Assembly (NCBI GenBank): GCA_030654175.1 | Contig: JAURXZ010000041.1 | Coordinates: 1 to 64,000, forward strand | Direction: 5' to 3' | Origin: Bacteroidia bacterium | GTDB taxonomy: Bacteria; Bacteroidota; Bacteroidia; 2-12-FULL-35-15 | Length of the DNA stretch: 64,000 bases | Shown here: positions 1 through 64,000 of the stretch, one piece after another | How the letters are laid out: each line of letters opens with the position of its first letter | Position numbering within the stretch: position 1 is the stretch's first letter | The notes under the pieces: model-generated | The model's input: the letters and a program-made list of their open reading frames with translations, nothing else | Databases searched by the model: none | What the model was told of the DNA's origin: nothing | Position numbers and translations under genes: made by a program

Positions 1-1
1 C

Positions 2-3000
2 GGAGCAGGGAAAGTATTAACTTCCGATGCAACAGGTTTGGCAACATGGGTTACACCAACTGTTGGAACAGTAACTTCTGTTACAGGAACTGCTCCTATC
101 GTTTCCAGCGGTGGTACAACACCTGCTATTTCAATTACTCAATCGGGAACTGCTGCCAATGGTTATCTTTCTTCTACCGACTGGAATACTTTTAATAATA
201 AAGTGGCAGGAAGCGGAACGCTTAATTATATACCAAAATGGACACCTAACGGAACTACGCTTGGTAATTCCCTTATTTTTGACAATGGGACTAATGTAGG
301 GATAGGAACAGCAGCCCCTGCAGGCAAATTAGATGTTAACGGTACAGTGGTTATTTCAAATAGTGGTTCAACTACTCTTCAGTCAGGGGAAAGTGGCCTG
401 TGGATGCACGCTGGCACGGGTAATTTATATCTGGCAGACGCTCGTGATTGGGATCGCTATTTAGGGCTTACGTATACACCCGGAGTAACTGCGGCACAAT
501 CCGGGGTTTTCACAATTGGTCAGGTGAATAAAAACTCTCTCACTTTTACACATGGTGTTACTAATTTTTACACGAATGGAGTTGAAAGGGTTAGAATAAA
601 TAACGTTGGTAATGTTGGTATTGGAACAGCAACACCAACCTTCAAGTTGCATGTACCTGCAGGATACATTGGAACAGATTATATAAACACAACAGATAAT
701 GGATTTACGGGAACAGCTCAGGCTGTAAGCGGAATTGTGGTAAAATCTGGAGATAATTATCACAGGACATCTAATGCTGCATCTGTATTAACGTTTTTAG
801 GCATAACTGCACCCAACGGTGATAACCTTGGTAACCATACTGCCACTACCACGCTTAATATGAATGCAAATACCATTACAAACATTGGAGAAGCCTATAA
901 TAACGGTTGGTTTAGAAATAACAATTCGGGCATTGGTTTGTACAACCAGGCTACCGGCAATCACTTTTATTCAGACGGAGCATACTGGAACATTGGTATG
1001 GCTGGCGGTTCAACAGGGCTAAGATTAAGAAATGCATACGCAGGTGCCGTTTACGGTTATTTTTATGCGGATGGAAGTGGTATAGGCGTTCTTCATGGAG
1101 CAGGAGGCTGGGCAATATTAGCTGGGGGGGCGGTAAGTACTGCCAACACTTATTTGGATTTCAGAACAAATAGTACTCAAAGAATGTATATCAATGGAGC
1201 GGGTAGTGTGGGCATCGGAACAATTACACCTGCAGCGAAACTTCATGTTGCAGCAGGTGGCCAGATCATTGGAACTAATGGCACTACCTCTGCTACCAGA
1301 ACGTTGACAATACTTAATGATGGTCAGGCACAGGTAAATTTTGGTACCTACCCGGGAGCCTGGACGGGTGCACTTCAAATTCAAAATAACGATAATACAC
1401 GCTTTATATGGCTAAGCCCACTTGATAATGCATCCGGAGCAAATGCCCGCATGCTAACCAATGGAACCGGTTTAGATTTCTATACAGGAGCAAATGCTTA
1501 TGCTGCTACAATAACAAGCGCGGGTAATGTGGGTATCGGTACTACTGCACCTGGTTTTAAATTGCACGTTCCTTCCGGATATATCGGAACAGATTATATA
1601 AATACATCAGATAACGCTGTTGCATCGGGGGTTACAGGCATTATGGTTAAACAGGGTGATAACTATCACCGCACAAGTAATGCTGCCGGAGTTTTAACAT
1701 TTTTAGGGATTACAGCTCCTACTGGAGATAATTTAGGTAATCATACCGCAACTACAACACTTAATTTGGCTGGGAATTCCATCACAAATACCGCTGAACA
1801 TTATATTGACAATTGGATAAGACACTCAGATAGTGATGGAACTTACTGGAGCGCAACGGGACATCACATTTATGTGAAAGATGCCAATGATTTTTATTTA
1901 CGATCAGGATCGGCAACTAATATAGGGATTGCAATGGCAAATAATGCCGGATCAATTTATGGTTATACATACGCAGATGCCAGTGGAACAGGTATTTTAA
2001 CAAATTTAAGAGGCTGGGGCTTGAGGGTGGATAACAGTGGGGATGCTTATACCACCAGGTACCATTTTGCTCAATATTTTAATTCTACCGACAACTCTAT
2101 TGCATCAGGGGTTACCGGAGTAATGGTAAAACAAGGTGATAATTACCATAGAACAGCGACTGCGGGGGCACTTGCAACATTCTTAAATACTACTGGCACA
2201 TGGATACCTAATAACGGCATTGGTGATTGGCAAGTAGCTTCTTCATCTACCGGAACAAGTTACAACTTAGCTTCATTAGAGCTAAGGGAATCTAATTTTA
2301 CAGGAAATGGAACTGCGACACCTCCAAGATTAGGTTTTCATTGGGGAGGTGTGGTAGCATCTCAAATTGGAATAGAGAGCAGCGGCCGAATGGCCATACT
2401 TAATAATCCGGGTACTGGTTATGAAAACTTAATAGCAAACATGATTAGCGCAGAAGGAGGATTCATTAGCCAGGGGAATACAGTAATTGATGCTGGTGGA
2501 GGATGGCACAGATCTTACGGAAACACTGGTTGGTATAATGGTACATATGGTGGTGGCTGGTATATGCAAGATGCCACCTGGATAAGAGGCTATAATGGCA
2601 AAAGCCTTTGGATGGCAGGAGGACTTATAGGTGGTGATGGAGGCTTAACTATTGGTTATGGTGGAGCAGGTTCACCAGGAGGAGGAGCGATAATTGCGGG
2701 TAAAGTTGGTGTTGGAACATCTGCCCCTGCTACATCAGCTGCTCTAGATGTTACTTCAACCTCCCAAGGTTTTTTACCGCCTCGTATGAATACAGCTCAA
2801 CGTAATGCTATTGCCACTCCGGTTGCTGGTTTAGTAATCTATAATACGACTATAAACTGTTTAGAGTTCTATAATGGTACTGCTTGGGTTGCCACCTGTG
2901 GATCGGCTCCATGCTCCGGTGGAACTCAGACTTTCAACTACGCTGGTGCTATAACCACCTTTACGGTACCTGCGGGTTGTTCTACAATAACAATTGAAGT

Positions 3001-3670
3001 ATGGGGTGCACAAGGGGGAAGCGGAACAGGAGCCGGAGGGCTAGGTGCTAGAATGAAGGGTACATTTACACTTACACCTGGGCAAGTGTTGAAAATATTG
3101 GTTGGAGGTATGGGTGGCGCTGGTAATCAAGGAGGCGGTGGAGGCGGATCTTTTGTTACCGATGCCAGCAACAATCCCTTAGTTATTGCTGGAGGAGGCG
3201 GAGGAGGCGAATATAGCGGTTATGATTATGGTACAGAGCCCGGTACTACTGTCACCTCTGGACAGAACGGTTATTGTGGCGCAGGTTGCCCCGGCTCAAT
3301 TTCAGGTACCGGAGGCTCTGGCGGTGGAGGTGGTGGATCTTGCCAGATATACGGCAGTTCTGGAGCCGGTGGTGGTGGACTTACCGGAAATGGCGTTTCT
3401 TGCTCCCCAACCTGCGGAGGAAACTCCTTTACAAATGGTGGTGCTGGTGGTTGTGGTGCTGGTGCAGGTGGAGCAGGGGGATTTGGTGGCGGTGGCGGTG
3501 GCGAATGGGTAAGTTGGACCGGTGGTGGTGGTGGAGGTGGTTATTCTGGTGGTGGAGGTGGAACATATTATGGAAATGGTGGAGGTGGAGGTTCTTATAA
3601 TGGAGGTGCGAGCCAAAATAATTCTGCTGGTGTCCAAGCAGGTAACGGAAAAATAACGATAACTTGGTAA
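2..3670 (+). CDS. Tail-fibre-like modular surface protein with C-terminal glycine-rich domain (5' partial)
   Basis: The reading frame is open from base 2, so the gene begins upstream of the window; the TTG at 38 is internal. The visible 1,222 codons are Gly/Thr/Asn-rich modules of the sort found in bacteroidotal proteins resembling phage tail fibres. A motif reading LHVPxGYIGTDYINT occurs near 648 and 1563, GDNYHRT followed by an Ala-rich FL segment occurs three times (near 750, 1665, 2135), and VGIGT-type motifs recur, so the protein arose by internal duplication. Near 2740-2850 is an ALDVTS...GFLPPRM segment typical of these proteins. From about 2940 to the stop is a glycine-rich domain that opens with TVPAG and IEVWGAQGG. 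No sorting domain follows the glycine-rich part. It is probably exported and surface-exposed. No enzymatic motif is visible and the ligand is unknown. Confidence 0.8.
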   Translation, partial: GAGKVLTSDATGLATWVTPTVGTVTSVTGTAPIVSSGGTTPAISITQSGTAANGYLSSTDWNTFNNKVAGSGTLNYIPKWTPNGTTLGNSLIFDNGTNVGIGTAAPAGKLDVNGTVVISNSGSTTLQSGESGLWMHAGTGNLYLADARDWDRYLGLTYTPGVTAAQSGVFTIGQVNKNSLTFTHGVTNFYTNGVERVRINNVGNVGIGTATPTFKLHVPAGYIGTDYINTTDNGFTGTAQAVSGIVVKSGDNYHRTSNAASVLTFLGITAPNGDNLGNHTATTTLNMNANTITNIGEAYNNGWFRNNNSGIGLYNQATGNHFYSDGAYWNIGMAGGSTGLRLRNAYAGAVYGYFYADGSGIGVLHGAGGWAILAGGAVSTANTYLDFRTNSTQRMYINGAGSVGIGTITPAAKLHVAAGGQIIGTNGTTSATRTLTILNDGQAQVNFGTYPGAWTGALQIQNNDNTRFIWLSPLDNASGANARMLTNGTGLDFYTGANAYAATITSAGNVGIGTTAPGFKLHVPSGYIGTDYINTSDNAVASGVTGIMVKQGDNYHRTSNAAGVLTFLGITAPTGDNLGNHTATTTLNLAGNSITNTAEHYIDNWIRHSDSDGTYWSATGHHIYVKDANDFYLRSGSATNIGIAMANNAGSIYGYTYADASGTGILTNLRGWGLRVDNSGDAYTTRYHFAQYFNSTDNSIASGVTGVMVKQGDNYHRTATAGALATFLNTTGTWIPNNGIGDWQVASSSTGTSYNLASLELRESNFTGNGTATPPRLGFHWGGVVASQIGIESSGRMAILNNPGTGYENLIANMISAEGGFISQGNTVIDAGGGWHRSYGNTGWYNGTYGGGWYMQDATWIRGYNGKSLWMAGGLIGGDGGLTIGYGGAGSPGGGAIIAGKVGVGTSAPATSAALDVTSTSQGFLPPRMNTAQRNAIATPVAGLVIYNTTINCLEFYNGTAWVATCGSAPCSGGTQTFNYAGAITTFTVPAGCSTITIEVWGAQGGSGTGAGGLGARMKGTFTLTPGQVLKILVGGMGGAGNQGGGGGGSFVTDASNNPLVIAGGGGGGEYSGYDYGTEPGTTVTSGQNGYCGAGCPGSISGTGGSGGGGGGSCQIYGSSGAGGGGLTGNGVSCSPTCGGNSFTNGGAGGCGAGAGGAGGFGGGGGGEWVSWTGGGGGGGYSGGGGGTYYGNGGGGGSYNGGASQNNSAGVQAGNGKITITW

Positions 3671-3852
3671 CTTACTTTTTGGTAATACTAAAATGTTTTG
3701 CGTTATGCAATGAATGAAAACTGCTGATAATGAAAGTTTAAAAAGACTGAGAATTTGTGTTGGATAAAAAAGGTAAAATTTAAAACCGAATACTTTTTGT
3801 TTTAAACCTAAACTGCTTTTTTTTAAGTTAGTTTATCAATACATTTTTAAAT

Positions 3853-5118
3853 TTACACCAATTTCAACACTTCCGTTTTCTCAGTAATTTTTAATTCATC
3901 AATATTTTTTAACAAATTCAGTCCGGGTTTTTTACCTTTTTCAATTGATCCTAATTGTGTAAATCCTAAAAAGTCAGCCCCATTTTTTGTTGCCCATAAA
4001 AGCAATGTTTGCAAAGGAATTTCAGGATATTGCTTTACGATTGTTTTTAGTTCATCTAAAATCGACAATGTCCGGTTGGAGGCTAAGCTATCGGTACCAA
4101 TGGTTACACGAACATTTTCTTCAATGAAGTAGTTATAGTTTGGTAATTTATTTTCGATATACATATTGGCATTGGGACAGGTACACCAGAATAGAATTTG
4201 AGATCTTGGATCTTGGATCTTGGATTTTTGCTCTTGATTCTTGATTCTTGATTCTTGATTCCTGATTTGTTTCTCTGCCCAGCTTATATCTTCTCTCGAA
4301 GTAAACGTATTATGAACCAATAAGATTTTAGATGCAAAGTTCAGGAAAGGCAATGTTGACTTTAAAGAATTAAATCCTGTTTGTCGCAACAGATCGGTAT
4401 TTATACCCATGTTCTTAAATGTATCGAAGATCTCACCTGACTTTGAAATAAACAATTCATTTTCCGCTTCGCTTTCCTGGTTATGAATACTTAAAATACT
4501 ATTTTTTTCACTAGCGTTTGTGTTAATTAATTTCAATAATTTTTCGGAAACAGTATAGGGAGCATGAGGTACTATTGAACTGGAAAGTTTAAAGCTTAAA
4601 GTTTCAAGTTGTTGATGCTGTTTTTTTAAAGCAATAGCTTTTTCATAAACTTCGCCTGCTTTATCTGGATTCAGATCAAAAACCTCAATAAATGTATGAT
4701 AAAATAAATTTCCTTTTTCTTTTTGCCGGAATGTGCTGTCATTATTGGAAATATCTCCAACAGCCACAATTCCATTCTTTATCATTTCCTCTTCTCCTTC
4801 TACGATTGCATCTTGAATTTGTTTGTCTGAAAAATCAGATCGAATGGAAATAATTTCTTTAATAAAACCGGGCATGCCAATATTTTCAGGGATCTTAGAA
4901 CGCAAATGCGATAACTCTAAATGGCAATGTGTATTAATAAACCCCGGACAAATGATCCCCTTATAATATTCGATCTCCGGATCGTGTTTCGTGTTTCTTA
5001 ATTCTGGATCCCCCTTAGTAACTTCTAATATTGTTTCATCATCATCGATAACAACTACACCATTTTTAATGGGCTCTGACGAAATTGTAAATATATAATC
5101 AGCAGAAATTTTGCGCAT
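3853..5118 (-). CDS. Amidohydrolase family protein (chlorohydrolase/deaminase type)
   Basis: This is a metal-dependent hydrolase of the amidohydrolase superfamily, close to the SAH/guanine deaminase-like chlorohydrolases. The metal-binding HxH lies in NTHCHLE (H64 and H66 from the chosen start). A downstream HAPYTVS supplies the third His and a GTDSLASN segment the conserved Asp. I start at the ATG at 5118 (MRKISADYIFT), because the open frame extending to 5172 adds residues unlike the family. About 23 residues between the VHNTFTSREDISWAEKQI region and LFWCTCPNAN are encoded by a period-7 micro-repeat (4199-4267) and look like an in-frame insertion. The gene is divergent from rlmN with under 100 bp between them. 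The substrate cannot be read from sequence; an aminohydrolase acting on a purine or pterin-like compound is a guess. Confidence 0.85.
   Translation of the reverse strand: MRKISADYIFTISSEPIKNGVVVIDDDETILEVTKGDPELRNTKHDPEIEYYKGIICPGFINTHCHLELSHLRSKIPENIGMPGFIKEIISIRSDFSDKQIQDAIVEGEEEMIKNGIVAVGDISNNDSTFRQKEKGNLFYHTFIEVFDLNPDKAGEVYEKAIALKKQHQQLETLSFKLSSSIVPHAPYTVSEKLLKLINTNASEKNSILSIHNQESEAENELFISKSGEIFDTFKNMGINTDLLRQTGFNSLKSTLPFLNFASKILLVHNTFTSREDISWAEKQIRNQESRIKNQEQKSKIQDPRSQILFWCTCPNANMYIENKLPNYNYFIEENVRVTIGTDSLASNRTLSILDELKTIVKQYPEIPLQTLLLWATKNGADFLGFTQLGSIEKGKKPGLNLLKNIDELKITEKTEVLKLV
4199..4267. repeat. Period-7 micro-repeat island inside the amidohydrolase gene
   Basis: The plus strand carries three copies of GATCTTG followed by four near-copies of ATTCTTG. 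Read on the minus strand the island is translated in frame into a 7-residue periodic peptide (NQESRIK, NQEQKSK, IQDPRSQ). Because the period is 7 nt, three units make 21 nt and restore the frame. In the orientation found here no stop codon occurs in any frame; the opposite orientation of the ATTCTTG unit would contain TGA. Confidence 0.85.
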
Positions 5119-5182
5119 AAACTCAACTATTTCACACGAAATTACGAAATTATATTCTGCCTTATATATCAATATCTATTTG

Positions 5183-5190
5183 TAAATTTG
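5183..5190 (+). promoter_or_regulatory. Putative -7 box for rlmN
   Basis: TAAATTTG matches the bacteroidotal -7 consensus TAnnTTTG and lies 20 nt before the rlmN start codon. No exact TTG is found at the -33 distance, so the assignment is tentative. Confidence 0.35.
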
Positions 5191-5210
5191 TAATCCAATA
5201 AAAACCAGAT

Positions 5211-6284
5211 TTGAATACCAAGAAGGATATAAGGGCACTTAGCCTTGATGAGTTAAAAATAATTTTCACCGAAAATGGTGACCAGGCTTTTCGTGCCAAA
5301 CAAGTTTACGAGTGGCTTTGGAAAAAATCTGCCCGTACTTTTGATGAAATGACCAATCTGTCGAAAACAACACGGGAATTATTGAACACCCATTTTTTAA
5401 TAAATGCGGTAACTGTTGATGATATGCAGATCAGCAAAGACCGTACTATTAAAAACGCTTTTAAGCTTTACGATGGAAAAATAGTGGAAGGAGTTTTGAT
5501 CCCAAGCAATACACGAATGACTGCTTGCATCTCCTCCCAGGTTGGATGTAGTTTGACTTGCAAATTTTGTGCAACAGGCAAACTGGAGCGCTTACGTAAT
5601 TTGAATGCCGATGAAATTTATGACCAGGTAGTTCTAATAAAAAATCAGGCAGAACAAAAATACAATACCCCTCTTACCAACATAGTATATATGGGCATGG
5701 GAGAGCCATTACTCAATTATAAAAATGTAATGGATTCAATTTTTAAAATAACTTCCCCCGAAGGGCTGAATATGTCACCACAGCGTATCACGGTGAGTAC
5801 TGCGGGCGTTGCCAAAATGATCAAAAAACTTGGCGATGACGGGGTAAAATTTAATTTAGCATTATCATTACACGCAGCGAATGATGAAAAAAGGAATCAA
5901 ATCATGCCTTTAAATGAAACCAATACACTGGAAGTTTTGGCTGATGCATTAAAATATTTTTATGAAAAAACAGGGACGCGCGTAACCTATGAATACATTG
6001 CCTTTAAAGACTTTAATGATGGTTTACAAGATGCGAAAGAGTTGGCTGATTTTTGTAAACACATTCCATGTAAATTAAATATTATTGAATACAACCCGAT
6101 TGATGATGGTGAATTTAAGCAGACAACTCCTGAACGACTTGATGCTTTTGTAAATTATCTGGAAAGCAGAAAAATTATTGTTAATGTTAGAAGAAGCAGA
6201 GGTAAAGATATTGATGCCGCCTGCGGACAGCTTGCAAATAAAAACAAAGAAGGCCTTGAGAAAAGAAAAATGAAAGTAAAATAA
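5211..6284 (+). CDS. rlmN: 23S rRNA (adenine2503-C2)-methyltransferase RlmN
   Basis: Radical SAM dual-specificity RNA methyltransferase that methylates C2 of A2503 in 23S rRNA and, in many bacteria, A37 of some tRNAs. The 4Fe-4S cluster motif C-x3-C-x2-C is C113, C117 and C120 (CSLTCKFC). The second catalytic cysteine is C338 in DIDAACGQL, and GEPLLNY is the SAM-binding region. The 357-residue length is normal. Translation starts at TTG 5211; no ATG upstream is in frame and the next Met is too far inside the conserved N-terminal domain. The gene is followed 50 bp later by a polyprenyl synthase, which may be co-transcribed. The C-terminal GLEKRKMKVK extension is short and basic. Confidence 0.97.
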   Translation: MNTKKDIRALSLDELKIIFTENGDQAFRAKQVYEWLWKKSARTFDEMTNLSKTTRELLNTHFLINAVTVDDMQISKDRTIKNAFKLYDGKIVEGVLIPSNTRMTACISSQVGCSLTCKFCATGKLERLRNLNADEIYDQVVLIKNQAEQKYNTPLTNIVYMGMGEPLLNYKNVMDSIFKITSPEGLNMSPQRITVSTAGVAKMIKKLGDDGVKFNLALSLHAANDEKRNQIMPLNETNTLEVLADALKYFYEKTGTRVTYEYIAFKDFNDGLQDAKELADFCKHIPCKLNIIEYNPIDDGEFKQTTPERLDAFVNYLESRKIIVNVRRSRGKDIDAACGQLANKNKEGLEKRKMKVK

Positions 6285-6334
6285 TTTGCATGAGTGTCGA
6301 GCTGTATGTTGCGGTAAAATAAATTTTTTTCTTT

Positions 6335-7306
6335 ATGACAGTTAGTGAAATAAAAGCACCTATAGCCAATGAAATGGCAGAATTTGAATTGAAGTTTAAA
6401 TCTTCTATGAAAAGTTCTGTACCCCTACTTGATAAAATCACACGATATATTGTAAAACGTAAAGGCAAGCAAATGCGCCCGATGTTTGTTTTTTTATCCG
6501 CAAAAGTATGCGGGGAAATGAATGAATCCACTTACCGCGCAGCAGCATTAATAGAACTTTTACACACTGCCACTTTAGTTCATGATGATGTGGTGGACGA
6601 TTCAAATGTCCGAAGAGGTTTTTTCTCTGTAAATGCACTATGGAAAAATAAAATTGCGGTATTGGTTGGTGACTTTCTATTGTCGAAAGGATTATTGCTT
6701 TCTATCGACAATAAAGATTTTCACCTGTTAGGCCTCGTATCAAATGCAGTGCGGGAAATGAGTGAAGGTGAATTATTACAAATTGAAAAAGCACGTAAAC
6801 TTGATATCAATGAATCTGTTTATTTTGATATTATCCGTAAAAAAACCGCATCCTTAGTTTCAGCCTGTTGCGCGTGTGGTGCAGCATCGGTTACAAGTGA
6901 TGAAAAAATTATTACCAGGATGCAAACTTTTGGCGAAGCCGTAGGGATTGCATTTCAGATAAAAGATGACCTGTTTGATTATGGCGATGGAACCAATATC
7001 GGCAAGCCTACCGGTATTGATATCAAAGAAAAAAAAATGACCCTGCCTTTGATATATGCACTGAACAATGCCACTTTTTGGGATAAACGCAAGATCATCA
7101 ATATTGTAAAAAACAACAATAATGATCCAAAGAAAGTGGCCGAAGCAATTAATTTTGTTATTAAAAGCGGAGGAATACAATATGCTGAAACTAAAATGAA
7201 TGAATACAAAAACAAGGCATTAGAAATACTTTCAACATTTCCGGATTGTGTTTCAAAAACATCCTTACTTGAATTGGTTAAATATACAACTGAGCGGAAA
7301 AATTAA
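6335..7306 (+). CDS. Long-chain polyprenyl diphosphate synthase
   Basis: All-trans polyprenyl diphosphate synthase (IspB/HepT-like) that extends farnesyl diphosphate with isopentenyl diphosphate, most likely making the side chain of menaquinone. The first Asp-rich motif is D84-D88 (DDVVD) and the second is D211-D215 (DDLFD). GKPTGIDIKEKKMTLPL follows, as usual in the family. The residue five positions before the first Asp-rich motif is alanine (A79), a small residue that in this family permits long products. The length of 323 residues is typical. Exact chain length cannot be read from sequence. Confidence 0.95.
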   Translation: MTVSEIKAPIANEMAEFELKFKSSMKSSVPLLDKITRYIVKRKGKQMRPMFVFLSAKVCGEMNESTYRAAALIELLHTATLVHDDVVDDSNVRRGFFSVNALWKNKIAVLVGDFLLSKGLLLSIDNKDFHLLGLVSNAVREMSEGELLQIEKARKLDINESVYFDIIRKKTASLVSACCACGAASVTSDEKIITRMQTFGEAVGIAFQIKDDLFDYGDGTNIGKPTGIDIKEKKMTLPLIYALNNATFWDKRKIINIVKNNNNDPKKVAEAINFVIKSGGIQYAETKMNEYKNKALEILSTFPDCVSKTSLLELVKYTTERKN

Positions 7307-7337
7307 GAATCTTCAGCAATATTTAAAAAAATCACAA

Positions 7338-7763
7338 ATGAAAACACGTTTTTTTACAACCCTACTTATTTTAACCGGGCTTTTGTCATGCATAGAACCA
7401 TCTGAAACTGTTGAAAATAAAAAGGTACAACGAGACACCATTCAAAGCGATTTTATTTTTACTGAAACAAAAGATTCAGTTATTCAAAATGGAGAATACA
7501 TAAAATATTACAAAAATGGTGTAATTGAAATGCGAGGAATGATGATAGATGGAAAGCGTGATGGCTTATGGAAAAGTTGGTATGAAGATGGTTCACCATG
7601 GAGCGAAACAACTTTTAAAGATGGAAAGAAAAATGGAAAAACTACAACCTGGTATGATAACGAACAAAAACGTTACGAAGGCTTTTATTCAAATGACATA
7701 GAAGCCGGCAGATGGACATTCTGGGCTGAGAATGGTAAAATCCAAAGCACTCAAAATTATTAA
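7338..7763 (+). CDS. MORN-repeat lipoprotein
   Basis: A 141-residue protein starting at ATG 7338 (MKTRFFTTLLILTG), which gives a signal peptide ending in a lipobox LLSC; an open frame reaching further upstream overlaps the preceding gene and is not used. The mature part holds at least three MORN-type repeats (GEYIKYYKNG, GKRDGLWKSWYEDG, GKKNGKTTTWYDN). Such short secreted MORN-2 proteins are common in Bacteroidota and are often annotated as YwqK-like, but no toxin partner is next to it. Its function is unknown; membrane anchoring is inferred from the lipobox. Confidence 0.85.
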   Translation: MKTRFFTTLLILTGLLSCIEPSETVENKKVQRDTIQSDFIFTETKDSVIQNGEYIKYYKNGVIEMRGMMIDGKRDGLWKSWYEDGSPWSETTFKDGKKNGKTTTWYDNEQKRYEGFYSNDIEAGRWTFWAENGKIQSTQNY

Positions 7764-7794
7764 GAATTCGAATAACTAATACTTTTAAATGTGA

Positions 7795-7885
7795 GCGAAG
7801 GCCCCGATGAGTGGAACCGAGCCTCATCTTTATGAAGTGAAGAAAACAGCCCTCCATTTTACCCGCTCTGGATTGACAACTTCGC
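7795..7885. other. Candidate structured intergenic element
   Basis: GCGAAG at 7795-7800 is exactly complementary to CTTCGC at 7880-7885, closing a 91-nt segment. Inside it GATGAG (7806-7811) pairs with CTCATC (7823-7828). The segment is richer in G+C than the surrounding intergenic DNA and contains no plausible ORF. It may be a repeat-family copy or a small RNA; either strand is possible. Confidence 0.4.
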
Positions 7886-8020
7886 ATCCCATTACTTCAT
7901 GATTCTTAATAAGAATATTTAATTTAAATTGAGCATAACAGATCTAAATAAAATTTAGTCGTTATTGTTGAACATAACAAAAATGTGCTATTTTTACTTA
8001 ACAGTATTAAATTCATCAAC

Positions 8021-8503
8021 ATGAAAAGAATTTTGTTTTCTCTAATTCTGTTTTGTGCAATAAGCTGTTCTATTGCACAATCATTATCTCCGCAAGTAAT
8101 ATCAAGTTCAGGGACCAGTTTTACAAATGGTTCCAATCAACTGGACTGGACATTAGGTGAACTCTCAACATCCTCGCTCACCAGCGGCAGTAATTCATTA
8201 AGCCAGGGATTTCATCAGACAAATTTGAATATAACTTCCATTGATAATTTTGATGATACTTTTGGCCTTACCATTTTCCCAAACCCCTCTATAGACCTTT
8301 TACAGATTCAATTTGAAAAAGCAGCTGAAAATAATTTGATAGAATTATATTCTACTGAGGGGAAATTACTTTTAACGCAGGAATCGAATTATGCAACACT
8401 TTGTCAAATTGATATGAGCAAGTATGATATCGGATCATATTTAATAAAAATTCATAACAAGAATACAAAAGGGAAATCTTATCGAATAGTAAAAGTAAAA
8501 TAG
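8021..8503 (+). CDS. Small secreted protein with T9SS type A sorting domain
   Basis: A 160-residue protein starting at ATG 8021 (MKRILFSLILFCAISCSIAQ), with a clear signal peptide. The second half is a type A T9SS C-terminal sorting domain: it begins at LTIFPNPSID, passes through LIELYSTEGKLLL and GSYLIKI, and ends in basic residues. The N-terminal half (about 70 residues after the signal: SSGTSFTNGSNQLDWTLGEL) is the short segment often seen ahead of this sorting domain in minimal cargo proteins. It is predicted to be moved across the outer membrane by the T9SS and attached to the surface or released. The stop is 27 bp before the collagen-like gene, so both may form one transcript. The real activity is unknown. 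Confidence 0.85.
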   Translation: MKRILFSLILFCAISCSIAQSLSPQVISSSGTSFTNGSNQLDWTLGELSTSSLTSGSNSLSQGFHQTNLNITSIDNFDDTFGLTIFPNPSIDLLQIQFEKAAENNLIELYSTEGKLLLTQESNYATLCQIDMSKYDIGSYLIKIHNKNTKGKSYRIVKVK

Positions 8504-8530
8504 TTGGTAAACCAAACAAAAAAGTAAAAA

Positions 8531-9973
8531 ATGAAAAAAGCGATACTTATTCTTTCAGTTTTTTTAACCATTGGCTTTACACTTAAAGCTCAATCCCCAC
8601 AAGGGTTTAATTATCAGGCAGTGGCTCGTAATAATTCAGGAGTTGCAGTAACAAATCAAAGCATCGGATTAAAAATAAATCTACGTCAAGGTACTGCTAC
8701 TGGTACAATTGAATACTCCGAAACACATACAGTTACCTCAAGCAACATCGGCTTGCTTAATTTAGTAGTAGGTGAAGGTACGGTAGTGAGCGGAACATTT
8801 AATGCTATTGATTGGTCTGCCGGTCCTTATTTTATTGAGATAAGCATGGATGTAGCTGGTGGAACCAACTATGTGTTAATGGGTACTCAACAATTAATGA
8901 GTGTTCCTTATGCATTATATGCTGCTAATGGTGGAACAACCGGGGCGCAAGGAATAACAGGGGCAACAGGTTTTACAGGCGCAACTGGCGATCAGGGAGC
9001 AATTGGTGTGACAGGTGCTGTGGGTTCAACAGGGATAACCGGTGCTACAGGAGTAATTGGTGCAACTGGAGATATTGGAACATCAGGTGCAACAGGCAGC
9101 ACAGGCTCAACTGGTGCTACAGGTATTGCAGGGCCAACAGGCGATAGATATGCAACAACTTCATCTACATCATTGAATATTTCTGTTCCAACTACACCGT
9201 TAACATTCACTGTTGAAACGGGTTTAGCTTATTCGATTGGACAAGAGGTAATTATCGCCTTTTCGTCAACCCAACAAATGGTTGGAACAATAACAAATTT
9301 TAATTCAGGAACAGGAGTAATGGATGTTACTGTAACCACTTCAACTGGTTCAGGAACGGGGTTACAACCATGGTCAATCAATTTAAACGGAGCCCCTGGC
9401 CCAGCAGGCCCAGTGGGTGCTACCGGAAATAATGGAAGTAATGGTTCCACAGGGGCAACAGGAAATAATGGAACCGATGGTTTAACAGGAGCAACCGGTA
9501 CTAATGGAATAGACGGCTCAACGGGAGCTACCGGCACTAATGGAATAAATGGTGCTACCGGAGCAACTGGAAATAACGGAACCAACGGAGCAACAGGTAC
9601 TACCGGGAATACAGGTGCTACGGGAGCAACAGGAGCTACAGGTGCTGATGCAACTTTTGCTGTTCAGTTTAATATTTTAAATAATGGATCAGGCTATCAG
9701 TTCGATAATGCATCAGATTATGTTTCTGGTGCAAATACAAACCCAACAATAACCTTACACAGAGGGTTTACCTATAAATTTAATATTAATGTGGGTATAC
9801 ATACTTTCAGGATAGCGACAGGTCCATCCGGAGTGCAATTCAATGTTGGAGTATCAAGTAATGACATTACTTCGGGAGTTATAACTTTCAAAGTACCTCA
9901 AAATGCTCCATCAACATTATATTATTATTGTACTGTCCACCCAAGTATGGGAAATACGATTAACATACAATAA
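8531..9973 (+). CDS. Collagen-like secreted protein with C-terminal cupredoxin-like domain
   Basis: A 480-residue exported protein. Residues 1-20 are a signal peptide (cut near LKA-Q). Residues 21-133 form the N-terminal domain usual in bacteroidotal fibre proteins ([10 protein letters not shown]...SVPYALYA). Two collagen-like Gly-X-Y stretches, rich in GAT and NGT/NGS triplets, span about 137-205 and 287-372, separated by a globular insert of about 80 residues. The C-terminal 105 residues resemble a type 1 copper domain: H424 in an IHTF segment, then C467, H470 and M473 in [10 protein letters not shown], an arrangement like plastocyanin C-x2-H. It may therefore be a trimeric fibre presenting a copper-binding head. 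Copper binding is inferred from these four residues only. A strong terminator follows the gene. Confidence 0.85.
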
Positions 9974-9994
9974 TAAACACTCAAGATTATGCCC

Positions 9995-10024
9995 AAGCCT
10001 CGCTTAAATGGCGGGGCTTTTTTT
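9995..10024 (+). terminator. Rho-independent terminator after the collagen-like gene
   Basis: A 9-bp stem (AAGCCTCGC with GCGGGGCTT, one G-T pair) and a 7-nt loop are followed by a run of five T. It lies 22 bp past the stop codon. Confidence 0.85.
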
Positions 10025-10119
10025 ATTGAACCGGATCGCCTTATAGATGAAGGAACACAGTCAGCATCATAGTAAAATTATTAAATTATCTTGATATCAG
10101 TTTAAATTTAGCTCAGATT

Positions 10120-10806
10120 ATGAAACCTAAACTAGTTGTATTCACCGGTGCCGGAATAAGCGCTGAAAGCGGAATTAAAACATTTCGCGACAGTGATGGC
10201 TTATGGGAAGAGTATAATATTAATGATGTTGCTACACCTCAAGCCTGGGATAAAAACAGGGCATTGGTTTTGGATTTTTACAACAAAAGACGAAAACAAG
10301 TCCTGGAAGCCCTACCTAACAAAGCTCACCTGGCTTTGGTTGCTTTGGAAAAAAAATATGATGTTCATATCATCACACAAAATATTGATGATCTACATGA
10401 GCGTGCCGGCTCAAAAAAAGTACTTCATTTACATGGCGAGATAATAAAAAGCCGCAGTACTACTGACCCTTCTCTTATTTATAAGATCAAAGGAATGGAA
10501 TTAAATATTGGTGATACATGTGAACGCGGTTCTCAGCTTCGCCCACACATAGTATGGTTTGGTGAACAGGTTCCGGAGATGGGAAATGCTTATTTAATTG
10601 CTGATAAAGCGGCTATACTCATTGTTGTTGGCACTTCCTTAGCAGTATATCCGGCAGCGGGATTGATCGATTACACACCCCGACATATTCCAAAATATTT
10701 AATTGACCCGAGCGATGTAAACGTGAATGGGATACAAAACTTAACCATTATAAAAGAAAAAGCCAGTATCGGTTTATCAATACTGGCTGAAGAACTTTTA
10801 AAATAG
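10120..10806 (+). CDS. cobB: Sir2 family NAD-dependent protein deacylase
   Basis: A sirtuin that removes acyl groups from protein lysines while consuming NAD+. Visible motifs: GAGISAESGI at residues 10-19 (NAD binding), TQNIDDLH from residue 86, the catalytic His in LHGE (H105), WFGE and GTSLAVYPA. The length of 228 residues fits the CobB/SIRT5-like class. The small domain between HGE and WFGE contains a single Cys (in GDTCERGS) instead of the four zinc-binding cysteines, so the structural zinc site appears absent. I believe this is typical of a subset of bacteroidotal sirtuins. The acyl preference cannot be decided. It stands alone and converges on the gene at 10846. Confidence 0.93.
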   Translation: MKPKLVVFTGAGISAESGIKTFRDSDGLWEEYNINDVATPQAWDKNRALVLDFYNKRRKQVLEALPNKAHLALVALEKKYDVHIITQNIDDLHERAGSKKVLHLHGEIIKSRSTTDPSLIYKIKGMELNIGDTCERGSQLRPHIVWFGEQVPEMGNAYLIADKAAILIVVGTSLAVYPAAGLIDYTPRHIPKYLIDPSDVNVNGIQNLTIIKEKASIGLSILAEELLK

Positions 10807-10845
10807 ATTGAAAAGGCTTGTCTCAAAAAAGATATTAAGCTAATT

Positions 10846-11379
10846 TTATTTTGACTCCACTTTATCATCTTTAAACCAACCACTATACATCACATAATTA
10901 TTAGCAATACGGTTTATTTCACCATGAATTAATTCCGGATTAATATCTTTGACTTTCTTTGCTGGAACACCTGCATAAATCACACCCGATTCAACTTTAG
11001 TGTTTTCAAGCACTACAGCTCCTGCAGCAATAATAGTATTACTTCCTATTTCACAATTATCCATTACAATGGCACCCATCCCAATCAGCACATTATCGTG
11101 TATTGTACATCCGTGCACTAAGGCATTGTGCCCGATAGAAACATTATTACCAATCACTACTTTTGTTTTTTCATAGGTACAATGTATCACAGCACCATCC
11201 TGCACATTTACTTTATTACCCATACGGATGGAATTTACGTCACCACGCACCACCGAATTAAACCAGATGCTGCATTGGTCACCCATAATTACATCGCCTA
11301 CAATGGTTGAATTTTCGGCTAAATAACAATCGTTACCGAATTTAGGATGTATTCCTTTAACAGGTTTTATTAATGCCAT
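10846..11379 (-). CDS. Gamma carbonic anhydrase family protein
   Basis: Left-handed beta-helix protein of the gamma-carbonic anhydrase / PaaY-YrdA family, 177 residues. Hexapeptide repeats run from about residue 20 to 140 (STIVGD, VVRGDV, KVNVQDGAVIH, VSIGHNALVHGCTI). The three metal-site histidines are in AVIH and GHNALVHG. These proteins are usually trimers; many bind metal but have weak or no carbonic anhydrase activity. The gene stands alone. A 94-bp gap separates it from the HMA protein on the same strand. Confidence 0.93.
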   Translation of the reverse strand: MALIKPVKGIHPKFGNDCYLAENSTIVGDVIMGDQCSIWFNSVVRGDVNSIRMGNKVNVQDGAVIHCTYEKTKVVIGNNVSIGHNALVHGCTIHDNVLIGMGAIVMDNCEIGSNTIIAAGAVVLENTKVESGVIYAGVPAKKVKDINPELIHGEINRIANNYVMYSGWFKDDKVESK

Positions 11380-11473
11380 AGTTTATAATTTATTTTCAGG
11401 TTGATAAAATGCTACATTTCAAGTTCAGCATTTTAGCTATAAAACAGAACTTGAAAGTTTTATTAAAAATTTG

Positions 11474-11833
11474 TTATTCATGAATAGTGTTGTGTTTCTT
11501 ACAGCAATCACTCAGCTTTTTATATGCCTTCGGATTTGCAGGAACATCATCGGCATCATAACCTGAATTTGAAATAGCCAAACGTATTTTTTCAGGAGTT
11601 GTTTTCTTTGAGTTGTAAGTGACAGTCACAATTTGAGATTTAACATCCAAGCTTGATTTTTTTACTCCTTTTTCAAAAGCCAGCGCTTCTTCAATGGTTT
11701 CTTTACACATTCCACAAACTGAAGATGTTTTAACTTTTAACTCTACGATTGTTGAATCCTGGGCTTTTACGGATGTTGTAAACAGTATAAGAATTGCAGC
11801 AACTCCTGATAATACATTTTTGAGTGTTTTCAT
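11474..11833 (-). CDS. Exported heavy-metal-associated (HMA) domain protein
   Basis: A 119-residue protein with a signal peptide (residues 1-24, cut near VKA-Q) and one HMA domain. The metal-binding motif is VCGMC with C40 and C43. The fold signature continues through GVKKSSLDVKSQIVTVTY and KIRLAISNSGYDADDVPA. A Cys-Cys-Lys-Lys-His segment near the C-terminus (SDCCKKHN) could be an additional ligand group. It lies downstream of a TonB receptor and a Cys-rich exported protein on the same strand. I infer a periplasmic metallochaperone, with copper as the likeliest metal. Confidence 0.88.
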   Translation of the reverse strand: MKTLKNVLSGVAAILILFTTSVKAQDSTIVELKVKTSSVCGMCKETIEEALAFEKGVKKSSLDVKSQIVTVTYNSKKTTPEKIRLAISNSGYDADDVPANPKAYKKLSDCCKKHNTIHE

Positions 11834-11976
11834 TTTAAGTTTATTATTTATTTTTATCTAATTACTAATATTAGTTCTAATGTTTTTTCGCAGAAGAATT
11901 CTATTTTTATTTGTGTCATTCTGTCTATTCAATGGTAACAAAAATACTGCCAAAGACATTACGCTTTGTTTATACC

Positions 11977-14235
11977 CTATTTAATACTCATTCTAAATCC
12001 GGCATAAACAATCCGTCCATCAACAGGTGCATATATCATTGATGCATCAAAATTACTGCTAAAAGGACTATCAGAAGCAATAATCGGATTTTTCTGCATG
12101 TAGTTCAATATATTCTCACATCCTAAATATACTTCAAACTTCCGAAACTTTTTTGTGACCTGTGCATTCATCAGGTAATACTCCTTTGAACGCGCTGGGA
12201 GTTGGTATTGAACGGGACTTAAAAGTGTATTAGGTATTCTGCTTTGTCCTAACCAATTGGTAGTAAAATCAAATTTCCAGATATCCATATACGTTGAATA
12301 TGCCATATTTAACATTATACGATGTTTCGGAACGTACGGTTTATCAAGTAATACATGATTATAAGTTGTTTTTACATCATACCATTTGTAGGCCATTTTG
12401 ATATCCAGCATTTTTATTGGAGTAAAACCAAAATCAACCTGTAAACTGTGAGAATAGGATTGTCCATCCAAATTATAGAATATTATTTTATTCACATGCT
12501 GGTCAAGATCAACGATCACTTGATTTTCAAAATCAGTTCTAAAAAAATCAACATTTACAAAGGCTTCGTTGTAAAACAGTTTAAATTTTTGATTTGCGCT
12601 TATCCCGTAATTCCAGGCAACCTCAGGTCTTAATTTTTCTTGAATCATCAATTGGCGTGAACTTGCAAATACCGATTGGTTTTCTACAAAAATATTGGAA
12701 GTACGAAACCCTCTCCCTCCCGACAAGCGTAAAGTAGTTGATTTTGTTGCATTATACCGCATGTGCAATCGGGGAGTATATTGCATTCCGAATAAATTAT
12801 GATAATCGGCACGTGCCCCGGCCACTAATGAAAAATTATCAGTGTGAGTATAGGTGTATTCAGCAAACACTCCCGGAACACTTTCTGTACGGGCAAAAAA
12901 ATAATTACTTACAGAATCATTATACTTTTCGAAATAATCATCTAAGAGATAACTTGCCCCTAATTTATATTTATGATTGGTATTATTAATGATGTTTGCA
13001 TAGATCGCATTCAAATAAAAATTCTTTTGTTCGCCATTATACCTCCTGTGGCCAAAATACATATCCTGTTGCTGCCATTTACCGGATGTTTGGATACCAA
13101 TACTTTTATAAGGTGTAGAAGGAAACATAAATCCTGTTTTCGAAAAATATTCCAGCACCTTCGTATTAATTCCTATTCCGTAAGGCCGCGTGGATATGTG
13201 TCCATGTGTATTGTTAGTACCCAGATCATTTTTATAATTAAAATTTGTTTGTCCGCCCTGCCGAGTTTCAACCAATGCTTTTACACCAAACTGCGCTTCA
13301 AAATTTTTCTGATTGTGATAATCCCAACGATTAAAAACGTTGTATTGTCGCGTTAAAGGCATATCCAGAAATGAATCGTGGTTCATATCATTTTTTTTGC
13401 TTAAGTCACTTACATGCGTAAATAACATCGTGCTCCATTTTGTATTTATCTTTTTTGCCAAATGAATATTTACCTCAGCACGGCTCTTTGCATTTACATA
13501 CAAATTGATAAACAAACGCTTTTTCTCATTCTGAGGTTTTAAAAACTCAAGATTGATCTGCCCTGATATGCTTTCATATCCATTTACTACAGAGCCTGTT
13601 CCTTTTGTAACCAGAATATTATCGATCCATGTTCCGGGAATATAATTCAAACCATAGGCAGAAGATAAGCCTCGCAGCATTGGCATATTCTCTGACAATA
13701 TTTGTGTATAAACACCATCCAGTCCAAGCATCTGAATTTTTTTTGCACCCGAAACGGCATCTGTAAAGGCTACATCAACAGAGGCATTGGTACTAAAACT
13801 CTCGGAAAGATTACAACAAGCTGCTTTTAATAATTCTTTACCACTTATTACTTCGGTATTGATTGGATTAAAACTCGAATATAAGGTTGTATTTTGACGG
13901 GTTTCAACATTTACTTCTTTAAGGTTAACCGTATTTTTTAAAACTATTTGTAAGTCCATACGGTTTTGCTCTTTCAAAGTAATAGTATCACTTACAAAAC
14001 CGATCATACTTACAATCAAATTTGCAGGAATAGTTTCCGGGTTTGGAATTTGAAATACACCGGAGGCATCCGTGGAAGCCCCTATAGTGGTTCCTTGCCA
14101 ATATACATTTGCACCGGGCAAAGCTTCTTTTGTTCCATTATCATTTGTTCCTAAAACCTTACCCATGGTATGTTGGGCAGAAATCGTTTTCACAAATAAT
14201 AAGAAAATGATCAAATAAAATAATCGCATCATCAT
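11977..14235 (-). CDS. TonB-dependent receptor with carboxypeptidase-regulatory-like N-domain
   Basis: Outer-membrane active transporter, 752 residues, with a signal peptide ending near KTISAQ. After it comes a CarboxypepD_reg-like domain (about 22-110: GKVLGTNDNG...GASTDASGVFQIP) and then the plug (about 115-230: NTEVISGKELLKAACCNLSESF...GLDGVYTQILSENMPML). The rest is a 22-strand-type barrel ending in YAGFRMSIK with a terminal hydrophobic pattern. The CC in the plug (KAACCNLSESF) is notable next to metal-handling genes. Three ATG codons at the start leave the exact N-terminus open by two residues. With the HMA and HYC_CC_PP-like proteins it forms a likely heavy-metal (copper?) locus. Confidence 0.93.
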   Translation of the reverse strand: MMMRLFYLIIFLLFVKTISAQHTMGKVLGTNDNGTKEALPGANVYWQGTTIGASTDASGVFQIPNPETIPANLIVSMIGFVSDTITLKEQNRMDLQIVLKNTVNLKEVNVETRQNTTLYSSFNPINTEVISGKELLKAACCNLSESFSTNASVDVAFTDAVSGAKKIQMLGLDGVYTQILSENMPMLRGLSSAYGLNYIPGTWIDNILVTKGTGSVVNGYESISGQINLEFLKPQNEKKRLFINLYVNAKSRAEVNIHLAKKINTKWSTMLFTHVSDLSKKNDMNHDSFLDMPLTRQYNVFNRWDYHNQKNFEAQFGVKALVETRQGGQTNFNYKNDLGTNNTHGHISTRPYGIGINTKVLEYFSKTGFMFPSTPYKSIGIQTSGKWQQQDMYFGHRRYNGEQKNFYLNAIYANIINNTNHKYKLGASYLLDDYFEKYNDSVSNYFFARTESVPGVFAEYTYTHTDNFSLVAGARADYHNLFGMQYTPRLHMRYNATKSTTLRLSGGRGFRTSNIFVENQSVFASSRQLMIQEKLRPEVAWNYGISANQKFKLFYNEAFVNVDFFRTDFENQVIVDLDQHVNKIIFYNLDGQSYSHSLQVDFGFTPIKMLDIKMAYKWYDVKTTYNHVLLDKPYVPKHRIMLNMAYSTYMDIWKFDFTTNWLGQSRIPNTLLSPVQYQLPARSKEYYLMNAQVTKKFRKFEVYLGCENILNYMQKNPIIASDSPFSSNFDASMIYAPVDGRIVYAGFRMSIK

Positions 14236-14270
14236 CTGTTAATTTTAATTATGTTAAAGTTTTGAGTAAT

Positions 14271-14300
14271 AGACCAGACAGGTCTCGAAACCTACAGGTG
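14271..14300. repeat. Degenerate AGACC...CAGGT intergenic repeat
   Basis: A short imperfect dyad (AGACCAGACAGGT then ACCTACAGGT) between the TonB receptor and the HYC_CC_PP-like gene. It resembles a palindromic repeat I associate with many bacteroidotal intergenic regions; this copy is degraded. Confidence 0.35.
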
Positions 14301-14317
14301 TTTAAACATTAACAAAA

Positions 14318-14716
14318 TCAGATGATGAGAATAGAAATAAAAGATAGTAATTGCCGGCCATAGACCGGAGGAGGTAAATCAGCGAATACTAATTTTGAAG
14401 TAGGGTTGCTGTAATTTATGTTTGTAAAAGAAAATTTATTGATCGCTAAAACACAATCCTGAGCAACAGGAATATTGTTTTTTTGAGATGAATTAAAATC
14501 ATTTAAATGAAATGATGTATTGTTTATATCACAACACTGGGCTTTAATAAAAGGATGAGAAGATTTATTGTCTGGGCAACAATCTTTAAGATGAGACAAC
14601 GAAATTTTAACCTTACCACTTTTTAAACAAACCATTTTGTTTATAGTAAAGCCAAGGCTCGACAGTATAAATACCATCGCTAAAAATAATGCTGTTGTTT
14701 TTTTAATTGCCTTCAT
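14318..14716 (-). CDS. HYC_CC_PP-like small exported cysteine-rich protein
   Basis: A 131-residue protein starting at the ATG at 14716 (MKAIKKTTALFLAMVFILS). A signal peptide or N-terminal membrane segment covers residues 1-25. The mature part has a lone Cys (NKMVCLKSGK), two Cys pairs (DCCPD and AQCCD) and a C-terminal ADLPPP followed by a hydrophobic stretch. This is the pattern of the HYC_CC_PP family that accompanies TonB receptors and HMA proteins in Bacteroidota. The Cys pairs suggest metal binding. It is the first gene of the metal cluster, and its promoter boxes fall at 14724-14755. An open frame of six more codons upstream would overlap the -7 box and is unlikely to be used. Confidence 0.8.
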   Translation of the reverse strand: MKAIKKTTALFLAMVFILSSLGFTINKMVCLKSGKVKISLSHLKDCCPDNKSSHPFIKAQCCDINNTSFHLNDFNSSQKNNIPVAQDCVLAINKFSFTNINYSNPTSKLVFADLPPPVYGRQLLSFISILII

Positions 14717-14723
14717 CAATATA

Positions 14724-14755
14724 CAAATATACAAAAATCAAGCTAAAAATGCCAA
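14724..14755 (-). promoter_or_regulatory. Consensus promoter for the metal cluster
   Basis: On the minus strand TTG (14755-14753), 21 nt, then TATATTTG (14731-14724) match the bacteroidotal sigma consensus exactly. The -7 box ends only 7 nt before the ATG at 14716, so the transcript would have almost no leader. The -33 box lies inside the end of scoB. Confidence 0.6.
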
Positions 14756-14757
14756 TT

Positions 14758-15414
14758 TTAGTCAATTACCATTTCTGGAATATCACCGTCAATGATCAAA
14801 CGGCCTTCGGTTGCATTTTTAATTTCCTCTACACTCACTCCGGGAGCGCGTTCTAATAATCGAAAGCCTTGAGGAGTTATATCTAAAACTGCTAATTCTG
14901 TTACAATTTTTTTCACACACCCAACACCTGTTAATGGCAGTTCGCATCTGGTCAATAATTTTGATTCCCCGGCTTTGTTAACATGCTGCATGGCAACAAT
15001 AATATTTTTTGCTGATGCTACAAGATCCATTGCCCCGCCCATACCTTTCACCATTTTTCCGGGAATTTTCCAGTTGGCAATATCACCGGTATCTGACACT
15101 TCCATTGCACCAAGAATGGTGAGATCTACTTTTCTGGAGCGAATCATTCCAAAACTCATTGCAGAATCAAAAAAGGCAGAACCTGGAACAATTGTAATGG
15201 TTTGTTTCCCGGCATTAATTAAATCCGGATTTTCTTCACCTTCAAATGGAAATGGTCCCATGCCCAACAGCCCGTTTTCTGACTGCAACACAATGCTCAT
15301 TCCTTCGGGTATATAATTTGCTACCAGGGTTGGAATTCCTATCCCTAAGTTCACATAATAACCGTTTTTTATTTCTTTTGCAATACGTTTTGCAATACCT
15401 ACTTTGTCTAACAT
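14758..15414 (-). CDS. scoB: 3-oxoacid CoA-transferase subunit B
   Basis: Beta subunit of succinyl-CoA:3-oxoacid (or acetoacetate) CoA-transferase, which transfers CoA between an acyl-CoA and a 3-oxoacid in ketone-body type metabolism. The catalytic Glu is E46 in SENGLLGMGP. GIGIPTLVANYIPEG and GAMDLVASAKNIIVAMQH are further family signatures. The length of 218 residues is standard. It is downstream of scoA on the same strand, with a 73-bp spacer filled by an inverted repeat. Confidence 0.96.
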   Translation of the reverse strand: MLDKVGIAKRIAKEIKNGYYVNLGIGIPTLVANYIPEGMSIVLQSENGLLGMGPFPFEGEENPDLINAGKQTITIVPGSAFFDSAMSFGMIRSRKVDLTILGAMEVSDTGDIANWKIPGKMVKGMGGAMDLVASAKNIIVAMQHVNKAGESKLLTRCELPLTGVGCVKKIVTELAVLDITPQGFRLLERAPGVSVEEIKNATEGRLIIDGDIPEMVID

Positions 15415-15434
15415 TGCTGATGTGTAAATGTGAG

Positions 15435-15482
15435 GATGTGCTGATGTGCTAATTAAATCAGCACATTGGTAATCAGCACATC
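15435..15482. repeat. Period-8 inverted-repeat island between scoA and scoB
   Basis: GATGTGCT is present twice in tandem (15435-15450). GATGTGCTGAT (15435-15445) pairs perfectly with ATCAGCACATC (15472-15482), and a nested hairpin ATGTGCT/AGCACAT (15444-15450, 15460-15466) lies inside. It fills most of the intercistronic gap. Confidence 0.8.
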
Positions 15483-15487
15483 AAAAA

Positions 15488-16195
15488 TTATCTTTTTCTT
15501 ACTGTTCGCTGTTCGATACGCTTCTCATAATTTACCCCCTGGAATATATGATGAACATAAATTCCCGGAACGTGAATGTGGTCAGGATCTAATTCTCCTG
15601 CGGGTACTAACTCTTCAACCTCTGCAATGGTAGTTCTTCCGGCCATTGCCATCATTGGATTAAAATTACGTGCAGTTCCTCTGAAAATCAAATTACCCTG
15701 TGTATCCCCTTTCCAGGCTTTTACGAGAGCATAATCAGCGTCAAAAGCATATTCCATCAAAAATTCTTTTTCAACTCCATCCACCATAAACTTACGCACT
15801 TCCTTTCCAATAGCAACTTCTGTACCAACACCTGCGGGTGTATAAATGACAGGCATACCGTATCCTGCGGCAAGGCACCGTGTTGCCAATGTTCCTTGTG
15901 GAATTAGTTCTACTTCCAATTCACCGCTTAACAGTTGACGTTCGAATTCTGCATTCTCTCCTACATAAGAAGAGATCATTTTTTTTACCTGATGTTTATG
16001 TAACATCAAACCAATACCAAAATCATCTACTCCGGCATTATTAGCAATGCAGGTTAAGCCTTTTACTCCTTTTTTTACTAAAGCAGCAATGCAGTTTTCT
16101 GGAATACCACACAAACCAAACCCTCCAAGCATCAAGGTCATATTGTCCTCAATACCTTTAATTGCCTCCTCGGCATTTGCTATTGTTTTATTCAT
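15488..16195 (-). CDS. scoA: 3-oxoacid CoA-transferase subunit A
   Basis: Alpha subunit of the CoA-transferase, 235 residues, partner of the downstream scoB. The CoA-binding loop GGFGLCG is at residues 24-30, and NNAGVDDFGIG, GTEVAIGKE and GTARNFNPMMAMAGR are typical. The two subunits form one enzyme that can feed acetoacetate into acetyl-CoA or recover CoA. The start ATG at 16195 gives the usual N-terminus MNKTIANAEEA. Just upstream is a near-exact direct repeat (16201-16218 and 16222-16239). Confidence 0.96.
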   Translation of the reverse strand: MNKTIANAEEAIKGIEDNMTLMLGGFGLCGIPENCIAALVKKGVKGLTCIANNAGVDDFGIGLMLHKHQVKKMISSYVGENAEFERQLLSGELEVELIPQGTLATRCLAAGYGMPVIYTPAGVGTEVAIGKEVRKFMVDGVEKEFLMEYAFDADYALVKAWKGDTQGNLIFRGTARNFNPMMAMAGRTTIAEVEELVPAGELDPDHIHVPGIYVHHIFQGVNYEKRIEQRTVRKR

Positions 16196-16200
16196 TTTTG

Positions 16201-16239
16201 AAAATGATTACTCTGATTCTTAAAATGATTACACTGATT
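16201..16239. repeat. Short tandem direct repeat upstream of scoA
   Basis: AAAATGATTACTCTGATT (16201-16218) is repeated at 16222-16239 with one mismatch. It belongs to the same style of period-8-like text (AATCAGTG, TAATCATT) seen at other gene borders here. Confidence 0.6.
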
Positions 16240-16330
16240 GCCTCTTTCCTATTGCCAATTTGTTTAATCGCTTAATTTGTTTTAATTGACCACGGCAAAA
16301 ATTGCAAAATTTTTAAATTGTTTTTTTGTT

Positions 16331-18592
16331 CTAATAAAAAGCTTCTTCTGAATTCAGATTTTCAACACCACTCTCCAATTCTTTATTGTATTTGCTACAG
16401 TCCATTTCGATATCTAATTTTTTATCGGGCTTTTCAAATTCCCCTTTCGAAATTTTAATTGTTTTATCAGCATAAACCTTTTGCATGTATTTTGCCCATA
16501 TAGGCAATGCCATACTTGCTCCCTGTCCCATATCGGTGCGATCAAAGTGTACTGCACGATCATCAGCACCTGTCCAGCAGCCTGAAACCAGATCGGGAGT
16601 GATACCCATGAACCACCCATCAGAATTGTTTTGTGTTGTTCCTGTTTTACCTGCAATCGGCATTGTTAATTTGTATCGGTATCTTAATCGAACACCAGTT
16701 CCAATTTGAACAACCCCCTTCATTAACTGCAACATCACATAAGCTTTTTCTTCGCTCAATACTTCTTCGGTACGAGGAAAAAAATCGGTCAATACATTTC
16801 CATTTTTATCTTCGATACGTGTAACAAAAGTTGGTTGGATCCATGTGCCTTTATTAGCAAAGGTAGAATTGGCACCTACCATTTCAAATACAGATATTTC
16901 GGGAGTTCCCAAACAGATTGAAGGAACAGGTTCTATAGGGCTTACAACACCCATCCTGCGGGCAATATCAACAACAGCTTGCGGACCAAATTGTTTTATA
17001 AGGTAGGCCGAAATGAAATTAACAGAATTGGCTAGAGCTTGCTGCAAAGTAAGCATACGTCCATTTAATTTTATATCAGAATTATCGGGGCACCAAGCTG
17101 GTTGTCCGGCAGGCATATCAATACAAGTTTTAACATTCGGAACACGGTAGCAAGGTGAATATCCTTCCTGTATCGCAAGTGCGTATATAAAAGGTTTAAA
17201 CGTGGAGCCCACCTGACGGGAGTGCCCTATCTGAACGTGATCATACTGAAAAAATTTATGCGATATTCCTCCCACCCATGCTTTGATGTAGCCTGTTTGT
17301 GGCTCCATCGACATAAGACCTGTTTGTAAAAAACCTTTATAATATCTGATAGAATCCCATGGGGTCATTACGGTATCTTTATCTCCATTCCATGTAAAAA
17401 TGGTCATTGCTACAGGGATTTTAAATTTTTTTTCAATTTCAGCCTCCTTCATTCCTGCCTTTTTAAGAGTACGATACCGGTCGGAACGTTTCATCCCCTG
17501 CTCCATGATGGATGCAATTTCTTCTTTGGTAACATTCCATGCAAAAGGAGCGTTTCTTTTTTGTTTGCATTCCTTAAAGAAAGCCCCTTGCAACTCACGC
17601 AAATGTTCCGTTACAGCCTCTTCGGCATATCGCTGCATTCGTGAATCGATGGTAGTATATATTTTTAAGCCATCACGATAAATATCATATTTTTTTCCAT
17701 CAGGTTTCGGATTCTCCTCACACCATTTTTTCATAAAAACATCACGCAAATATTCACGAAAATAAGGTGCTAAACCATCGTTATGATTTTCGGGATGGAA
17801 ACTTAACTTAAGAGGGAGTTTTTTTAATGAATCAGTTGCGCCATCTGTTAAATAACCATATTTATTCATTTGATTAAGAACAGTATTTCGTCTTCCTTTT
17901 GACCGTTCAACAAAACGGTTTGGATTAAACAAGGAAGGATTTTTTGCCATTCCGACAAGCATTGCAGCTTCTTCAATTCTTAATGAGTCGGGAGTGGTGC
18001 CAAAATAAATTTGTGCAGCCGATTTAATTCCAACTGCACTATTGATAAAGTCAAACTTATTGAGATACATTGCAATAATCTCTTCTTTTGTGTATTCACG
18101 CTCCAATTTCACGGCAATGATCCATTCTTTTATTTTTCTGGAGATCAAACTGAAGCCATGCAGATCTTCGCGGGGGAATAACATTTTTGCTAATTGCTGT
18201 GTAATCGTACTTCCTCCTCCACTGCTTCCACTTCCTGTAAGGGCGCCAAATACAGCCCTTGCCAATGCGCGAACGTCAACCCCTGAATGCTCATAAAAAC
18301 GAGCATCTTCGGTAGCTATCAATGCTTTTATCACATTTGGGGAGATCTCCTTAAAATTAACTTTAGTACGATTTTCGGCATAATATTTACCCAACACTTT
18401 CATGTCGCTGGATAAAATTTCGGTTGCCAAATTCGTTTGAGGATTTTGTAAGGCCTCAGTATCCGGCAAGTCGGCAAAAAAGCGAACGCTCATTACAAAA
18501 AGAAATAAAGCAAGGATTGGAAATGTAAAAAGAATCCAAAACCAGATCACTCCTTTTTTATAATTTTTATTTTTTGATTTTTCTGCGCTCAT
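16331..18592 (-). CDS. Class A penicillin-binding protein 1A
   Basis: Bifunctional peptidoglycan synthase, 753 residues, anchored by one N-terminal membrane helix (about residues 14-37). The glycosyltransferase domain has its catalytic Glu at E95 (ATEDARFYEHSGVD) and GGSTITQQLAK. The transpeptidase domain has Ser463 in GSTFKPF, SVNF as the SxN motif and GKTGTTQNNSDGWF as the KTG box. It follows gldH on the same strand, the gene order seen in other Bacteroidota (ricT, gldH, PBP1A). The 143-bp gap to gldH and a possible -7 box at 18618-18625 suggest it can also be transcribed alone. Confidence 0.95.
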   Translation of the reverse strand: MSAEKSKNKNYKKGVIWFWILFTFPILALFLFVMSVRFFADLPDTEALQNPQTNLATEILSSDMKVLGKYYAENRTKVNFKEISPNVIKALIATEDARFYEHSGVDVRALARAVFGALTGSGSSGGGSTITQQLAKMLFPREDLHGFSLISRKIKEWIIAVKLEREYTKEEIIAMYLNKFDFINSAVGIKSAAQIYFGTTPDSLRIEEAAMLVGMAKNPSLFNPNRFVERSKGRRNTVLNQMNKYGYLTDGATDSLKKLPLKLSFHPENHNDGLAPYFREYLRDVFMKKWCEENPKPDGKKYDIYRDGLKIYTTIDSRMQRYAEEAVTEHLRELQGAFFKECKQKRNAPFAWNVTKEEIASIMEQGMKRSDRYRTLKKAGMKEAEIEKKFKIPVAMTIFTWNGDKDTVMTPWDSIRYYKGFLQTGLMSMEPQTGYIKAWVGGISHKFFQYDHVQIGHSRQVGSTFKPFIYALAIQEGYSPCYRVPNVKTCIDMPAGQPAWCPDNSDIKLNGRMLTLQQALANSVNFISAYLIKQFGPQAVVDIARRMGVVSPIEPVPSICLGTPEISVFEMVGANSTFANKGTWIQPTFVTRIEDKNGNVLTDFFPRTEEVLSEEKAYVMLQLMKGVVQIGTGVRLRYRYKLTMPIAGKTGTTQNNSDGWFMGITPDLVSGCWTGADDRAVHFDRTDMGQGASMALPIWAKYMQKVYADKTIKISKGEFEKPDKKLDIEMDCSKYNKELESGVENLNSEEAFY

Positions 18593-18645
18593 TTTGATTA
18601 CTAATAACGAATATTTACAAATTTACTGGGTACGAAAAACTAATT

Positions 18646-18661
18646 TTTACGAATTTACGAA
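18646..18661. repeat. TTTACGAA tandem (copy 1)
   Basis: Two tandem copies of TTTACGAA upstream of pbp1A. The same 16-mer recurs exactly at 22040-22055. Confidence 0.7.
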
Positions 18662-18735
18662 TCTGTGTTTTTTGATTTTTAAAGAAAAACAAATTCGAGT
18701 TGGTTAAACTGCCTAAGCTGAATTATTAAAACTAT

Positions 18736-19224
18736 TTAATTTTCGGCTTTTTCAATTCTTAAGCCCACATCCATGATCAATGGAACATGTTCAGTGCGCA
18801 TGCCATGCTGTATTTCAAATGTATATTTTCCCGTTTCTGGAAAAAGAACATTCTTTTTAAAAGGTATTTGATTGTCATAAATATCGCCCATCCCACTACC
18901 CAGCCATTTGCCTTTTTCATCAGCCAACACACATTCAAGTGTATCGTTTGACATTTTCCCACTTGGAAATGTTGTTTTGATAAACAGAAACAAGTTATTG
19001 TAGGGGTATCCATCGGCATTACGGACATTGATGTAAAAATTTGTCGGTATTTTTGTATCAACAATACTAACATCAAATTTTAATACATCACTGCTGCTCC
19101 AGGTGTTATCAGGTATCTCCTTGTTTTCTTCAAAAATACGATTGTCGTCACAAGCAGAAAAAAACAATACAAACAGCAAAACCGTTCCTAAAATAACTCC
19201 TGATTTTATACGCTCTATTTTCAT
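18736..19224 (-). CDS. gldH: Gliding motility lipoprotein GldH
   Basis: A 162-residue lipoprotein with a lipobox ending at C25 (FFSAC). The body matches GldH: acidic N-terminal segment DDNRIFEENKEIPDNTWSS, a beta-rich core (NLFLFIKTTFPSGKMSNDTLECVLAD, GKWLGSGMGDIYDNQIPFK), and the ending YTFEIQHGMR then VGLRIEKAEN. GldH is needed for gliding in Flavobacterium and is widespread in bacteria with T9SS, including non-gliders. It starts 12 bp after the ricT stop, so it is almost certainly in the ricT operon, and it precedes PBP1A. Confidence 0.92.
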   Translation of the reverse strand: MKIERIKSGVILGTVLLFVLFFSACDDNRIFEENKEIPDNTWSSSDVLKFDVSIVDTKIPTNFYINVRNADGYPYNNLFLFIKTTFPSGKMSNDTLECVLADEKGKWLGSGMGDIYDNQIPFKKNVLFPETGKYTFEIQHGMRTEHVPLIMDVGLRIEKAEN

Positions 19225-19236
19225 AAGTTAAAATGA

Positions 19237-20634
19237 TTAAGCCCCTGGCAGCGGTTCTTTATTATTAGTGTTTGGTCGTGGTGGCCTGTTGTTAGGCTTG
19301 TTTGTGTTCGGCCTGTTCCTATTGGGATTGGGTTTATTTGGATTCGCATTTGGATTCACATTCGCATTTGGATTCGGATTAGCGTTCGGATTTACCTTTG
19401 GTTTTATGTTGGGTTTCGGGTTCGCATTTGGGTTCGGATTCACACTTGGATTCACATTTGGTTTGTTGGTATTCGGTCCCGCACTGCGCTTTTTATGACT
19501 GCTGCTTTTTTGTTTCTGTTTTTTTGTTTTATCGAAACGGGTAAGACTATCCTGTCCAACAACATTTTCATAATCCGGTTTTTTCTCAATTACTTTCATT
19601 GCAACCTTCACATCCAGGTCGGCAGGTTTTAAGCCTGTTTTATTCATTTCGATAACTTCTTTTACGCGATCTACTGAAAGAGGAATAAAATTATCAGGCT
19701 CACTGGTATAAGAGAAAAACATGGTACGTTTAAAAATATCCGTTTTCTGATGAAATGCTCTTCCTTTCTCAGTTTCAAGTTTCACATTGTTTACTTCCGG
19801 AAAATCTTTAAGGGCATCTAAATAACTGTCGAGCTCATAGTTTAAGCAGCATTTAAGTTTCCCACATTGTCCGGCCAACTTCATCGGATTTAAAGACAAT
19901 TGCTGATAACGGGCAGCACTTGTTGACACGGCACGAAAATCTGTAAGCCAGGTAGCACAGCATAACTCACGGCCACATGACCCTATCCCACCCAAACGAC
20001 CGGCTTCCTGACGTGCACCGATCTGACGCATTTCAATACGCACTTTAAATTCATCAGCAAGCACCTTTATCAATTCACGGAAATCAACACGATCATCCGC
20101 GGTATAATAAAAAACAGCTTTGGTTTTATCGCCCTGGTATTCCACATCACTGATCTTCATCTGCAGTTTCAACTTGATGGCGATGGTCCGTGCACGATAC
20201 ATTGTAGCCTGTTCCAGATTTTGAGCTTCCTGCCATTTTTCAATATCGTTAGGTTTTGCCTTACGGTAAACCTTTTTAACTTCTTCGGAAGTAGTAACAA
20301 CACCTTTCTTTTTCATCTGCAAACGTACGAGTTCACCTGAAATAGAAACTACACCAATATCATGGCCTGGCGAAGCCTCCACAGCTATCACATCGCCAAC
20401 ATGAAGTTGTAAATTATTTACATTTCTAAAAAAATCTTTACGGCTGTTTTTAAAACGTACCTCTACAATATCAAAAGCAGGCTGACCACCCGGCAATTCC
20501 ATATTTGCCAACCAGTCGAATACATTAAGTTTTTTGCATCCATCCCCTACTCCGCAAGAACCATTATTATTACATCCTCCCGGCAAACTTTTGCTTGTAG
20601 CATCGCTACCGGTTGAACATCCTACACATCCCAT
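19237..20634 (-). CDS. ricT: RicT/PSP1-domain protein with Asn/Pro-rich tail
   Basis: Homologue of B. subtilis RicT (YaaT), the PSP1-domain member of a complex that in Bacillus controls RNA processing and phosphorelay. Conserved cysteines for an iron-sulfur cluster are visible in GSCGRELCCATW and GQCGKLKCCLNYE. The N-terminus adds a Cys-rich stretch (CVGC, GGCNNNGSCGVGDGC). I start at ATG 20634 (MGCVGC); the longer frame needs a TTG at 20667 lying in the inverted repeat. The last ~80 residues are a low-complexity tail of NPN, NAN and KPN units, after a basic KKQKQKSSSHKKRS segment. It is downstream of holB and 12 bp ahead of gldH. Its role in Bacteroidota is not established. Confidence 0.9.
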   Translation of the reverse strand: MGCVGCSTGSDATSKSLPGGCNNNGSCGVGDGCKKLNVFDWLANMELPGGQPAFDIVEVRFKNSRKDFFRNVNNLQLHVGDVIAVEASPGHDIGVVSISGELVRLQMKKKGVVTTSEEVKKVYRKAKPNDIEKWQEAQNLEQATMYRARTIAIKLKLQMKISDVEYQGDKTKAVFYYTADDRVDFRELIKVLADEFKVRIEMRQIGARQEAGRLGGIGSCGRELCCATWLTDFRAVSTSAARYQQLSLNPMKLAGQCGKLKCCLNYELDSYLDALKDFPEVNNVKLETEKGRAFHQKTDIFKRTMFFSYTSEPDNFIPLSVDRVKEVIEMNKTGLKPADLDVKVAMKVIEKKPDYENVVGQDSLTRFDKTKKQKQKSSSHKKRSAGPNTNKPNVNPSVNPNPNANPKPNIKPKVNPNANPNPNANVNPNANPNKPNPNRNRPNTNKPNNRPPRPNTNNKEPLPGA

Positions 20635-20659
20635 ATGATTTAATTTGATAATTTGACAA

Positions 20660-20704
20660 TGTGCCAATTTGAAAATGAATTTATTTAATTTTCAAATTGG
20701 CACA
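20660..20704. repeat. Perfect 17-bp inverted repeat between holB and ricT
   Basis: TGTGCCAATTTGAAAAT (20660-20676) and its exact reverse complement (20688-20704) are separated by 11 nt. The left arm sits in a period-8 tract (ATTTGATA, ATTTGACA, ATGTGCCA, ATTTGAAA). There is no T-run, so it is not a simple terminator. Confidence 0.85.
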
Positions 20705-20726
20705 TTTTCAAATTGATTTAATTGGT

Positions 20727-21857
20727 TTAAATTGGTTTTGGTAAATTTAGTAATTCATTGAACTTAAACGCTAAATCCATAAACAATATTTTAGCATTTG
20801 CATTTCTCTCCATATGATGATGCGCTTTGTTGAGCTCATCAATAAAATGTTCCACATTACCGGAATGAATAAATGGCGAAAACTTTTTCACAAACCCCTG
20901 CTCATCTGCTCCCAGTTTTACCAGACTAACATCAGCGTAATTTAAGATCAAACTTTCGCGCATAATGTGCAAAGCATAATTCAAAAAGTTTTTTTGTCGC
21001 TCTCTCCCTGCAACTGCAATTTCATCGATCCATACCATCACTGCTTTCGCATCAAATTTCAAACTTGCGCGCATCAGTTTTTGAAAACTGGCAAGGTTTT
21101 GACCGGCATTTTCATTCTCATTGATCAATGATAATGCTTCTGCATAATTACCATCCGCCAAATGGGCTGTACTTTCAGCAGCTCCGGGCGACATGCCGTG
21201 GCGATCAACTAATGCTTCAATTAAATCATTTTCATTGATCTTGGTAATTTTGATCAACTGAGTACGGGATACGATCGTTCGCAACAATTGATCTTCACTT
21301 TCGCAAACCAATAAAAACAAAGTTTTCTCAGGCGGCTCCTCTAAAATTTTAAGCAATTTATTTGCGGCTGCCTGATTCATTTTTTCGGCTTGCCAGATGA
21401 TCATTATTTTATATTCGGCTTCATAGGTAGTAAGGCTTAATTTACGAAGTATTTCAGCACTTTCTTCTACCCCGATAACAGCCTGCTTGTTTTCTGCATC
21501 CAGCAATTCAAACCAGTTGAAAAGTGTAACATAGGGGTTATCCAAAAACACTTCCCTCCACTTAACAGCAACATCGGTACTTACACGAACATCCTTTGAA
21601 AGCGCCACAGGATACACGAAATGAAGATCGGGATGAACAAGTTTATTGTACTTCACACAGGATAAACACTGCCCACAAGAATCGTCCTCGAGTTTGTTGC
21701 CGCAAGAAATATATTGAGCATAGGCAAGAGCAAGAGCAAGATTTCCACTGCCTTGCGGCCCAAGAAATAACTGAGCATGACTAATACGTCCTTCCTTTAC
21801 GGAACGTATTAACCGGTCTTTAACAGCCTGCTGCCCTATGATCTCTTTGAATAACAT
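20727..21857 (-). CDS. holB: DNA polymerase III subunit delta'
   Basis: Clamp-loader subunit, 376 residues, with an AAA+ fold. The Walker A-like loop is LGPQGSGNLALA, where the usual Lys is replaced by Asn; that is compatible with the non-hydrolysing delta' subunit. A zinc-binding cysteine set is seen at about residues 51-66 (CGNKLEDDSCGQCLSC). Further features are KLLKILEEPPEKTLFLL and RTIVSRTQ (sensor region). Its stop lies 92 bp ahead of ricT. A -7-like box TATCTTTG is at 21965-21958 on the minus strand. Confidence 0.93.
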   Translation of the reverse strand: MLFKEIIGQQAVKDRLIRSVKEGRISHAQLFLGPQGSGNLALALAYAQYISCGNKLEDDSCGQCLSCVKYNKLVHPDLHFVYPVALSKDVRVSTDVAVKWREVFLDNPYVTLFNWFELLDAENKQAVIGVEESAEILRKLSLTTYEAEYKIMIIWQAEKMNQAAANKLLKILEEPPEKTLFLLVCESEDQLLRTIVSRTQLIKITKINENDLIEALVDRHGMSPGAAESTAHLADGNYAEALSLINENENAGQNLASFQKLMRASLKFDAKAVMVWIDEIAVAGRERQKNFLNYALHIMRESLILNYADVSLVKLGADEQGFVKKFSPFIHSGNVEHFIDELNKAHHHMERNANAKILFMDLAFKFNELLNLPKPI

Positions 21858-22039
21858 CTATAATTTTGAACCTTCAGATCAATAACCAGGCAGCACAATT
21901 AAAAAAATCATTTGTGCGACAATGGAAACTGGGAATCTGAAAGAATTTTTACGCTTTCAAAGATAGCAAATGTTTTAACGTAAAAAAAGGGGTAGGAATA
22001 ACGAATCAGTACAATTTTACGGTTACGGATAAACGAATC

Positions 22040-22055
22040 TTTACGAATTTACGAA
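22040..22055. repeat. TTTACGAA tandem (copy 2)
   Basis: Exact second copy of the 16-mer at 18646-18661, in the 240-bp gap between the SnoaL-like gene and holB. Confidence 0.7.
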
Positions 22056-22097
22056 ACAGGGTAAGGGTTGAGTATGCGGTTTCGTAAATATTAGATA

Positions 22098-22667
22098 TTA
22101 GTACCCCTTTTTATTCATAAAATCATTCAAACTTTTCAAAGCGCCTTGCCTTACTTTCTTTTTAAAAAAACCTGTCCAACCAAGCAATGTACCAGGAATT
22201 CCTAAAGCCTGGCGCGACCATTTATAAAAATTAAAAACGTCAGTATGTTTAACAATTTTGCCATTTTCTATCAAAAAACCTGCTTTCACATGATTCACAA
22301 CTTTTCTACCCGTTACCGAAAAAGTATAATATGCTATCCACTCGGCAGATGCTTGCGCTCCGTTCGTTTGTATATTCTTAAACTCCAGCCTTAAATCCTT
22401 GCCTCTGACGCATAACATTTCCCACATCGCTTTTCCTTCAGCAGCATTTAAATTTACAAATACCGGGTCACTGAAAGTTGCATTATCAGCATAACACTCC
22501 TGCATCCCTTTATAATCTTTGTTTTGGAAACAAGTGTAGAATTTGGTAATAAGCTGCTGGTTTGTATTTTCCATAGTTTTAGAATTTTCAATACTGGTTT
22601 GAGAGAACGAGCCCTTGGGGGCAAAAAACAGAAACAAAAATAATATATTTGAAATAACAGGTTTCAT
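22098..22667 (-). CDS. SnoaL-like / nuclear transport factor 2 family protein
   Basis: The core from MENTNQQLITKFYTCF onward is a SnoaL/NTF2-like alpha+beta cone: YADNATFSDPVF, EGKAMWEML, IAYYTFSVTGRKVVNHVKAGFLIENGKIVKHTDVFNFYKW. The long start at 22667 adds an N-terminal signal-like stretch (FLFLFFAPKGSFSQ), whereas an internal ATG at 22574 would give a cytoplasmic protein of about 158 residues. Which is used cannot be settled by eye. It follows the photolyase gene by 10 bp on the same strand, so the two are probably co-transcribed. The substrate is unknown. Confidence 0.85.
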   Translation of the reverse strand: MKPVISNILFLFLFFAPKGSFSQTSIENSKTMENTNQQLITKFYTCFQNKDYKGMQECYADNATFSDPVFVNLNAAEGKAMWEMLCVRGKDLRLEFKNIQTNGAQASAEWIAYYTFSVTGRKVVNHVKAGFLIENGKIVKHTDVFNFYKWSRQALGIPGTLLGWTGFFKKKVRQGALKSLNDFMNKKGY

Positions 22668-22677
22668 TTATCTGTTT

Positions 22678-24000
22678 TTAAAAATCATTACTACCGATTT
22701 GTTGAACCCCCTCTTTATAAACTTTCAAAGATCTTTCTCTTGCGAAACGATGTTCAACAATGGGGGCAGGATAATCCGGAGAGGTAAGTTCTTTTACCCA
22801 TTTTTTTATATATTTATATTCGGGGTCAAATCGTTTTGTTTGTTCGGCAGGATTAAATATCCTGAAATACGGGGCTGCGTCACAGCCACATCCAGCAGCC
22901 CATTGCCAGTTTCCATTGTTGGACGACAATTCATAGTCCAGCAATTTTTCGGCAAAATAAGCCTCCCCCCAACGCCAGTCAATCAATAAATGTTTTGTAA
23001 GAAAACTTGCGACAACCATTCTAACACGATTATGCATAAAACCTGTTTCATTCAACTCCCTCATTCCCGCATCTACAATAGGGTAACCTGTTCGACCCTG
23101 ACACCATTTTTCAAATTCATTCTCATTATTTCGCCACTTAATATTGTCATATTTCTTTTTAAATGATTGATTTGTCACCTTTGGAAAATGAAAAAGAATA
23201 CTCATAAAAAACTCTCTCCAGATCAATTCATTCAACCATTGTTCATTCAGTTTTAGTCCAATTTTTGCCAGTTGCCTCACACTTACAGTTCCAAACCTCA
23301 GATGTACGCTAAGTTTTGTTGTTCCGTTTACCGAGGGAATATTTCTTGTAGAATCGTAATTTTTAATAATTTCAAAATCTATTTTTGGCGCTTTAAATTT
23401 CAAATCCGTTTTTTCAAAACCCATTTTTTCTAATGAAAGGATAGAAATTGGAGGTGTTTTAAGAAAACGATCCAGAAGCTTTTCAGAAGAAAAAACTGCA
23501 AGGTCAGCTTCTTCTAACTTTCCCTTCCAAATTTTAGAGTAAGGAGTAAATACAGTATAGGGCTCACCGTTGCTTTTAAGTACCTCGTTTTTTTCAAAAA
23601 CAACCTGATCTTTAAACGTATTAAAAACAATGCCTTTTACCTTAAGGAAACTTTCAATTTTTGTATCTCTTTCTAAAGCATATGGTTCATAATCCCTGTT
23701 TGTGAAAACTGATTTAACTTCAAATTTTTCAGAGATTTGTTTAAATGCGTTCAGTGGCGTTTCATGCAACACCATTAATGAACTCCCGTGAAGCAATAAT
23801 TTTTCCTGCAACTTTAAAATTGCCTGGTATATAAAATCAACTCTTCTATCTTGCTTTTGGTCAAGACGATCAAGTATATTTTTGTCAAAAATAAATATCG
23901 GTAATACTTCATTTCCTTCTTTAAGGCAATGAAACAATCCTGAATTATCCTCCAGGCGAAGATCTCTCCTAAACCAGAAAACTGATATCTTTTTTTTCAA
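22678..24000 (-). CDS. phrB: Deoxyribodipyrimidine photo-lyase (class I type)
   Basis: Blue-light enzyme of the cryptochrome/photolyase family that splits UV-induced cyclobutane dimers. It is 440 residues long. The N-terminal photolyase domain starts FWFRRDLRLEDNSGL. The C-terminal FAD-binding domain has NELIWREFFM, GYPIVDAGMRELNETGFMHNRVRMVVASFL, and the signature NNGNWQWAAGCGCDAAPYFRIFNP. The GNWQW and Trp-rich region fit a true photolyase more than a signalling cryptochrome. It begins directly at MKKKISVFW and is followed by the SnoaL-like gene. Confidence 0.95.
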   Translation of the reverse strand: MKKKISVFWFRRDLRLEDNSGLFHCLKEGNEVLPIFIFDKNILDRLDQKQDRRVDFIYQAILKLQEKLLLHGSSLMVLHETPLNAFKQISEKFEVKSVFTNRDYEPYALERDTKIESFLKVKGIVFNTFKDQVVFEKNEVLKSNGEPYTVFTPYSKIWKGKLEEADLAVFSSEKLLDRFLKTPPISILSLEKMGFEKTDLKFKAPKIDFEIIKNYDSTRNIPSVNGTTKLSVHLRFGTVSVRQLAKIGLKLNEQWLNELIWREFFMSILFHFPKVTNQSFKKKYDNIKWRNNENEFEKWCQGRTGYPIVDAGMRELNETGFMHNRVRMVVASFLTKHLLIDWRWGEAYFAEKLLDYELSSNNGNWQWAAGCGCDAAPYFRIFNPAEQTKRFDPEYKYIKKWVKELTSPDYPAPIVEHRFARERSLKVYKEGVQQIGSNDF

Positions 24001-24067
24001 AGTAAAAAATGTTATGACAATTCCAGCAATTGCCTTCCCGGCAGTATTAAAACCGAATAGGATCTGA

Positions 24068-24949
24068 TTATTTTACCTTAATTCCCTTTGATGATAAAGC
24101 CCCCACGTTAAACCAACCAACGACCTTTGTACTTGAACTGGGATTTACGTTTTTAATATTACAACTTACATTAGCGGGAGGTGTTGCAAACAATCCACCA
24201 TTGGTGGTTTGCTGAACCACTTCATTCAGGTAAAAAAAAGTTTCCGGAGTAAGGGCATAAATATCCACATCAACGCTATCACCTATAGCAAGGGGTTTAT
24301 CGCCAGGTGTTATTGCTTCTCTTATTGGAAGGATAAATAAAAATCCATCAGATCCGCCACCAGCATATGCACCATCCTGAGACAAATTCATATTGCCCGG
24401 ATTAGAATAAAACACACCGTTTTTATATGTTTTTATCCAGTAAAAATTTGTCATGCCTGAAATATCATAGGCATAAAAAGAAGCAAAATACCCTTGTTCG
24501 CCTGCTGTTGAACCTCCGCTTCCACTTTCCTGTTTAGTGGCATATTTTACGGAATCAATAACAGGTGAAGGGTACGCAATTGAGCTCCCCTGAAACTCTT
24601 CTCCTGAATAAGTAACTGATAATGTGTATGAATTAAAATAACGAACCAGCGTATCACCTGCCGATGGTGTCCAAATATAATCTCCACTATTGTTTGCATC
24701 TGTAAAACTATAAACGCGGCCTTCATTATCGGTTATTTTAACCAAGGCACCGGTTGCAGCTGGCGAGGGCGCATTATTAAAATATCCGGATGTTTTTGTT
24801 AACCGAATTTTTTGTGAACCTGGTTTATTATTTAAGAATGCATCAATTGCAAGCTGGGAGGTACCTTCATCCAGCTTAACAACTATTACTTTTTCGCAAC
24901 TGGTAAAAAAAATAACAGATAAGATCAATAGAACTAAATTATTCTTCAT
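24068..24949 (-). CDS. DUF4249 lipoprotein
   Basis: A 293-residue outer-membrane-associated lipoprotein with lipobox FFTSC (Cys18). The DUF4249 features are the N-terminal LAIDAFLNNKPGSQKIRLTKTSGYF, an Ig-like beta segment GALVKITDNEGRVYSFTDANNSGDY, and the middle YTLSVTYSGEEFQGSS. It starts 12 bp after the stop of a TonB receptor, the standard pairing in Bacteroidota, where the lipoprotein is thought to serve as the surface partner of the transporter. The substrate is not deducible. Confidence 0.92.
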   Translation of the reverse strand: MKNNLVLLILSVIFFTSCEKVIVVKLDEGTSQLAIDAFLNNKPGSQKIRLTKTSGYFNNAPSPAATGALVKITDNEGRVYSFTDANNSGDYIWTPSAGDTLVRYFNSYTLSVTYSGEEFQGSSIAYPSPVIDSVKYATKQESGSGGSTAGEQGYFASFYAYDISGMTNFYWIKTYKNGVFYSNPGNMNLSQDGAYAGGGSDGFLFILPIREAITPGDKPLAIGDSVDVDIYALTPETFFYLNEVVQQTTNGGLFATPPANVSCNIKNVNPSSSTKVVGWFNVGALSSKGIKVK

Positions 24950-24961
24950 ATTAAATCGGTT

Positions 24962-27310
24962 TTAAAATTTGAAATTAAATGACACTGCCGGAATAACACT
25001 TCCGATAATAGTATATCTTACAGCCTCTGTATTGACAGGGTTATCGGCACTTTGCCTAAAAAATATAGAGAACGGATTTTGACGATTATAAACATTATAA
25101 ACAGAAAACACCCAAAAACCTTCCCATTTGCGACCTTCTTTTTTCTTTAGTTGTAAAGTTGCCGATAGATCTAAACGATGATAAGCCGGTATGCGGTAAT
25201 TGTTCCTTTTTTCTTCTGAATTGTGTGGTATGGTATATCCTTGAATCTCTATGCGGTTGGTAGGAAATGTGGCAGGGGTTCCTGTAGCAAACACAAAATT
25301 ACCTGAAAAGCTCAATCTTTTACTAAAATCATAATTAGCGACCAAACTTACATTGTGTAATTTATCAAAACGATTAGGGAACCATTTGTTTAAATTAATC
25401 CCGTTCACCTGCCGTTCGGTACGTCCAAGGGTATAACTCAACCACCCATTAAATTTGCCTTTAACTTTTCGCAAATAGAATTCAGCGCCATAGGCCCTTC
25501 CTTTTCCACTTAATAAATCACCCTCTAAATACTCATTTAATAATAAGTTGGCATTGTTGATATAATCGATCTGATTTTGCAACATCTTGTAATAGACCTC
25601 CACGGAACTTTCGTACATATCATTTTTTCCAAAATTTTGAAAATAACCCAATGCGAGCTGATCACATAGTTGTGGTTTAATATTATTTGTTGAAGGTGTC
25701 CATACGTCCAAAGGGGTTGATGCCGTTGTATTTGAGATCAAATGTAAATATTGTGTTGTTCTGTTATAGCTCGCTTTAACAGAACTTCTTTCAGAGATAT
25801 CTAATTTCACTGAAAAACGAGGCTCTATATTGTAATAAGGCTTGATTACTTCACCCGCTCCATATTGTTTAGTAGAAGCCAGCTCTTTTCTAAATCCAGC
25901 AATAGTGTCTCTGTGCACATATTCCGTTCCCTTTCCTAAATACTGGTAAGCTGAAAACCTCAGCCCATATTGAAATATCAGCAACGAACCCACTTTCTGT
26001 TCATTGCTGACATACACGGCCGACTCCAAAGCATACTTATCATCTAAACTGATATTATTGGTTTTTCCACCACTTGATGCAACTGCATTGCCAGGTACAA
26101 AATCGTAATAGGTTGACTGAAGACCAAATTTAATAGTGTTTTTTGTATTTGGGAAAAAACTGAATTCAGGTTTAACACTGTAACTTATAATTTTTGATTT
26201 CCATTCAAAGGAATCTTTCCCTTTTTCACCAAATGCAAGCAAATAGTCGTAATTGCTGTAAATAAGAGATGTATTTAAAAATAATTTTTCACCAAAAACA
26301 TGACTCCATCTAAAAGTCCCTGTTGCATTGCCCCAGTTAAACTTAAATCCGGCACCGAATACATCACGGCCTAAATAACCGGATAAAAATATTTTATTTT
26401 TATCATTAACAGTGTAATTTGCTTTTGCTGTTAAATCATAAAAATTAAATTTAGCCTCTTTTAAATCTCCTTTCAAAAAAGGTTTTGCAAGCACATCTAT
26501 ATAAGATCTGCGGCCGGCAATAATAAAAGAACCTTTTCCTTTCAAGATAGGCGCTTCAATAGAAAGACGGCTAAAGATGAGACCTATGCCTGCATTTACT
26601 TCTAACTTTTTGCTATTGCCATCTTTCATTCTCACATCCAAAATTGAAGATACGCGGCCTCCATACTCCGCAGGAATTCCTCCTTTAATTAACTTAACAT
26701 CCTTTACAGCATCCGGATTAAAAACTGAAAAGAAACCAAATAAATGCGAGGAATTAAATACCGGGGCTTCATCTAATAAAATTAAATTCTGATCAACACC
26801 TCCACCTCTAACATTAAACCCACTTGCGCCTTCTCCAACGGTAGATACACCGGGAAGTAGCTGAATACTCCTAACTAAGTCCACTTCACCTAACAATGCC
26901 GGGATTTTTTGAATTGTTTTAATATCCAGTTTAATCACACTCATTTCAACATTCTTAATATTCGCATCTGACCTTTCGGAACTCACAACTACTTCGTCTA
27001 AATTTTGAGTATTTTCAGAAAGCTCGAAATCCAGTTTCAAATTTTCATTTAAAGATATTTCTTTTGTGATCGGCTGATAACCTATATAATTAAGTACGAT
27101 CGTGTAATTCCCTTTAGCAACCGAAACTGAGTAAAACCCATAAACATTTGCTGCTGTGCCGGTTCCCAATTCTTTCACCAAAACAGTTGCTCCAATAAGC
27201 ATTTCCCCGTTTTTTGCATCTTTCAGGTATCCACTGATAGTATATTTTTCCTGGGCGATCCCATTAATAAATGGTAATAGGAAACAAAATAGTAAGCTGA
27301 TTTTTTTCAT
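24962..27310 (-). CDS. TonB-dependent receptor paired with DUF4249
   Basis: Outer-membrane transporter of 782 residues from the ATG at 27310 (MKKISLLFCFLLPFINGIAQ), which gives a good signal peptide; an open frame continues upstream to 27379 but adds a non-signal segment. After the signal are a carboxypeptidase-regulatory-like domain (YTISGYLKDAKNGEMLIGATV...), a plug (LGEVDLVRSIQLLPGVSTVGEGASGFNVRGGGVDQNLILLDEAPV) and a barrel ending in Phe (VSFNFKF). It lies directly upstream of the DUF4249 lipoprotein. A consensus promoter lies 83 bp upstream of the start. The ligand is unknown. Confidence 0.94.
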   Translation of the reverse strand: MKKISLLFCFLLPFINGIAQEKYTISGYLKDAKNGEMLIGATVLVKELGTGTAANVYGFYSVSVAKGNYTIVLNYIGYQPITKEISLNENLKLDFELSENTQNLDEVVVSSERSDANIKNVEMSVIKLDIKTIQKIPALLGEVDLVRSIQLLPGVSTVGEGASGFNVRGGGVDQNLILLDEAPVFNSSHLFGFFSVFNPDAVKDVKLIKGGIPAEYGGRVSSILDVRMKDGNSKKLEVNAGIGLIFSRLSIEAPILKGKGSFIIAGRRSYIDVLAKPFLKGDLKEAKFNFYDLTAKANYTVNDKNKIFLSGYLGRDVFGAGFKFNWGNATGTFRWSHVFGEKLFLNTSLIYSNYDYLLAFGEKGKDSFEWKSKIISYSVKPEFSFFPNTKNTIKFGLQSTYYDFVPGNAVASSGGKTNNISLDDKYALESAVYVSNEQKVGSLLIFQYGLRFSAYQYLGKGTEYVHRDTIAGFRKELASTKQYGAGEVIKPYYNIEPRFSVKLDISERSSVKASYNRTTQYLHLISNTTASTPLDVWTPSTNNIKPQLCDQLALGYFQNFGKNDMYESSVEVYYKMLQNQIDYINNANLLLNEYLEGDLLSGKGRAYGAEFYLRKVKGKFNGWLSYTLGRTERQVNGINLNKWFPNRFDKLHNVSLVANYDFSKRLSFSGNFVFATGTPATFPTNRIEIQGYTIPHNSEEKRNNYRIPAYHRLDLSATLQLKKKEGRKWEGFWVFSVYNVYNRQNPFSIFFRQSADNPVNTEAVRYTIIGSVIPAVSFNFKF

Positions 27311-27392
27311 ATACTTTTTTAAAAATTCGATATTACTTAGTACAAAACGATGCATATAAAACACAATAAATATGTTCATTTCATTCTTTTGG

Positions 27393-27422
27393 CAAAAGTA
27401 AAGATATTATGATGTGTAACAA
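27393..27422 (-). promoter_or_regulatory. Consensus promoter for the TonB/DUF4249 operon
   Basis: On the minus strand TTG (27422-27420), 19 nt, then TACTTTTG (27400-27393). Both boxes match the TTG-N19-21-TAnnTTTG consensus, with a leader of about 80 nt. Confidence 0.55.
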
Positions 27423-27607
27423 GCTAAATTAGGCAGTTTAATAAGCAAATAAGATAAATAGCAATTAGCAGAAGGGAATGGTAATGTATTAAAACAGGAA
27501 GCAAGAACACAAGGTGATTTTTAATGTTATCCTGTTGCTTAAAAATAGTTTAATGAACAATCGCTATTTTTTTATTGATATATATAAAAAAGCAACACCA
27601 ATAAATT

Positions 27608-28630
27608 TTAAATTGTCCAGGTATTTCTTCCTGCAATGAGTTCATCCAAATCACCTTTACCTTTGATTGTGATTGCTTCCGCAATTTGCGCCTGCAAAGC
27701 ATCTTCATAACATATACGGTCCTCTTTATAAAACACGCCAAAAGGACGTGGCAAAGGATTTTCATCGGAAGGGTGATTAAAAAAACGAACCAAAACAGTT
27801 GCTTTCACCTGATCGGCCTCATCGTGTATCCATAAATCGTTTGCAGAAACATCAGCAATATCAACAACTGTTGGTTTAAGTCCATCTAATATAATTCCTT
27901 TACTTCCATTCTCACCAAAGACAAGAGGTTTACCTTGCTCAACAAAAAGTGTATTCATTTTTTTTGTGCCTTTTTCAGTAAATACTTCAAAAGCACCGTC
28001 ATTAAATACATTACAATTTTGATATATCTCCAACATTGATGTTCCTTTGTGCTGATGCGCACGTTTTAACATTTCACGCATGTGAACAGGATCACGATCC
28101 ATGGAACGCGCAACAAATGTTGCTTCAGCACCAATAGATAAAGCCAATGGATTAAACGGATGATCCAAAGAGCCCATTGGTGTTGACTTGGCAACCTTAC
28201 CTACAGGTGATGTCGGAGAATACTGGCCTTTTGTTAATCCGTAAATTTCATTATTAAACAATAAGATGTTCACATCAAAGTTCCTTCGCAACAAGTGTAT
28301 AAAATGATTGCCACCGATAGATAGTGCATCCCCGTCACCGGTAACGATCCATACGCTTAATTCGGGACGTGTTGCTTTCAATCCGCTTGCAATAGCTGTT
28401 GCACGGCCATGAATGCTATGCATACCAAAAGTCTCCATATAATATGGGAAACGGGATGAACAACCAATGCCTGAAATAAAAACAATTTCCTCACGCTTTA
28501 AACCCAATTCAGGCATTACGGTTTGTACTTGCTTTAATATGGAATAATCACCGCAACCCGGACACCAGCGTATTTCCTGATCCGTTACAAAATCTTTGGC
28601 AGTTAATTTTATTTCTGTTTGTGTTTGCAT
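27608..28630 (-). CDS. korB: 2-oxoacid:ferredoxin oxidoreductase subunit beta
   Basis: Beta subunit of a 2-oxoglutarate (or related 2-oxoacid):ferredoxin oxidoreductase, 340 residues. It binds thiamine diphosphate and part of the iron-sulfur relay: [12 protein letters not shown] carries the Cys pair, and [13 protein letters not shown] with [16 protein letters not shown] is the TPP/Mg site. [24 protein letters not shown] is family-typical. It works with korA immediately upstream, converting 2-oxoglutarate plus CoA to succinyl-CoA with reduced ferredoxin, in the TCA cycle or reductive carboxylation. The preferred substrate is inferred from family only. Confidence 0.95.
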
Positions 28631-28645
28631 TTTTTTTATTTTGTA

Positions 28646-28660
28646 CAGATCAGTGATCTG
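28646..28660. promoter_or_regulatory. 15-nt palindrome ahead of korB
   Basis: CAGATCA and TGATCTG are separated by one base, 15 nt upstream of the korB start. It may be an operator, or part of the micro-repeat text common at gene borders here. Confidence 0.4.
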
Positions 28661-28732
28661 CGTAATAGCCTTAATCAGATAATAAAATCGTTTATTCTAA
28701 AGCTATGAATTTTATTTTCTTTCGTTTTTTTA

Positions 28733-28761
28733 CAAATATATATTTGTAACATTCATTTCAA
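28733..28761 (-). promoter_or_regulatory. Possible internal promoter for korB
   Basis: On the minus strand TTG (28761-28759), 18 nt, then TATATTTG (28740-28733). The spacer is one base short of the usual range. It overlaps the end of korA and could allow separate korB transcription. Confidence 0.35.
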
Positions 28762-30611
28762 TTTTCACTCAACATTTCAATGATCTTTTCATTTATTTCT
28801 GCTGAAGTAAAAGGCATCCCCTGTATTTTATTCAAGCCTTTGGCATCGATCAAATATTTATCGCGAATAACCTTAATTAACTGACCGTTATTTATTTCCG
28901 GAATTAATATCTTATCAAAACTTTTTAATATATCACCTAAGTTTTTAGGCAATGGATTTAAATATTTTACATGCGCATGAGATACATCGTACCCATCTGC
29001 AATAGCCGATTTTACTGCTGTTTTAATAGAACCATATGTTGAGCCCCAACCTAATATTAATAATTTACCTTTTGCATTTCCATTATCAATAGTTTGAAGC
29101 GGAATGTAATCAGCAATATTATCCACTTTGGCCTGACGGGTTTTAACCATAAACTCATGGTTATGGGGATCGTAAGAAATATTCCCTGTTTCATTCTCTT
29201 TTTCTATCCCCCCTACACGATGCTCTAACCCCTTAGTTCCGGGTATTGCCCATTCTCGTGCTAATTTCGCATTACGTTTGTAAGGCAAGAACTTCTCTCC
29301 TTCTTTCAAAATGTTTTTCGCGAAGGAAACTGTCAAATCAGGCAATTCTTTTGCTTTGGGAAATTTCCATGGTTCTGAACCATTGGCAATATAACCATCA
29401 CTCAAAAAGAAAACGGGGGTCATAAATTCTAATGCTAATCGGCAGGCTTCAAAAGTTGTATCAAAACAATCAGATGGAGAATATGCCGCAATAACAGGTA
29501 CCGGAGATTCACCATTCCGGCCATATAAAGCCTGTAACAGATCCGCTTGTTCTGTTTTAGTTGGCAAGCCTGTACTTGGTCCGCCCCGCTGAACATTTAA
29601 AATTACCAATGGCAATTCCAACATTAAAGCCAGGCCGATCGCTTCACCTTTTAAAGCAATACCGGGTCCGGACGATGCAGTAACGCCTAATGAGCCGCCA
29701 AATGATGCGCCAATGGCGGAAGTAATCGCTGCTATTTCATCTTCAGCCTGAAAAGTTTTAATGTCAAAATTTTTATGTTTCGACAATTCATGTAAAATAT
29801 CAGATGCAGGTGTTATTGGATAAGTTCCGTAAAACAATGTTAATCCTGATTTTTGAGCAGCAGCAACTAAAGCCAATGCAGCGGCTTGGTTCCCGGTAAT
29901 GCTTCGGTACACACCTTTGGCCACAGGTGCCGGCTTTACTTCAAAACGATTCATAGGCGTTTCTATTGTATCACCATAATTATAACCTGCCTTTAAAACA
30001 TTTATATTAGCTTCAACCAGGTCAGGACGTTTTTTGAACTTCAATTTCAAAAAATCGATCGTATTATCAAGAGAACGATTGTACATCCAATAAATGTAAC
30101 CAAGCACAAACATATTTTTTGACCGATCCATTTCTTTTGTACCTAAACCGGAAGCAGATAATGCAGTACGTGTAATTTTTGTTACATCAATTTCATGCAC
30201 GTCATATTTTGCCAATGAGCCATCACGTAAAGGATTTACATCCGTAGGGAATTTTGCCAACTTCAAATTTTTGGCATCAAACCCATCTATATTAGCAATG
30301 ATAATTCCACCAGGTTTAAGTTGATTCAAATTGGCCTTTAATGCAGCTGCATTCATCACAACTAATACATCACATGTATCACCAGCGGTAAAAACCTCAA
30401 CGCTTCCAAAATGAACCTGAAAACCTGAAACACCGGCTGTAGTCCCTTGTGGTGCCCTTATCTCAGCAGGAAAATTTGGAAATGTGCTTATATCATTCCC
30501 ATACATGGCCGATGTAGCTGTAAACTGAGAACCCGTTAATTGAATACCATCGCCAGAATCGCCTGCAAATAATATTACTACGTCTGTTTTAATTTTTGTG
30601 GTTGCACTCAT
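28758..30611 (-). CDS. korA: 2-oxoacid:acceptor oxidoreductase subunit alpha
   Basis: A 617-residue subunit in which the gamma domain (about residues 1-190: FAGDSGDGIQLTGSQF, FPAEIRAPQGTTAGVSGFQVHFG) is fused ahead of the pyrimidine-binding alpha domain (about 235-617: GNQAAALALVAAAQKSG, YPITPASDILHELSKH, EDEIAAITSAIGASFGG). This fused form is the standard KorA of Bacteroidota. It partners with korB 127 bp downstream to give oxygen-sensitive, ferredoxin-linked oxidation of 2-oxoacids. The start at MSATTKIKTDVV is the first Met of the conserved N-terminus. Confidence 0.95.
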   Translation of the reverse strand: MSATTKIKTDVVILFAGDSGDGIQLTGSQFTATSAMYGNDISTFPNFPAEIRAPQGTTAGVSGFQVHFGSVEVFTAGDTCDVLVVMNAAALKANLNQLKPGGIIIANIDGFDAKNLKLAKFPTDVNPLRDGSLAKYDVHEIDVTKITRTALSASGLGTKEMDRSKNMFVLGYIYWMYNRSLDNTIDFLKLKFKKRPDLVEANINVLKAGYNYGDTIETPMNRFEVKPAPVAKGVYRSITGNQAAALALVAAAQKSGLTLFYGTYPITPASDILHELSKHKNFDIKTFQAEDEIAAITSAIGASFGGSLGVTASSGPGIALKGEAIGLALMLELPLVILNVQRGGPSTGLPTKTEQADLLQALYGRNGESPVPVIAAYSPSDCFDTTFEACRLALEFMTPVFFLSDGYIANGSEPWKFPKAKELPDLTVSFAKNILKEGEKFLPYKRNAKLAREWAIPGTKGLEHRVGGIEKENETGNISYDPHNHEFMVKTRQAKVDNIADYIPLQTIDNGNAKGKLLILGWGSTYGSIKTAVKSAIADGYDVSHAHVKYLNPLPKNLGDILKSFDKILIPEINNGQLIKVIRDKYLIDAKGLNKIQGMPFTSAEINEKIIEMLSEN

Positions 30612-31085
30612 TTTATTTTAGAAAAAAATAAAGAATCAAGATGTAAAACATCGGGATAACTATTTAATAGAATATAATTTTTTGAATCAGTGTTTTTTGA
30701 ATTGCCTAAAGGACAAACGTCAATTTTGACAGCTTGTTGTTTTGCCAATATTATAACAATAAATCAGTACAAAGATATCGTATTATTTCGGGCTATATTT
30801 AAAGAATTCTTGCCTGTTTATTAAAAAAACAAAGGAATTTACTGGTTAATCCCGATTTTTATATCGAACTGGTATAAGTATATGGCAAAACATGACGGAA
30901 GAGACTTTTCTAAGAAAAGGAACTTTTGGATTGATATAACACATTTCAGAAAGGTCGTTGAGAAATGATCCTGTTTTAAGTGAGGGACAAGAAATAAAGT
31001 TAAAATCAATAAAAAAACAATACACTTTTTATAAGATGCTTTTCTTGAAATTAACAAATGAAGAGCATTGACATTATCAAAAGAA
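30612..31085. other. Intergenic region between korA and the PorP/GldN-like gene
   Basis: A 474-bp AT-rich gap. It holds a -7-like box for korA at 30777-30770 on the minus strand (TATCTTTG) without an exact -33 TTG. A 72-codon minus-strand frame at 30839-31057 has no homology signature or clear ribosome site and is not called. No terminator hairpin is evident. Confidence 0.6.
30770..30777 (-). promoter_or_regulatory. Putative -7 box for korA
   Basis: TATCTTTG on the minus strand matches TAnnTTTG. It would give a leader of about 155 nt. No TTG at the usual spacing was found. Confidence 0.35.
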
Positions 31086-32516
31086 TTACTCCTTCAACTT
31101 CACATAAAACAAGGGCATATCATTACCTGTGATTTCACCGGCATCATCCATCTGTGTAATAAGTAAGTCAATACGGGTTATATGTTTTGTTAATTTTAAT
31201 GACTTTTTATCAAACACCCACTTTTCATTCATTCTCACCTTAGAAATATCATTTTTTGTAACCATTTTAGGTGTATCGCCTAATCTAACCAATGAGGATT
31301 TTACTTTACTAATGGATAAAGGAGCATTGGTAACAATATCATATGCTTGAATTTTACCGCTAAGTACGGCATCTATAATGCCGTTAAATATTTGCTGGCG
31401 ATTCACATTTTTATTAAGAGACCTCCAATATTCATCATCGTAATCAGCGGGTTGTATCATTGGTGTTGTAGACTGGATCTGTTCGGCCCAAACTTCTTTT
31501 TTTGCTGAATCTAACGGTACAATTGCAGCCTGCTTTTTAGCACTAGTAAATACATAACCCAATAAAAATTCTGTTGAAGAACCTGTGTATGATTTTATCG
31601 GACTCATTCCCAAATCATAAGCATACCCTAAACTAAAACTTTTGTAACGTATACCGGCACTAATAGCAACAGCGTAATTACTGTGATAGGTAACACCAAA
31701 CCATCCCATTTTTTTCCAATCTACCACAGCATTAATATCAAATTGAAAAGGGGCTCCTTTAACTGCGCGAACCATAATTAAAGGAAAAGCTGTTATCTGC
31801 TTTTCTTTTACTACATCAAATTCGTATTTTATTGACCCTTGGTAGTGACGGGATAGATTAAAATTTCTTACGTAACCAACATCAGTACCATACTTTACAT
31901 TATTACCCAAAATTTGTGGTACTGCAAAACCTATTTCCAATTTTTTTCGAACGTATGCTAATCCCAGATCAGCACTAAAAACAGTTTTATTTTGTTGTTG
32001 CAGAACAAAGAACGGATCATCTTTATCACGCATTACTGCACTTGCATAATCAATTTTATTATCCAGCATACCCATTGCTACACCAAAATACAGATCATTG
32101 TCGACTCCCACCTTTATTTTATAAGAATAACTTGCAAAAGCACCTACCTGGCGGATAATGTCGGTAGAATAAGAATAAATTTTTAAGCCTAATCCAACAT
32201 TTTTTTCTTTTACAGGAGCGTCAATTGTGAAGTAACTTGTTTGTGGAGCACCTTTTACGTTGGCCCATTGAGAACGGTGACCTATAAATGCATTGCTAAA
32301 TGCATTATTGCCGGTAAATGCAGGATTAGAAATGAAGCGATTAGTATAATACTGGCTGCTAAAAGAAACCTGTTGAGCAAATACTTCTCCTCCCGATCCA
32401 ATCTCAAAAAGAAAGGAGAAAAACATGATCACCTGAATGGTGATGATGTATTTCCTATGTAGAATTAATACTTTCATTTTCCTTTTTTTTTTCACCTCAA
32501 CATATCCCTTCTCCAT
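31086..32516 (-). CDS. PorP/SprF-type T9SS membrane protein with GldN-like C-terminal extension
   Basis: Residues from about 48 to 323 are a PorP/SprF beta-barrel: signal-type segment ending VFAQQ, then FSSQYYTNRFISNPAFTGNN, HRSQWANVKGAPQTSYFTIDAPV, and a run of amphipathic strands to STEFLLGYVF. PorP/SprF proteins are outer-membrane partners that retain type B T9SS cargo. The last ~153 residues (31086-31547) are not usual for PorP. They resemble GldN/PorN, with IFNGIIDAVLSGKIQAYD and, near the end, ISKVRMNEKWVFDKKSLKL. The start is uncertain: ATG 32516, or more likely the internal ATG at 32477 after an AAAGGA-like site. It sits 24 bp downstream of the giant type B adhesin, its probable cargo. 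Confidence 0.88.
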   Translation of the reverse strand: MEKGYVEVKKKRKMKVLILHRKYIITIQVIMFFSFLFEIGSGGEVFAQQVSFSSQYYTNRFISNPAFTGNNAFSNAFIGHRSQWANVKGAPQTSYFTIDAPVKEKNVGLGLKIYSYSTDIIRQVGAFASYSYKIKVGVDNDLYFGVAMGMLDNKIDYASAVMRDKDDPFFVLQQQNKTVFSADLGLAYVRKKLEIGFAVPQILGNNVKYGTDVGYVRNFNLSRHYQGSIKYEFDVVKEKQITAFPLIMVRAVKGAPFQFDINAVVDWKKMGWFGVTYHSNYAVAISAGIRYKSFSLGYAYDLGMSPIKSYTGSSTEFLLGYVFTSAKKQAAIVPLDSAKKEVWAEQIQSTTPMIQPADYDDEYWRSLNKNVNRQQIFNGIIDAVLSGKIQAYDIVTNAPLSISKVKSSLVRLGDTPKMVTKNDISKVRMNEKWVFDKKSLKLTKHITRIDLLITQMDDAGEITGNDMPLFYVKLKE

Positions 32517-32540
32517 AAAGAGATAAAAAGGAGTTCTGCT

Positions 32541-35500
32541 TTATTCAATATTATTAAAAATGCTTATTGCGCCAGAATACACTTTCTCCCCGTTTGCAAA
32601 TTTCAGGAAATAGTAATAGGTAGCATCAGGTAACGGTTTACCATTAAATGTTCCATCCCAGCTGCTATCATAAGATGAAGAGGTATAAACCTGCTGCCCC
32701 TGGTTATTCACTACAATCACTTCCGTATTTGGATAATCTTCAATATTTATAATGATCCACGTATCATTCTTTCCATCTGAATTTGGTGTCATCACGCTTG
32801 ATATTATCAGATTTTGTTCCTTAAGAACGGTAATGGTTACAGAATCTGTCCCTACACAACTATTGCCATCGGTAGATGTAAGCACATAAGTAATAGTGGA
32901 AACCGGTGCAACGCTGGGATTAGGAATATTAGGATTATCCAGCCCGGAAACCGGTGACCAGGAAAATGACACACCTCCGGTTCCATTAAGATTTACTAAG
33001 GTTCCAGAGCTGACAGTAATATCGTTTCCGGCATTTACATCAAGCGAACCTACTGTAAGAACCACAGGAAAAATTGTTCCATTTGTACAAAGACTTGTTG
33101 ATACCGTGAAAAGATAAGTAACGTTTACCGCTGTAGAATCAGAAAGGGTAAGTGTTTCAGCAATAGTACCGCTGCCTGCACTGGCGATATTACTTAAGCC
33201 CGGCACATCAGGCCTTGTCCATGAGAATGTCACTCCTGTAAGCTGACTTGTAGGAACATAATTAAAAACCGAACCGCTGCAAATCCTGGAAGGAGAAAGA
33301 GTGCTGGTAAACTCCGGTGTTGGATTTACTGTAACGATCACACTATAAGTTATGGGATTTGTACAGCCATTAGCCTCCAAAGTAAAAATATATACAACGT
33401 TCACCGAATCCGGGGTAGTGTTCAAAAGCACTTCGTTAGGATTATTTATTCCGCTTCCTCCGATATTACTTATACCTACCACCGCAGCTCTTGTCCAAGA
33501 GAAAGTTGTACCTGCCGTTCCGCTTGTTGGAGTATAAGCAAAAGTAGTACCACTGCACACTTCAGGAGGAGATAAACTACTGGTAAATACAGGCACAGGA
33601 TTTATAGGAACCACTACACTGTAGGTGCTCGAATTTGTACAACCATTCGCAGATACGGTATAAACATAGGTAACATTTATCGGGGCCAATGTTGTATTGG
33701 TAAACGTTTCGTTAGGGTTACCTGTACCATTACCGGCAGGATTAGTGATACCCGTTACTGCTGCTCTTGTCCATGTAAATGTTGCGCCCAAAGCAGAGCT
33801 CTGAGGAGTATAATTAAAAGGGCTACCACTGCATACAGCTGCCGGAGCTAATGTGCTTATTAATAATGGTGAAGGATTTACCGTTACAGTTACATTGATA
33901 TTTTTTGAACAACCATTTGCCGATACCATAAACACGTAAGTAACATTCACAGGATCTGTTGTTGTATTTGTAAGTACTTCTGACACGTTACCGGAACCTG
34001 CACCTGCAATATTACTTATTCCCGGTACGGCATCCCTTGTCCATGTGTAAGATGCACCGGTTGTTATGCTGGATGCTGCATAGTTAAAAGCAGAACCGCT
34101 GCAAACTGCAGGAGGTGTTAAACTGCTGCTTATTGTTGGTATAGGATCTACTGGAACCTGTACATTATAAGTTGTCGGGTTTGCACAACCATTAGCCGAT
34201 AATGTATAAATGTAATTCACATTTATAGTTGCAGCAGTTGTATTTGTGAGTTGTTCATTCGGATTATCAGTACCACTGCCTGCTATATTGCTTATGCCCG
34301 CAACTGCTGCTCTTGTCCATAAAAAGGTTGTACCGGGCATTCCGCTTGTTGGGGTATAAGCAAAAGTAGTACCGCTGCAAATTGCAGGAGGGAACAAGCT
34401 ACTGCTTAATGCAGGTGTAAGACTCACAGCAACTACAACATTGTAAGTTGATGGATTAACGCAACCATTAGCAGAAACGGTGAAAACATAGGTAACGTTT
34501 ATTCCTGCTCCCGTTGTATTAATAAGAGTTTCATTAGGATCATCACTTCCGCTTCCTGCCGGATTACTGATCCCGCTTATTGCACTTCTTGTCCAAGTAA
34601 AGGTGGCACCGGTGGTAGGACTTGTTGGTGTGTAACTGAACAAAGTTCCACTACAAATTGCAGGTGGTGTTAAACTACTGCTTAAAGTTGGTAATGGATC
34701 TACAGCCACTATTACGTTTTGATTGTAACTACAACCGCTTGCTGTGGTCGTAAACACATAGGTAACACTCACAGCAGAAGCAGTTACATTGTTAAGTGTT
34801 TCGCCAGGGTTGTTCACGCCACTTGCTGCCGCGTTACTAATTCCTGCTACTGTGGATCTTGACCATGCGAAGGTTGCGCCTGATGTCAAACTGGCCGGAG
34901 TATAGCTGAATGGAATTCCGCTGCAAACTGCAGGAGGCGTCAAAGTGTTACTTAATAAGGCCATTGGTTTTACAGCTACCACTACGGTATCACTTATTGG
35001 ATCTGAACAGCCATTTGCAGATAATGTATAGATGTATTTAACATTTACAGATACGAAAGTTGTATTATTAAGCACTTCATTCGGATTATCCGTTCCGCTG
35101 CCAGCTGCATTGCTAATACCCGTTACTGCCGGCCTTGTCCATGCAAAAGAAGTACCTGATGTTATACTTGTTGGTGTATAGCTGAAAGAAGAACCGCTGC
35201 AGATTGCGGCTGGGGTCAGTGAACTTGATAAAGTTGGAAAAACATTGACAATCACCGAAACATTATAAAGTGTTGGATTTAAACAGCCATTAGCCGATAC
35301 CTGATAAACATAAGTAACACTTATCGGAGATGATGATGTATTGGTCAAGGGTTCGCTGACAATACCTGTACCTGAACTTGTACCGGGTGTTATATCAGTT
35401 ATTGCAGGACGGGTCCATGGGAATGTTGCTCCTGATGTTGTGCTGGTTGGTGTATAAGAGAATATAGAGCCTGTACAAAATGCAGGTGGTGTAAGGTTAC

Positions 35501-38500
35501 TGCTCAGAACAGGAGTTGGATTTACCACAATTGTTGCAGTTATTGCCGAACCTACACATAATGTGGGGTTAGGACCGGTTGGAGTTATTGTAAAGGTTAC
35601 TGTTTGAGGAGATATAGTTGTGTTAGTTAATGTAACACCGGTAATATCACCTGTACCACTTGCTGCAACACCTGTTACTTCTGTTGTTTTATCTCTTGTC
35701 CATGTAAAAGTAGAAGGAACAGCGTTACTGGTTCCCAGTACCATTGTTGCAAAAGAAGTTGCGGAGCAGATGGTTTGGGCACTATTGGTGGCTGTAGCAA
35801 GAGGTATAGGATTAATTGTTATTCCAATGGCAACCGATACGTCAGTTACACTTATACATGAAGTTACCACTCTTCTATACCATGTGTTTACAATCAGGGT
35901 CCCAGGACTATAACCAGCATTGGTATTTACGCCAGATGCGGATGAAAAGCCGGAAACATTATCGGTAGTGGATGATTCCCATAAATAGGTATATGAATTA
36001 TCACCTCCTGTCGGGATGGTTCCGGTTAATGCAGACGGAGCGGCACCACTGCAAATAGTTTGTGCTGCACTTACTATGTTATTACCAATTGGGGCATTAA
36101 CCGAAACAAGTACATCACTGTTGGCCGTACAAACAACACCTCCTAAAGTACTTGAAGTGATCCTTCTGAATGTAGTAGTAGCAATCAAACCTGATGGTAC
36201 ATCATACGTTGGTGTGATTGCCAGCACAGCCGAATACCCATCGGTGCTTTGTTTCCATTGATAAGAAAGTATGCCTGAACCGGTAGAAGGAACAATTTCA
36301 GTAAATGCAGCCGGGTCACCACCGCTACATATTGTTTGTGCTGTGGCAACGGTACCACCTGTTACAGCATTGATCGTTATAAGTACATCATTACTATTGG
36401 CACTACAAGGTACTCCACCTAAGGTACTTGTAGTTACACGTCTGTAAGTAGCATCAGCAATTAAACCGGATGGAGCATCATAGGTTGCAGCTGTTCCTAA
36501 AGTGGAACTATAGGTATCTGTGCTATATTTCCACATGTAGCTAAGTATTCCGGAACCAGTAGATGGGGCACTTTCCGTAAAAGCAAAAGGATCACCTCCA
36601 CTGCATATTGTTTGAGCGGCAGCAATGGTACCACCGGTAACTAAAGCCTGAACAGTTACAAGAATGTCGTTACTATTTGCGTTACAACCTACACCTCCTA
36701 AAGTACTTATTGTTACACGCCTGTATGTGGTAGTGGAGGTTAAACCTGAAGGGACATCATATGTTGCTGTAGTTGCTAAGATCGCAGCATAGCCATCAGT
36801 GCTTTGTTTCCACTCATAAGTAAGTGCACCTGAACCCGTAGAAGGTGCGCTTTCTGTAAAGGCAGCAGGATCACCGCCATTACAAATTGTTTGAGCCGTA
36901 GCGATGATACCCGGAGTAACGGCATTTACTGTAACAACTATATCATTACTGGCAGTAAAACAAGGTATTCCACCTAAAGTACTGGTGGTTATTCTCCTGT
37001 AAGTGGTGGTTGTGGTCAAACCCGAAGGAACATCGTACGTTACAGTGGTTGCTAAAGTGGCAGCATATCCATCAGTACTTTGTTTCCATTCATACGTAAG
37101 CGCACCAGAACCGGTTGCCCCTGCACTTTCTGTAAATGCAACAGGATCACCACCACTGCATATGGTTTGAGCCGATGCAATGGTACCTCCGGTAACGGCA
37201 TTAACCAATACAGTTAAATCATTGCTGCTGGCCGTACACCCTACACCATTTGTAGTGCTTGTTGTAATTCGCCTATAAGTAGTAGTAGCTCCTAAACCAG
37301 CAGGCGCATCATACGTTGGTGTGGTTGCCAGCATGGCGGTATATCCATCGGTGCTGTATTTCCATTCATAAGTAAGTGAGCCCGAACCGGTAGATGCGGC
37401 ACTTTGAGTAAAAGCAACAGGATCGCCACCGCTGCATATTGTTTGAGCCGCGGCAATGGTACCTCCGGTAACAACGCTCTGCACTGTAACCACTATATCA
37501 TTGCTGTTGGCTGTACAGGTTGATGTTCCTAAAGTACTTGTAGTTACACGCCTGTAAGTGGTGGACGCGGTTAAACCAGCTGGGATATCGTACGTTGCAG
37601 TAATTGCTATAGTTGCAGCATACCCATCTGTGCTCTGTTTCCATTGATAAGTAAGTGCACCGGAACCGGTAGAAGCAACGGTCTCTGTAAAAGCAGCAGG
37701 GTCACCTCCACTGCATATCGTTTGAACTGCCGCAATGGTACCACCGGTAACTAAACTCTGTACCGTTACAACAATATCATTACTGTTAGCGGTACACGTT
37801 ACCCCGCCAAAAGTACTTTTAGTAATGCGCCTGAAAGTGGTAGTAACACCAAGGCCGGATGGAACATCGTAAGTTGGAGTAGTTGCAAGGGTTGCTGCAT
37901 ATGCATCGGTGCTTTGTTTCCACTCATACGTAAGTATTCCGGAACCTGTAGATGGCGTAGTTTCCGTAAAAGCAGCAGGATCACCACCACTACATATGGT
38001 TTGAGCCGAAGCAATAGTACCACCGGTAACCACACTTTGCACCGTTACAAGAATATCATTACTGTTAGCTGTGCACGTTACAGCTCCCAGAGTACTTATT
38101 GTTATACGTCTGTAAGTAGTAGTGGCTACCAAGCCTGAAGCGACATCATGTGTTGGAGCAGTTGCTATGGTGGCAATATAACCATCAGCGCTTTGTTTCC
38201 ATTCATAGGTCAATGCTCCGGAACCACTCGATGGCACACTTTCTGTAAAAGCAGCCGGATCACCACCGCTGCATATTGTTTGAGCTGCTGCAATGGCACC
38301 CCCGGTAACGGCACTCTGCACTGTAACCAGTAAATCATTACTATTTACTGTACAGGTTACACCACCCAAGGTACTTGTGGTTATACGTCTGTAAGTAGTA
38401 GTAGCAGTTAACCCCGCAGGGACATCATACGTTGCAGTAGTTGCAAGTGTAGCGCCATATCCATCTGTGCTTTGTTTCCACTGATAGGTAAGTGCACCGG

Positions 38501-41500
38501 AACCGGTAGAAATTACACTTTCTGTAAAAGCAGCAGGATCGCCACCATTGCATATCGTTTGAGCAGCAGCTAAGGTTCCACCGGTAACGGCATTAACTGT
38601 TATAACGATATCATTACTATTTGCTGTACACGCAACACCATTCAATGTACTGGTGGTTATTCGCCTGTAGGTAGTGGTAGCAGTTAAACCTGTTGGGATA
38701 TCATACGTTGGAGTGGTTGCTAAAGTAGCGCTGTAGGAATCAGTACTGTGTTTCCACTGGTAGGATAGTGGCCCGGAACCGGTAGCAGCAACACTTTCTG
38801 TAAAAGCAGCAGGATCACCACCGCTGCATATCGTTTGTGCAGCAGCAATGGTACCCCCTGTAACAACATTAACCGTAACAATAATATCATTTACACTGGC
38901 CACACAAGCAACACCATTTAGGGTACTTGTGGTTATTCGCCTGTAAGTGGTAGTAGCAACTAATCCTGCCGGAACATCGTATGTTGCAGTGTTTGCTAAG
39001 ATCGCAACATAGCCATCACCGCTTTGTTTCCAATCATAAGTAAGGGTACCGGAACCTGTTGATGCAACACTTTCAGTAAAGGCCGCAGGGTCACCACCGC
39101 TGCATATCGTTTGAGCGGCCACAATGGTACCACTTGATACAGAGTTGATCGTTACAATAATATCATTACTATTAGCTGTACATGCCACACCATTTACAGT
39201 GCTGGTTGCTATACGCCTGTATGTTGCAGTGGAAACTAAACCTGCCGGAACATCATACGCTACTGTAGTTGCCAAGGTAGCACTATACCCATCGGTACTT
39301 TGTTTCCACTGATAAGTAAGCGCACCCGAACCGATAGAAGCAACACTTTCAGTAAAAGCAAGAGGGTCACCACCGCTACATATTGTTTGAGAGGCAGCTA
39401 AGGTACCACCGGTAACAGAATTGATCGTTACAATTACATCATTGCTATTGGCTGTACAAGCAACACCACCAAACGTGCTGGTAGTTACACGCCTGTAAGT
39501 GGTGGTGGCAGCTAAACCTGCCGGAACATCATACGTTGGAGTGATGGCAATTGTAGCGGCAAATCCATCCGTGCTTTGTTTCCACTGATAACTAAGTGTT
39601 CCGGAACCGGTAGAAGCTACACTTTCTGTAAATACAGCCGGATCACCACCACTGCATATCGTTTGAGCAGAAGCAATAGTACCTCCTGTAACTATGCTCT
39701 GCACTTCTATAAGAATATCATTGCTATTTGCAGTACACGTTACCCCCCCCAAAGTACTGGTAGTAATACGTCTGTAAGTAGTAGTAAGTGTTAAACCAAC
39801 AGGGACATCATACGTGGGAGTGATCGCTAAAACTGCAGCATATCCATCAGTGCTTTGTTTCCATTGATAAGTAAGCGTTCCGGAACCGACAGCTGCTGCG
39901 CTTTCTGTAAAAGCAGAAGGATCACCGCCATTACAAATCGTTTGGGCGGATGCAAGGGTACCTCCGGTAACTGCATTAACTGTTACAACAACATCATTAC
40001 TATTTGCGGTACAGGCAACTCCGTTCACCGTACTTGTAGTGATACGTCTGTAAGTAGTGGTGACAGCTAATCCCGCAGGAACATCATAGGTTACACCGGT
40101 GGCAAGCGTGGCACTGTATCCATCAGTGCTTTGTTTCCATTCATAAGTAAGTGTTCCCGAACCGGTAGCACCTACACTTTCTGTAAAAGCAAGAGGGTTA
40201 CCGCCACTACATATTGTTTGAGCAGAAGCAATGGCACCACCTGTAACTACTCCCTGAACTGTTAAAACAATGTCATTACTATTTGCAGTGCACGTTACCC
40301 CACCTAAAGTACTGATAGTAGTGCGCCTATAGGTGGTAGTGATGGTTAACCCGGCAGGAACATCGTATGTTGGGGTGGTAGCCAGGATAGCAACATAACC
40401 ATCGGTGCTTTGTTTCCACTGATATGTAAGAGTACCGGAACCTGTGGAGGCAGCACTTTCTGTAAAAGGTGCAGGATCGCCACCGCTGCATATCGTTTGA
40501 GCAGCAGCAATTGTGCCACCGGTAACCGCATTAACGGATACCGTTATATCATTACTATTGGAAGTACATGCTATACCATTAAGAGTGCTGGTAGTTATCC
40601 GTCTATAAGTAGTTGTAGCTACTAAACCCGAAGGAACATCATACGTTGTTGTGATTGCAAGGGTAGCAGCATAACTATCGGTACTTTGTTTCCACTGATA
40701 AGTAAGCACACCTGAACCGGTAGATGCGGCAGTTTCTGTAAAGGCAGCCGGATCACCACCACTGCATATCGTTTGAGCAGAAGTAACAGTTCCACCGGCA
40801 GCAGCATTAATTGTTACAACTATATCATTACTGGCGGCATTACAAGCAACACCATTTAAGGTACTGATAGTGATTCTTCTAAAAGTAGTAGTTGCAGCTA
40901 AACCAGATGGAGCATCGTACGTTGCAGCGGTCCCCAGCGTGGCGCTATACCCATCGGTACTTTGTTTCCATTGATAAGTGAGTACACCGGAACCCGCAGA
41001 CGCTATACTTTCGGTAAAAGCAGCAGGATCACCACCGCTGCAAATGGTTTGGGCAGCAGCAATGGCGCCCCCACTAACAGCATTAACGGTCACAACTATA
41101 TCGTTGCTCGCGGCAGTACAGGTAACACCATTCAGAGTACTTGTAGTTATACGCCTATACGTGGTAGTTGCGGTTAAACCGGAAGGAATGTCGTAGGTTG
41201 GGGTGGTAGCCAAGGTAGCGCTATATGCATCGGTGCTCTCTTTCCACTCATACGTAAGAGAACCTGAACCGGTAGATGCGACAGTTTGAGTAAAAGCAGC
41301 CGGATCACCTCCGTTGCATATGGTTTGCGAGGTTGCAATAGTACCACCGGCAACTGAATTAACCGTCACGGCTATATCATTACTGTTCACAACACACCCT
41401 ACACTGCCCAATGTACTTGTAGTTATTCGCCTGTAAGTAGTGCTAGCAGCTAAACCTGCAGGAACATCGTAGGTTGTGGTGGTTGCCAAAGTAGCAACAT

Positions 41501-44500
41501 AACTATCGGTGCTTTGTTTCCACATGTAGGAGAGCACACCCGAACCGGTAGATGCGGCACTTTCTGTAAAAGCAGCCGGATCACCGCCACTGCATATCGT
41601 TTGAGCCGCTGCAATGGTACCACCGGCAGCAGCATTGACCGTTACCACAATATCATTACTATTGGCAGTACAAGTTATCAGCCCCAGCGTGCTTGTAGTG
41701 ATACGCCTGTAAGTAGTGGTTGCGGCTAACCCCAAAGGTACATCATAGGTTACAGTTGTTGCCAGGGTAGCACTATACCCATCGCTACTCTGTTTCCATT
41801 GATAAGTGAGCACACCAGGACCTGTAGAAGCAACACTTTCTGAAAAAGCTGCAGGATCACCTCCGCTGCATATCGTTTGAGCTGCTGCAATGGTACCACC
41901 GGTGACTGAATTAACTGAAACAACGATATCATTACTATTGGCGGTACATGCAACACCATTCAGCGTGCTGGTAACAATACGTCTGTAAGTGGTAGTAGCA
42001 GCTAAACCTGCGGGTACATCATAAGTTGGTGTGGTTGCCAGAGTTGCGGCATACGTATCAGTACTATATTTCCATTGGTAAGTCAGAGCACCGGAACCGG
42101 TAGAAGCAACACTTTCAGTAAATGCAGCAGGATCGCCACCACTACATATCGTTTGAGCAGCCGAAGTGGTACCTCCTGCAACAGCATTGATTGTAACAAC
42201 TATATCGTTGCTATTGGCTGAGCACCCTACACCATTTAAGGTGCTGATCGTTATCCTTCTGTAAGTTGTAGTTGCGACCAAACCGGCAGGCACATCATAC
42301 GTTAAAGTGGTTGCTAAAGTAGCAGCATAGGCATCGGTACTATGTTTCCATTGATAGGTGAGGACACCGGAACCGGTAGATGCGACACTTTCGGTAAAGG
42401 CAGCAGGATCGCCACCACTGCATATTGTTTGAGCCGCAGCAATGGTACCACCTGTAACTACACCCTGAACAGTAACAACAATATCATTAGTGTTAGCAGG
42501 ACATGTTTCAGCACCTAAAGTACTTAAAGTTACACGCCTGTAGGTAGTTGTTGCGGTTTGACCTGAAGGAACATCATAGGTTGGCGTGGCTGCCAAAGTA
42601 GCACTGTACGCATCAGTGCTTTGTTTCCACTCATATGCAAGAGTGCCAGAGCCCGTAGATGCAACAATTTCTGTAAAAGCAGCAGGATCACCACCACTAC
42701 ATATCGTTTGAGCAGCAGCAATGGTACCACCGGTTACAGCATTGATCGATACGATCACATCGTTGCTGTTTGCAATACAAGTAACACCATTCAGTGTACT
42801 TGTAGTAATTCGCCTGTATGTTGTAGCTGCGGCTAAACCAGCTGGAACATCATAAGTTACTGTAGTTGCCAGGGTGGCACTATACCCATCGGTGCTTCTT
42901 TTCCACTCATATGTAAGTGCGCCTGAACCGGAAGAAGCGGAACTCTCTGTAAATGCGGCAGGATCGCCACCACTGCATATGGTTTGAGCAGAAGCAATAG
43001 CTCCACCAGTAACAGCACTCTGAACGGTAACAATAATATCATTGCTGGTGGCTGTACACGGGACACCACCTAAAGTGCTTGTAGTTATGCGCCTGTAGGT
43101 AGTGGTAGCTGTTAAACCAGAAGGTACATCGTAGGCGGCAGTAATGGCTAAGATCGCAGTATATCCATCGGTGCTTTGTTTCCATTGATAAGTAAGTGCA
43201 CCGGAACCGGTAGAAAGAACACTTTCAGTAAAGGCGGCAGGATCACCACCGTTGCATATCGTTTGGGCTGCTGCTATTGTACCACCTGTAACGGAATTAA
43301 CGGTTACAATAATATCATTACTGGCCGCGGTGCAGGTTACACCACCCAATGTACTTGTTGCTATTCTTCTGTAAGTGGTAGTAGCGGCTAAACCTGCCGG
43401 AACATCATAAGTTGAGGTTATTGCCAGGGTAATACCATAACCATCTGTGCTGTATTTCCATTGGTATGTCAGGGGACCAGAACCTGTTGATCCGACACTT
43501 TCTGTAAATGCGAAAGGGTCTCCACCACTGCATATCGTTTGCGCAGCTGCAATTGTACCTCCGGTTACAGCATTAACCGTTACAGTTATGTCGTTACTGT
43601 TGGCAGTACAGCCTACACCATTTACAGTACTGGTAGTTATACGCCTGTAAGTGGTAGTAACTGCTAACCCCGCAGGGACATCATAGGTTGGAGTGGTTGC
43701 CAGTACTGTGGCATAAGCATCGGTGCTATGCTTCCACTCATAGGTGATAGTGCCAGAACCTGTGGAAGCGGCACTTTCTGTGAAAGGAGCAGGATCACCA
43801 CCGCTGCAAATTGTTTGAGCCGCAGCAATAGTACCACCGGTAACTGCACTTTGAACTGTTACAAGCAGATCGTTACTGTTTGAAGTACAAGTTACACCAC
43901 CTAATGTACTTGTGGTAATACGTCTATAGGTAGTGGTAGCAGCTAAACCAGCAGGAACATCATATGTTGTTGTGATTGCAAGCGAAGCACCATAAGTATC
44001 AGTACTGTATTTCCATTGATAGGTAAGTACCCCGGAACCTGTAGATGCAACTGTTTCCGTAAAGGCCGCAGGATTACCGCCATTGCATATCGTTTGAGCA
44101 GCAGCAAGGGTGCCTCCGCTCACACCATTAACCGTTACAATTATATCATTGCTGTTGGCCACACAAGTAACAAGCCCCAGGGTGCTGGTAGTGATACGCC
44201 TGAAAGTGGTGGTGGCAGCTATACCTAAGGGAACATTGTAGGTTGCGGTGGTTGCCAAGATCCCGGAATATCCATCTGAACTTGATTTCCATTCATAGGT
44301 TAACGTACCGGCACCAGTGGATGCGGCAGTTTCAGTAAAGGCGGCTGGATCACCACCGCTGCATACCGTTTGTGCTGCTGCAATAGTTCCTCCAGTAACA
44401 GCATTGATCGTAACGGTGATATCATTGCTGGTCGCGGCACAGGCAACACCATTTAAAGTACTGGTAGCTATCCTTCTGTAAGTTGTGGTTGCAACTAAAC

Positions 44501-45206
44501 CTGCGGGGATATCATAGGTTGGGCTGGTTCCTAAGGTAGCAACATATGCATCTGTGCTTTGTTTCCATTCATACGACAGCGTACCAGTTCCAGAGGCAGC
44601 CCCTGTTTGTGTGAAAGAGGCGGGGTCTCCCCCACTGCAAATTGTTTGAGCAGTAGCAATGGTACCAGCGCCAACAGAATTTAAAAAGGAAGTAAAAGTA
44701 GCATGAGTAGCACCGTTCACATCACCTGCTATAACAGATGTTCCGGCAGTACGGGTAACATTTTGAGGGCCGGCAGCTCCGGTAATTCCCCTAACCTGAA
44801 CCCCGCTTATAGTGACCGCATCAATCACAGCAGTACCGCTTCCATTAATTGTAAGGGTAATTGTAGTGGAATTTGTAAGTACCACACTAACGGAAGTTAC
44901 ATCACTACCCGTAAATGAGGCGCTAAGTGTTCCACCAAAATCAAAGTTAGCAGGCGCTGTAAGAACTATTGTTCCGAAGGTTGAAATGTCATTTACTAAA
45001 GTTTCTGTAATAATAATATCTCCCAAATTGCTATAAGCAGTAGGGAATGAACAACCGGTAATTATTGGTAGTGTAGGAACCGTTATAGTAACTCCTCCAA
45101 ATGCATTATTAAAAACAGCAGACATAAGTAAAATGGCGACAATGAGCCCCATTTTAACAGTAGCAAGTGTTTTAATAATACTGTTTGGACAGTAGTTTCC
45201 TTTCAT
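32541..45206 (-). CDS. Giant T9SS type B surface adhesin with 31 tandem repeats
   Basis: A 4221-residue secreted protein. Residues about 1-37 are a signal peptide (MGLIVAILLMSAVFNNAFG). A beta-rich N-domain of ~140 residues follows, then 31 tandem repeats of 92 or 93 residues (36093-44675), each beginning VTGGTIAAAQTICSGGDP and containing TYQWKQSTDGY, TTTYRRI and a terminal SNDIVVTVN. A diverged repeat (IGNNIVSAAQTICSG) precedes about ten PKD-like domains (SSLTPPAICSGTxFSYTP...WTR...GISN). The last ~85 residues are a gliding-motility-associated (type B) sorting domain: MTPNSDGKNDTWIIINIEDYP, VVNNQGQQVY, WDGTFNGKPLPDATYYYFL. Each repeat carries two Cys that could form a disulfide. It likely mediates adhesion; the ligand is unknown. 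Confidence 0.95.
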   Translation of the reverse strand: MKGNYCPNSIIKTLATVKMGLIVAILLMSAVFNNAFGGVTITVPTLPIITGCSFPTAYSNLGDIIITETLVNDISTFGTIVLTAPANFDFGGTLSASFTGSDVTSVSVVLTNSTTITLTINGSGTAVIDAVTISGVQVRGITGAAGPQNVTRTAGTSVIAGDVNGATHATFTSFLNSVGAGTIATAQTICSGGDPASFTQTGAASGTGTLSYEWKQSTDAYVATLGTSPTYDIPAGLVATTTYRRIATSTLNGVACAATSNDITVTINAVTGGTIAAAQTVCSGGDPAAFTETAASTGAGTLTYEWKSSSDGYSGILATTATYNVPLGIAATTTFRRITTSTLGLVTCVANSNDIIVTVNGVSGGTLAAAQTICNGGNPAAFTETVASTGSGVLTYQWKYSTDTYGASLAITTTYDVPAGLAATTTYRRITTSTLGGVTCTSNSNDLLVTVQSAVTGGTIAAAQTICSGGDPAPFTESAASTGSGTITYEWKHSTDAYATVLATTPTYDVPAGLAVTTTYRRITTSTVNGVGCTANSNDITVTVNAVTGGTIAAAQTICSGGDPFAFTESVGSTGSGPLTYQWKYSTDGYGITLAITSTYDVPAGLAATTTYRRIATSTLGGVTCTAASNDIIVTVNSVTGGTIAAAQTICNGGDPAAFTESVLSTGSGALTYQWKQSTDGYTAILAITAAYDVPSGLTATTTYRRITTSTLGGVPCTATSNDIIVTVQSAVTGGAIASAQTICSGGDPAAFTESSASSGSGALTYEWKRSTDGYSATLATTVTYDVPAGLAAATTYRRITTSTLNGVTCIANSNDVIVSINAVTGGTIAAAQTICSGGDPAAFTEIVASTGSGTLAYEWKQSTDAYSATLAATPTYDVPSGQTATTTYRRVTLSTLGAETCPANTNDIVVTVQGVVTGGTIAAAQTICSGGDPAAFTESVASTGSGVLTYQWKHSTDAYAATLATTLTYDVPAGLVATTTYRRITISTLNGVGCSANSNDIVVTINAVAGGTTSAAQTICSGGDPAAFTESVASTGSGALTYQWKYSTDTYAATLATTPTYDVPAGLAATTTYRRIVTSTLNGVACTANSNDIVVSVNSVTGGTIAAAQTICSGGDPAAFSESVASTGPGVLTYQWKQSSDGYSATLATTVTYDVPLGLAATTTYRRITTSTLGLITCTANSNDIVVTVNAAAGGTIAAAQTICSGGDPAAFTESAASTGSGVLSYMWKQSTDSYVATLATTTTYDVPAGLAASTTYRRITTSTLGSVGCVVNSNDIAVTVNSVAGGTIATSQTICNGGDPAAFTQTVASTGSGSLTYEWKESTDAYSATLATTPTYDIPSGLTATTTYRRITTSTLNGVTCTAASNDIVVTVNAVSGGAIAAAQTICSGGDPAAFTESIASAGSGVLTYQWKQSTDGYSATLGTAATYDAPSGLAATTTFRRITISTLNGVACNAASNDIVVTINAAAGGTVTSAQTICSGGDPAAFTETAASTGSGVLTYQWKQSTDSYAATLAITTTYDVPSGLVATTTYRRITTSTLNGIACTSNSNDITVSVNAVTGGTIAAAQTICSGGDPAPFTESAASTGSGTLTYQWKQSTDGYVAILATTPTYDVPAGLTITTTYRRTTISTLGGVTCTANSNDIVLTVQGVVTGGAIASAQTICSGGNPLAFTESVGATGSGTLTYEWKQSTDGYSATLATGVTYDVPAGLAVTTTYRRITTSTVNGVACTANSNDVVVTVNAVTGGTLASAQTICNGGDPSAFTESAAAVGSGTLTYQWKQSTDGYAAVLAITPTYDVPVGLTLTTTYRRITTSTLGGVTCTANSNDILIEVQSIVTGGTIASAQTICSGGDPAVFTESVASTGSGTLSYQWKQSTDGFAATIAITPTYDVPAGLAATTTYRRVTTSTFGGVACTANSNDVIVTINSVTGGTLAASQTICSGGDPLAFTESVASIGSGALTYQWKQSTDGYSATLATTVAYDVPAGLVSTATYRRIATSTVNGVACTANSNDIIVTINSVSSGTIVAAQTICSGGDPAAFTESVASTGSGTLTYDWKQSGDGYVAILANTATYDVPAGLVATTTYRRITTSTLNGVACVASVNDIIVTVNVVTGGTIAAAQTICSGGDPAAFTESVAATGSGPLSYQWKHSTDSYSATLATTPTYDIPTGLTATTTYRRITTSTLNGVACTANSNDIVITVNAVTGGTLAAAQTICNGGDPAAFTESVISTGSGALTYQWKQSTDGYGATLATTATYDVPAGLTATTTYRRITTSTLGGVTCTVNSNDLLVTVQSAVTGGAIAAAQTICSGGDPAAFTESVPSSGSGALTYEWKQSADGYIATIATAPTHDVASGLVATTTYRRITISTLGAVTCTANSNDILVTVQSVVTGGTIASAQTICSGGDPAAFTETTPSTGSGILTYEWKQSTDAYAATLATTPTYDVPSGLGVTTTFRRITKSTFGGVTCTANSNDIVVTVQSLVTGGTIAAVQTICSGGDPAAFTETVASTGSGALTYQWKQSTDGYAATIAITATYDIPAGLTASTTYRRVTTSTLGTSTCTANSNDIVVTVQSVVTGGTIAAAQTICSGGDPVAFTQSAASTGSGSLTYEWKYSTDGYTAMLATTPTYDAPAGLGATTTYRRITTSTTNGVGCTASSNDLTVLVNAVTGGTIASAQTICSGGDPVAFTESAGATGSGALTYEWKQSTDGYAATLATTVTYDVPSGLTTTTTYRRITTSTLGGIPCFTASNDIVVTVNAVTPGIIATAQTICNGGDPAAFTESAPSTGSGALTYEWKQSTDGYAAILATTATYDVPSGLTSTTTYRRVTISTLGGVGCNANSNDILVTVQALVTGGTIAAAQTICSGGDPFAFTESAPSTGSGILSYMWKYSTDTYSSTLGTAATYDAPSGLIADATYRRVTTSTLGGVPCSANSNDVLITINAVTGGTVATAQTICSGGDPAAFTEIVPSTGSGILSYQWKQSTDGYSAVLAITPTYDVPSGLIATTTFRRITSSTLGGVVCTANSDVLVSVNAPIGNNIVSAAQTICSGAAPSALTGTIPTGGDNSYTYLWESSTTDNVSGFSSASGVNTNAGYSPGTLIVNTWYRRVVTSCISVTDVSVAIGITINPIPLATATNSAQTICSATSFATMVLGTSNAVPSTFTWTRDKTTEVTGVAASGTGDITGVTLTNTTISPQTVTFTITPTGPNPTLCVGSAITATIVVNPTPVLSSNLTPPAFCTGSIFSYTPTSTTSGATFPWTRPAITDITPGTSSGTGIVSEPLTNTSSSPISVTYVYQVSANGCLNPTLYNVSVIVNVFPTLSSSLTPAAICSGSSFSYTPTSITSGTSFAWTRPAVTGISNAAGSGTDNPNEVLNNTTFVSVNVKYIYTLSANGCSDPISDTVVVAVKPMALLSNTLTPPAVCSGIPFSYTPASLTSGATFAWSRSTVAGISNAAASGVNNPGETLNNVTASAVSVTYVFTTTASGCSYNQNVIVAVDPLPTLSSSLTPPAICSGTLFSYTPTSPTTGATFTWTRSAISGISNPAGSGSDDPNETLINTTGAGINVTYVFTVSANGCVNPSTYNVVVAVSLTPALSSSLFPPAICSGTTFAYTPTSGMPGTTFLWTRAAVAGISNIAGSGTDNPNEQLTNTTAATINVNYIYTLSANGCANPTTYNVQVPVDPIPTISSSLTPPAVCSGSAFNYAASSITTGASYTWTRDAVPGISNIAGAGSGNVSEVLTNTTTDPVNVTYVFMVSANGCSKNINVTVTVNPSPLLISTLAPAAVCSGSPFNYTPQSSALGATFTWTRAAVTGITNPAGNGTGNPNETFTNTTLAPINVTYVYTVSANGCTNSSTYSVVVPINPVPVFTSSLSPPEVCSGTTFAYTPTSGTAGTTFSWTRAAVVGISNIGGSGINNPNEVLLNTTPDSVNVVYIFTLEANGCTNPITYSVIVTVNPTPEFTSTLSPSRICSGSVFNYVPTSQLTGVTFSWTRPDVPGLSNIASAGSGTIAETLTLSDSTAVNVTYLFTVSTSLCTNGTIFPVVLTVGSLDVNAGNDITVSSGTLVNLNGTGGVSFSWSPVSGLDNPNIPNPSVAPVSTITYVLTSTDGNSCVGTDSVTITVLKEQNLIISSVMTPNSDGKNDTWIIINIEDYPNTEVIVVNNQGQQVYTSSSYDSSWDGTFNGKPLPDATYYYFLKFANGEKVYSGAISIFNNIE
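36093..44675 (-). repeat. 31-copy tandem repeat array (276-279 bp units)
   Basis: Counting the CSGGDP/CNGGDP-type motif gives 31 copies. The span of 8,583 bp equals 2,861 codons. That agrees with 21 units of 92 residues and 10 of 93, less one residue missing in the last unit. The ten longer units end VTVQSxV or similar instead of VTVNxV. Unit identity is high at both DNA and protein level, so assembly through this array is a risk. Confidence 0.9.
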
Positions 45207-45677
45207 TTCCAGAGAATATTTTTACAATTATTCTAATTTCTAAGATCAAAAAATAAAATAACCGACAATAAAAAAACAGCAAAAAAAGTCGATATACCCG
45301 CTGAACCAATTGGGAACGAGCATTATAAACTTTAGTATCTGCGTCTTTAATTTTTTTGTTTTACGTAAAACTCTAAAAAGAGTTACACATAAACCTTGCC
45401 TCCAAACTTATGTAAAAAAATGCAAAGCAACAACGTTTATTTCAGACATTTTTAAAGTTAAAATGTTAGAAACTAGAGGTTAAAATAAGAAAAGGGAAAA
45501 ATGATTTTAAGAAGCCTGAAACAGAGCAATTCCTATGCTCATAATTATAAAAAGGTATCTTAATCATAATAGGCATTTCGTCTTTTTTTAATGGATAAGA
45601 AAACAATTACATTTATTCAAATAAAAAATCCATAGGGATTCGAATGTTTAAAGAAGATATCCCTTGGGTTGTAATGC

Positions 45678-45744
45678 TCGACTCCTGCCGGAGTCGAAGA
45701 AGATAATAGAATTGTTTCTATAAACATGAGATGCCACTGGCATC
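45678..45744. repeat. Two adjacent perfect hairpins
   Basis: TCGACTCC/GGAGTCGA (45678-45685, 45690-45697; loop TGCC) and GATGCC/GGCATC (45730-45735, 45739-45744; loop ACT). Neither is followed by a T-run. They may be a worn copy of an intergenic repeat family. Confidence 0.5.
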
Positions 45745-45974
45745 AAGCTATTTTTAATGTCTCCAAATTTTATGGCGAAAAATCCACACTAAATCAACAT
45801 TATCAAGCAGTTACACCAGAATGATCATAAAGTATGCTGCAATTTATTTTTTTAGAAAGTAAAAAAAAATTGGACAAGGAAAACTAAAAAAAAACATTTT
45901 GATGCCTGTTAGAGAAGTTGAATTTTTAATTAATATTCTAAAAATTTCATACTGAATTTTACAGCTCTAACACT

Positions 45975-46003
45975 TTGATATTGACATTAATTTATTTACT
46001 TTG
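45975..46003 (+). promoter_or_regulatory. Putative promoter of the FadL-type porin
   Basis: TTG at 45975-45977 and TTACTTTG at 45996-46003, the latter with one mismatch to TAnnTTTG. The implied leader is about 80 nt. Confidence 0.35.
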
Positions 46004-46090
46004 CACTCAATTTTTATATTTCAACAAATAAGTTATTTCATACTATTGAAATATTCAAATCCGTTAAATTACTAATCAAAAAACAGCAAC

Positions 46091-47326
46091 GTGAAGAGAT
46101 TTAAAATTATACTAACCATTTGCTTTTTAAGCTCAACTCTTTTATTTGCGGGAGGCTTCCAAGTTAATCTTCAAGGCCAAAAGCAATCAGGGATGGGGCA
46201 TACCGGAACTGGATTGTTACTGGACAATTCAAGTATCTTATTTAACCCGGGGGCTGTATCTTTTTTAGATTCTCTAAGGGGACTCTCTTTTGGAGCAAGT
46301 CTGATTTTTCCAAGAACAATTTATTTAGAGCCCTATCCAGGAACATATACTGCAAATATCAAATCTCATGTAGGAACACCGATCACGTTATATGCTGCCT
46401 TTAAATTCAAAAAGATAGATAAACTGAGTGCAGGAATAGGTATTTACAACCCTTTCGGAAGCAGGTTAGAATGGGCTGATGACTGGAAAGGTCAATTTTT
46501 GATCCGTGAAATTGATCTGAAAACATTTTTTATTCAGCCCACTTTATCCTATAAAGTAAATGAAAAACTAGGCATTGGTGCCGGTTTTGTTTTTGCAACC
46601 GGTAGTTTTAGTTTACGTAAAGGTGTTCCGATACAAGATAGTTTAGGCGAATATGGTGAAGGGAATCTAAAGGGTAATGCAAGTGGCATTGGGTTCAATG
46701 CAGGTATTTATTTCAAAGCATCTGAAAAACTTTCGATAGGTATTGATTACCGCTCACAAGTAAATGTAAAAGTTGAAGAAGGGACTGCCGAATTCACTGT
46801 GCCTAATTCAGTGGCAGAATTTTTCCCTCAAACAACTTTTTCTACTGAATTAAAATTACCCCAGGTAGCTACTTTAGGATTTGGTTATGTACTCAACAGC
46901 AAATTAAAACTGGCATTAGATATAAATTATATCGGATGGGAATCATACGATTCACTGGTCATTAATTTTGAAAACAATACGGATAAGCTTGCCGACATTC
47001 ATTCTGCGAGAATGTATGGAAATGTATTTATTTTTCGAATTGGTTCACAATACCAATGGACCGACAAATGGACCGTTCGATTAGGTGCCTATTATGATAT
47101 GACACCGGTTAAAGCAGGCTACCTGACACCGGAAACACCGGATATGAATAAAATCGGGATCACTTCTGGTGCATCATTCCGTGTCACAAAAAAAGTTCAT
47201 CTTGATCTATCATTACTTTTCATAGAAGGTATAAAACGAACTGATACCAATATTGAAACTCAATTCAGCGGAACTTATAAAAGCAGAGCTGTTATTCCGG
47301 GCTTTGGTCTTCAGTATCTTTTTTAA
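46091..47326 (+). CDS. FadL/OMPP1/TodX-type outer membrane transport protein
   Basis: A 411-residue outer-membrane beta-barrel for hydrophobic compounds. The signal peptide ends near LLFA-GGF. The N-terminal hatch region GFQVNLQGQKQSGMGHTGTGLLLDNSSILFNPGA is the FadL family signature, and the ending FGLQYLF has the terminal Phe of a barrel. The start is GTG 46091 in the right position for the signal peptide. Long-chain fatty acids are the usual substrates, but aromatic or other lipophilic molecules are possible. It stands alone. Confidence 0.93.
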   Translation: MKRFKIILTICFLSSTLLFAGGFQVNLQGQKQSGMGHTGTGLLLDNSSILFNPGAVSFLDSLRGLSFGASLIFPRTIYLEPYPGTYTANIKSHVGTPITLYAAFKFKKIDKLSAGIGIYNPFGSRLEWADDWKGQFLIREIDLKTFFIQPTLSYKVNEKLGIGAGFVFATGSFSLRKGVPIQDSLGEYGEGNLKGNASGIGFNAGIYFKASEKLSIGIDYRSQVNVKVEEGTAEFTVPNSVAEFFPQTTFSTELKLPQVATLGFGYVLNSKLKLALDINYIGWESYDSLVINFENNTDKLADIHSARMYGNVFIFRIGSQYQWTDKWTVRLGAYYDMTPVKAGYLTPETPDMNKIGITSGASFRVTKKVHLDLSLLFIEGIKRTDTNIETQFSGTYKSRAVIPGFGLQYLF

Positions 47327-47369
47327 TTCTAGTTCCTGCGAAACCAAGCTGTGCAGCTGAAATGTAAAT

Positions 47370-47412
47370 CCACCACTAAGGCACTTAGAACACATAGATC
47401 CACTAAGTTTTA
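47370..47412. repeat. Degenerate CACTAAG micro-repeat tract
   Basis: The motif CACTAAG and variants (GCACTTAG, AACACATAG, CCACTAAG) recur with a spacing of about 7-9 nt, in the gap after the porin gene. It resembles the other micro-repeat islands of this window. Confidence 0.5.
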
Positions 47413-47519
47413 TAAAACTTTTTTCTCGATCGCCTTGTAGGTGATACAATTCAATTATTTAAATCCCGTTCAATAAATTATCTCTGTTATTAAAACTGTT
47501 GATAATCAGGAAAAATATG

Positions 47520-47551
47520 TTGGATCCATTATGCCTTATGGGCTAAATTTG
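47520..47551 (+). promoter_or_regulatory. Consensus promoter for the gene at 47574
   Basis: TTG (47520-47522), 21 nt, TAAATTTG (47544-47551): both boxes match the consensus. The start codon follows the -7 box by 22 nt. Confidence 0.6.
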
Positions 47552-47573
47552 ATGCTGAATTTTAATAAACATT

Positions 47574-48560
47574 TTGAAAAAATATTTTATAATACTCTTC
47601 TGGTTATTTGCAATTTTTAATTGTACATCACAGATCATCAACAATAAGCCAGTGGATATTGCTGTTGGCCCAACCAACTTTAATGCTGAGCAAATTAAAA
47701 AAAACAAGATCAAAAGCATTTCTATAATTATAGTTGATAAGCCTGATGGTACTTTAATTATTGACAAGGGCGCGAGCAAAGGTTATGAATTTGACGAAAA
47801 CGGGAATATTAAGCGTTACTATTTTACTGTTTTAAACAGAACACAAAGCGAGGAGATCGAGGTACCGGCTATTAAAAAAAAGGGGCGAATAATCCGGCCG
47901 GCAAGAACACGTACAGAAACCAAATATCTTAACGACACTATTTTCATAAATGTATTTTATGACGCTAAAAACCGCATTATTACTAAACGGGTAAGATCAG
48001 GAGATTACTACGATGCTTATTATTATGAATACAATGAACAGGGGCAGATAAAAAAAGAAATGCATTGTAAAGAAACCAACGTAAGTGAAAACAAAAAAGA
48101 GTTCAAGATGGGAGTACAGAATGTTCTATCCTCTGAAACATTTGAATATACAACACTTACGCCAACTCAAATAAAAAAAAGATGCTTGAATGATGAAGGA
48201 CGTGAATATAAAAAAGCGATCATCAATTATGACATTAAGGGAAATAAACTTTCGGAAACGTATGAATTTATGGTTAGCTGGATGCGGCAGGAAACAACAT
48301 ACCAATATGACTTTAATGAAAAATTGCTAAAAAAAGCTTATCAAAGCAACGAAAGCGGTGAAGTGAAAACATTTTCAATTTTTGAATATGCTTCTAAAAA
48401 TGAAGCCTTAATTACGGAAACTAAATTTAAGGACAATGTACTTACCGATGAAATCAATTACCTATATGATGAAACGAATACCCTTGTAAAATCGGAAGTT
48501 AACAGGGATCACAAAAATTCTTCTATTGGTATTGTGAAGTATTTTTATACATTTTATTAA
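47574..48560 (+). CDS. Exported protein of unknown function with tyrosine-rich repeats
   Basis: A 328-residue protein with TTG start at 47574, chosen because it yields a signal peptide (MKKYFIILFWLFAIFNCTSQ). A Cys at residue 17 is near a lipobox position, so lipidation is possible. The body contains loosely repeated beta-strand units of the kind FDENGNIKRYYF, YEYNEQGQIKKEMH and YDIKGNKLSETYEF, which recall YD/RHS-like repeats without forming a clear cage domain. A consensus promoter lies directly upstream. I do not recognise a family. It overlaps the stop of tsaB by four bases in convergent orientation. Confidence 0.8.
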   Translation: MKKYFIILFWLFAIFNCTSQIINNKPVDIAVGPTNFNAEQIKKNKIKSISIIIVDKPDGTLIIDKGASKGYEFDENGNIKRYYFTVLNRTQSEEIEVPAIKKKGRIIRPARTRTETKYLNDTIFINVFYDAKNRIITKRVRSGDYYDAYYYEYNEQGQIKKEMHCKETNVSENKKEFKMGVQNVLSSETFEYTTLTPTQIKKRCLNDEGREYKKAIINYDIKGNKLSETYEFMVSWMRQETTYQYDFNEKLLKKAYQSNESGEVKTFSIFEYASKNEALITETKFKDNVLTDEINYLYDETNTLVKSEVNRDHKNSSIGIVKYFYTFY

Positions 48561-49258
48561 GGATTGGCCTTCTTTTTGCCTGCAACAAAATCTTTCAAAT
48601 AAAAAGGTTCAAAATAAGCAACATCTTCAAACTCTTTATTTACAAAGGCCTGCTCAGAGAGAGAGAGCATATTTTTTGCGGAAGGGAAAATATCATCAAT
48701 AAAAATTGCATTTTCATTTGCTGATAAAACACTTTTACATTTGGCCGCCCCATCACCGAAAAAATAAATCACCTGGTTATTTAACAGATCAGAAAAAGAA
48801 TGTTCATCAACAATTTCAGCAGTTATGGGCCTGATTTCATTATTTAAGGAATCGAACATAGCGCAGTAAACTTCCATTCTGCGGGCATCAAGCATTGGAC
48901 AAAAAAGAGAATTGAGAGCTGAGCTTTTATATTGGGGATCCTCAGAAACTGATAAAGAAATATGCTGTAAAGTACTAATAGCAAGCAGAGGTTTATTCAG
49001 TGAGTAACACAAACCTTTTGCAGTGCTCACGCCAATGCGTAATCCTGTATATGATCCGGGTCCTTTACTAACCGCTATCGCATCAACATCAGAAAGTTTA
49101 ACATCTGCCTGTTGTATAACATCTTCAATAAACAAGGTTAGATTTTCCGCGTGGGAATAATCACCATTTTGCTCCTTCACTGCAAGCAACCGACCATCTT
49201 TAGCAAGTGAAACGCTGCAAACGGTTGTGGATGTTTCAAGATTTAATATTAAAGCCAT
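48557..49258 (-). CDS. tsaB: tRNA threonylcarbamoyladenosine biosynthesis protein TsaB
   Basis: Partner of TsaD in making the t6A modification at position 37 of ANN-decoding tRNAs. An ASKHA-fold protein of 233 residues: LILNLETSTTVCSVSLAKDG at the N-terminus, GPGSYTGLRIGVSTAKGLCY in the middle, and MLDARRMEVYCAMFD. The start MALILNLETST is the conserved N-terminus. It lies downstream of the HlyD gene on the same strand with a 111-bp gap that carries a REP-like sequence. Confidence 0.95.
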   Translation of the reverse strand: MALILNLETSTTVCSVSLAKDGRLLAVKEQNGDYSHAENLTLFIEDVIQQADVKLSDVDAIAVSKGPGSYTGLRIGVSTAKGLCYSLNKPLLAISTLQHISLSVSEDPQYKSSALNSLFCPMLDARRMEVYCAMFDSLNNEIRPITAEIVDEHSFSDLLNNQVIYFFGDGAAKCKSVLSANENAIFIDDIFPSAKNMLSLSEQAFVNKEFEDVAYFEPFYLKDFVAGKKKANP

Positions 49259-49285
49259 TGGATCGTTTCAAACCTCCTCCACCCT

Positions 49286-49307
49286 CTTCGACAAGTTCAG
49301 AGTGACA
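49286..49307. repeat. REP-like sequence (CTTCGACAAG type)
   Basis: CTTCGACAAGTTCAGAGTGACA closely resembles a short repeat I associate with intergenic regions of many bacteria (CTTCGACAAGCTCAGTGTGACA). It lies between tsaB and the HlyD gene. Confidence 0.5.
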
Positions 49308-49369
49308 GCGCCAGGTATATATTTTTGTTTTTTTATTATTAATTTAAAAAAGACAAATTTGAAATAAAA

Positions 49370-50743
49370 TTATTTTTTAGTTCCACTAAACAATTCAGCT
49401 TTATCTACCTTCTTAACTTCTGTCCCTTCTTTCAATTGCTTTGCTATAGCGCTGTATGGACCAGAAATCACTTCATCGCCTTCTTTTACTCCTACTATAA
49501 TTTCTATGTAATTGTTATCCTGAATACCGGTTTTCACCTTCACTTTCTTTGCCTTTCCATCACTATATATAAACACACACTCTTCTACTTTTAATACATC
49601 TTTCAGATCTTTCTTATCATCATTGTTAGTATTATTAACAACAATTCCCTGTTCGCCTTCCTCTTCTTCGTCAACCTTCATATCCTTCGCTATAAATGCG
49701 CTGCTATCCGTACGGGTGGTTACCGACTGGATAGGCACCGTAATAATACCCTTTGCTTCTTTAGTTTGAATGTCTACGGTTGCGCTCATTCCGGGACGAA
49801 AAGGGGCGCTGTTTTTATTTGCGGTTACCAGATCCTGATATGATTCCTGTAATATTCTAATTTTTACAGTGAAATTTGTAACCTGTTCTGCTGTCACACC
49901 TGTTGTGTTTGCTGAGTTTGCTATCTCCGTTACGATACCTTTAAATTTCCTATCGATGTAGGCATCAACTTCAATTAAAGAGGTGTCGCCACTCTGTACA
50001 CGAACGATATCATTTTCGTTCACATCCACACTTACTTCCATTTCGTTTAAATTGGCAAGACGCATGATCTCGGTACCTTCCATTTGAGCGGTACCAACAA
50101 CACGCTCACCTTTTTCTCTGTTCAATTTTGAAACTGTTCCGTTAACCGGAGAAAAAATAGTTGTTTTCGCAAGATTATCACTTGCTTCTTTTAATGAAGC
50201 TTCAGTGCTTTTCACATTAAAATCCGATGCATTTACATTTTCTTCGGCACCTTTCACATCAGCAACTGCGCCATCAAAAGCTGCTTTGGAAATATCAAAC
50301 TCAGATTGTGAAATTGCACCTTGCTCAAGCAATTTTTTGTTGCGCAAAAATGATGATTCAATATTTACAAATGAAGCTTTTGTTTGCTCTAAACGTGCCT
50401 TAGAATTTGACAAATTAGCTTTTGCGCCATTCAATGTAGCAACCATCCTGGTTAAATTAGATTCATATATCAAGGGGTTAATTTTACATAATATATCACC
50501 TTTTTTTACCTGATCACCTTCTTTTACAAAGAGTTCTACTATTTCACCGGAAACGTCAGAGCTTATTTTCACTTCTACTTCGGGCTGAATTTTTCCATTG
50601 GCAGAAACACTTTCAATAATAGTTCTTTTTTGAGCAATTTCGGTGGTAACCGAAATTGCTTTAGTACCGGAACATTTCTTTAGAGCGAAAACCCCAATTA
50701 AAATCACGATCCCTAAACTGATTATCCAAATTATTTTTTTCAT
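49370..50743 (-). CDS. HlyD-family periplasmic adaptor (MacA-like)
   Basis: Membrane-fusion protein of 457 residues with an N-terminal membrane anchor (IIWIISLGIVILIGVFALKKC). The lipoyl-like half-motifs are SANGKIQPEVEVKISSDVSGEIVELFVKEGDQVKKGDILCKI and TIFSPVNGTVSKLNREKGERVVG. Between them is a long alpha-helical coiled-coil hairpin (about residues 95-190). It bridges an inner-membrane transporter to TolC, whose gene is 58 bp upstream on the same strand. An acidic insert (VDEEEEGEQG and NTNNDDKKD) is present in the membrane-proximal domain. No MacB or RND gene is adjacent. Confidence 0.93.
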   Translation of the reverse strand: MKKIIWIISLGIVILIGVFALKKCSGTKAISVTTEIAQKRTIIESVSANGKIQPEVEVKISSDVSGEIVELFVKEGDQVKKGDILCKINPLIYESNLTRMVATLNGAKANLSNSKARLEQTKASFVNIESSFLRNKKLLEQGAISQSEFDISKAAFDGAVADVKGAEENVNASDFNVKSTEASLKEASDNLAKTTIFSPVNGTVSKLNREKGERVVGTAQMEGTEIMRLANLNEMEVSVDVNENDIVRVQSGDTSLIEVDAYIDRKFKGIVTEIANSANTTGVTAEQVTNFTVKIRILQESYQDLVTANKNSAPFRPGMSATVDIQTKEAKGIITVPIQSVTTRTDSSAFIAKDMKVDEEEEGEQGIVVNNTNNDDKKDLKDVLKVEECVFIYSDGKAKKVKVKTGIQDNNYIEIIVGVKEGDEVISGPYSAIAKQLKEGTEVKKVDKAELFSGTKK

Positions 50744-50801
50744 TTTTTTATTTTTTTATTTCGCTTCATATCCTTTGAAAAAGGTTTTTCAAAATGCAGG
50801 A

Positions 50802-52250
50802 TTAAAATTTCAAAGGTTTTCCCTGGTAAAAATCAAGAACTTTTGTTTTAAAAATATATTCGTATTTCGCCTGTAATAAATCACTTTCGGCTTTGGCTAA
50901 TTTATTTTTTGAATCATTGTAATCATTTGTATTTACCATACCAACATTAAATTTTTGCTCAGCGTACTTAAATGATTCTTTCATTGCATCAACAGCTCTT
51001 AAAGTAGCATTGTATTTTTTCAATCCGCCATTAGCGTCTGCGTAAGCTTGCTGAATATTTTTTTGTATTTGCAGTTTGGTTGATTCTACGGTTAGTTCGG
51101 CATTTAATTTTTGAATACGTGCTCTATCAATGGATGTTTTAGTTTGAAGGCGATTAAAAAGAGGCACTGTTAAAAAAAAGCCAAATGATTTATTTACGTT
51201 GTCTTTATACTGATCAAAAAAAGGGATCTTTTCAGTAAGCGGATTGGAAAAGAAAGGAGAAAATACGGTATCCCCGCCAGAAGTAATACTTCCATCAGGA
51301 GTATATCCCTGAAACAAGGGAGGAGTAAGCACACGCTGACTAAGACCGGAATACCCGGTACCGTAAGCTGCACTAAACGATAAACGAGGACTAAGCCCTC
51401 CCCTGGCCACATCAACAGCTTTTTCAGAACTTTTTACATTAAGCTCGGCACTTTTAATTTCCGGTAAATTAGAAACCGCAGTATTATAGATCTGATTTGC
51501 ATTTGAAGTCAACAACGTTTCATTACCGATTGCCAGATCAGGCTTTACAATACTGAAACCTTCAGTTGTTGGGAGGTTCAATAATTGAGTAAGCGATAAA
51601 TAAGAAATGTCTAAGGAATTTTGAGCATTCGTAAAATTTAATTCTTCCAAAGCAAGCTGAGCTTGTATATCCAGCAATGTTCCTTTGGCAGCGGCACCTG
51701 CCTCCACTAATTTTTTAGTTCTCTCCACCTGAGAATTTGTTACTCCCATTTGGTTACGGGCATTTTCAACAGTTTCGATTGCAAATAATATTTGTAAATA
51801 AGCAGAAGCAATGTTTAATGAAATGTCATTTTTCATTTTGTCCACATCGTATTTGCTTGCCAGATAACTGTATCTGTTTTGCTTAATGGTATTGATATTT
51901 TGTAAACCGCTGAACAACGTAATATCAGTGCTTAAGGAAAGATTTTGTGAGAGTACCTGCTGAGTTGCAAATTGATTGGTAAACCTATCGATGGTACGTC
52001 CGAAATTATAACTATGAGCCGCATTTGCATTTAAAGTAGGCAACAAATTGGCTTTGCTTTGATTTAAACCTATTTGCGACAAATCGGTATTTAATTCGGA
52101 CTGTTTTATTTGGATATTATTTTTTAAAGCATAATCAATACAGGCCTCCAGGGTCATTGGCTCCGTGATTTTTATCGCATCCTGAGCAAGTACCGACAAC
52201 GAATTCAACAAAAATAAAATGAAGATGATTTTTAGACTTTTTATTTTCAT
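50802..52250 (-). CDS. TolC-family outer membrane efflux protein
   Basis: Outer-membrane channel protein of 482 residues with a signal peptide (residues 1-22, ending VLAQ). The duplicated helical TolC architecture is seen in LEACIDYALKNNIQIKQSELN and, in the second half, in DYNDSKNKLAKAESDLLQAKYEYIFKTKVLDFYQG. It pairs with the HlyD adaptor. A -7-like box TACATTTG lies at 52263-52256 on the minus strand, only 5 nt before the ATG, without an exact -33. Confidence 0.95.
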   Translation of the reverse strand: MKIKSLKIIFILFLLNSLSVLAQDAIKITEPMTLEACIDYALKNNIQIKQSELNTDLSQIGLNQSKANLLPTLNANAAHSYNFGRTIDRFTNQFATQQVLSQNLSLSTDITLFSGLQNINTIKQNRYSYLASKYDVDKMKNDISLNIASAYLQILFAIETVENARNQMGVTNSQVERTKKLVEAGAAAKGTLLDIQAQLALEELNFTNAQNSLDISYLSLTQLLNLPTTEGFSIVKPDLAIGNETLLTSNANQIYNTAVSNLPEIKSAELNVKSSEKAVDVARGGLSPRLSFSAAYGTGYSGLSQRVLTPPLFQGYTPDGSITSGGDTVFSPFFSNPLTEKIPFFDQYKDNVNKSFGFFLTVPLFNRLQTKTSIDRARIQKLNAELTVESTKLQIQKNIQQAYADANGGLKKYNATLRAVDAMKESFKYAEQKFNVGMVNTNDYNDSKNKLAKAESDLLQAKYEYIFKTKVLDFYQGKPLKF

Positions 52251-52299
52251 AATTGCAAATGTAATAATAGAATCCCACGTATAACCATTAAATACAGAA

Positions 52300-52959
52300 T
52301 TAGATCTTTAGAATTTTTACCGTAATGGTTTCTAAATTTGCTTGCTTTGGATTTCTACATTTTTTCAGACGAAAACGCCTTTTATCAACATTTTTTCTAA
52401 ATGAATCAAGCACTTTCCCGTCAGGGCATGCTGATATCTGAATTTTCACATTTTGATTCAAATTCAAAAACTCCTGTAAGCCAATTAAATCAGCATGAAT
52501 GTAAGATCCGGAATTAATATTTTGTGTATTCGTATCAAAACTTTGCTTTGTTATGATATCACCCTTATTAATTTTCAGCAATTTTAAAACATAAGAAGTA
52601 TCATAAATGGGGACGTCAATAATTTGGGTTTGCCAGATATATCCTTTGGCATTTGAAACAATACCAATTTTTTGATTGCCATTTACAGTTAAAGAAATCA
52701 CTTTACCATTTTCTGTAAGTATAACAGTATCTCCAACAGTATAATAATCAAGCTTTGCATTTATAGGGGAGTTGGTAATTGCGTCAACTACCTGTATGGT
52801 TAAAATGACCTGAGGTTTGAAATCATTTTTATTAATAGCCACAGGCGCAGCATCAATTAAACCATAAGGTTTAAAGCTTTTTTTAATCGAATCCTTCTGA
52901 CCAAATAAAACTGATTGTGAAACTATAAAAAACAAAACCAATAAACGCAGACCGATCAT
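52300..52959 (-). CDS. Secreted protein with degenerate OmpA-like C-terminal part
   Basis: A 219-residue exported protein (signal peptide ending near VLFGQ). Residues ~50-130 look like a transthyretin-type beta-sandwich (ILTIQVVDAITNSPINAKLDYY...GYIWQTQIIDVP). The last ~65 residues (SGSYIHADLIGLQEFLNLNQNVKIQISAC) resemble half of an OmpA-like peptidoglycan-binding domain, but the usual NxxLSxxRA motif is missing and the end is basic. It may be a truncated or specialised OmpA-like protein. It is not obviously in an operon with tolC. Confidence 0.75.
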   Translation of the reverse strand: MIGLRLLVLFFIVSQSVLFGQKDSIKKSFKPYGLIDAAPVAINKNDFKPQVILTIQVVDAITNSPINAKLDYYTVGDTVILTENGKVISLTVNGNQKIGIVSNAKGYIWQTQIIDVPIYDTSYVLKLLKINKGDIITKQSFDTNTQNINSGSYIHADLIGLQEFLNLNQNVKIQISACPDGKVLDSFRKNVDKRRFRLKKCRNPKQANLETITVKILKI

Positions 52960-53038
52960 CTTTTAATTATTTATACAAATTTACTTAAATGTAAATACAA
53001 TCTATCCTTTTTTATTACATCAACAATTGCAATTTGAG

Positions 53039-53046
53039 TAGCTTTG
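53039..53046 (+). promoter_or_regulatory. Putative -7 box for the SemiSWEET gene
   Basis: TAGCTTTG matches TAnnTTTG and lies 19 nt before the ATG at 53066. No exact -33 box at the expected spacing. Confidence 0.35.
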
Positions 53047-53065
53047 TAATCAAATTAAAAACAAT

Positions 53066-53320
53066 ATGAATTTAACCACAATAGTAGGTCTGCTGGCGGC
53101 AACAGGAACTACAATTGCTTTTGTCCCTCAGGTATTACAAATAGTTAAAACACAAGACACAAAAGGAATATCGCTTGTTATGTACATTATTTTTACAATA
53201 GGAATTTTATTTTGGCTTACCTATGGGATACTGTTGAGTGATATTCCAATTATTATGGCCAATTCCATTACATTAATTCTGGCAATCACTATTTTATTTT
53301 TAAAAATCAAGAACGGTTAA
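53066..53320 (+). CDS. SemiSWEET sugar transporter
   Basis: An 84-residue three-helix PQ-loop membrane protein. The FVPQVLQIVKTQDTKGIS segment contains the conserved PQ motif. The helices cover about 4-22, 37-56 and 62-80. SemiSWEETs work as dimers that move sugars down their gradient. It is on its own transcription unit, just after the divergent OmpA-like gene. Confidence 0.93.
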   Translation: MNLTTIVGLLAATGTTIAFVPQVLQIVKTQDTKGISLVMYIIFTIGILFWLTYGILLSDIPIIMANSITLILAITILFLKIKNG

Positions 53321-53429
53321 AATGAGGAAATATTTTTTTTGCCTTAAGAAGTAATACCTTCCAAGAATAAGTATCGTTAAAATTGGATAAAAAATAGTTC
53401 ATTTGGCAAAATAAAAATATGATTTATAC

Positions 53430-53437
53430 TACCTTTG
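53430..53437 (+). promoter_or_regulatory. Putative -7 box for the M19 dipeptidase
   Basis: TACCTTTG matches TAnnTTTG, giving a leader of about 78 nt. An upstream TTTG at 53402-53405 is slightly too far (24 nt). Confidence 0.35.
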
Positions 53438-53517
53438 ACTCATACATCACGAAGGATAAAAACAGAATGTAAATTACCAGTTATTAAGAATAAAGAATAA
53501 ATTTAAAACTTATAATA

Positions 53518-54960
53518 ATGCAAGAATTTTTCGTTGATATCCACTGCCATTCCTCACTGAGGGCTTTCCATACCACCCCAAAAGGAACTGAAAAGAATAT
53601 TTGGGACTGTACAAAAAATGATTTTATTGACACCTTTATTGGGAAATGGGCATGGAATCAATCAAAAAACGTGTCGAAATTTTCGCAATCTAACTTTTAT
53701 AATTGTATCGATGGTAAAGTAAGAGTGGTCTTTGACTCTCTTTATCCGGTTGAAAGAGGATTTATTAATTTCAAAAAGATCCCGGAATTATTGATTGGAA
53801 AAAAAGCGAATGAAACCCTTGTTGTAACCGCATCCGGAGTTTCGGTGGAACAGTATAGAAGTTATAAAAAAGGGCATAATTATTTTGACGACTTAGTGGA
53901 TCAATATAATTTTTTAGCAAACAATCAAGGGCCTTCACCTTGCGGGAAATACCATTATAAAATCCCTGCTAATTATAGTGAACTTGAAGAATCGCTGCAA
54001 TCAAACGATTCTACTATTAATGTTATTGTAACAATAGAAGGCGCTCATGTCTTTGGCTGCGGAACAAAAGATTCTGAAAAAATACCATTGGAAGAATTAA
54101 AACAAATTCTTAAACACAATATCAGTGTAGTCAAAAAATGGAAGCATCCACCTTTTTTTATCACGTTTGCTCATCATTTCTGGAATCAGTTATGTGGGCA
54201 TGCAACCACGTTGACAGCGGCAACAAAATTTACCTGCAACCAGATACCGGGATTAAATACCGGTTTTACTGAGCTTGGTTTATTTGTTTTAGAAGAATTG
54301 CTTTCCAACAAAAACGGAAAGCGAATATTAATAGATACGCGGCACATGAGTGCGAAATCAAGGCTGCACTATATTAATTTTGTCTCCAATCATAATAAAG
54401 AAAACCCTAATGATCTGATCCCTTTAATTTCAAGCCATTCAGCAGTTAATGGTTTTGAAAAGATCAATCATTCAGATGTGGCCAAAGACTCTTCCTCGAA
54501 AAAGAAATTAACGCCTTTTTGTGCCTGGAGTTTAAATATTTCTTCCGAAGAGGCCATTGCCATTCATGAATCAGGTGGAATTGCGGGTATTATTTTGGAC
54601 AAAGGAAGACACAGCGGAATCAATCTTCTGAAATCAATCGATAAAATAAAAAATCCCGAGGATAAAAAAACTCTTTTTGTAAAATTGCTTTGCGACAACA
54701 TTTTTTTCTTTGTTGGCGCAATAAATGCTAAATCGGGATGGGATGTTTTAACGATTGGAAGTGATTTTGATGGTGTTATTACCCATTTCGATCCATACGA
54801 GAATACATCTACGCTTCCTGACCTGAAAAAAGACCTGGTTAATTTTTTAACAAAAAACAATTACCAATCACACCTCTGGTTCGGATATTCTCCTGAAGAG
54901 CTTATGAATAAGGTTTTCACACAAAACGCAATGGATTTTTTAAAGAGAAATTTTAATTGA
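53518..54960 (+). CDS. Membrane dipeptidase family (M19) protein
   Basis: A 480-residue zinc peptidase-like protein. The first metal motif HCH is H9 and H11 (FVDIHCHSS). The bridging Glu is E174 in TIEGAHVFG. Further metal-site residues appear in SSHSAV and GSDFDG near the end, as in M19 renal dipeptidases. It lacks a signal peptide, so it is probably cytoplasmic. An insert near residues 200-250 (hydrophobic with HHFWNQLCGHA) is longer than in small M19 enzymes. The substrate (a dipeptide or a beta-lactam-like amide) cannot be told. It precedes the sphingosine-phosphate-lyase-like gene by 138 bp. Confidence 0.85.
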   Translation: MQEFFVDIHCHSSLRAFHTTPKGTEKNIWDCTKNDFIDTFIGKWAWNQSKNVSKFSQSNFYNCIDGKVRVVFDSLYPVERGFINFKKIPELLIGKKANETLVVTASGVSVEQYRSYKKGHNYFDDLVDQYNFLANNQGPSPCGKYHYKIPANYSELEESLQSNDSTINVIVTIEGAHVFGCGTKDSEKIPLEELKQILKHNISVVKKWKHPPFFITFAHHFWNQLCGHATTLTAATKFTCNQIPGLNTGFTELGLFVLEELLSNKNGKRILIDTRHMSAKSRLHYINFVSNHNKENPNDLIPLISSHSAVNGFEKINHSDVAKDSSSKKKLTPFCAWSLNISSEEAIAIHESGGIAGIILDKGRHSGINLLKSIDKIKNPEDKKTLFVKLLCDNIFFFVGAINAKSGWDVLTIGSDFDGVITHFDPYENTSTLPDLKKDLVNFLTKNNYQSHLWFGYSPEELMNKVFTQNAMDFLKRNFN

Positions 54961-55040
54961 TCTGCGCTGTTCATTTTATTAAAATTTAAGGCAATTCACA
55001 TATTATCCAAAAATATGTTTTAGAAATGAACCTAATCTTT

Positions 55041-55048
55041 TAACTTTG
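55041..55048 (+). promoter_or_regulatory. Putative -7 box for the lyase/LysE operon
   Basis: TAACTTTG matches TAnnTTTG. A perfect palindrome begins 3 nt after it, so transcription would start within the palindrome. No exact -33 TTG was found. Confidence 0.45.
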
Positions 55049-55051
55049 GGC

Positions 55052-55083
55052 TTTTACCTGCTATAATACTATAGCAGGTAAAA
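55052..55083. promoter_or_regulatory. Perfect 14-bp palindrome over the likely start site
   Basis: TTTTACCTGCTATA (55052-55065) and its exact reverse complement (55070-55083) are separated by ATAC. It sits 15 nt before the ATG of the lyase and just after its -7 box, a position suited to a repressor operator or an mRNA 5' hairpin. Confidence 0.7.
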
Positions 55084-55098
55084 TAAATCCAAATTAAA

Positions 55099-56538
55099 AT
55101 GAACAGACCCAAAATACAGTTCCCTTCAACCGCTTCCAGCAGGGAAGAAATGCTTGACTATATCAGTAAAAAAAAATTAAAGGACATTGACTGGAAAAAA
55201 GGAAAAGCCTTTTGTTTAGTGTATCATCCGGGCGAGGAGCGCGCTAACCTGATAAAAGAAATTTACAATCTTTACTTTTCCGACAATGCGTTAAACCCCA
55301 CAGCTACACCAAGTTTGGCCGAACTGGAAGCCGAAACAGTGAGCATGTGCGCTGATCTGTTCAATGGCGATGAAAATGTACGGGGAAATATTACAACCGG
55401 TGGAACGGAAAGTATTTTGTTAGCTGTAAAAACAGCGCGGGATTGGGCAAAAAAAAACAAGCCACATATCACCAAACCAAATGTGGTATTGCCTATGTCA
55501 GCGCATCCTGCGTTTATGAAAGCATTTCATTATTTTAATGTTGATTTTATACCTGTTGAATTGGGTAGCGACTACCGGGCTAATCCAACTGCAATGCGTG
55601 CCGCTGTTAATAAGGATACCATTATGATCGTTGGTTCTGCTCCATCTTACCCGCACGGACTAATGGACCCGATTGCTGAGATCGCAGCAATTGCAAAAGA
55701 GAAAAACATTTTTTGTCATGTTGATGCTTGTATAGGTGGTTTTATGTTACCATTTGTTAAAAAACTTGGATACCCTATTCCCGACTTTGACTTCTCTGTT
55801 GAAGGCGTTACGTCTATCTCTGCTGATATTCATAAGTATGGGTACTCCTCAAAAGGTTCATCCGTTATACTTTATAAAAATTCGGAGATCCGTAAATTTC
55901 AATTTTCATTATATACCAAATGGAATGGCGGGGTTTATGGTTCACCTACTATGACCGGCACACGCCCGGGAGGAAGTATTGCCGGTGCCTGGGCTGCATT
56001 AAAAGCGATTGGTATGGATGGTTATCTCGAAATGGCCAAAACCACTATGGAGGTAACTGCTAAAATAAAAACGGCTATAGATTCTATTCCAGAACTGGAA
56101 ATGATCGGACATCCGGATATGAGTATCCTTGCTTTTAAATCAGACAAACTTGATGTATTTAAACTTGCTGATGAACTCAATAAAAAGGGCTGGCACTTTG
56201 AAAGACAACAATTACCACCTAGTTTACACTTTACTATCAATTATATTCACAGGCTTGTTACCGATGAGTTTATTATTGACCTTAAAGAATGTGTAGAAAT
56301 TGCCAAGAAATTTACCTTAGAATCATTTGCAACCAGTTTGCAAACGAAAGCAGTAAAAGGCTTAAGCAAAATATTGCCTTCGGGCACTATTGCTAAATTT
56401 CAAAAAGGTGGATCCGGCTCAGCAATAAAAAAAGAAAACACTGCAGCAATGTATGGTATGATGGGCGCATTGAGCGGAACAGATGACCTGGAAGAAATTG
56501 TTCTTGATTTTCTGGACAAAATAAATTCAGTGCAATAA
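55099..56538 (+). CDS. Sphingosine-1-phosphate-lyase-like PLP-dependent enzyme
   Basis: Fold type I PLP enzyme of 479 residues, in the pyridoxal-dependent decarboxylase family. The PLP-lysine is K246 in ISADIHKYGYSSKGSS. The region around it, with the following NGGVYGSPTMTGTRPGG, closely follows eukaryotic sphingosine-1-phosphate lyase, in which this block is THKYGYAPKGSS. NITTGGTESILLAVKTARD is the cofactor phosphate site. There is no N-terminal transmembrane segment, so it is soluble, like other bacterial homologues. Bacteroidota make sphingolipids, and this enzyme would split a phosphorylated long-chain base into an aldehyde and phosphoethanolamine; that substrate is an inference. It is followed 12 bp later by a LysE exporter. 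Confidence 0.9.
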   Translation: MNRPKIQFPSTASSREEMLDYISKKKLKDIDWKKGKAFCLVYHPGEERANLIKEIYNLYFSDNALNPTATPSLAELEAETVSMCADLFNGDENVRGNITTGGTESILLAVKTARDWAKKNKPHITKPNVVLPMSAHPAFMKAFHYFNVDFIPVELGSDYRANPTAMRAAVNKDTIMIVGSAPSYPHGLMDPIAEIAAIAKEKNIFCHVDACIGGFMLPFVKKLGYPIPDFDFSVEGVTSISADIHKYGYSSKGSSVILYKNSEIRKFQFSLYTKWNGGVYGSPTMTGTRPGGSIAGAWAALKAIGMDGYLEMAKTTMEVTAKIKTAIDSIPELEMIGHPDMSILAFKSDKLDVFKLADELNKKGWHFERQQLPPSLHFTINYIHRLVTDEFIIDLKECVEIAKKFTLESFATSLQTKAVKGLSKILPSGTIAKFQKGGSGSAIKKENTAAMYGMMGALSGTDDLEEIVLDFLDKINSVQ

Positions 56539-56550
56539 ATATTTCCAGCA

Positions 56551-57156
56551 ATGTATGAAGCCGTTTTTCAGGGAATAATGATGGGCTTAATTTTAAGCAC
56601 TTTTTGCGGACCTATCTTCTTTATGCTTATTAATCTTGGCATAAGCAGTACATTAAGATCTGTTTTTTATTTAGCTTTTGGAGTTTTTTTAAGCGATACG
56701 ATCATCATTTTTTTGTTGCTTTATGTTGCACTTGGCTCTATTTCAGAACTTAAATATTTAGAGGTCCTATATTACATTGGCGGGGCCGTTTTAATTTATT
56801 TCGGGGTACGAAATTTACTTAAAACACCGGTAATAATGGAGCCAGAGGAAGATTCACAAAAAAGGTTGAATACACTTTTTATAAAAGGCTTTATGATCAA
56901 CAGCCTTAATCCCACCATTTTCTTTTTTTGGTTTGGAGCAATGATGCTTGCTTTTAGCTCCTACCACAATGATAAAAATCTTGTTTTAACGCATTTTTTA
57001 TGTGGCCTTGGCGTTACCCTGTTAACAGACTGCCTGAAGGGGTATTCAGCATTTCACCTCAAAAAATATGTAAAACCAGTTTTTTTAAAAGCTCTTAATA
57101 TATTTTCAGGAATAATAATAATAGGTTTTGGATTGAAACTAATCTTCTTTCATTGA
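56551..57156 (+). CDS. LysE family translocator
   Basis: A 201-residue inner-membrane transporter with about five to six helices. GLILSTFCGPIFFMLINLGI is the N-terminal LysE/RhtB signature, and INSLNPTIFFFWFGAMMLAF is the repeated half. The family exports amino acids or small metabolites. It lies 12 bp after the PLP lyase gene and is presumably in its operon; whether they act together is unknown. Confidence 0.9.
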   Translation: MYEAVFQGIMMGLILSTFCGPIFFMLINLGISSTLRSVFYLAFGVFLSDTIIIFLLLYVALGSISELKYLEVLYYIGGAVLIYFGVRNLLKTPVIMEPEEDSQKRLNTLFIKGFMINSLNPTIFFFWFGAMMLAFSSYHNDKNLVLTHFLCGLGVTLLTDCLKGYSAFHLKKYVKPVFLKALNIFSGIIIIGFGLKLIFFH

Positions 57157-57185
57157 CGAGGTAGGTATCGTTCAGCTTTCACACG

Positions 57186-57320
57186 TTTCTCGACTATGCT
57201 CGAAATGACTGTGCGCGTGATTGTTTCATGCAGAGGGATCTTCTCCAGCTATTTGCAATATCATTAATAGTAACAAGATCCCTCGCGAAAGCTCGGGATG
57301 ACATTTATAACAAGGATGAC
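57186..57320. repeat. REP-like intergenic cluster downstream of LysE
   Basis: Begins with the 25-mer TTTCTCGACTATGCTCGAAA + TGACT (57186-57210), which recurs at 58242-58266. It then holds a perfect 10-bp inverted repeat (GAGGGATCTT 57233-57242 with AAGATCCCTC 57275-57284) and a GCTCGGGATGACA sequence. A plus-strand frame of 60 codons here is not a gene. Confidence 0.6.
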
Positions 57321-57343
57321 AGAGCGGGTGAATTACGAGTTAA

Positions 57344-58186
57344 TCAAAGATTCGTAAGTCTTACACTTTCTTCCCAAAGTCTTTCTTTCATACCCGGTGT
57401 TTGGGAATAACGCGAATGCCATTTTTGTTTGCTATCAGCAAAATATTTCCCGGAAATATTTTTTACATCTTCGGAATGTGCTAGGTATATGGAGGTTTCA
57501 GCACCTTTTTCAATACTTATTGATGAAAATATTTTAAAAAATGTCCATCCTATTTTATAAAGTAATCCGGAATTTTTGCTTCCAATATCCGTTTTTACTC
57601 TTCCCGGATGGAGTGCATTAATTGTAACACCAGTTCCTTTAAGTTGTTCAGCAAGTTTAAGAGTAAAAAGAACGTTACCAAGCTTCGAGCGTTCATAAGC
57701 TTTTAACCCATTGTAATTAGTACTCATGTTCAGATCATTAAAATCTATTGTACCTCGGTAATGTGAATCTGAAGCCACAATTACAATTCGTGAAGGGGCA
57801 GATTTTTTTATCAGATCGAGCAATAAATTGGTGAGTAAAAAATAATTTAGGTGATTGGTTGCAAAAGACATTTCGATATTATCTTCTGATAACCGGAAAT
57901 GCTGAAAAGTGGCTCCGGCATTATTAATTAAGACATCCAACGTGGTTAGCTTCGCTTTTATTTCCTCAGCCAGTTTACGCACTTCTTTCTGTGAAGAAAG
58001 GTCAGCAACAAAAAAATGTATATTGTCGTTTCCGCTGTGTTCTTTAATTTCTTCTACTGCTATTTTAGCTTTTTCTACTGTACGCGCTACAATATAAATA
58101 TTGGATCCCTTTTTTGCCAGTGATTTAGCTGTTTCCAGCCCAATACCGGCAGTAGCACCTGTTATAAGTATGTTTTTGTTTTGCAT
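57344..58186 (-). CDS. Short-chain dehydrogenase (retinol-dehydrogenase-like)
   Basis: NAD(P)-dependent oxidoreductase of 280 residues. The Rossmann motif is TGATAGIG (residues 9-16), followed by NNAG at 88-91. The catalytic triad is S139, Y164 and K168 (YERSKLG). The C-terminal ALHPGRVKTDIG and the length recall the retinol/WW-domain dehydrogenase group, but the substrate is unknown. The gene is flanked by two direct copies of a REP-like 25-mer (57186, 58242). Confidence 0.93.
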   Translation of the reverse strand: MQNKNILITGATAGIGLETAKSLAKKGSNIYIVARTVEKAKIAVEEIKEHSGNDNIHFFVADLSSQKEVRKLAEEIKAKLTTLDVLINNAGATFQHFRLSEDNIEMSFATNHLNYFLLTNLLLDLIKKSAPSRIVIVASDSHYRGTIDFNDLNMSTNYNGLKAYERSKLGNVLFTLKLAEQLKGTGVTINALHPGRVKTDIGSKNSGLLYKIGWTFFKIFSSISIEKGAETSIYLAHSEDVKNISGKYFADSKQKWHSRYSQTPGMKERLWEESVRLTNL

Positions 58187-58241
58187 AGATTACTATGTTA
58201 ATTATAATCAAAAGTGTAAGATGAAAAAAAAACCTTCGCAC

Positions 58242-58266
58242 TTTCTCGACTCCGCCCGAAATGACA
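58242..58266. repeat. REP-like 25-mer (second copy)
   Basis: Same orientation as the copy at 57186-57210, with four differences in 25 bases. It lies between the SDR gene and the helicase gene. Confidence 0.6.
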
Positions 58267-58281
58267 ACACACGATTAACAA

Positions 58282-60213
58282 TTAGTACATAAACTCCCAT
58301 GCAGATTTATAAGCATTGATTGATTCCGTATAATCAAGAAAGTTTTTATAAAAAGGATGATTGGCCAGTGTAGCACTATCTCCGATCACTACCAATTTTT
58401 TCTTGGCACGTGTGAGCGCTACATTCATTCTTCGAATATCATTTAAAAAACCAATTTCCTTCAGATCATTACTTCTTACTAAACTGATATAAATAACATC
58501 GCGTTCCTGTCCCTGAAATCCATCAACAGTTTTAATTGCAATTTGTGATCTGTAATTATTGAAATCCTCATCCTCCGCTACTTTGTTAACAAGATATTGT
58601 ACCTGCTCTTTGTAAGGAGAAATTATTCCGATAGTAATTCGCTTGCCCGATTTATTGCTTTGTGAATACTGCTCCAACACAAGCTTTAGATGTTTAATAA
58701 GTAATTGCGCTTCTTCAGGATTAGCAATACTTAAACTTTCCGGATTAATAATTTCATTGTACCCACACCCAGCAGTATCAATAAAATCAAATGGTGTATG
58801 CAACAAAAATTCATTGGGATCAAAACTCAACACCGTATCTTTTACAGAAGCATCAGCAACTAAGTTATTTTGATAGAATTTTTTATTCGAAAAATTCATG
58901 ATATGTTCATGCATCCGATACTGTGTATTGAGCATCACAGAAACATTATCTAAATTCATGCATTGCTCAAACAATGTTTCTTTCAGTCCTTCTACTTCCG
59001 CTTTTTTTGACTTAACAGTGGGAGGTAACTGAAAATGGTCACCGGCAAATATTACACGATCGCTTCTTGTAATTGGTATCCAGCACATCGGTTCTAAAGC
59101 TTGCGCTGCTTCATCAATAAAAACAGTGGTAAAATGTTTGTTGCGCATCATCTTACCGGATGATACCACAGGGGTGCAAGCAATTACTTGCGCCTTTTCA
59201 AATTGTTCCTCAAAAATATAATCTTCTAAATTACGTGCTTCGTGTAAAATTTTACGTGCTTCCATGTAAAACAATTGCCTCTGTTCACGTTCCTCTCTTC
59301 CAAATGTTCGTTTGTATTTTCCAGCCATGCGAAAATATTCTTCCGCAGTTTTGCGATATTTTTTTAACTCTTTATACGATTCGTGTGCTGCCATTTTTAC
59401 ATCCAGCGTATTCATCAGCACTTCTTCCGAAATACGCGCTGGATTACCCAATCGCAATACATTGATCCCTTCGCGATGCAATTTTTCTGTTAACAGGTCA
59501 ACAGCGGTATTGCTTGAACTGCAAACCAATACCTGTTTTTCTGTTAGTAATGTTTGACGTATGGCTTGCACCAAGGTGGTTGTTTTCCCGGTTCCCGGTG
59601 GGCCGTGAATAATAGCAATATCTTTAGCAGCAAGTATTTTTTGTACTGCATTATTTTGCGACTGATTTAATCCTGTAATGTGAATTGACTCATCTATTTT
59701 ATTGAATGCAGGAGGTTTGATTCCATACATCACATCCCGTAACATTGCCAAACGATTGTGTGATGCAGTGATCACTTTTTCCATCGCAATATCCATTTCA
59801 CGATAACTGCTTTCATCAAATAATAAATTGATCCCCAGTTTTCCATCATCGCACCAATCGGGCAATTCATCAATTGAAAGCGATAACCGAATTTTATTGG
59901 GATTAATTACTTTAATAATTCCATTAATTGGCTGTTCGTCAGGATAGGTATTTGAAAAAAGTGCAGCGCTTTTATTTCCGGAAAATTGATGTGGTTCATT
60001 ATGATTTGTAGTGCGTTCAATCTCAATGGAAAGATATTCGCCATGCCCGATCTCAACATTAGTAATCACTACAGGATACCATGTAACGCCTTTTTCTCTT
60101 CGGTAATTAATATTGTTACGGGAAAAATGTTGTTTGTACTGTGCGAAATCTTCATCACGCTCCACTTTTAAAAGCCTTCGTAAATTCAGTAATCTATCTA
60201 TTTGTTGTTCCAT
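58282..60213 (-). CDS. Superfamily 1 DNA/RNA helicase (SMUBP2/IGHMBP2-like)
   Basis: A 643-residue ATPase. Walker A is GPPGTGKT at residues 204-211, with the motif II sequence VFIDEAAQALEP, motif III GDHFQLPPT, motif IV-like QYRMHEHIMNF, and motifs V-VI TVDGFQGQERDVIYISLVRS and NVALTRAKKKLVVIGD. The Q-motif-type GLNQSQNNAV comes just before. The overall shape matches the Upf1/IGHMBP2 group: an N-terminal beta domain (about 35-115), then the helicase core. It probably unwinds or remodels nucleic acid 5' to 3'; its cellular role in Bacteroidota is not known. Confidence 0.93.
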   Translation of the reverse strand: MEQQIDRLLNLRRLLKVERDEDFAQYKQHFSRNNINYRREKGVTWYPVVITNVEIGHGEYLSIEIERTTNHNEPHQFSGNKSAALFSNTYPDEQPINGIIKVINPNKIRLSLSIDELPDWCDDGKLGINLLFDESSYREMDIAMEKVITASHNRLAMLRDVMYGIKPPAFNKIDESIHITGLNQSQNNAVQKILAAKDIAIIHGPPGTGKTTTLVQAIRQTLLTEKQVLVCSSSNTAVDLLTEKLHREGINVLRLGNPARISEEVLMNTLDVKMAAHESYKELKKYRKTAEEYFRMAGKYKRTFGREEREQRQLFYMEARKILHEARNLEDYIFEEQFEKAQVIACTPVVSSGKMMRNKHFTTVFIDEAAQALEPMCWIPITRSDRVIFAGDHFQLPPTVKSKKAEVEGLKETLFEQCMNLDNVSVMLNTQYRMHEHIMNFSNKKFYQNNLVADASVKDTVLSFDPNEFLLHTPFDFIDTAGCGYNEIINPESLSIANPEEAQLLIKHLKLVLEQYSQSNKSGKRITIGIISPYKEQVQYLVNKVAEDEDFNNYRSQIAIKTVDGFQGQERDVIYISLVRSNDLKEIGFLNDIRRMNVALTRAKKKLVVIGDSATLANHPFYKNFLDYTESINAYKSAWEFMY

Positions 60214-60307
60214 TCTTTTTTATTTTTACCTGAAATTTGCGACTTCATTTTGACTCTTAAGCATTAGTATTTTACAAATTTTAATTCTTATAAAAATTTA
60301 ATTCATT

Positions 60308-60404
60308 TGGGCGTTCCCTTTCTTAAAAAAGAAAGGGCCGGGCTTTTCGTTCCAATCTTCCCCGATAAAAATCGGAGAAGGATTTCCACTGCAATCCCTA
60401 ACGC
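60308..60404. ncRNA. Candidate structured repeat/ncRNA element
   Basis: An outer stem GCGTT/AACGC (60311-60315, 60400-60404) encloses two hairpins. The first is CCCTTTCTT/AAGAAAGGG (60316-60324, 60329-60337, loop AAAA). The second is AATCTTC...CCGAT/ATCGG...GAA...GATT (about 60354-60384, loop AAAA). GGATT (60380-60384) can instead pair with AATCC (60393-60397). The single-stranded cores, such as CCGGGCTTTTCG and TTTCCACTGC, look like conserved text. I recall close relatives in many bacteroidotal intergenic regions with variable hairpin tips; I cannot check this here. The strand is undecided. Confidence 0.55.
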
Positions 60405-60620
60405 AACATTTGCAACCAAAGAACAGTGAATAAAATTATATCTTTTTTATCAGAACCTGGTTTAATACAATTTTACAGAAAACCACCGATAAAATGCATG
60501 AAAAAGATCAATAATTAGTTTGTTTTTCAAAATCACATTAAAAATCGCAAAATATTTTTATATTTAACTACTTAATTTTCAGTATACTGAAAAATATATT
60601 TAAAATAAATGATACATAAT

Positions 60621-60652
60621 TTGCAGATACATAAAACTCTTATGTATATTTG
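60621..60652 (+). promoter_or_regulatory. Consensus promoter for padR
   Basis: TTG (60621-60623), 21 nt, TATATTTG (60645-60652). Both boxes match the consensus exactly. The ATG at 60657 lies 5 nt after the -7 box, so the transcript is expected to be leaderless or nearly so. Confidence 0.6.
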
Positions 60653-60656
60653 TCCT

Positions 60657-60995
60657 ATGTATTCATCAGAACTAATAAAAGGAACTTTAAAAACGATCAT
60701 TTTAAAGTTATTATCCGAAAACAAAGAAATGTACGGATATGAAATCACCCAAAAAGTGAAAGACCTAACGGACAATAAAATTCAGATCACCGAAGGTGCA
60801 TTATATCCAACACTTCATGCACTTGAAAATGATGGAATTGTAACTACCGAAATAGTGAACATCGGAAAACGTGTACGCAAATATTATAAGCTTACGCCAA
60901 AAGGAAAAAACAGTGCAACTGAAAAAGTGACTGAGTTTGCCGACTTCATCAATACGATGAAATTTTTATTAGACATTAAACCACAATTAGGATAA
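60657..60995 (+). CDS. PadR family transcriptional regulator
   Basis: A 112-residue winged-helix regulator, starting at ATG 60657 (MYSSELIKGTLKTIIL). The DNA-binding part is MYGYEITQKVKDLT...ITEGALYPTLHALENDGIVTTE, the standard PadR recognition block. KVTEFADFINTMKFLL forms the C-terminal dimer helix. A longer frame from 60609 would begin inside the promoter and is rejected. The stop TAA shares its last base with the ATG of the next gene, so the two are translationally coupled. PadR proteins often repress their own operon and respond to membrane or phenolic stress; here the sensor target is likely the partner membrane protein. Confidence 0.9.
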   Translation: MYSSELIKGTLKTIILKLLSENKEMYGYEITQKVKDLTDNKIQITEGALYPTLHALENDGIVTTEIVNIGKRVRKYYKLTPKGKNSATEKVTEFADFINTMKFLLDIKPQLG

Positions 60996-62158
60996 TGTAC
61001 ACACTAAGTGAACAACAGATTGATTTTATTCTCAACGATATCAAAATCCGTGGAGTTGAGATGGAGGACCTGCAGCTAAACCTCCTTGATCATATTTGTT
61101 GTATTATAGAGTATGAGCTTGAACAGGAAGGGGACTTTGAAGATTTCTATCACAAAACAATTCCTAAATTTTTTAAAAAGGAACTGAAAGAAATTGAAGA
61201 GGAAACTAAGTTATTACTAACCTTTAAAAACTATTACGCCATGAAAAAAACGATGATCAGAACCGGAATTTTTTCCACGATAGCAATTGTACTAGGTTCC
61301 TTTTTTAAAGTTATGCATTGGCCGGGTGCCGGTGTTTTATTAGTATTAGGAATAGGAAGCATCAGTTTATTGTTTCTTCCATTGATGATTATTTTAAAAA
61401 CAAATGACAGTAACAACAAACGCGACAAATTTATACTGGCCAGTAGCGCTGCGGTTGGATTTTTCCTCTGCTGGGCAACATTATTTGCAGTGATGCACTG
61501 GCCAGGCAATGGGATTTTCTGGATAATCGCAGTCTGCATATCCACTTTTGTCCTTATACCGGTTTATTTTTTTACTGGAATCAGAGATCCTGAAACAAAA
61601 TTAAACACTATTGTTACAACTATTGTATTAGTTGCTGCCACAGGCTTACAGTTTACTATGATAAACATAAGACCTGCCGTAAAACTAACACAAATAAAAA
61701 TGTATAGTTATATTCAAGGTGAGGAGCTGCTTAAAAAAGTACAAAACAGATCAGCAAGCGGACATCACGAAAACTCTACTCAGCAAAGTTTTGCAGAGAA
61801 CATTAATAACAAAGCTGAACAAATAAAAAGCATGATATTGATGAATGCCATTGGAGAATCAAAAATCCCAAAAGATTTTGAAAGCGAAGGTATTATTATA
61901 GAAGAAGGAAATTTGGGAATTGCTTTTTTTGATAACGGAGAAGGAATAAAGTTGTTAAGCGAGCTTAAAGCAGAAATAAGTAAATACAATGCTTCAGGTG
62001 AAATAAATATAGAGAATAAAATTCCAGTTGATCATTCAATTTTAGATATTGACTTTGATAAGATAGGAAGGTATAGCAACTATTCTGTTCTAAATAGTAT
62101 CACACAAATACAGATGTACCTTGCAACAGCAGAAAATAAATTGACTGCTTTTAAATAA
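60995..62158 (+). CDS. Membrane protein with two MHWPG motifs, coupled to PadR
   Basis: A 387-residue protein of unknown function. An acidic cytoplasmic N-terminus (residues 1-85, IDFILNDIKIRGVEMEDLQLNLLDHICC) is followed by four membrane helices (about 90-215). Each helical pair includes the sequence FKVMHWPGAG or FAVMHWPGNG (M107 and M167), 60 residues apart, so the helical part is duplicated. The motif resembles the N-terminus of the gliding motor protein GldL, but the rest does not. A large C-terminal soluble domain (about 225-387) faces the periplasm or cytoplasm. The ATG overlaps the padR stop. The N-terminal segment resembles domains found after PadR regulators. Confidence 0.8.
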   Translation: MYTLSEQQIDFILNDIKIRGVEMEDLQLNLLDHICCIIEYELEQEGDFEDFYHKTIPKFFKKELKEIEEETKLLLTFKNYYAMKKTMIRTGIFSTIAIVLGSFFKVMHWPGAGVLLVLGIGSISLLFLPLMIILKTNDSNNKRDKFILASSAAVGFFLCWATLFAVMHWPGNGIFWIIAVCISTFVLIPVYFFTGIRDPETKLNTIVTTIVLVAATGLQFTMINIRPAVKLTQIKMYSYIQGEELLKKVQNRSASGHHENSTQQSFAENINNKAEQIKSMILMNAIGESKIPKDFESEGIIIEEGNLGIAFFDNGEGIKLLSELKAEISKYNASGEINIENKIPVDHSILDIDFDKIGRYSNYSVLNSITQIQMYLATAENKLTAFK

Positions 62159-62226
62159 AAGAAGATGAAAAATTAAATAGTTTTAGCCGCTTTTATAAGG
62201 AATAAATTAAAACTTTGAAATAAACA

Positions 62227-62260
62227 AAACGCCCTCCTCATGACTATGAGGAGGGCGTTT
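62227..62260. terminator. Bidirectional terminator hairpin
   Basis: A perfect 15-bp stem (AAACGCCCTCCTCAT with its reverse complement) and a GACT loop, placed between convergent genes. The arms end in AAA/TTT, which serve both strands. Confidence 0.9.
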
Positions 62261-62305
62261 AATTAGATAGCCAACAATTTTTATAATGTTCAAAAAAGTA
62301 TTGGT

Positions 62306-63502
62306 TTAAAATAAAATATTTCTATTCTTGTATATTATATCTTTTACCATTCCCTTCAATACTTGTCCTGCTTGCAAAAGCATATCAAAACCGGAAGGGA
62401 AAGGTATTGGCTTGGGTCCAAGCTTCGCTTTTGTTTCAGGTTTTAGAGCATTGATATCACCAATTGCTCCATAGGAACGGTATTCAAAAAAGTTTTCACT
62501 TGCTATCGGATCTGTTTTCAATAGTTGACCGGTACTGTTATTTATATAGTCGAGAGTACCGGCAATAATGGCCTTTTTATTTTGATACGTTTCTATCACA
62601 TTACAGAAAATAGTTTTTGTTTTAGGTATTTTTATATCATTACCCAACGAATCTTTTTTTACATTTCCATTCGCGTCCAACGCATATTGAAAACCATCCG
62701 GAATAATTTTTGTTTCTGTAAAACTAGTCTCCTTAACAGCTTCAGGGGATACGTTAATATTTTTCATATTTACAACAATAACATAATCATAGTCCAAACC
62801 TGTGATCTCGTGGGTATAATATCTTAGCCATTCACCATTTAAATCGGATAAACTTATTTTTGTTAATTCATCTTCAAAGGAAGGAGGAAGAGGAACACCT
62901 GTTGTGTTTTTCATTTTAAAAAGCACATAGCTGGTTCCAAGATCCTTTGCCCGTTGTAATTCTTTATCTACATCTTTATAATTACCGGAATAACCTTTTA
63001 CACGAAGCAACTCACCATGTGCCACGCGTGCATCAGGCTTATTGTTCCTGTCGAGAAGAGAAAGTGCATGAGCATAAAAATATTCGGTGGCATTTTTTTT
63101 TGCCTGAATAATTTCATCACTATAATTTACGACCTCAAAATTCGCATCTCTGTTTTGACCTTCAAGATGCAATGGTAATAATGGTTTTAGATTTTCCTGA
63201 CGCTGAGCCATTCGGGAATAAACACCAAAAATCTCATCCCAATTATCGGGTTTACCTTCTTTCTTTAAAAAACTGATCCGCTCTCTATCGCGCTCGTTTG
63301 CCTTTTGGTAGGACTGTTCCAACACAATAATTTCCTTATCATTTTGTTTTTTACGTTTCAGCTTCTGCGTGGATTTCCGGATGGCTCCATCATAATTGCC
63401 GCTTTTCATCAATTTTGAAGAATTTGAGCACGAAATAATAAGTGTTGATACTAATAAGCAGACAACTAATTTTTGAGTAAGAAGCAGTAATCGATTTTTC
63501 AT
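62306..63502 (-). CDS. Lipoprotein of unknown function with TPR-like N-terminus
   Basis: A 398-residue lipoprotein with signal peptide and lipobox ending LIISC (Cys25). The start of the mature part (LMKSGNYDGAIRKSTQKLKRKKQNDKEIIVLEQSYQKANERD) has the helical spacing of tetratricopeptide repeats. The middle (DLGTSYVLFKMKNTTGVPLPPSFEDEL, YDYVIVVNMKNINVSPEAV) and the C-terminus are unlike a domain I can name. The protein type is often found as a lone uncharacterised lipoprotein in Bacteroidota. It converges on the PadR operon and is divergent from an aldehyde dehydrogenase. Confidence 0.85.
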   Translation of the reverse strand: MKNRLLLLTQKLVVCLLVSTLIISCSNSSKLMKSGNYDGAIRKSTQKLKRKKQNDKEIIVLEQSYQKANERDRERISFLKKEGKPDNWDEIFGVYSRMAQRQENLKPLLPLHLEGQNRDANFEVVNYSDEIIQAKKNATEYFYAHALSLLDRNNKPDARVAHGELLRVKGYSGNYKDVDKELQRAKDLGTSYVLFKMKNTTGVPLPPSFEDELTKISLSDLNGEWLRYYTHEITGLDYDYVIVVNMKNINVSPEAVKETSFTETKIIPDGFQYALDANGNVKKDSLGNDIKIPKTKTIFCNVIETYQNKKAIIAGTLDYINNSTGQLLKTDPIASENFFEYRSYGAIGDINALKPETKAKLGPKPIPFPSGFDMLLQAGQVLKGMVKDIIYKNRNILF

Positions 63503-63846
63503 AGGATTTTTAGTTATAAAGTAAAAATAGTATTATTTTTTGTTTGAAATGCTGTTCTGTTCAAATTCTAATTTCTACCCCCCTACTCGTTAAATTCTAA
63601 ATCCAAATTTAGAATTTCCACCCTTGATTTTTGCTTTTGCTTTATACAACCGGATCATTGAAATTACCAAACGGTGTGCCAATACTCAAAATTCGGTTTA
63701 AACCATTACCACCATTGGATTTCAGAAAATAATAATTTTTTATTGAACAAAAACGGAACGTGTGTACTTCGATACAATTATCAAAATAAACACACTTATT
63801 TCTTCGTTTTTTCTTAATTTTGTACCTCAACAAAAATAAAAACGAT
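63503..63846. other. Divergent intergenic region ahead of the aldehyde dehydrogenase
   Basis: A 344-bp gap with a -7-like box TAATTTTG at 63815-63822 on the plus strand, 24 nt before the ATG at 63847; no exact -33 TTG. A 92-codon minus-strand frame overlapping it (63642-63920) runs antisense into the dehydrogenase and is rejected. Nothing else stands out. Confidence 0.6.
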
Positions 63847-64000
63847 ATGTCAGAAATATTAACAGCAAAAAGTTTTGGAATAGAAAGTGTTCTGAAAGAA
63901 TTAGGAATTAAAGAAACCAATTACGGTGCCTCTACGGGCCTAAAACATATTGCTACAAAAGGAAAAAAGATAGATTCGTTCTCACCTGTTGACGGATTAC
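63847..64000 (+). CDS. Aldehyde dehydrogenase family protein, likely ALDH7-type (3' partial)
   Basis: The first 51 codons of a gene cut by the window edge, starting at ATG 63847 (MSEILTAKSFGIESVLKEL). The segment GIKETNYGASTG followed by KGKKIDSFSPVDG matches the N-terminus of antiquitin-like (ALDH7, alpha-aminoadipic semialdehyde dehydrogenase) proteins, where the sequence leads into the NAD-binding domain. The active site is outside the window, so the specific function is inferred from the N-terminus only. Confidence 0.7.
   Translation, partial: MSEILTAKSFGIESVLKELGIKETNYGASTGLKHIATKGKKIDSFSPVDGL

Follow-up and report, generated by a model that had tools for sequence, protein, structure and literature searches.

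A Flavo-1 copy with an extended three-way junction in a Bacteroidia genome and its probable nature as mobile palindromic DNA

The window analyzed here, a stretch of 64,000 nucleotides from a Bacteroidia bacterium, contains an intergenic palindromic element located between two divergent genes that encode a superfamily-1 helicase and a PadR-family regulator (Table 1). Comparison of the whole window with Rfam returned a single match, on the minus strand, to Flavo-1 (RF01705), with a score above the curated cut-off of the family, and the copy also carries the conserved internal-loop core and the RY/RY pair of that family. The element, which the original prediction had put forward as undescribed, is therefore a member of a family published in 2010, when Weinberg et al. 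reported it from Bacteroidetes as a motif of unknown function that is 'probably' RNA and probably not cis-regulatory (PMC2864571); Rfam types it as 'Gene; sRNA', and a later survey ranks it with the more abundant families of sRNA (PMC9029176). What is new is the extended junction, the existence of Clostridial members and a DNA-like behavior. The RF01705 model comprises the core and hairpin 1 only, with hairpin 2 and the closing stem lying beyond it; scored with our own covariance model of the full form, R1, which was built from 32 sequences that include the window copy itself, the latter reaches 114.6 bits (E 4.5e-30).

Table 1. Features of the Flavo-1 locus, in window coordinates
Feature	Position	Strand	Remarks
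Neighbor gene, AAA_11/AAA_12 superfamily-1 helicase	58282..60213	-	Pfam
Full Flavo-1 element, three-way-junction form	60303..60410	-	Own covariance model R1, DNA fold, covariation
Outer stem, arm 1	60311..60315		GCGTT on the plus strand; pairs with 60400-60404; covaries
Hairpin 2	60316..60337	-	9-bp stem, 4-base loop; hypervariable; outside the Rfam model
Part covered by Rfam	60332..60409	-	RF01705 model positions 1-76; 58.7 bits, curated cut-off 42 bits
Inner helix P2, one arm	60340..60342		Pairs with 60396-60398; alignment columns 13-15 with 75-77
Core half 2	60344..60355	-	TTGNARYGNAA, two GNA motifs and RY; 111 parsed copies
Hairpin 1 with helix P4 (AATC/GATT)	60354..60384	-	Variable tip; 111 parsed copies
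Core half 1	60384..60395	-	TTGNARYGNAA; RY pairs with RY of half 2 (60389-60349, 60388-60350)
Inner helix P2, other arm	60396..60398		Pairs with 60340-60342
Outer stem, arm 2	60400..60404		AACGC on the plus strand; pairs with 60311-60315; covaries
Neighbor gene, PadR-family regulator, divergent from the helicase gene	60657..60995	+	Pfam

The outer 5-bp stem, the perfect 9-bp hairpin with an AAAA loop (CCCTTTCTT at 60316-60324, AAGAAAGGG at 60329-60337) and the interrupted hairpin, also with an AAAA loop, can all be read from the sequence as had been predicted; the proposed limits, 60308-60404, are correct at the end of the stem and three bases early at its start. The strand has to be amended as well, since it is the minus strand, and not the plus strand, that folds and is conserved. 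Plus-strand RNA folds moderately better than shuffled sequences (z -1.7) and the minus strand does so to a larger extent (z -3.0 as RNA, z -3.85 as DNA), the DNA minimum-energy fold of the window minus strand being essentially the three-way junction. The minus-strand consensus, TGCGTKAGGGATTGYARYGNAAATCC-(hairpin 1)-GATTGNARYGNAAAGCCCG-(hairpin 2)-MACGCCCAAAT, is organized into an outer stem GCGTK/MACGC, an inner helix GGG/CCC, the core and a helix AATC/GATT that leads into hairpin 1, with hairpin 2 placed between the core and the outer stem. Within the core, two TTGNARYGNAA segments face each other and delimit two symmetric GNA/GNA internal loops, so that the whole is two-fold self-complementary: a T-A pair, GNA versus GNA, the R-Y and Y-R pairs, and GNA versus GNA again. 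Sheared G.A pairing is possible in loops of this GNA/GNA type, which are restricted to the minus strand because the other strand would oppose T to C.

The conservation of this fold is borne out by variation among copies. In the 111 copies that could be parsed, the A and G of the GNA motifs are nearly invariant, although these copies were picked by a pattern that already demands most core bases (20 of 131 failed it, several by single core changes); the RY/RY step occurs as GC/GC in 57, AC/GT in 44, GT/AC in 6 and other forms in 4. Conversely, the tips are highly variable, with 53 distinct versions of hairpin 1 in the same 111 copies (Watson-Crick at 842 of 859 positions) and 92 distinct versions of hairpin 2 among 100 copies, which agrees with the expectation of a structured element with a conserved core and variable tips. 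The outer stem alternates between GCGTT/AACGC and GCGTG/CACGC in the copies of this genome, and is GAGTT/AACTC in Clostridia. Shuffling of partners between copies lowers pairing in every helix tested, the observed value being reached in 0 of 1000 shuffles each. In the 32-sequence alignment, which includes Clostridial members, 99.4% of the cells are paired, double-change cells amount to 77 versus a shuffled mean of 20.2 (0 of 500 shuffles, under a control that ignores the relatedness of the copies) and the covariation score is 0.319 versus 0.105; the slid control is biased in favor of the structure because the latter was drawn partly by eye from the same sequences. Covariation, a test that the original prediction had proposed, is therefore strong.

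The same data indicate which of two folds is conserved. The segment GGATT at 60380-60384 can indeed pair with either AATC (60354-60357) or AATCC (60393-60397), and it had been suggested that the two folds compete. The variable pair of P2 is GC in 27, CG in 3, AU in 1 and UA in 1 of the 32 aligned sequences, and relatives show double substitutions, to C-G, A-T and T-A, in the middle of the GGG/CCC helix; since these preserve the main fold and break one pair of the alternative, the fold with AATC at 60354-60357 is the conserved one, and a switch based on GGATT/AATCC was rejected. Imperfect pairs point in addition to the strand involved: in P1, P3 and hairpin 1, read on the sense strand of what are not independent copies, G.T outnumbers A.C by 19 to 4 (p 0.003), which suggests that the sense strand folds as a single strand. 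Hairpin 2 alone lacks this excess (6 versus 11), and its inclusion renders the difference not significant (25 versus 15, p 0.15). The covariation demonstrates selection for folding of one strand and is silent as to whether that strand is RNA or single-stranded DNA; the G.T excess is also compatible with RNA.

The placement of the copies was considered next. BLAST recovers 40 copies in the same genome and the Rfam model, run on 150 of 1322 candidates, at least 134 matches, of which at least 130 exceed the cut-off (131 of the 134 extracted with flanks), numbers that speak against chance resemblance. None of 130 copies lies inside a gene predicted by our own simple gene calls. When the flanking genes are in tandem, the sense strand of Flavo-1 agrees with theirs in 39 cases and opposes it in 43 (p 0.74), and no bias with respect to the replication strand was seen by local GC skew, a weak test on a draft genome (p 0.86). 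A rough comparison with background gaps from the same loci, each 60 bases or longer, shows an excess of copies in convergent gaps (34 of 130 versus 19 of 152, p 0.004) and a deficit in divergent ones (14 of 130 versus 34 of 152, p 0.011), the window copy belonging to the latter 14. Whatever their orientation, copies tend to gather a few tens of bases from stop codons.

These figures bear on two explanations of Flavo-1 as a transcribed signal. A genuine structured ncRNA, be it an sRNA or an UTR element transcribed from neighboring genes or from promoters of its own, would account for the strong covariation and the tolerance of G-U pairs on the sense strand, and would accord with the judgement of Weinberg et al. 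of a probable RNA that is not cis-regulatory (PMC2864571); its random orientation relative to neighboring genes does not fit such a role, nor do the differences in sites between close species, the inversion of one orthologous copy described below and the lack of promoter enrichment at the window copy (3 found versus 3.1 expected). Published transcript data on the expression of Flavo-1 as RNA are ambiguous, since in F. psychrophilum some transcribed 5' regions coincide with Flavo-1 whereas RNA-seq shows both orientations without strand preference and many copies outside transcribed regions (PMC9723704). On balance we deem an ncRNA improbable. The second explanation, a bidirectional terminator or protector of mRNA 3' ends that is selected at gene ends and repeated only secondarily, draws on the copies near stop codons in both orientations, their enrichment between convergent genes and a perfect hairpin that is identical when read on either strand; nevertheless, the window holds no T-run terminator signature, its copy is flanked by divergent genes, a terminator would need nothing nearly as elaborate as the conserved junction and internal loop, and presence varies among close relatives, all of which makes this explanation very unlikely.

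The variation among relatives was followed in G303, the closest relative available, a draft that is 83% complete and about 90% identical, with 84-96% identity in the matched flanks. Out of 16 orthologous sites readable across both flanks, Flavo-1 is present in G303 at ten (C34:328456, C16:111056, C17:36049, C31:303670 and C30:115858; C16:222765, C51:196583, C51:331175, C27:17120 and C21:85844) and absent at six (C34:329513, C34:126154, C31:142526, C27:476508, C31:484692 and C31:253548). Among the shared copies, that at C30:115858 is much altered in G303, that at C51:196583 almost identical, and that at C31:303670 lies in the opposite orientation, the only one of the ten to do so. In G313, a more distant congener, none of five sites tested holds Flavo-1. 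Absence in a relative may reflect loss instead of a lack of insertion, and the inverted copy could alternatively be an independent insertion; at the element-free sites of G303 the junctions are too diverged to define a base-exact empty site or a target-site duplication, and no base-exact empty site emerged at the window locus either, nearly all congeners having lost synteny on its right side.

Some of the G303 sites devoid of Flavo-1 hold other palindromic repeats, and such repeats also nest within the element. A second repeat (...CCTTCGACAAGCTCAGGATAAATTCC...) splits the first core half of several G303 copies at a recurring internal-loop position, AGGGAT|...|GCG, where the orthologue in our genome (G000) is intact; core interruptions by the repeat ending in CCTTCGACAAGCTCAGGATAAATTCC were observed at the G303 loci L258, L261, L268, L270 and L273 and at C31:266878 and C5:92058 of G000. 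A long palindrome, ACCTCACCCC...GGGGTGAGGT, is nested in hairpin 2 of some G000 copies, and the G303 counterpart at C34:328456 carries a short tip in its place, which means that replacement or insertion of tips occurs in place. In the relative G316, Flavo-1 with the ACCTCACCCC palindrome in hairpin 2 (compare L160:7862-8015) is found on many contigs, as if the composite itself had multiplied there. As a separate observation, about 110 bp of G000 inside an apparent leucine-rich-repeat coding region (L160:8241-8357) are missing from G303.

The family is indeed widespread in Bacteroidota, as the original prediction had suggested: 44 of the 296 sampled genomes of the phylum have matches, 36 of them over the cut-off, concentrated in one genus (g6) and patchy elsewhere. 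Copies from further genera of the phylum also possess hairpin 2 and the closing stem (L086 and L093, with a poorer match in L094). The Flavobacterium-like copies of g6 (L066 onward; the genus name is tentative) have a shorter form, TAGCCCCGAT...GCGGGAAATAGCTCC, which by eye has an outer pair AGC/GCT and an AAATA bulge in place of hairpin 2. Beyond the phylum, BLAST matched plasmid records of Paraclostridium bifermentans, four of which contain six matches in all that exceed the Rfam cut-off (50.7-64.2 bits). When 84,980 species genomes were scanned with a pattern, this form turned up in Romboutsia, in Paraclostridium and in related Peptostreptococcaceae, the Rfam model confirming 8 of 9 of these loci. 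The Clostridial copies have the full junction, with the outer stem changed but matching, inner pairs GCG/CGC, GAG/CTC, GTG/CAC or GGG/CCC, and a short hairpin 2 (TGGCGAAAGCCA and similar). They number 1-5 per genome, and most are carried by plasmids or short contigs. Inverted pairs of copies occur in several records, the P. bifermentans plasmids L400 and L401 included, and in two plasmids of this species the pair flanks an amidase region. Amidase, DUF1659, DUF2922, YvrJ and Mor-type genes are common to the plasmids L400, L401 and L403, in which Flavo-1 is close to the amidase gene. Few and often paired, the Clostridial copies give the impression of a retained function and not of a parasite that multiplies. 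No Flavo-1 match came from 50,697 phage records, and hits of a degenerate core pattern in viral contigs were discarded as apparent chance matches (Flavo-1 in 0 of 14 tested). A strong match to ROOL RNA (327 bits) was also noted in Romboutsia sedimentorum at L411:4680-5222.

If Flavo-1 moves, the RAYT (TnpA-REP) enzymes are candidates, in particular those of group 5 or subclass 2.6, which are typical of Bacteroidota, are flanked by 'atypical secondary structures' and have REPs that likewise lack GT[AG]G (PMC6006769). Two such genes, classed by their Tyr motif, are present in G000 (L035:1120-1890 and L034:1120-2050), and RAYTs are commoner in Flavo-1 genomes (22 of 44 versus 58 of 252, p 0.0004, uncorrected for relatedness). 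Both local genes, however, are flanked by palindromes of their own (GCAGGCGCGAGTG...CACTCGTGCC and GTCACTAAGCGCAGCTTAGCGCC) that are unrelated to Flavo-1; no copy lies within 1.5 kb of the RAYT gene at 30 loci of the phylum; and several Flavo-1-rich genomes have no RAYT. For Y1 (RAYT/IS200) transposases at large, 226 kb around 68 loci yielded one Flavo-1 match, and a Y1 match was absent from 4 of 24 Flavo-1-rich genomes, so that these searches revealed no mobilizing enzyme. On these grounds a RAYT acting in cis was rejected, and we have not filed Flavo-1 as a RAYT-moved REP, an origin that we regard as most unlikely. Just beyond one Y1 transposase gene (Tyr motif YIENQEEHH), at L031:2334-2514 of contig C27, three tandem weak matches to Acido-Lenti-1 occur (32.6-33.9 bits, cut-off 37), perhaps another repeat filed as RNA.

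Even orientation, gene avoidance, presence or absence between relatives, the inverted allele, nesting and the published RNA-seq fit mobile palindromic DNA better than an sRNA gene, so that of the two options initially contemplated, an RNA or a mobile palindromic unit, the evidence favors the second. The window element is a Flavo-1 copy and probably a dispersed non-coding palindromic DNA of the REP/MITE kind that is moved in trans as a folded single strand. According to the mechanism we propose, the minus (Flavo-1 sense) strand, and not a transcript, would be the selected form; when single, e.g. at the replication fork, it would fold into the three-way junction with its two GNA/GNA loops, and a postulated structure-specific enzyme acting in trans would recognize the fold and move, copy or flip the element between intergenic sites. 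The hairpin tips, being dispensable, would be free to vary and to accept other palindromic repeats, and purifying selection would act against copies in genes and promoters, so that most of those that remain lie behind stop codons. A bolder proposition, which we offer tentatively and hold to be possible rather than probable, is that Flavo-1 represents a new kind of single-stranded DNA mobile element, not an sRNA, whose GNA/GNA junction is recognized in trans, and which has passed between Bacteroidota and the plasmids of Clostridia, where an inverted pair has been retained at a conserved plasmid locus. Should Flavo-1 be mobile DNA, many annotated 'sRNA genes' in Bacteroidota would be misfiled, and a DNA element would be shown to give rise to covariation, which by itself is usually taken as the mark of a structured RNA. 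The junction as extended here and the copies on Clostridial plasmids provide concrete bait for an enzyme search.

Among known repeat systems, REP/BIME elements and their RAYTs offer parallels in layout: Flavo-1 is likewise short, palindromic, intergenic, of high copy number, present in both orientations near gene ends and endowed with one strand that has a conserved imperfect fold. It differs from a REPtron in that its 5' ends are GCGTT or GCGTG, without GT[AG]G at the hairpin foot, in its larger three-way junction and in the absence of copies flanking a cognate RAYT gene. Like a MITE, it is about 110 bp long, non-coding, dispersed, variably present at orthologous sites of relatives and bounded by imperfect inverted ends (GCGTT/AACGC plus a weak outer repeat, TTCATT.G/CAAATGAA), whose arms also belong to the fold. 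In the loci analyzed, neither a parent transposon nor a target duplication turned up; MITEs usually need no covarying internal structure, whereas that of Flavo-1 is conserved with covariation. Integron attC sites, compared here solely for the way they work, share the single-stranded fold, conserved core and variable tips, and there is a short resemblance at GCGTTAG; Flavo-1 consists of dispersed single copies without a cassette array. With respect to Rfam Flavo-1 itself, the element belongs to the same sequence family, with its minus strand over the cut-off; the differences are that the model ends before hairpin 2 and the closing stem, that the published taxon is Bacteroidetes only, and that a family filed as sRNA displays here a full junction, Clostridial members and the behavior of DNA.
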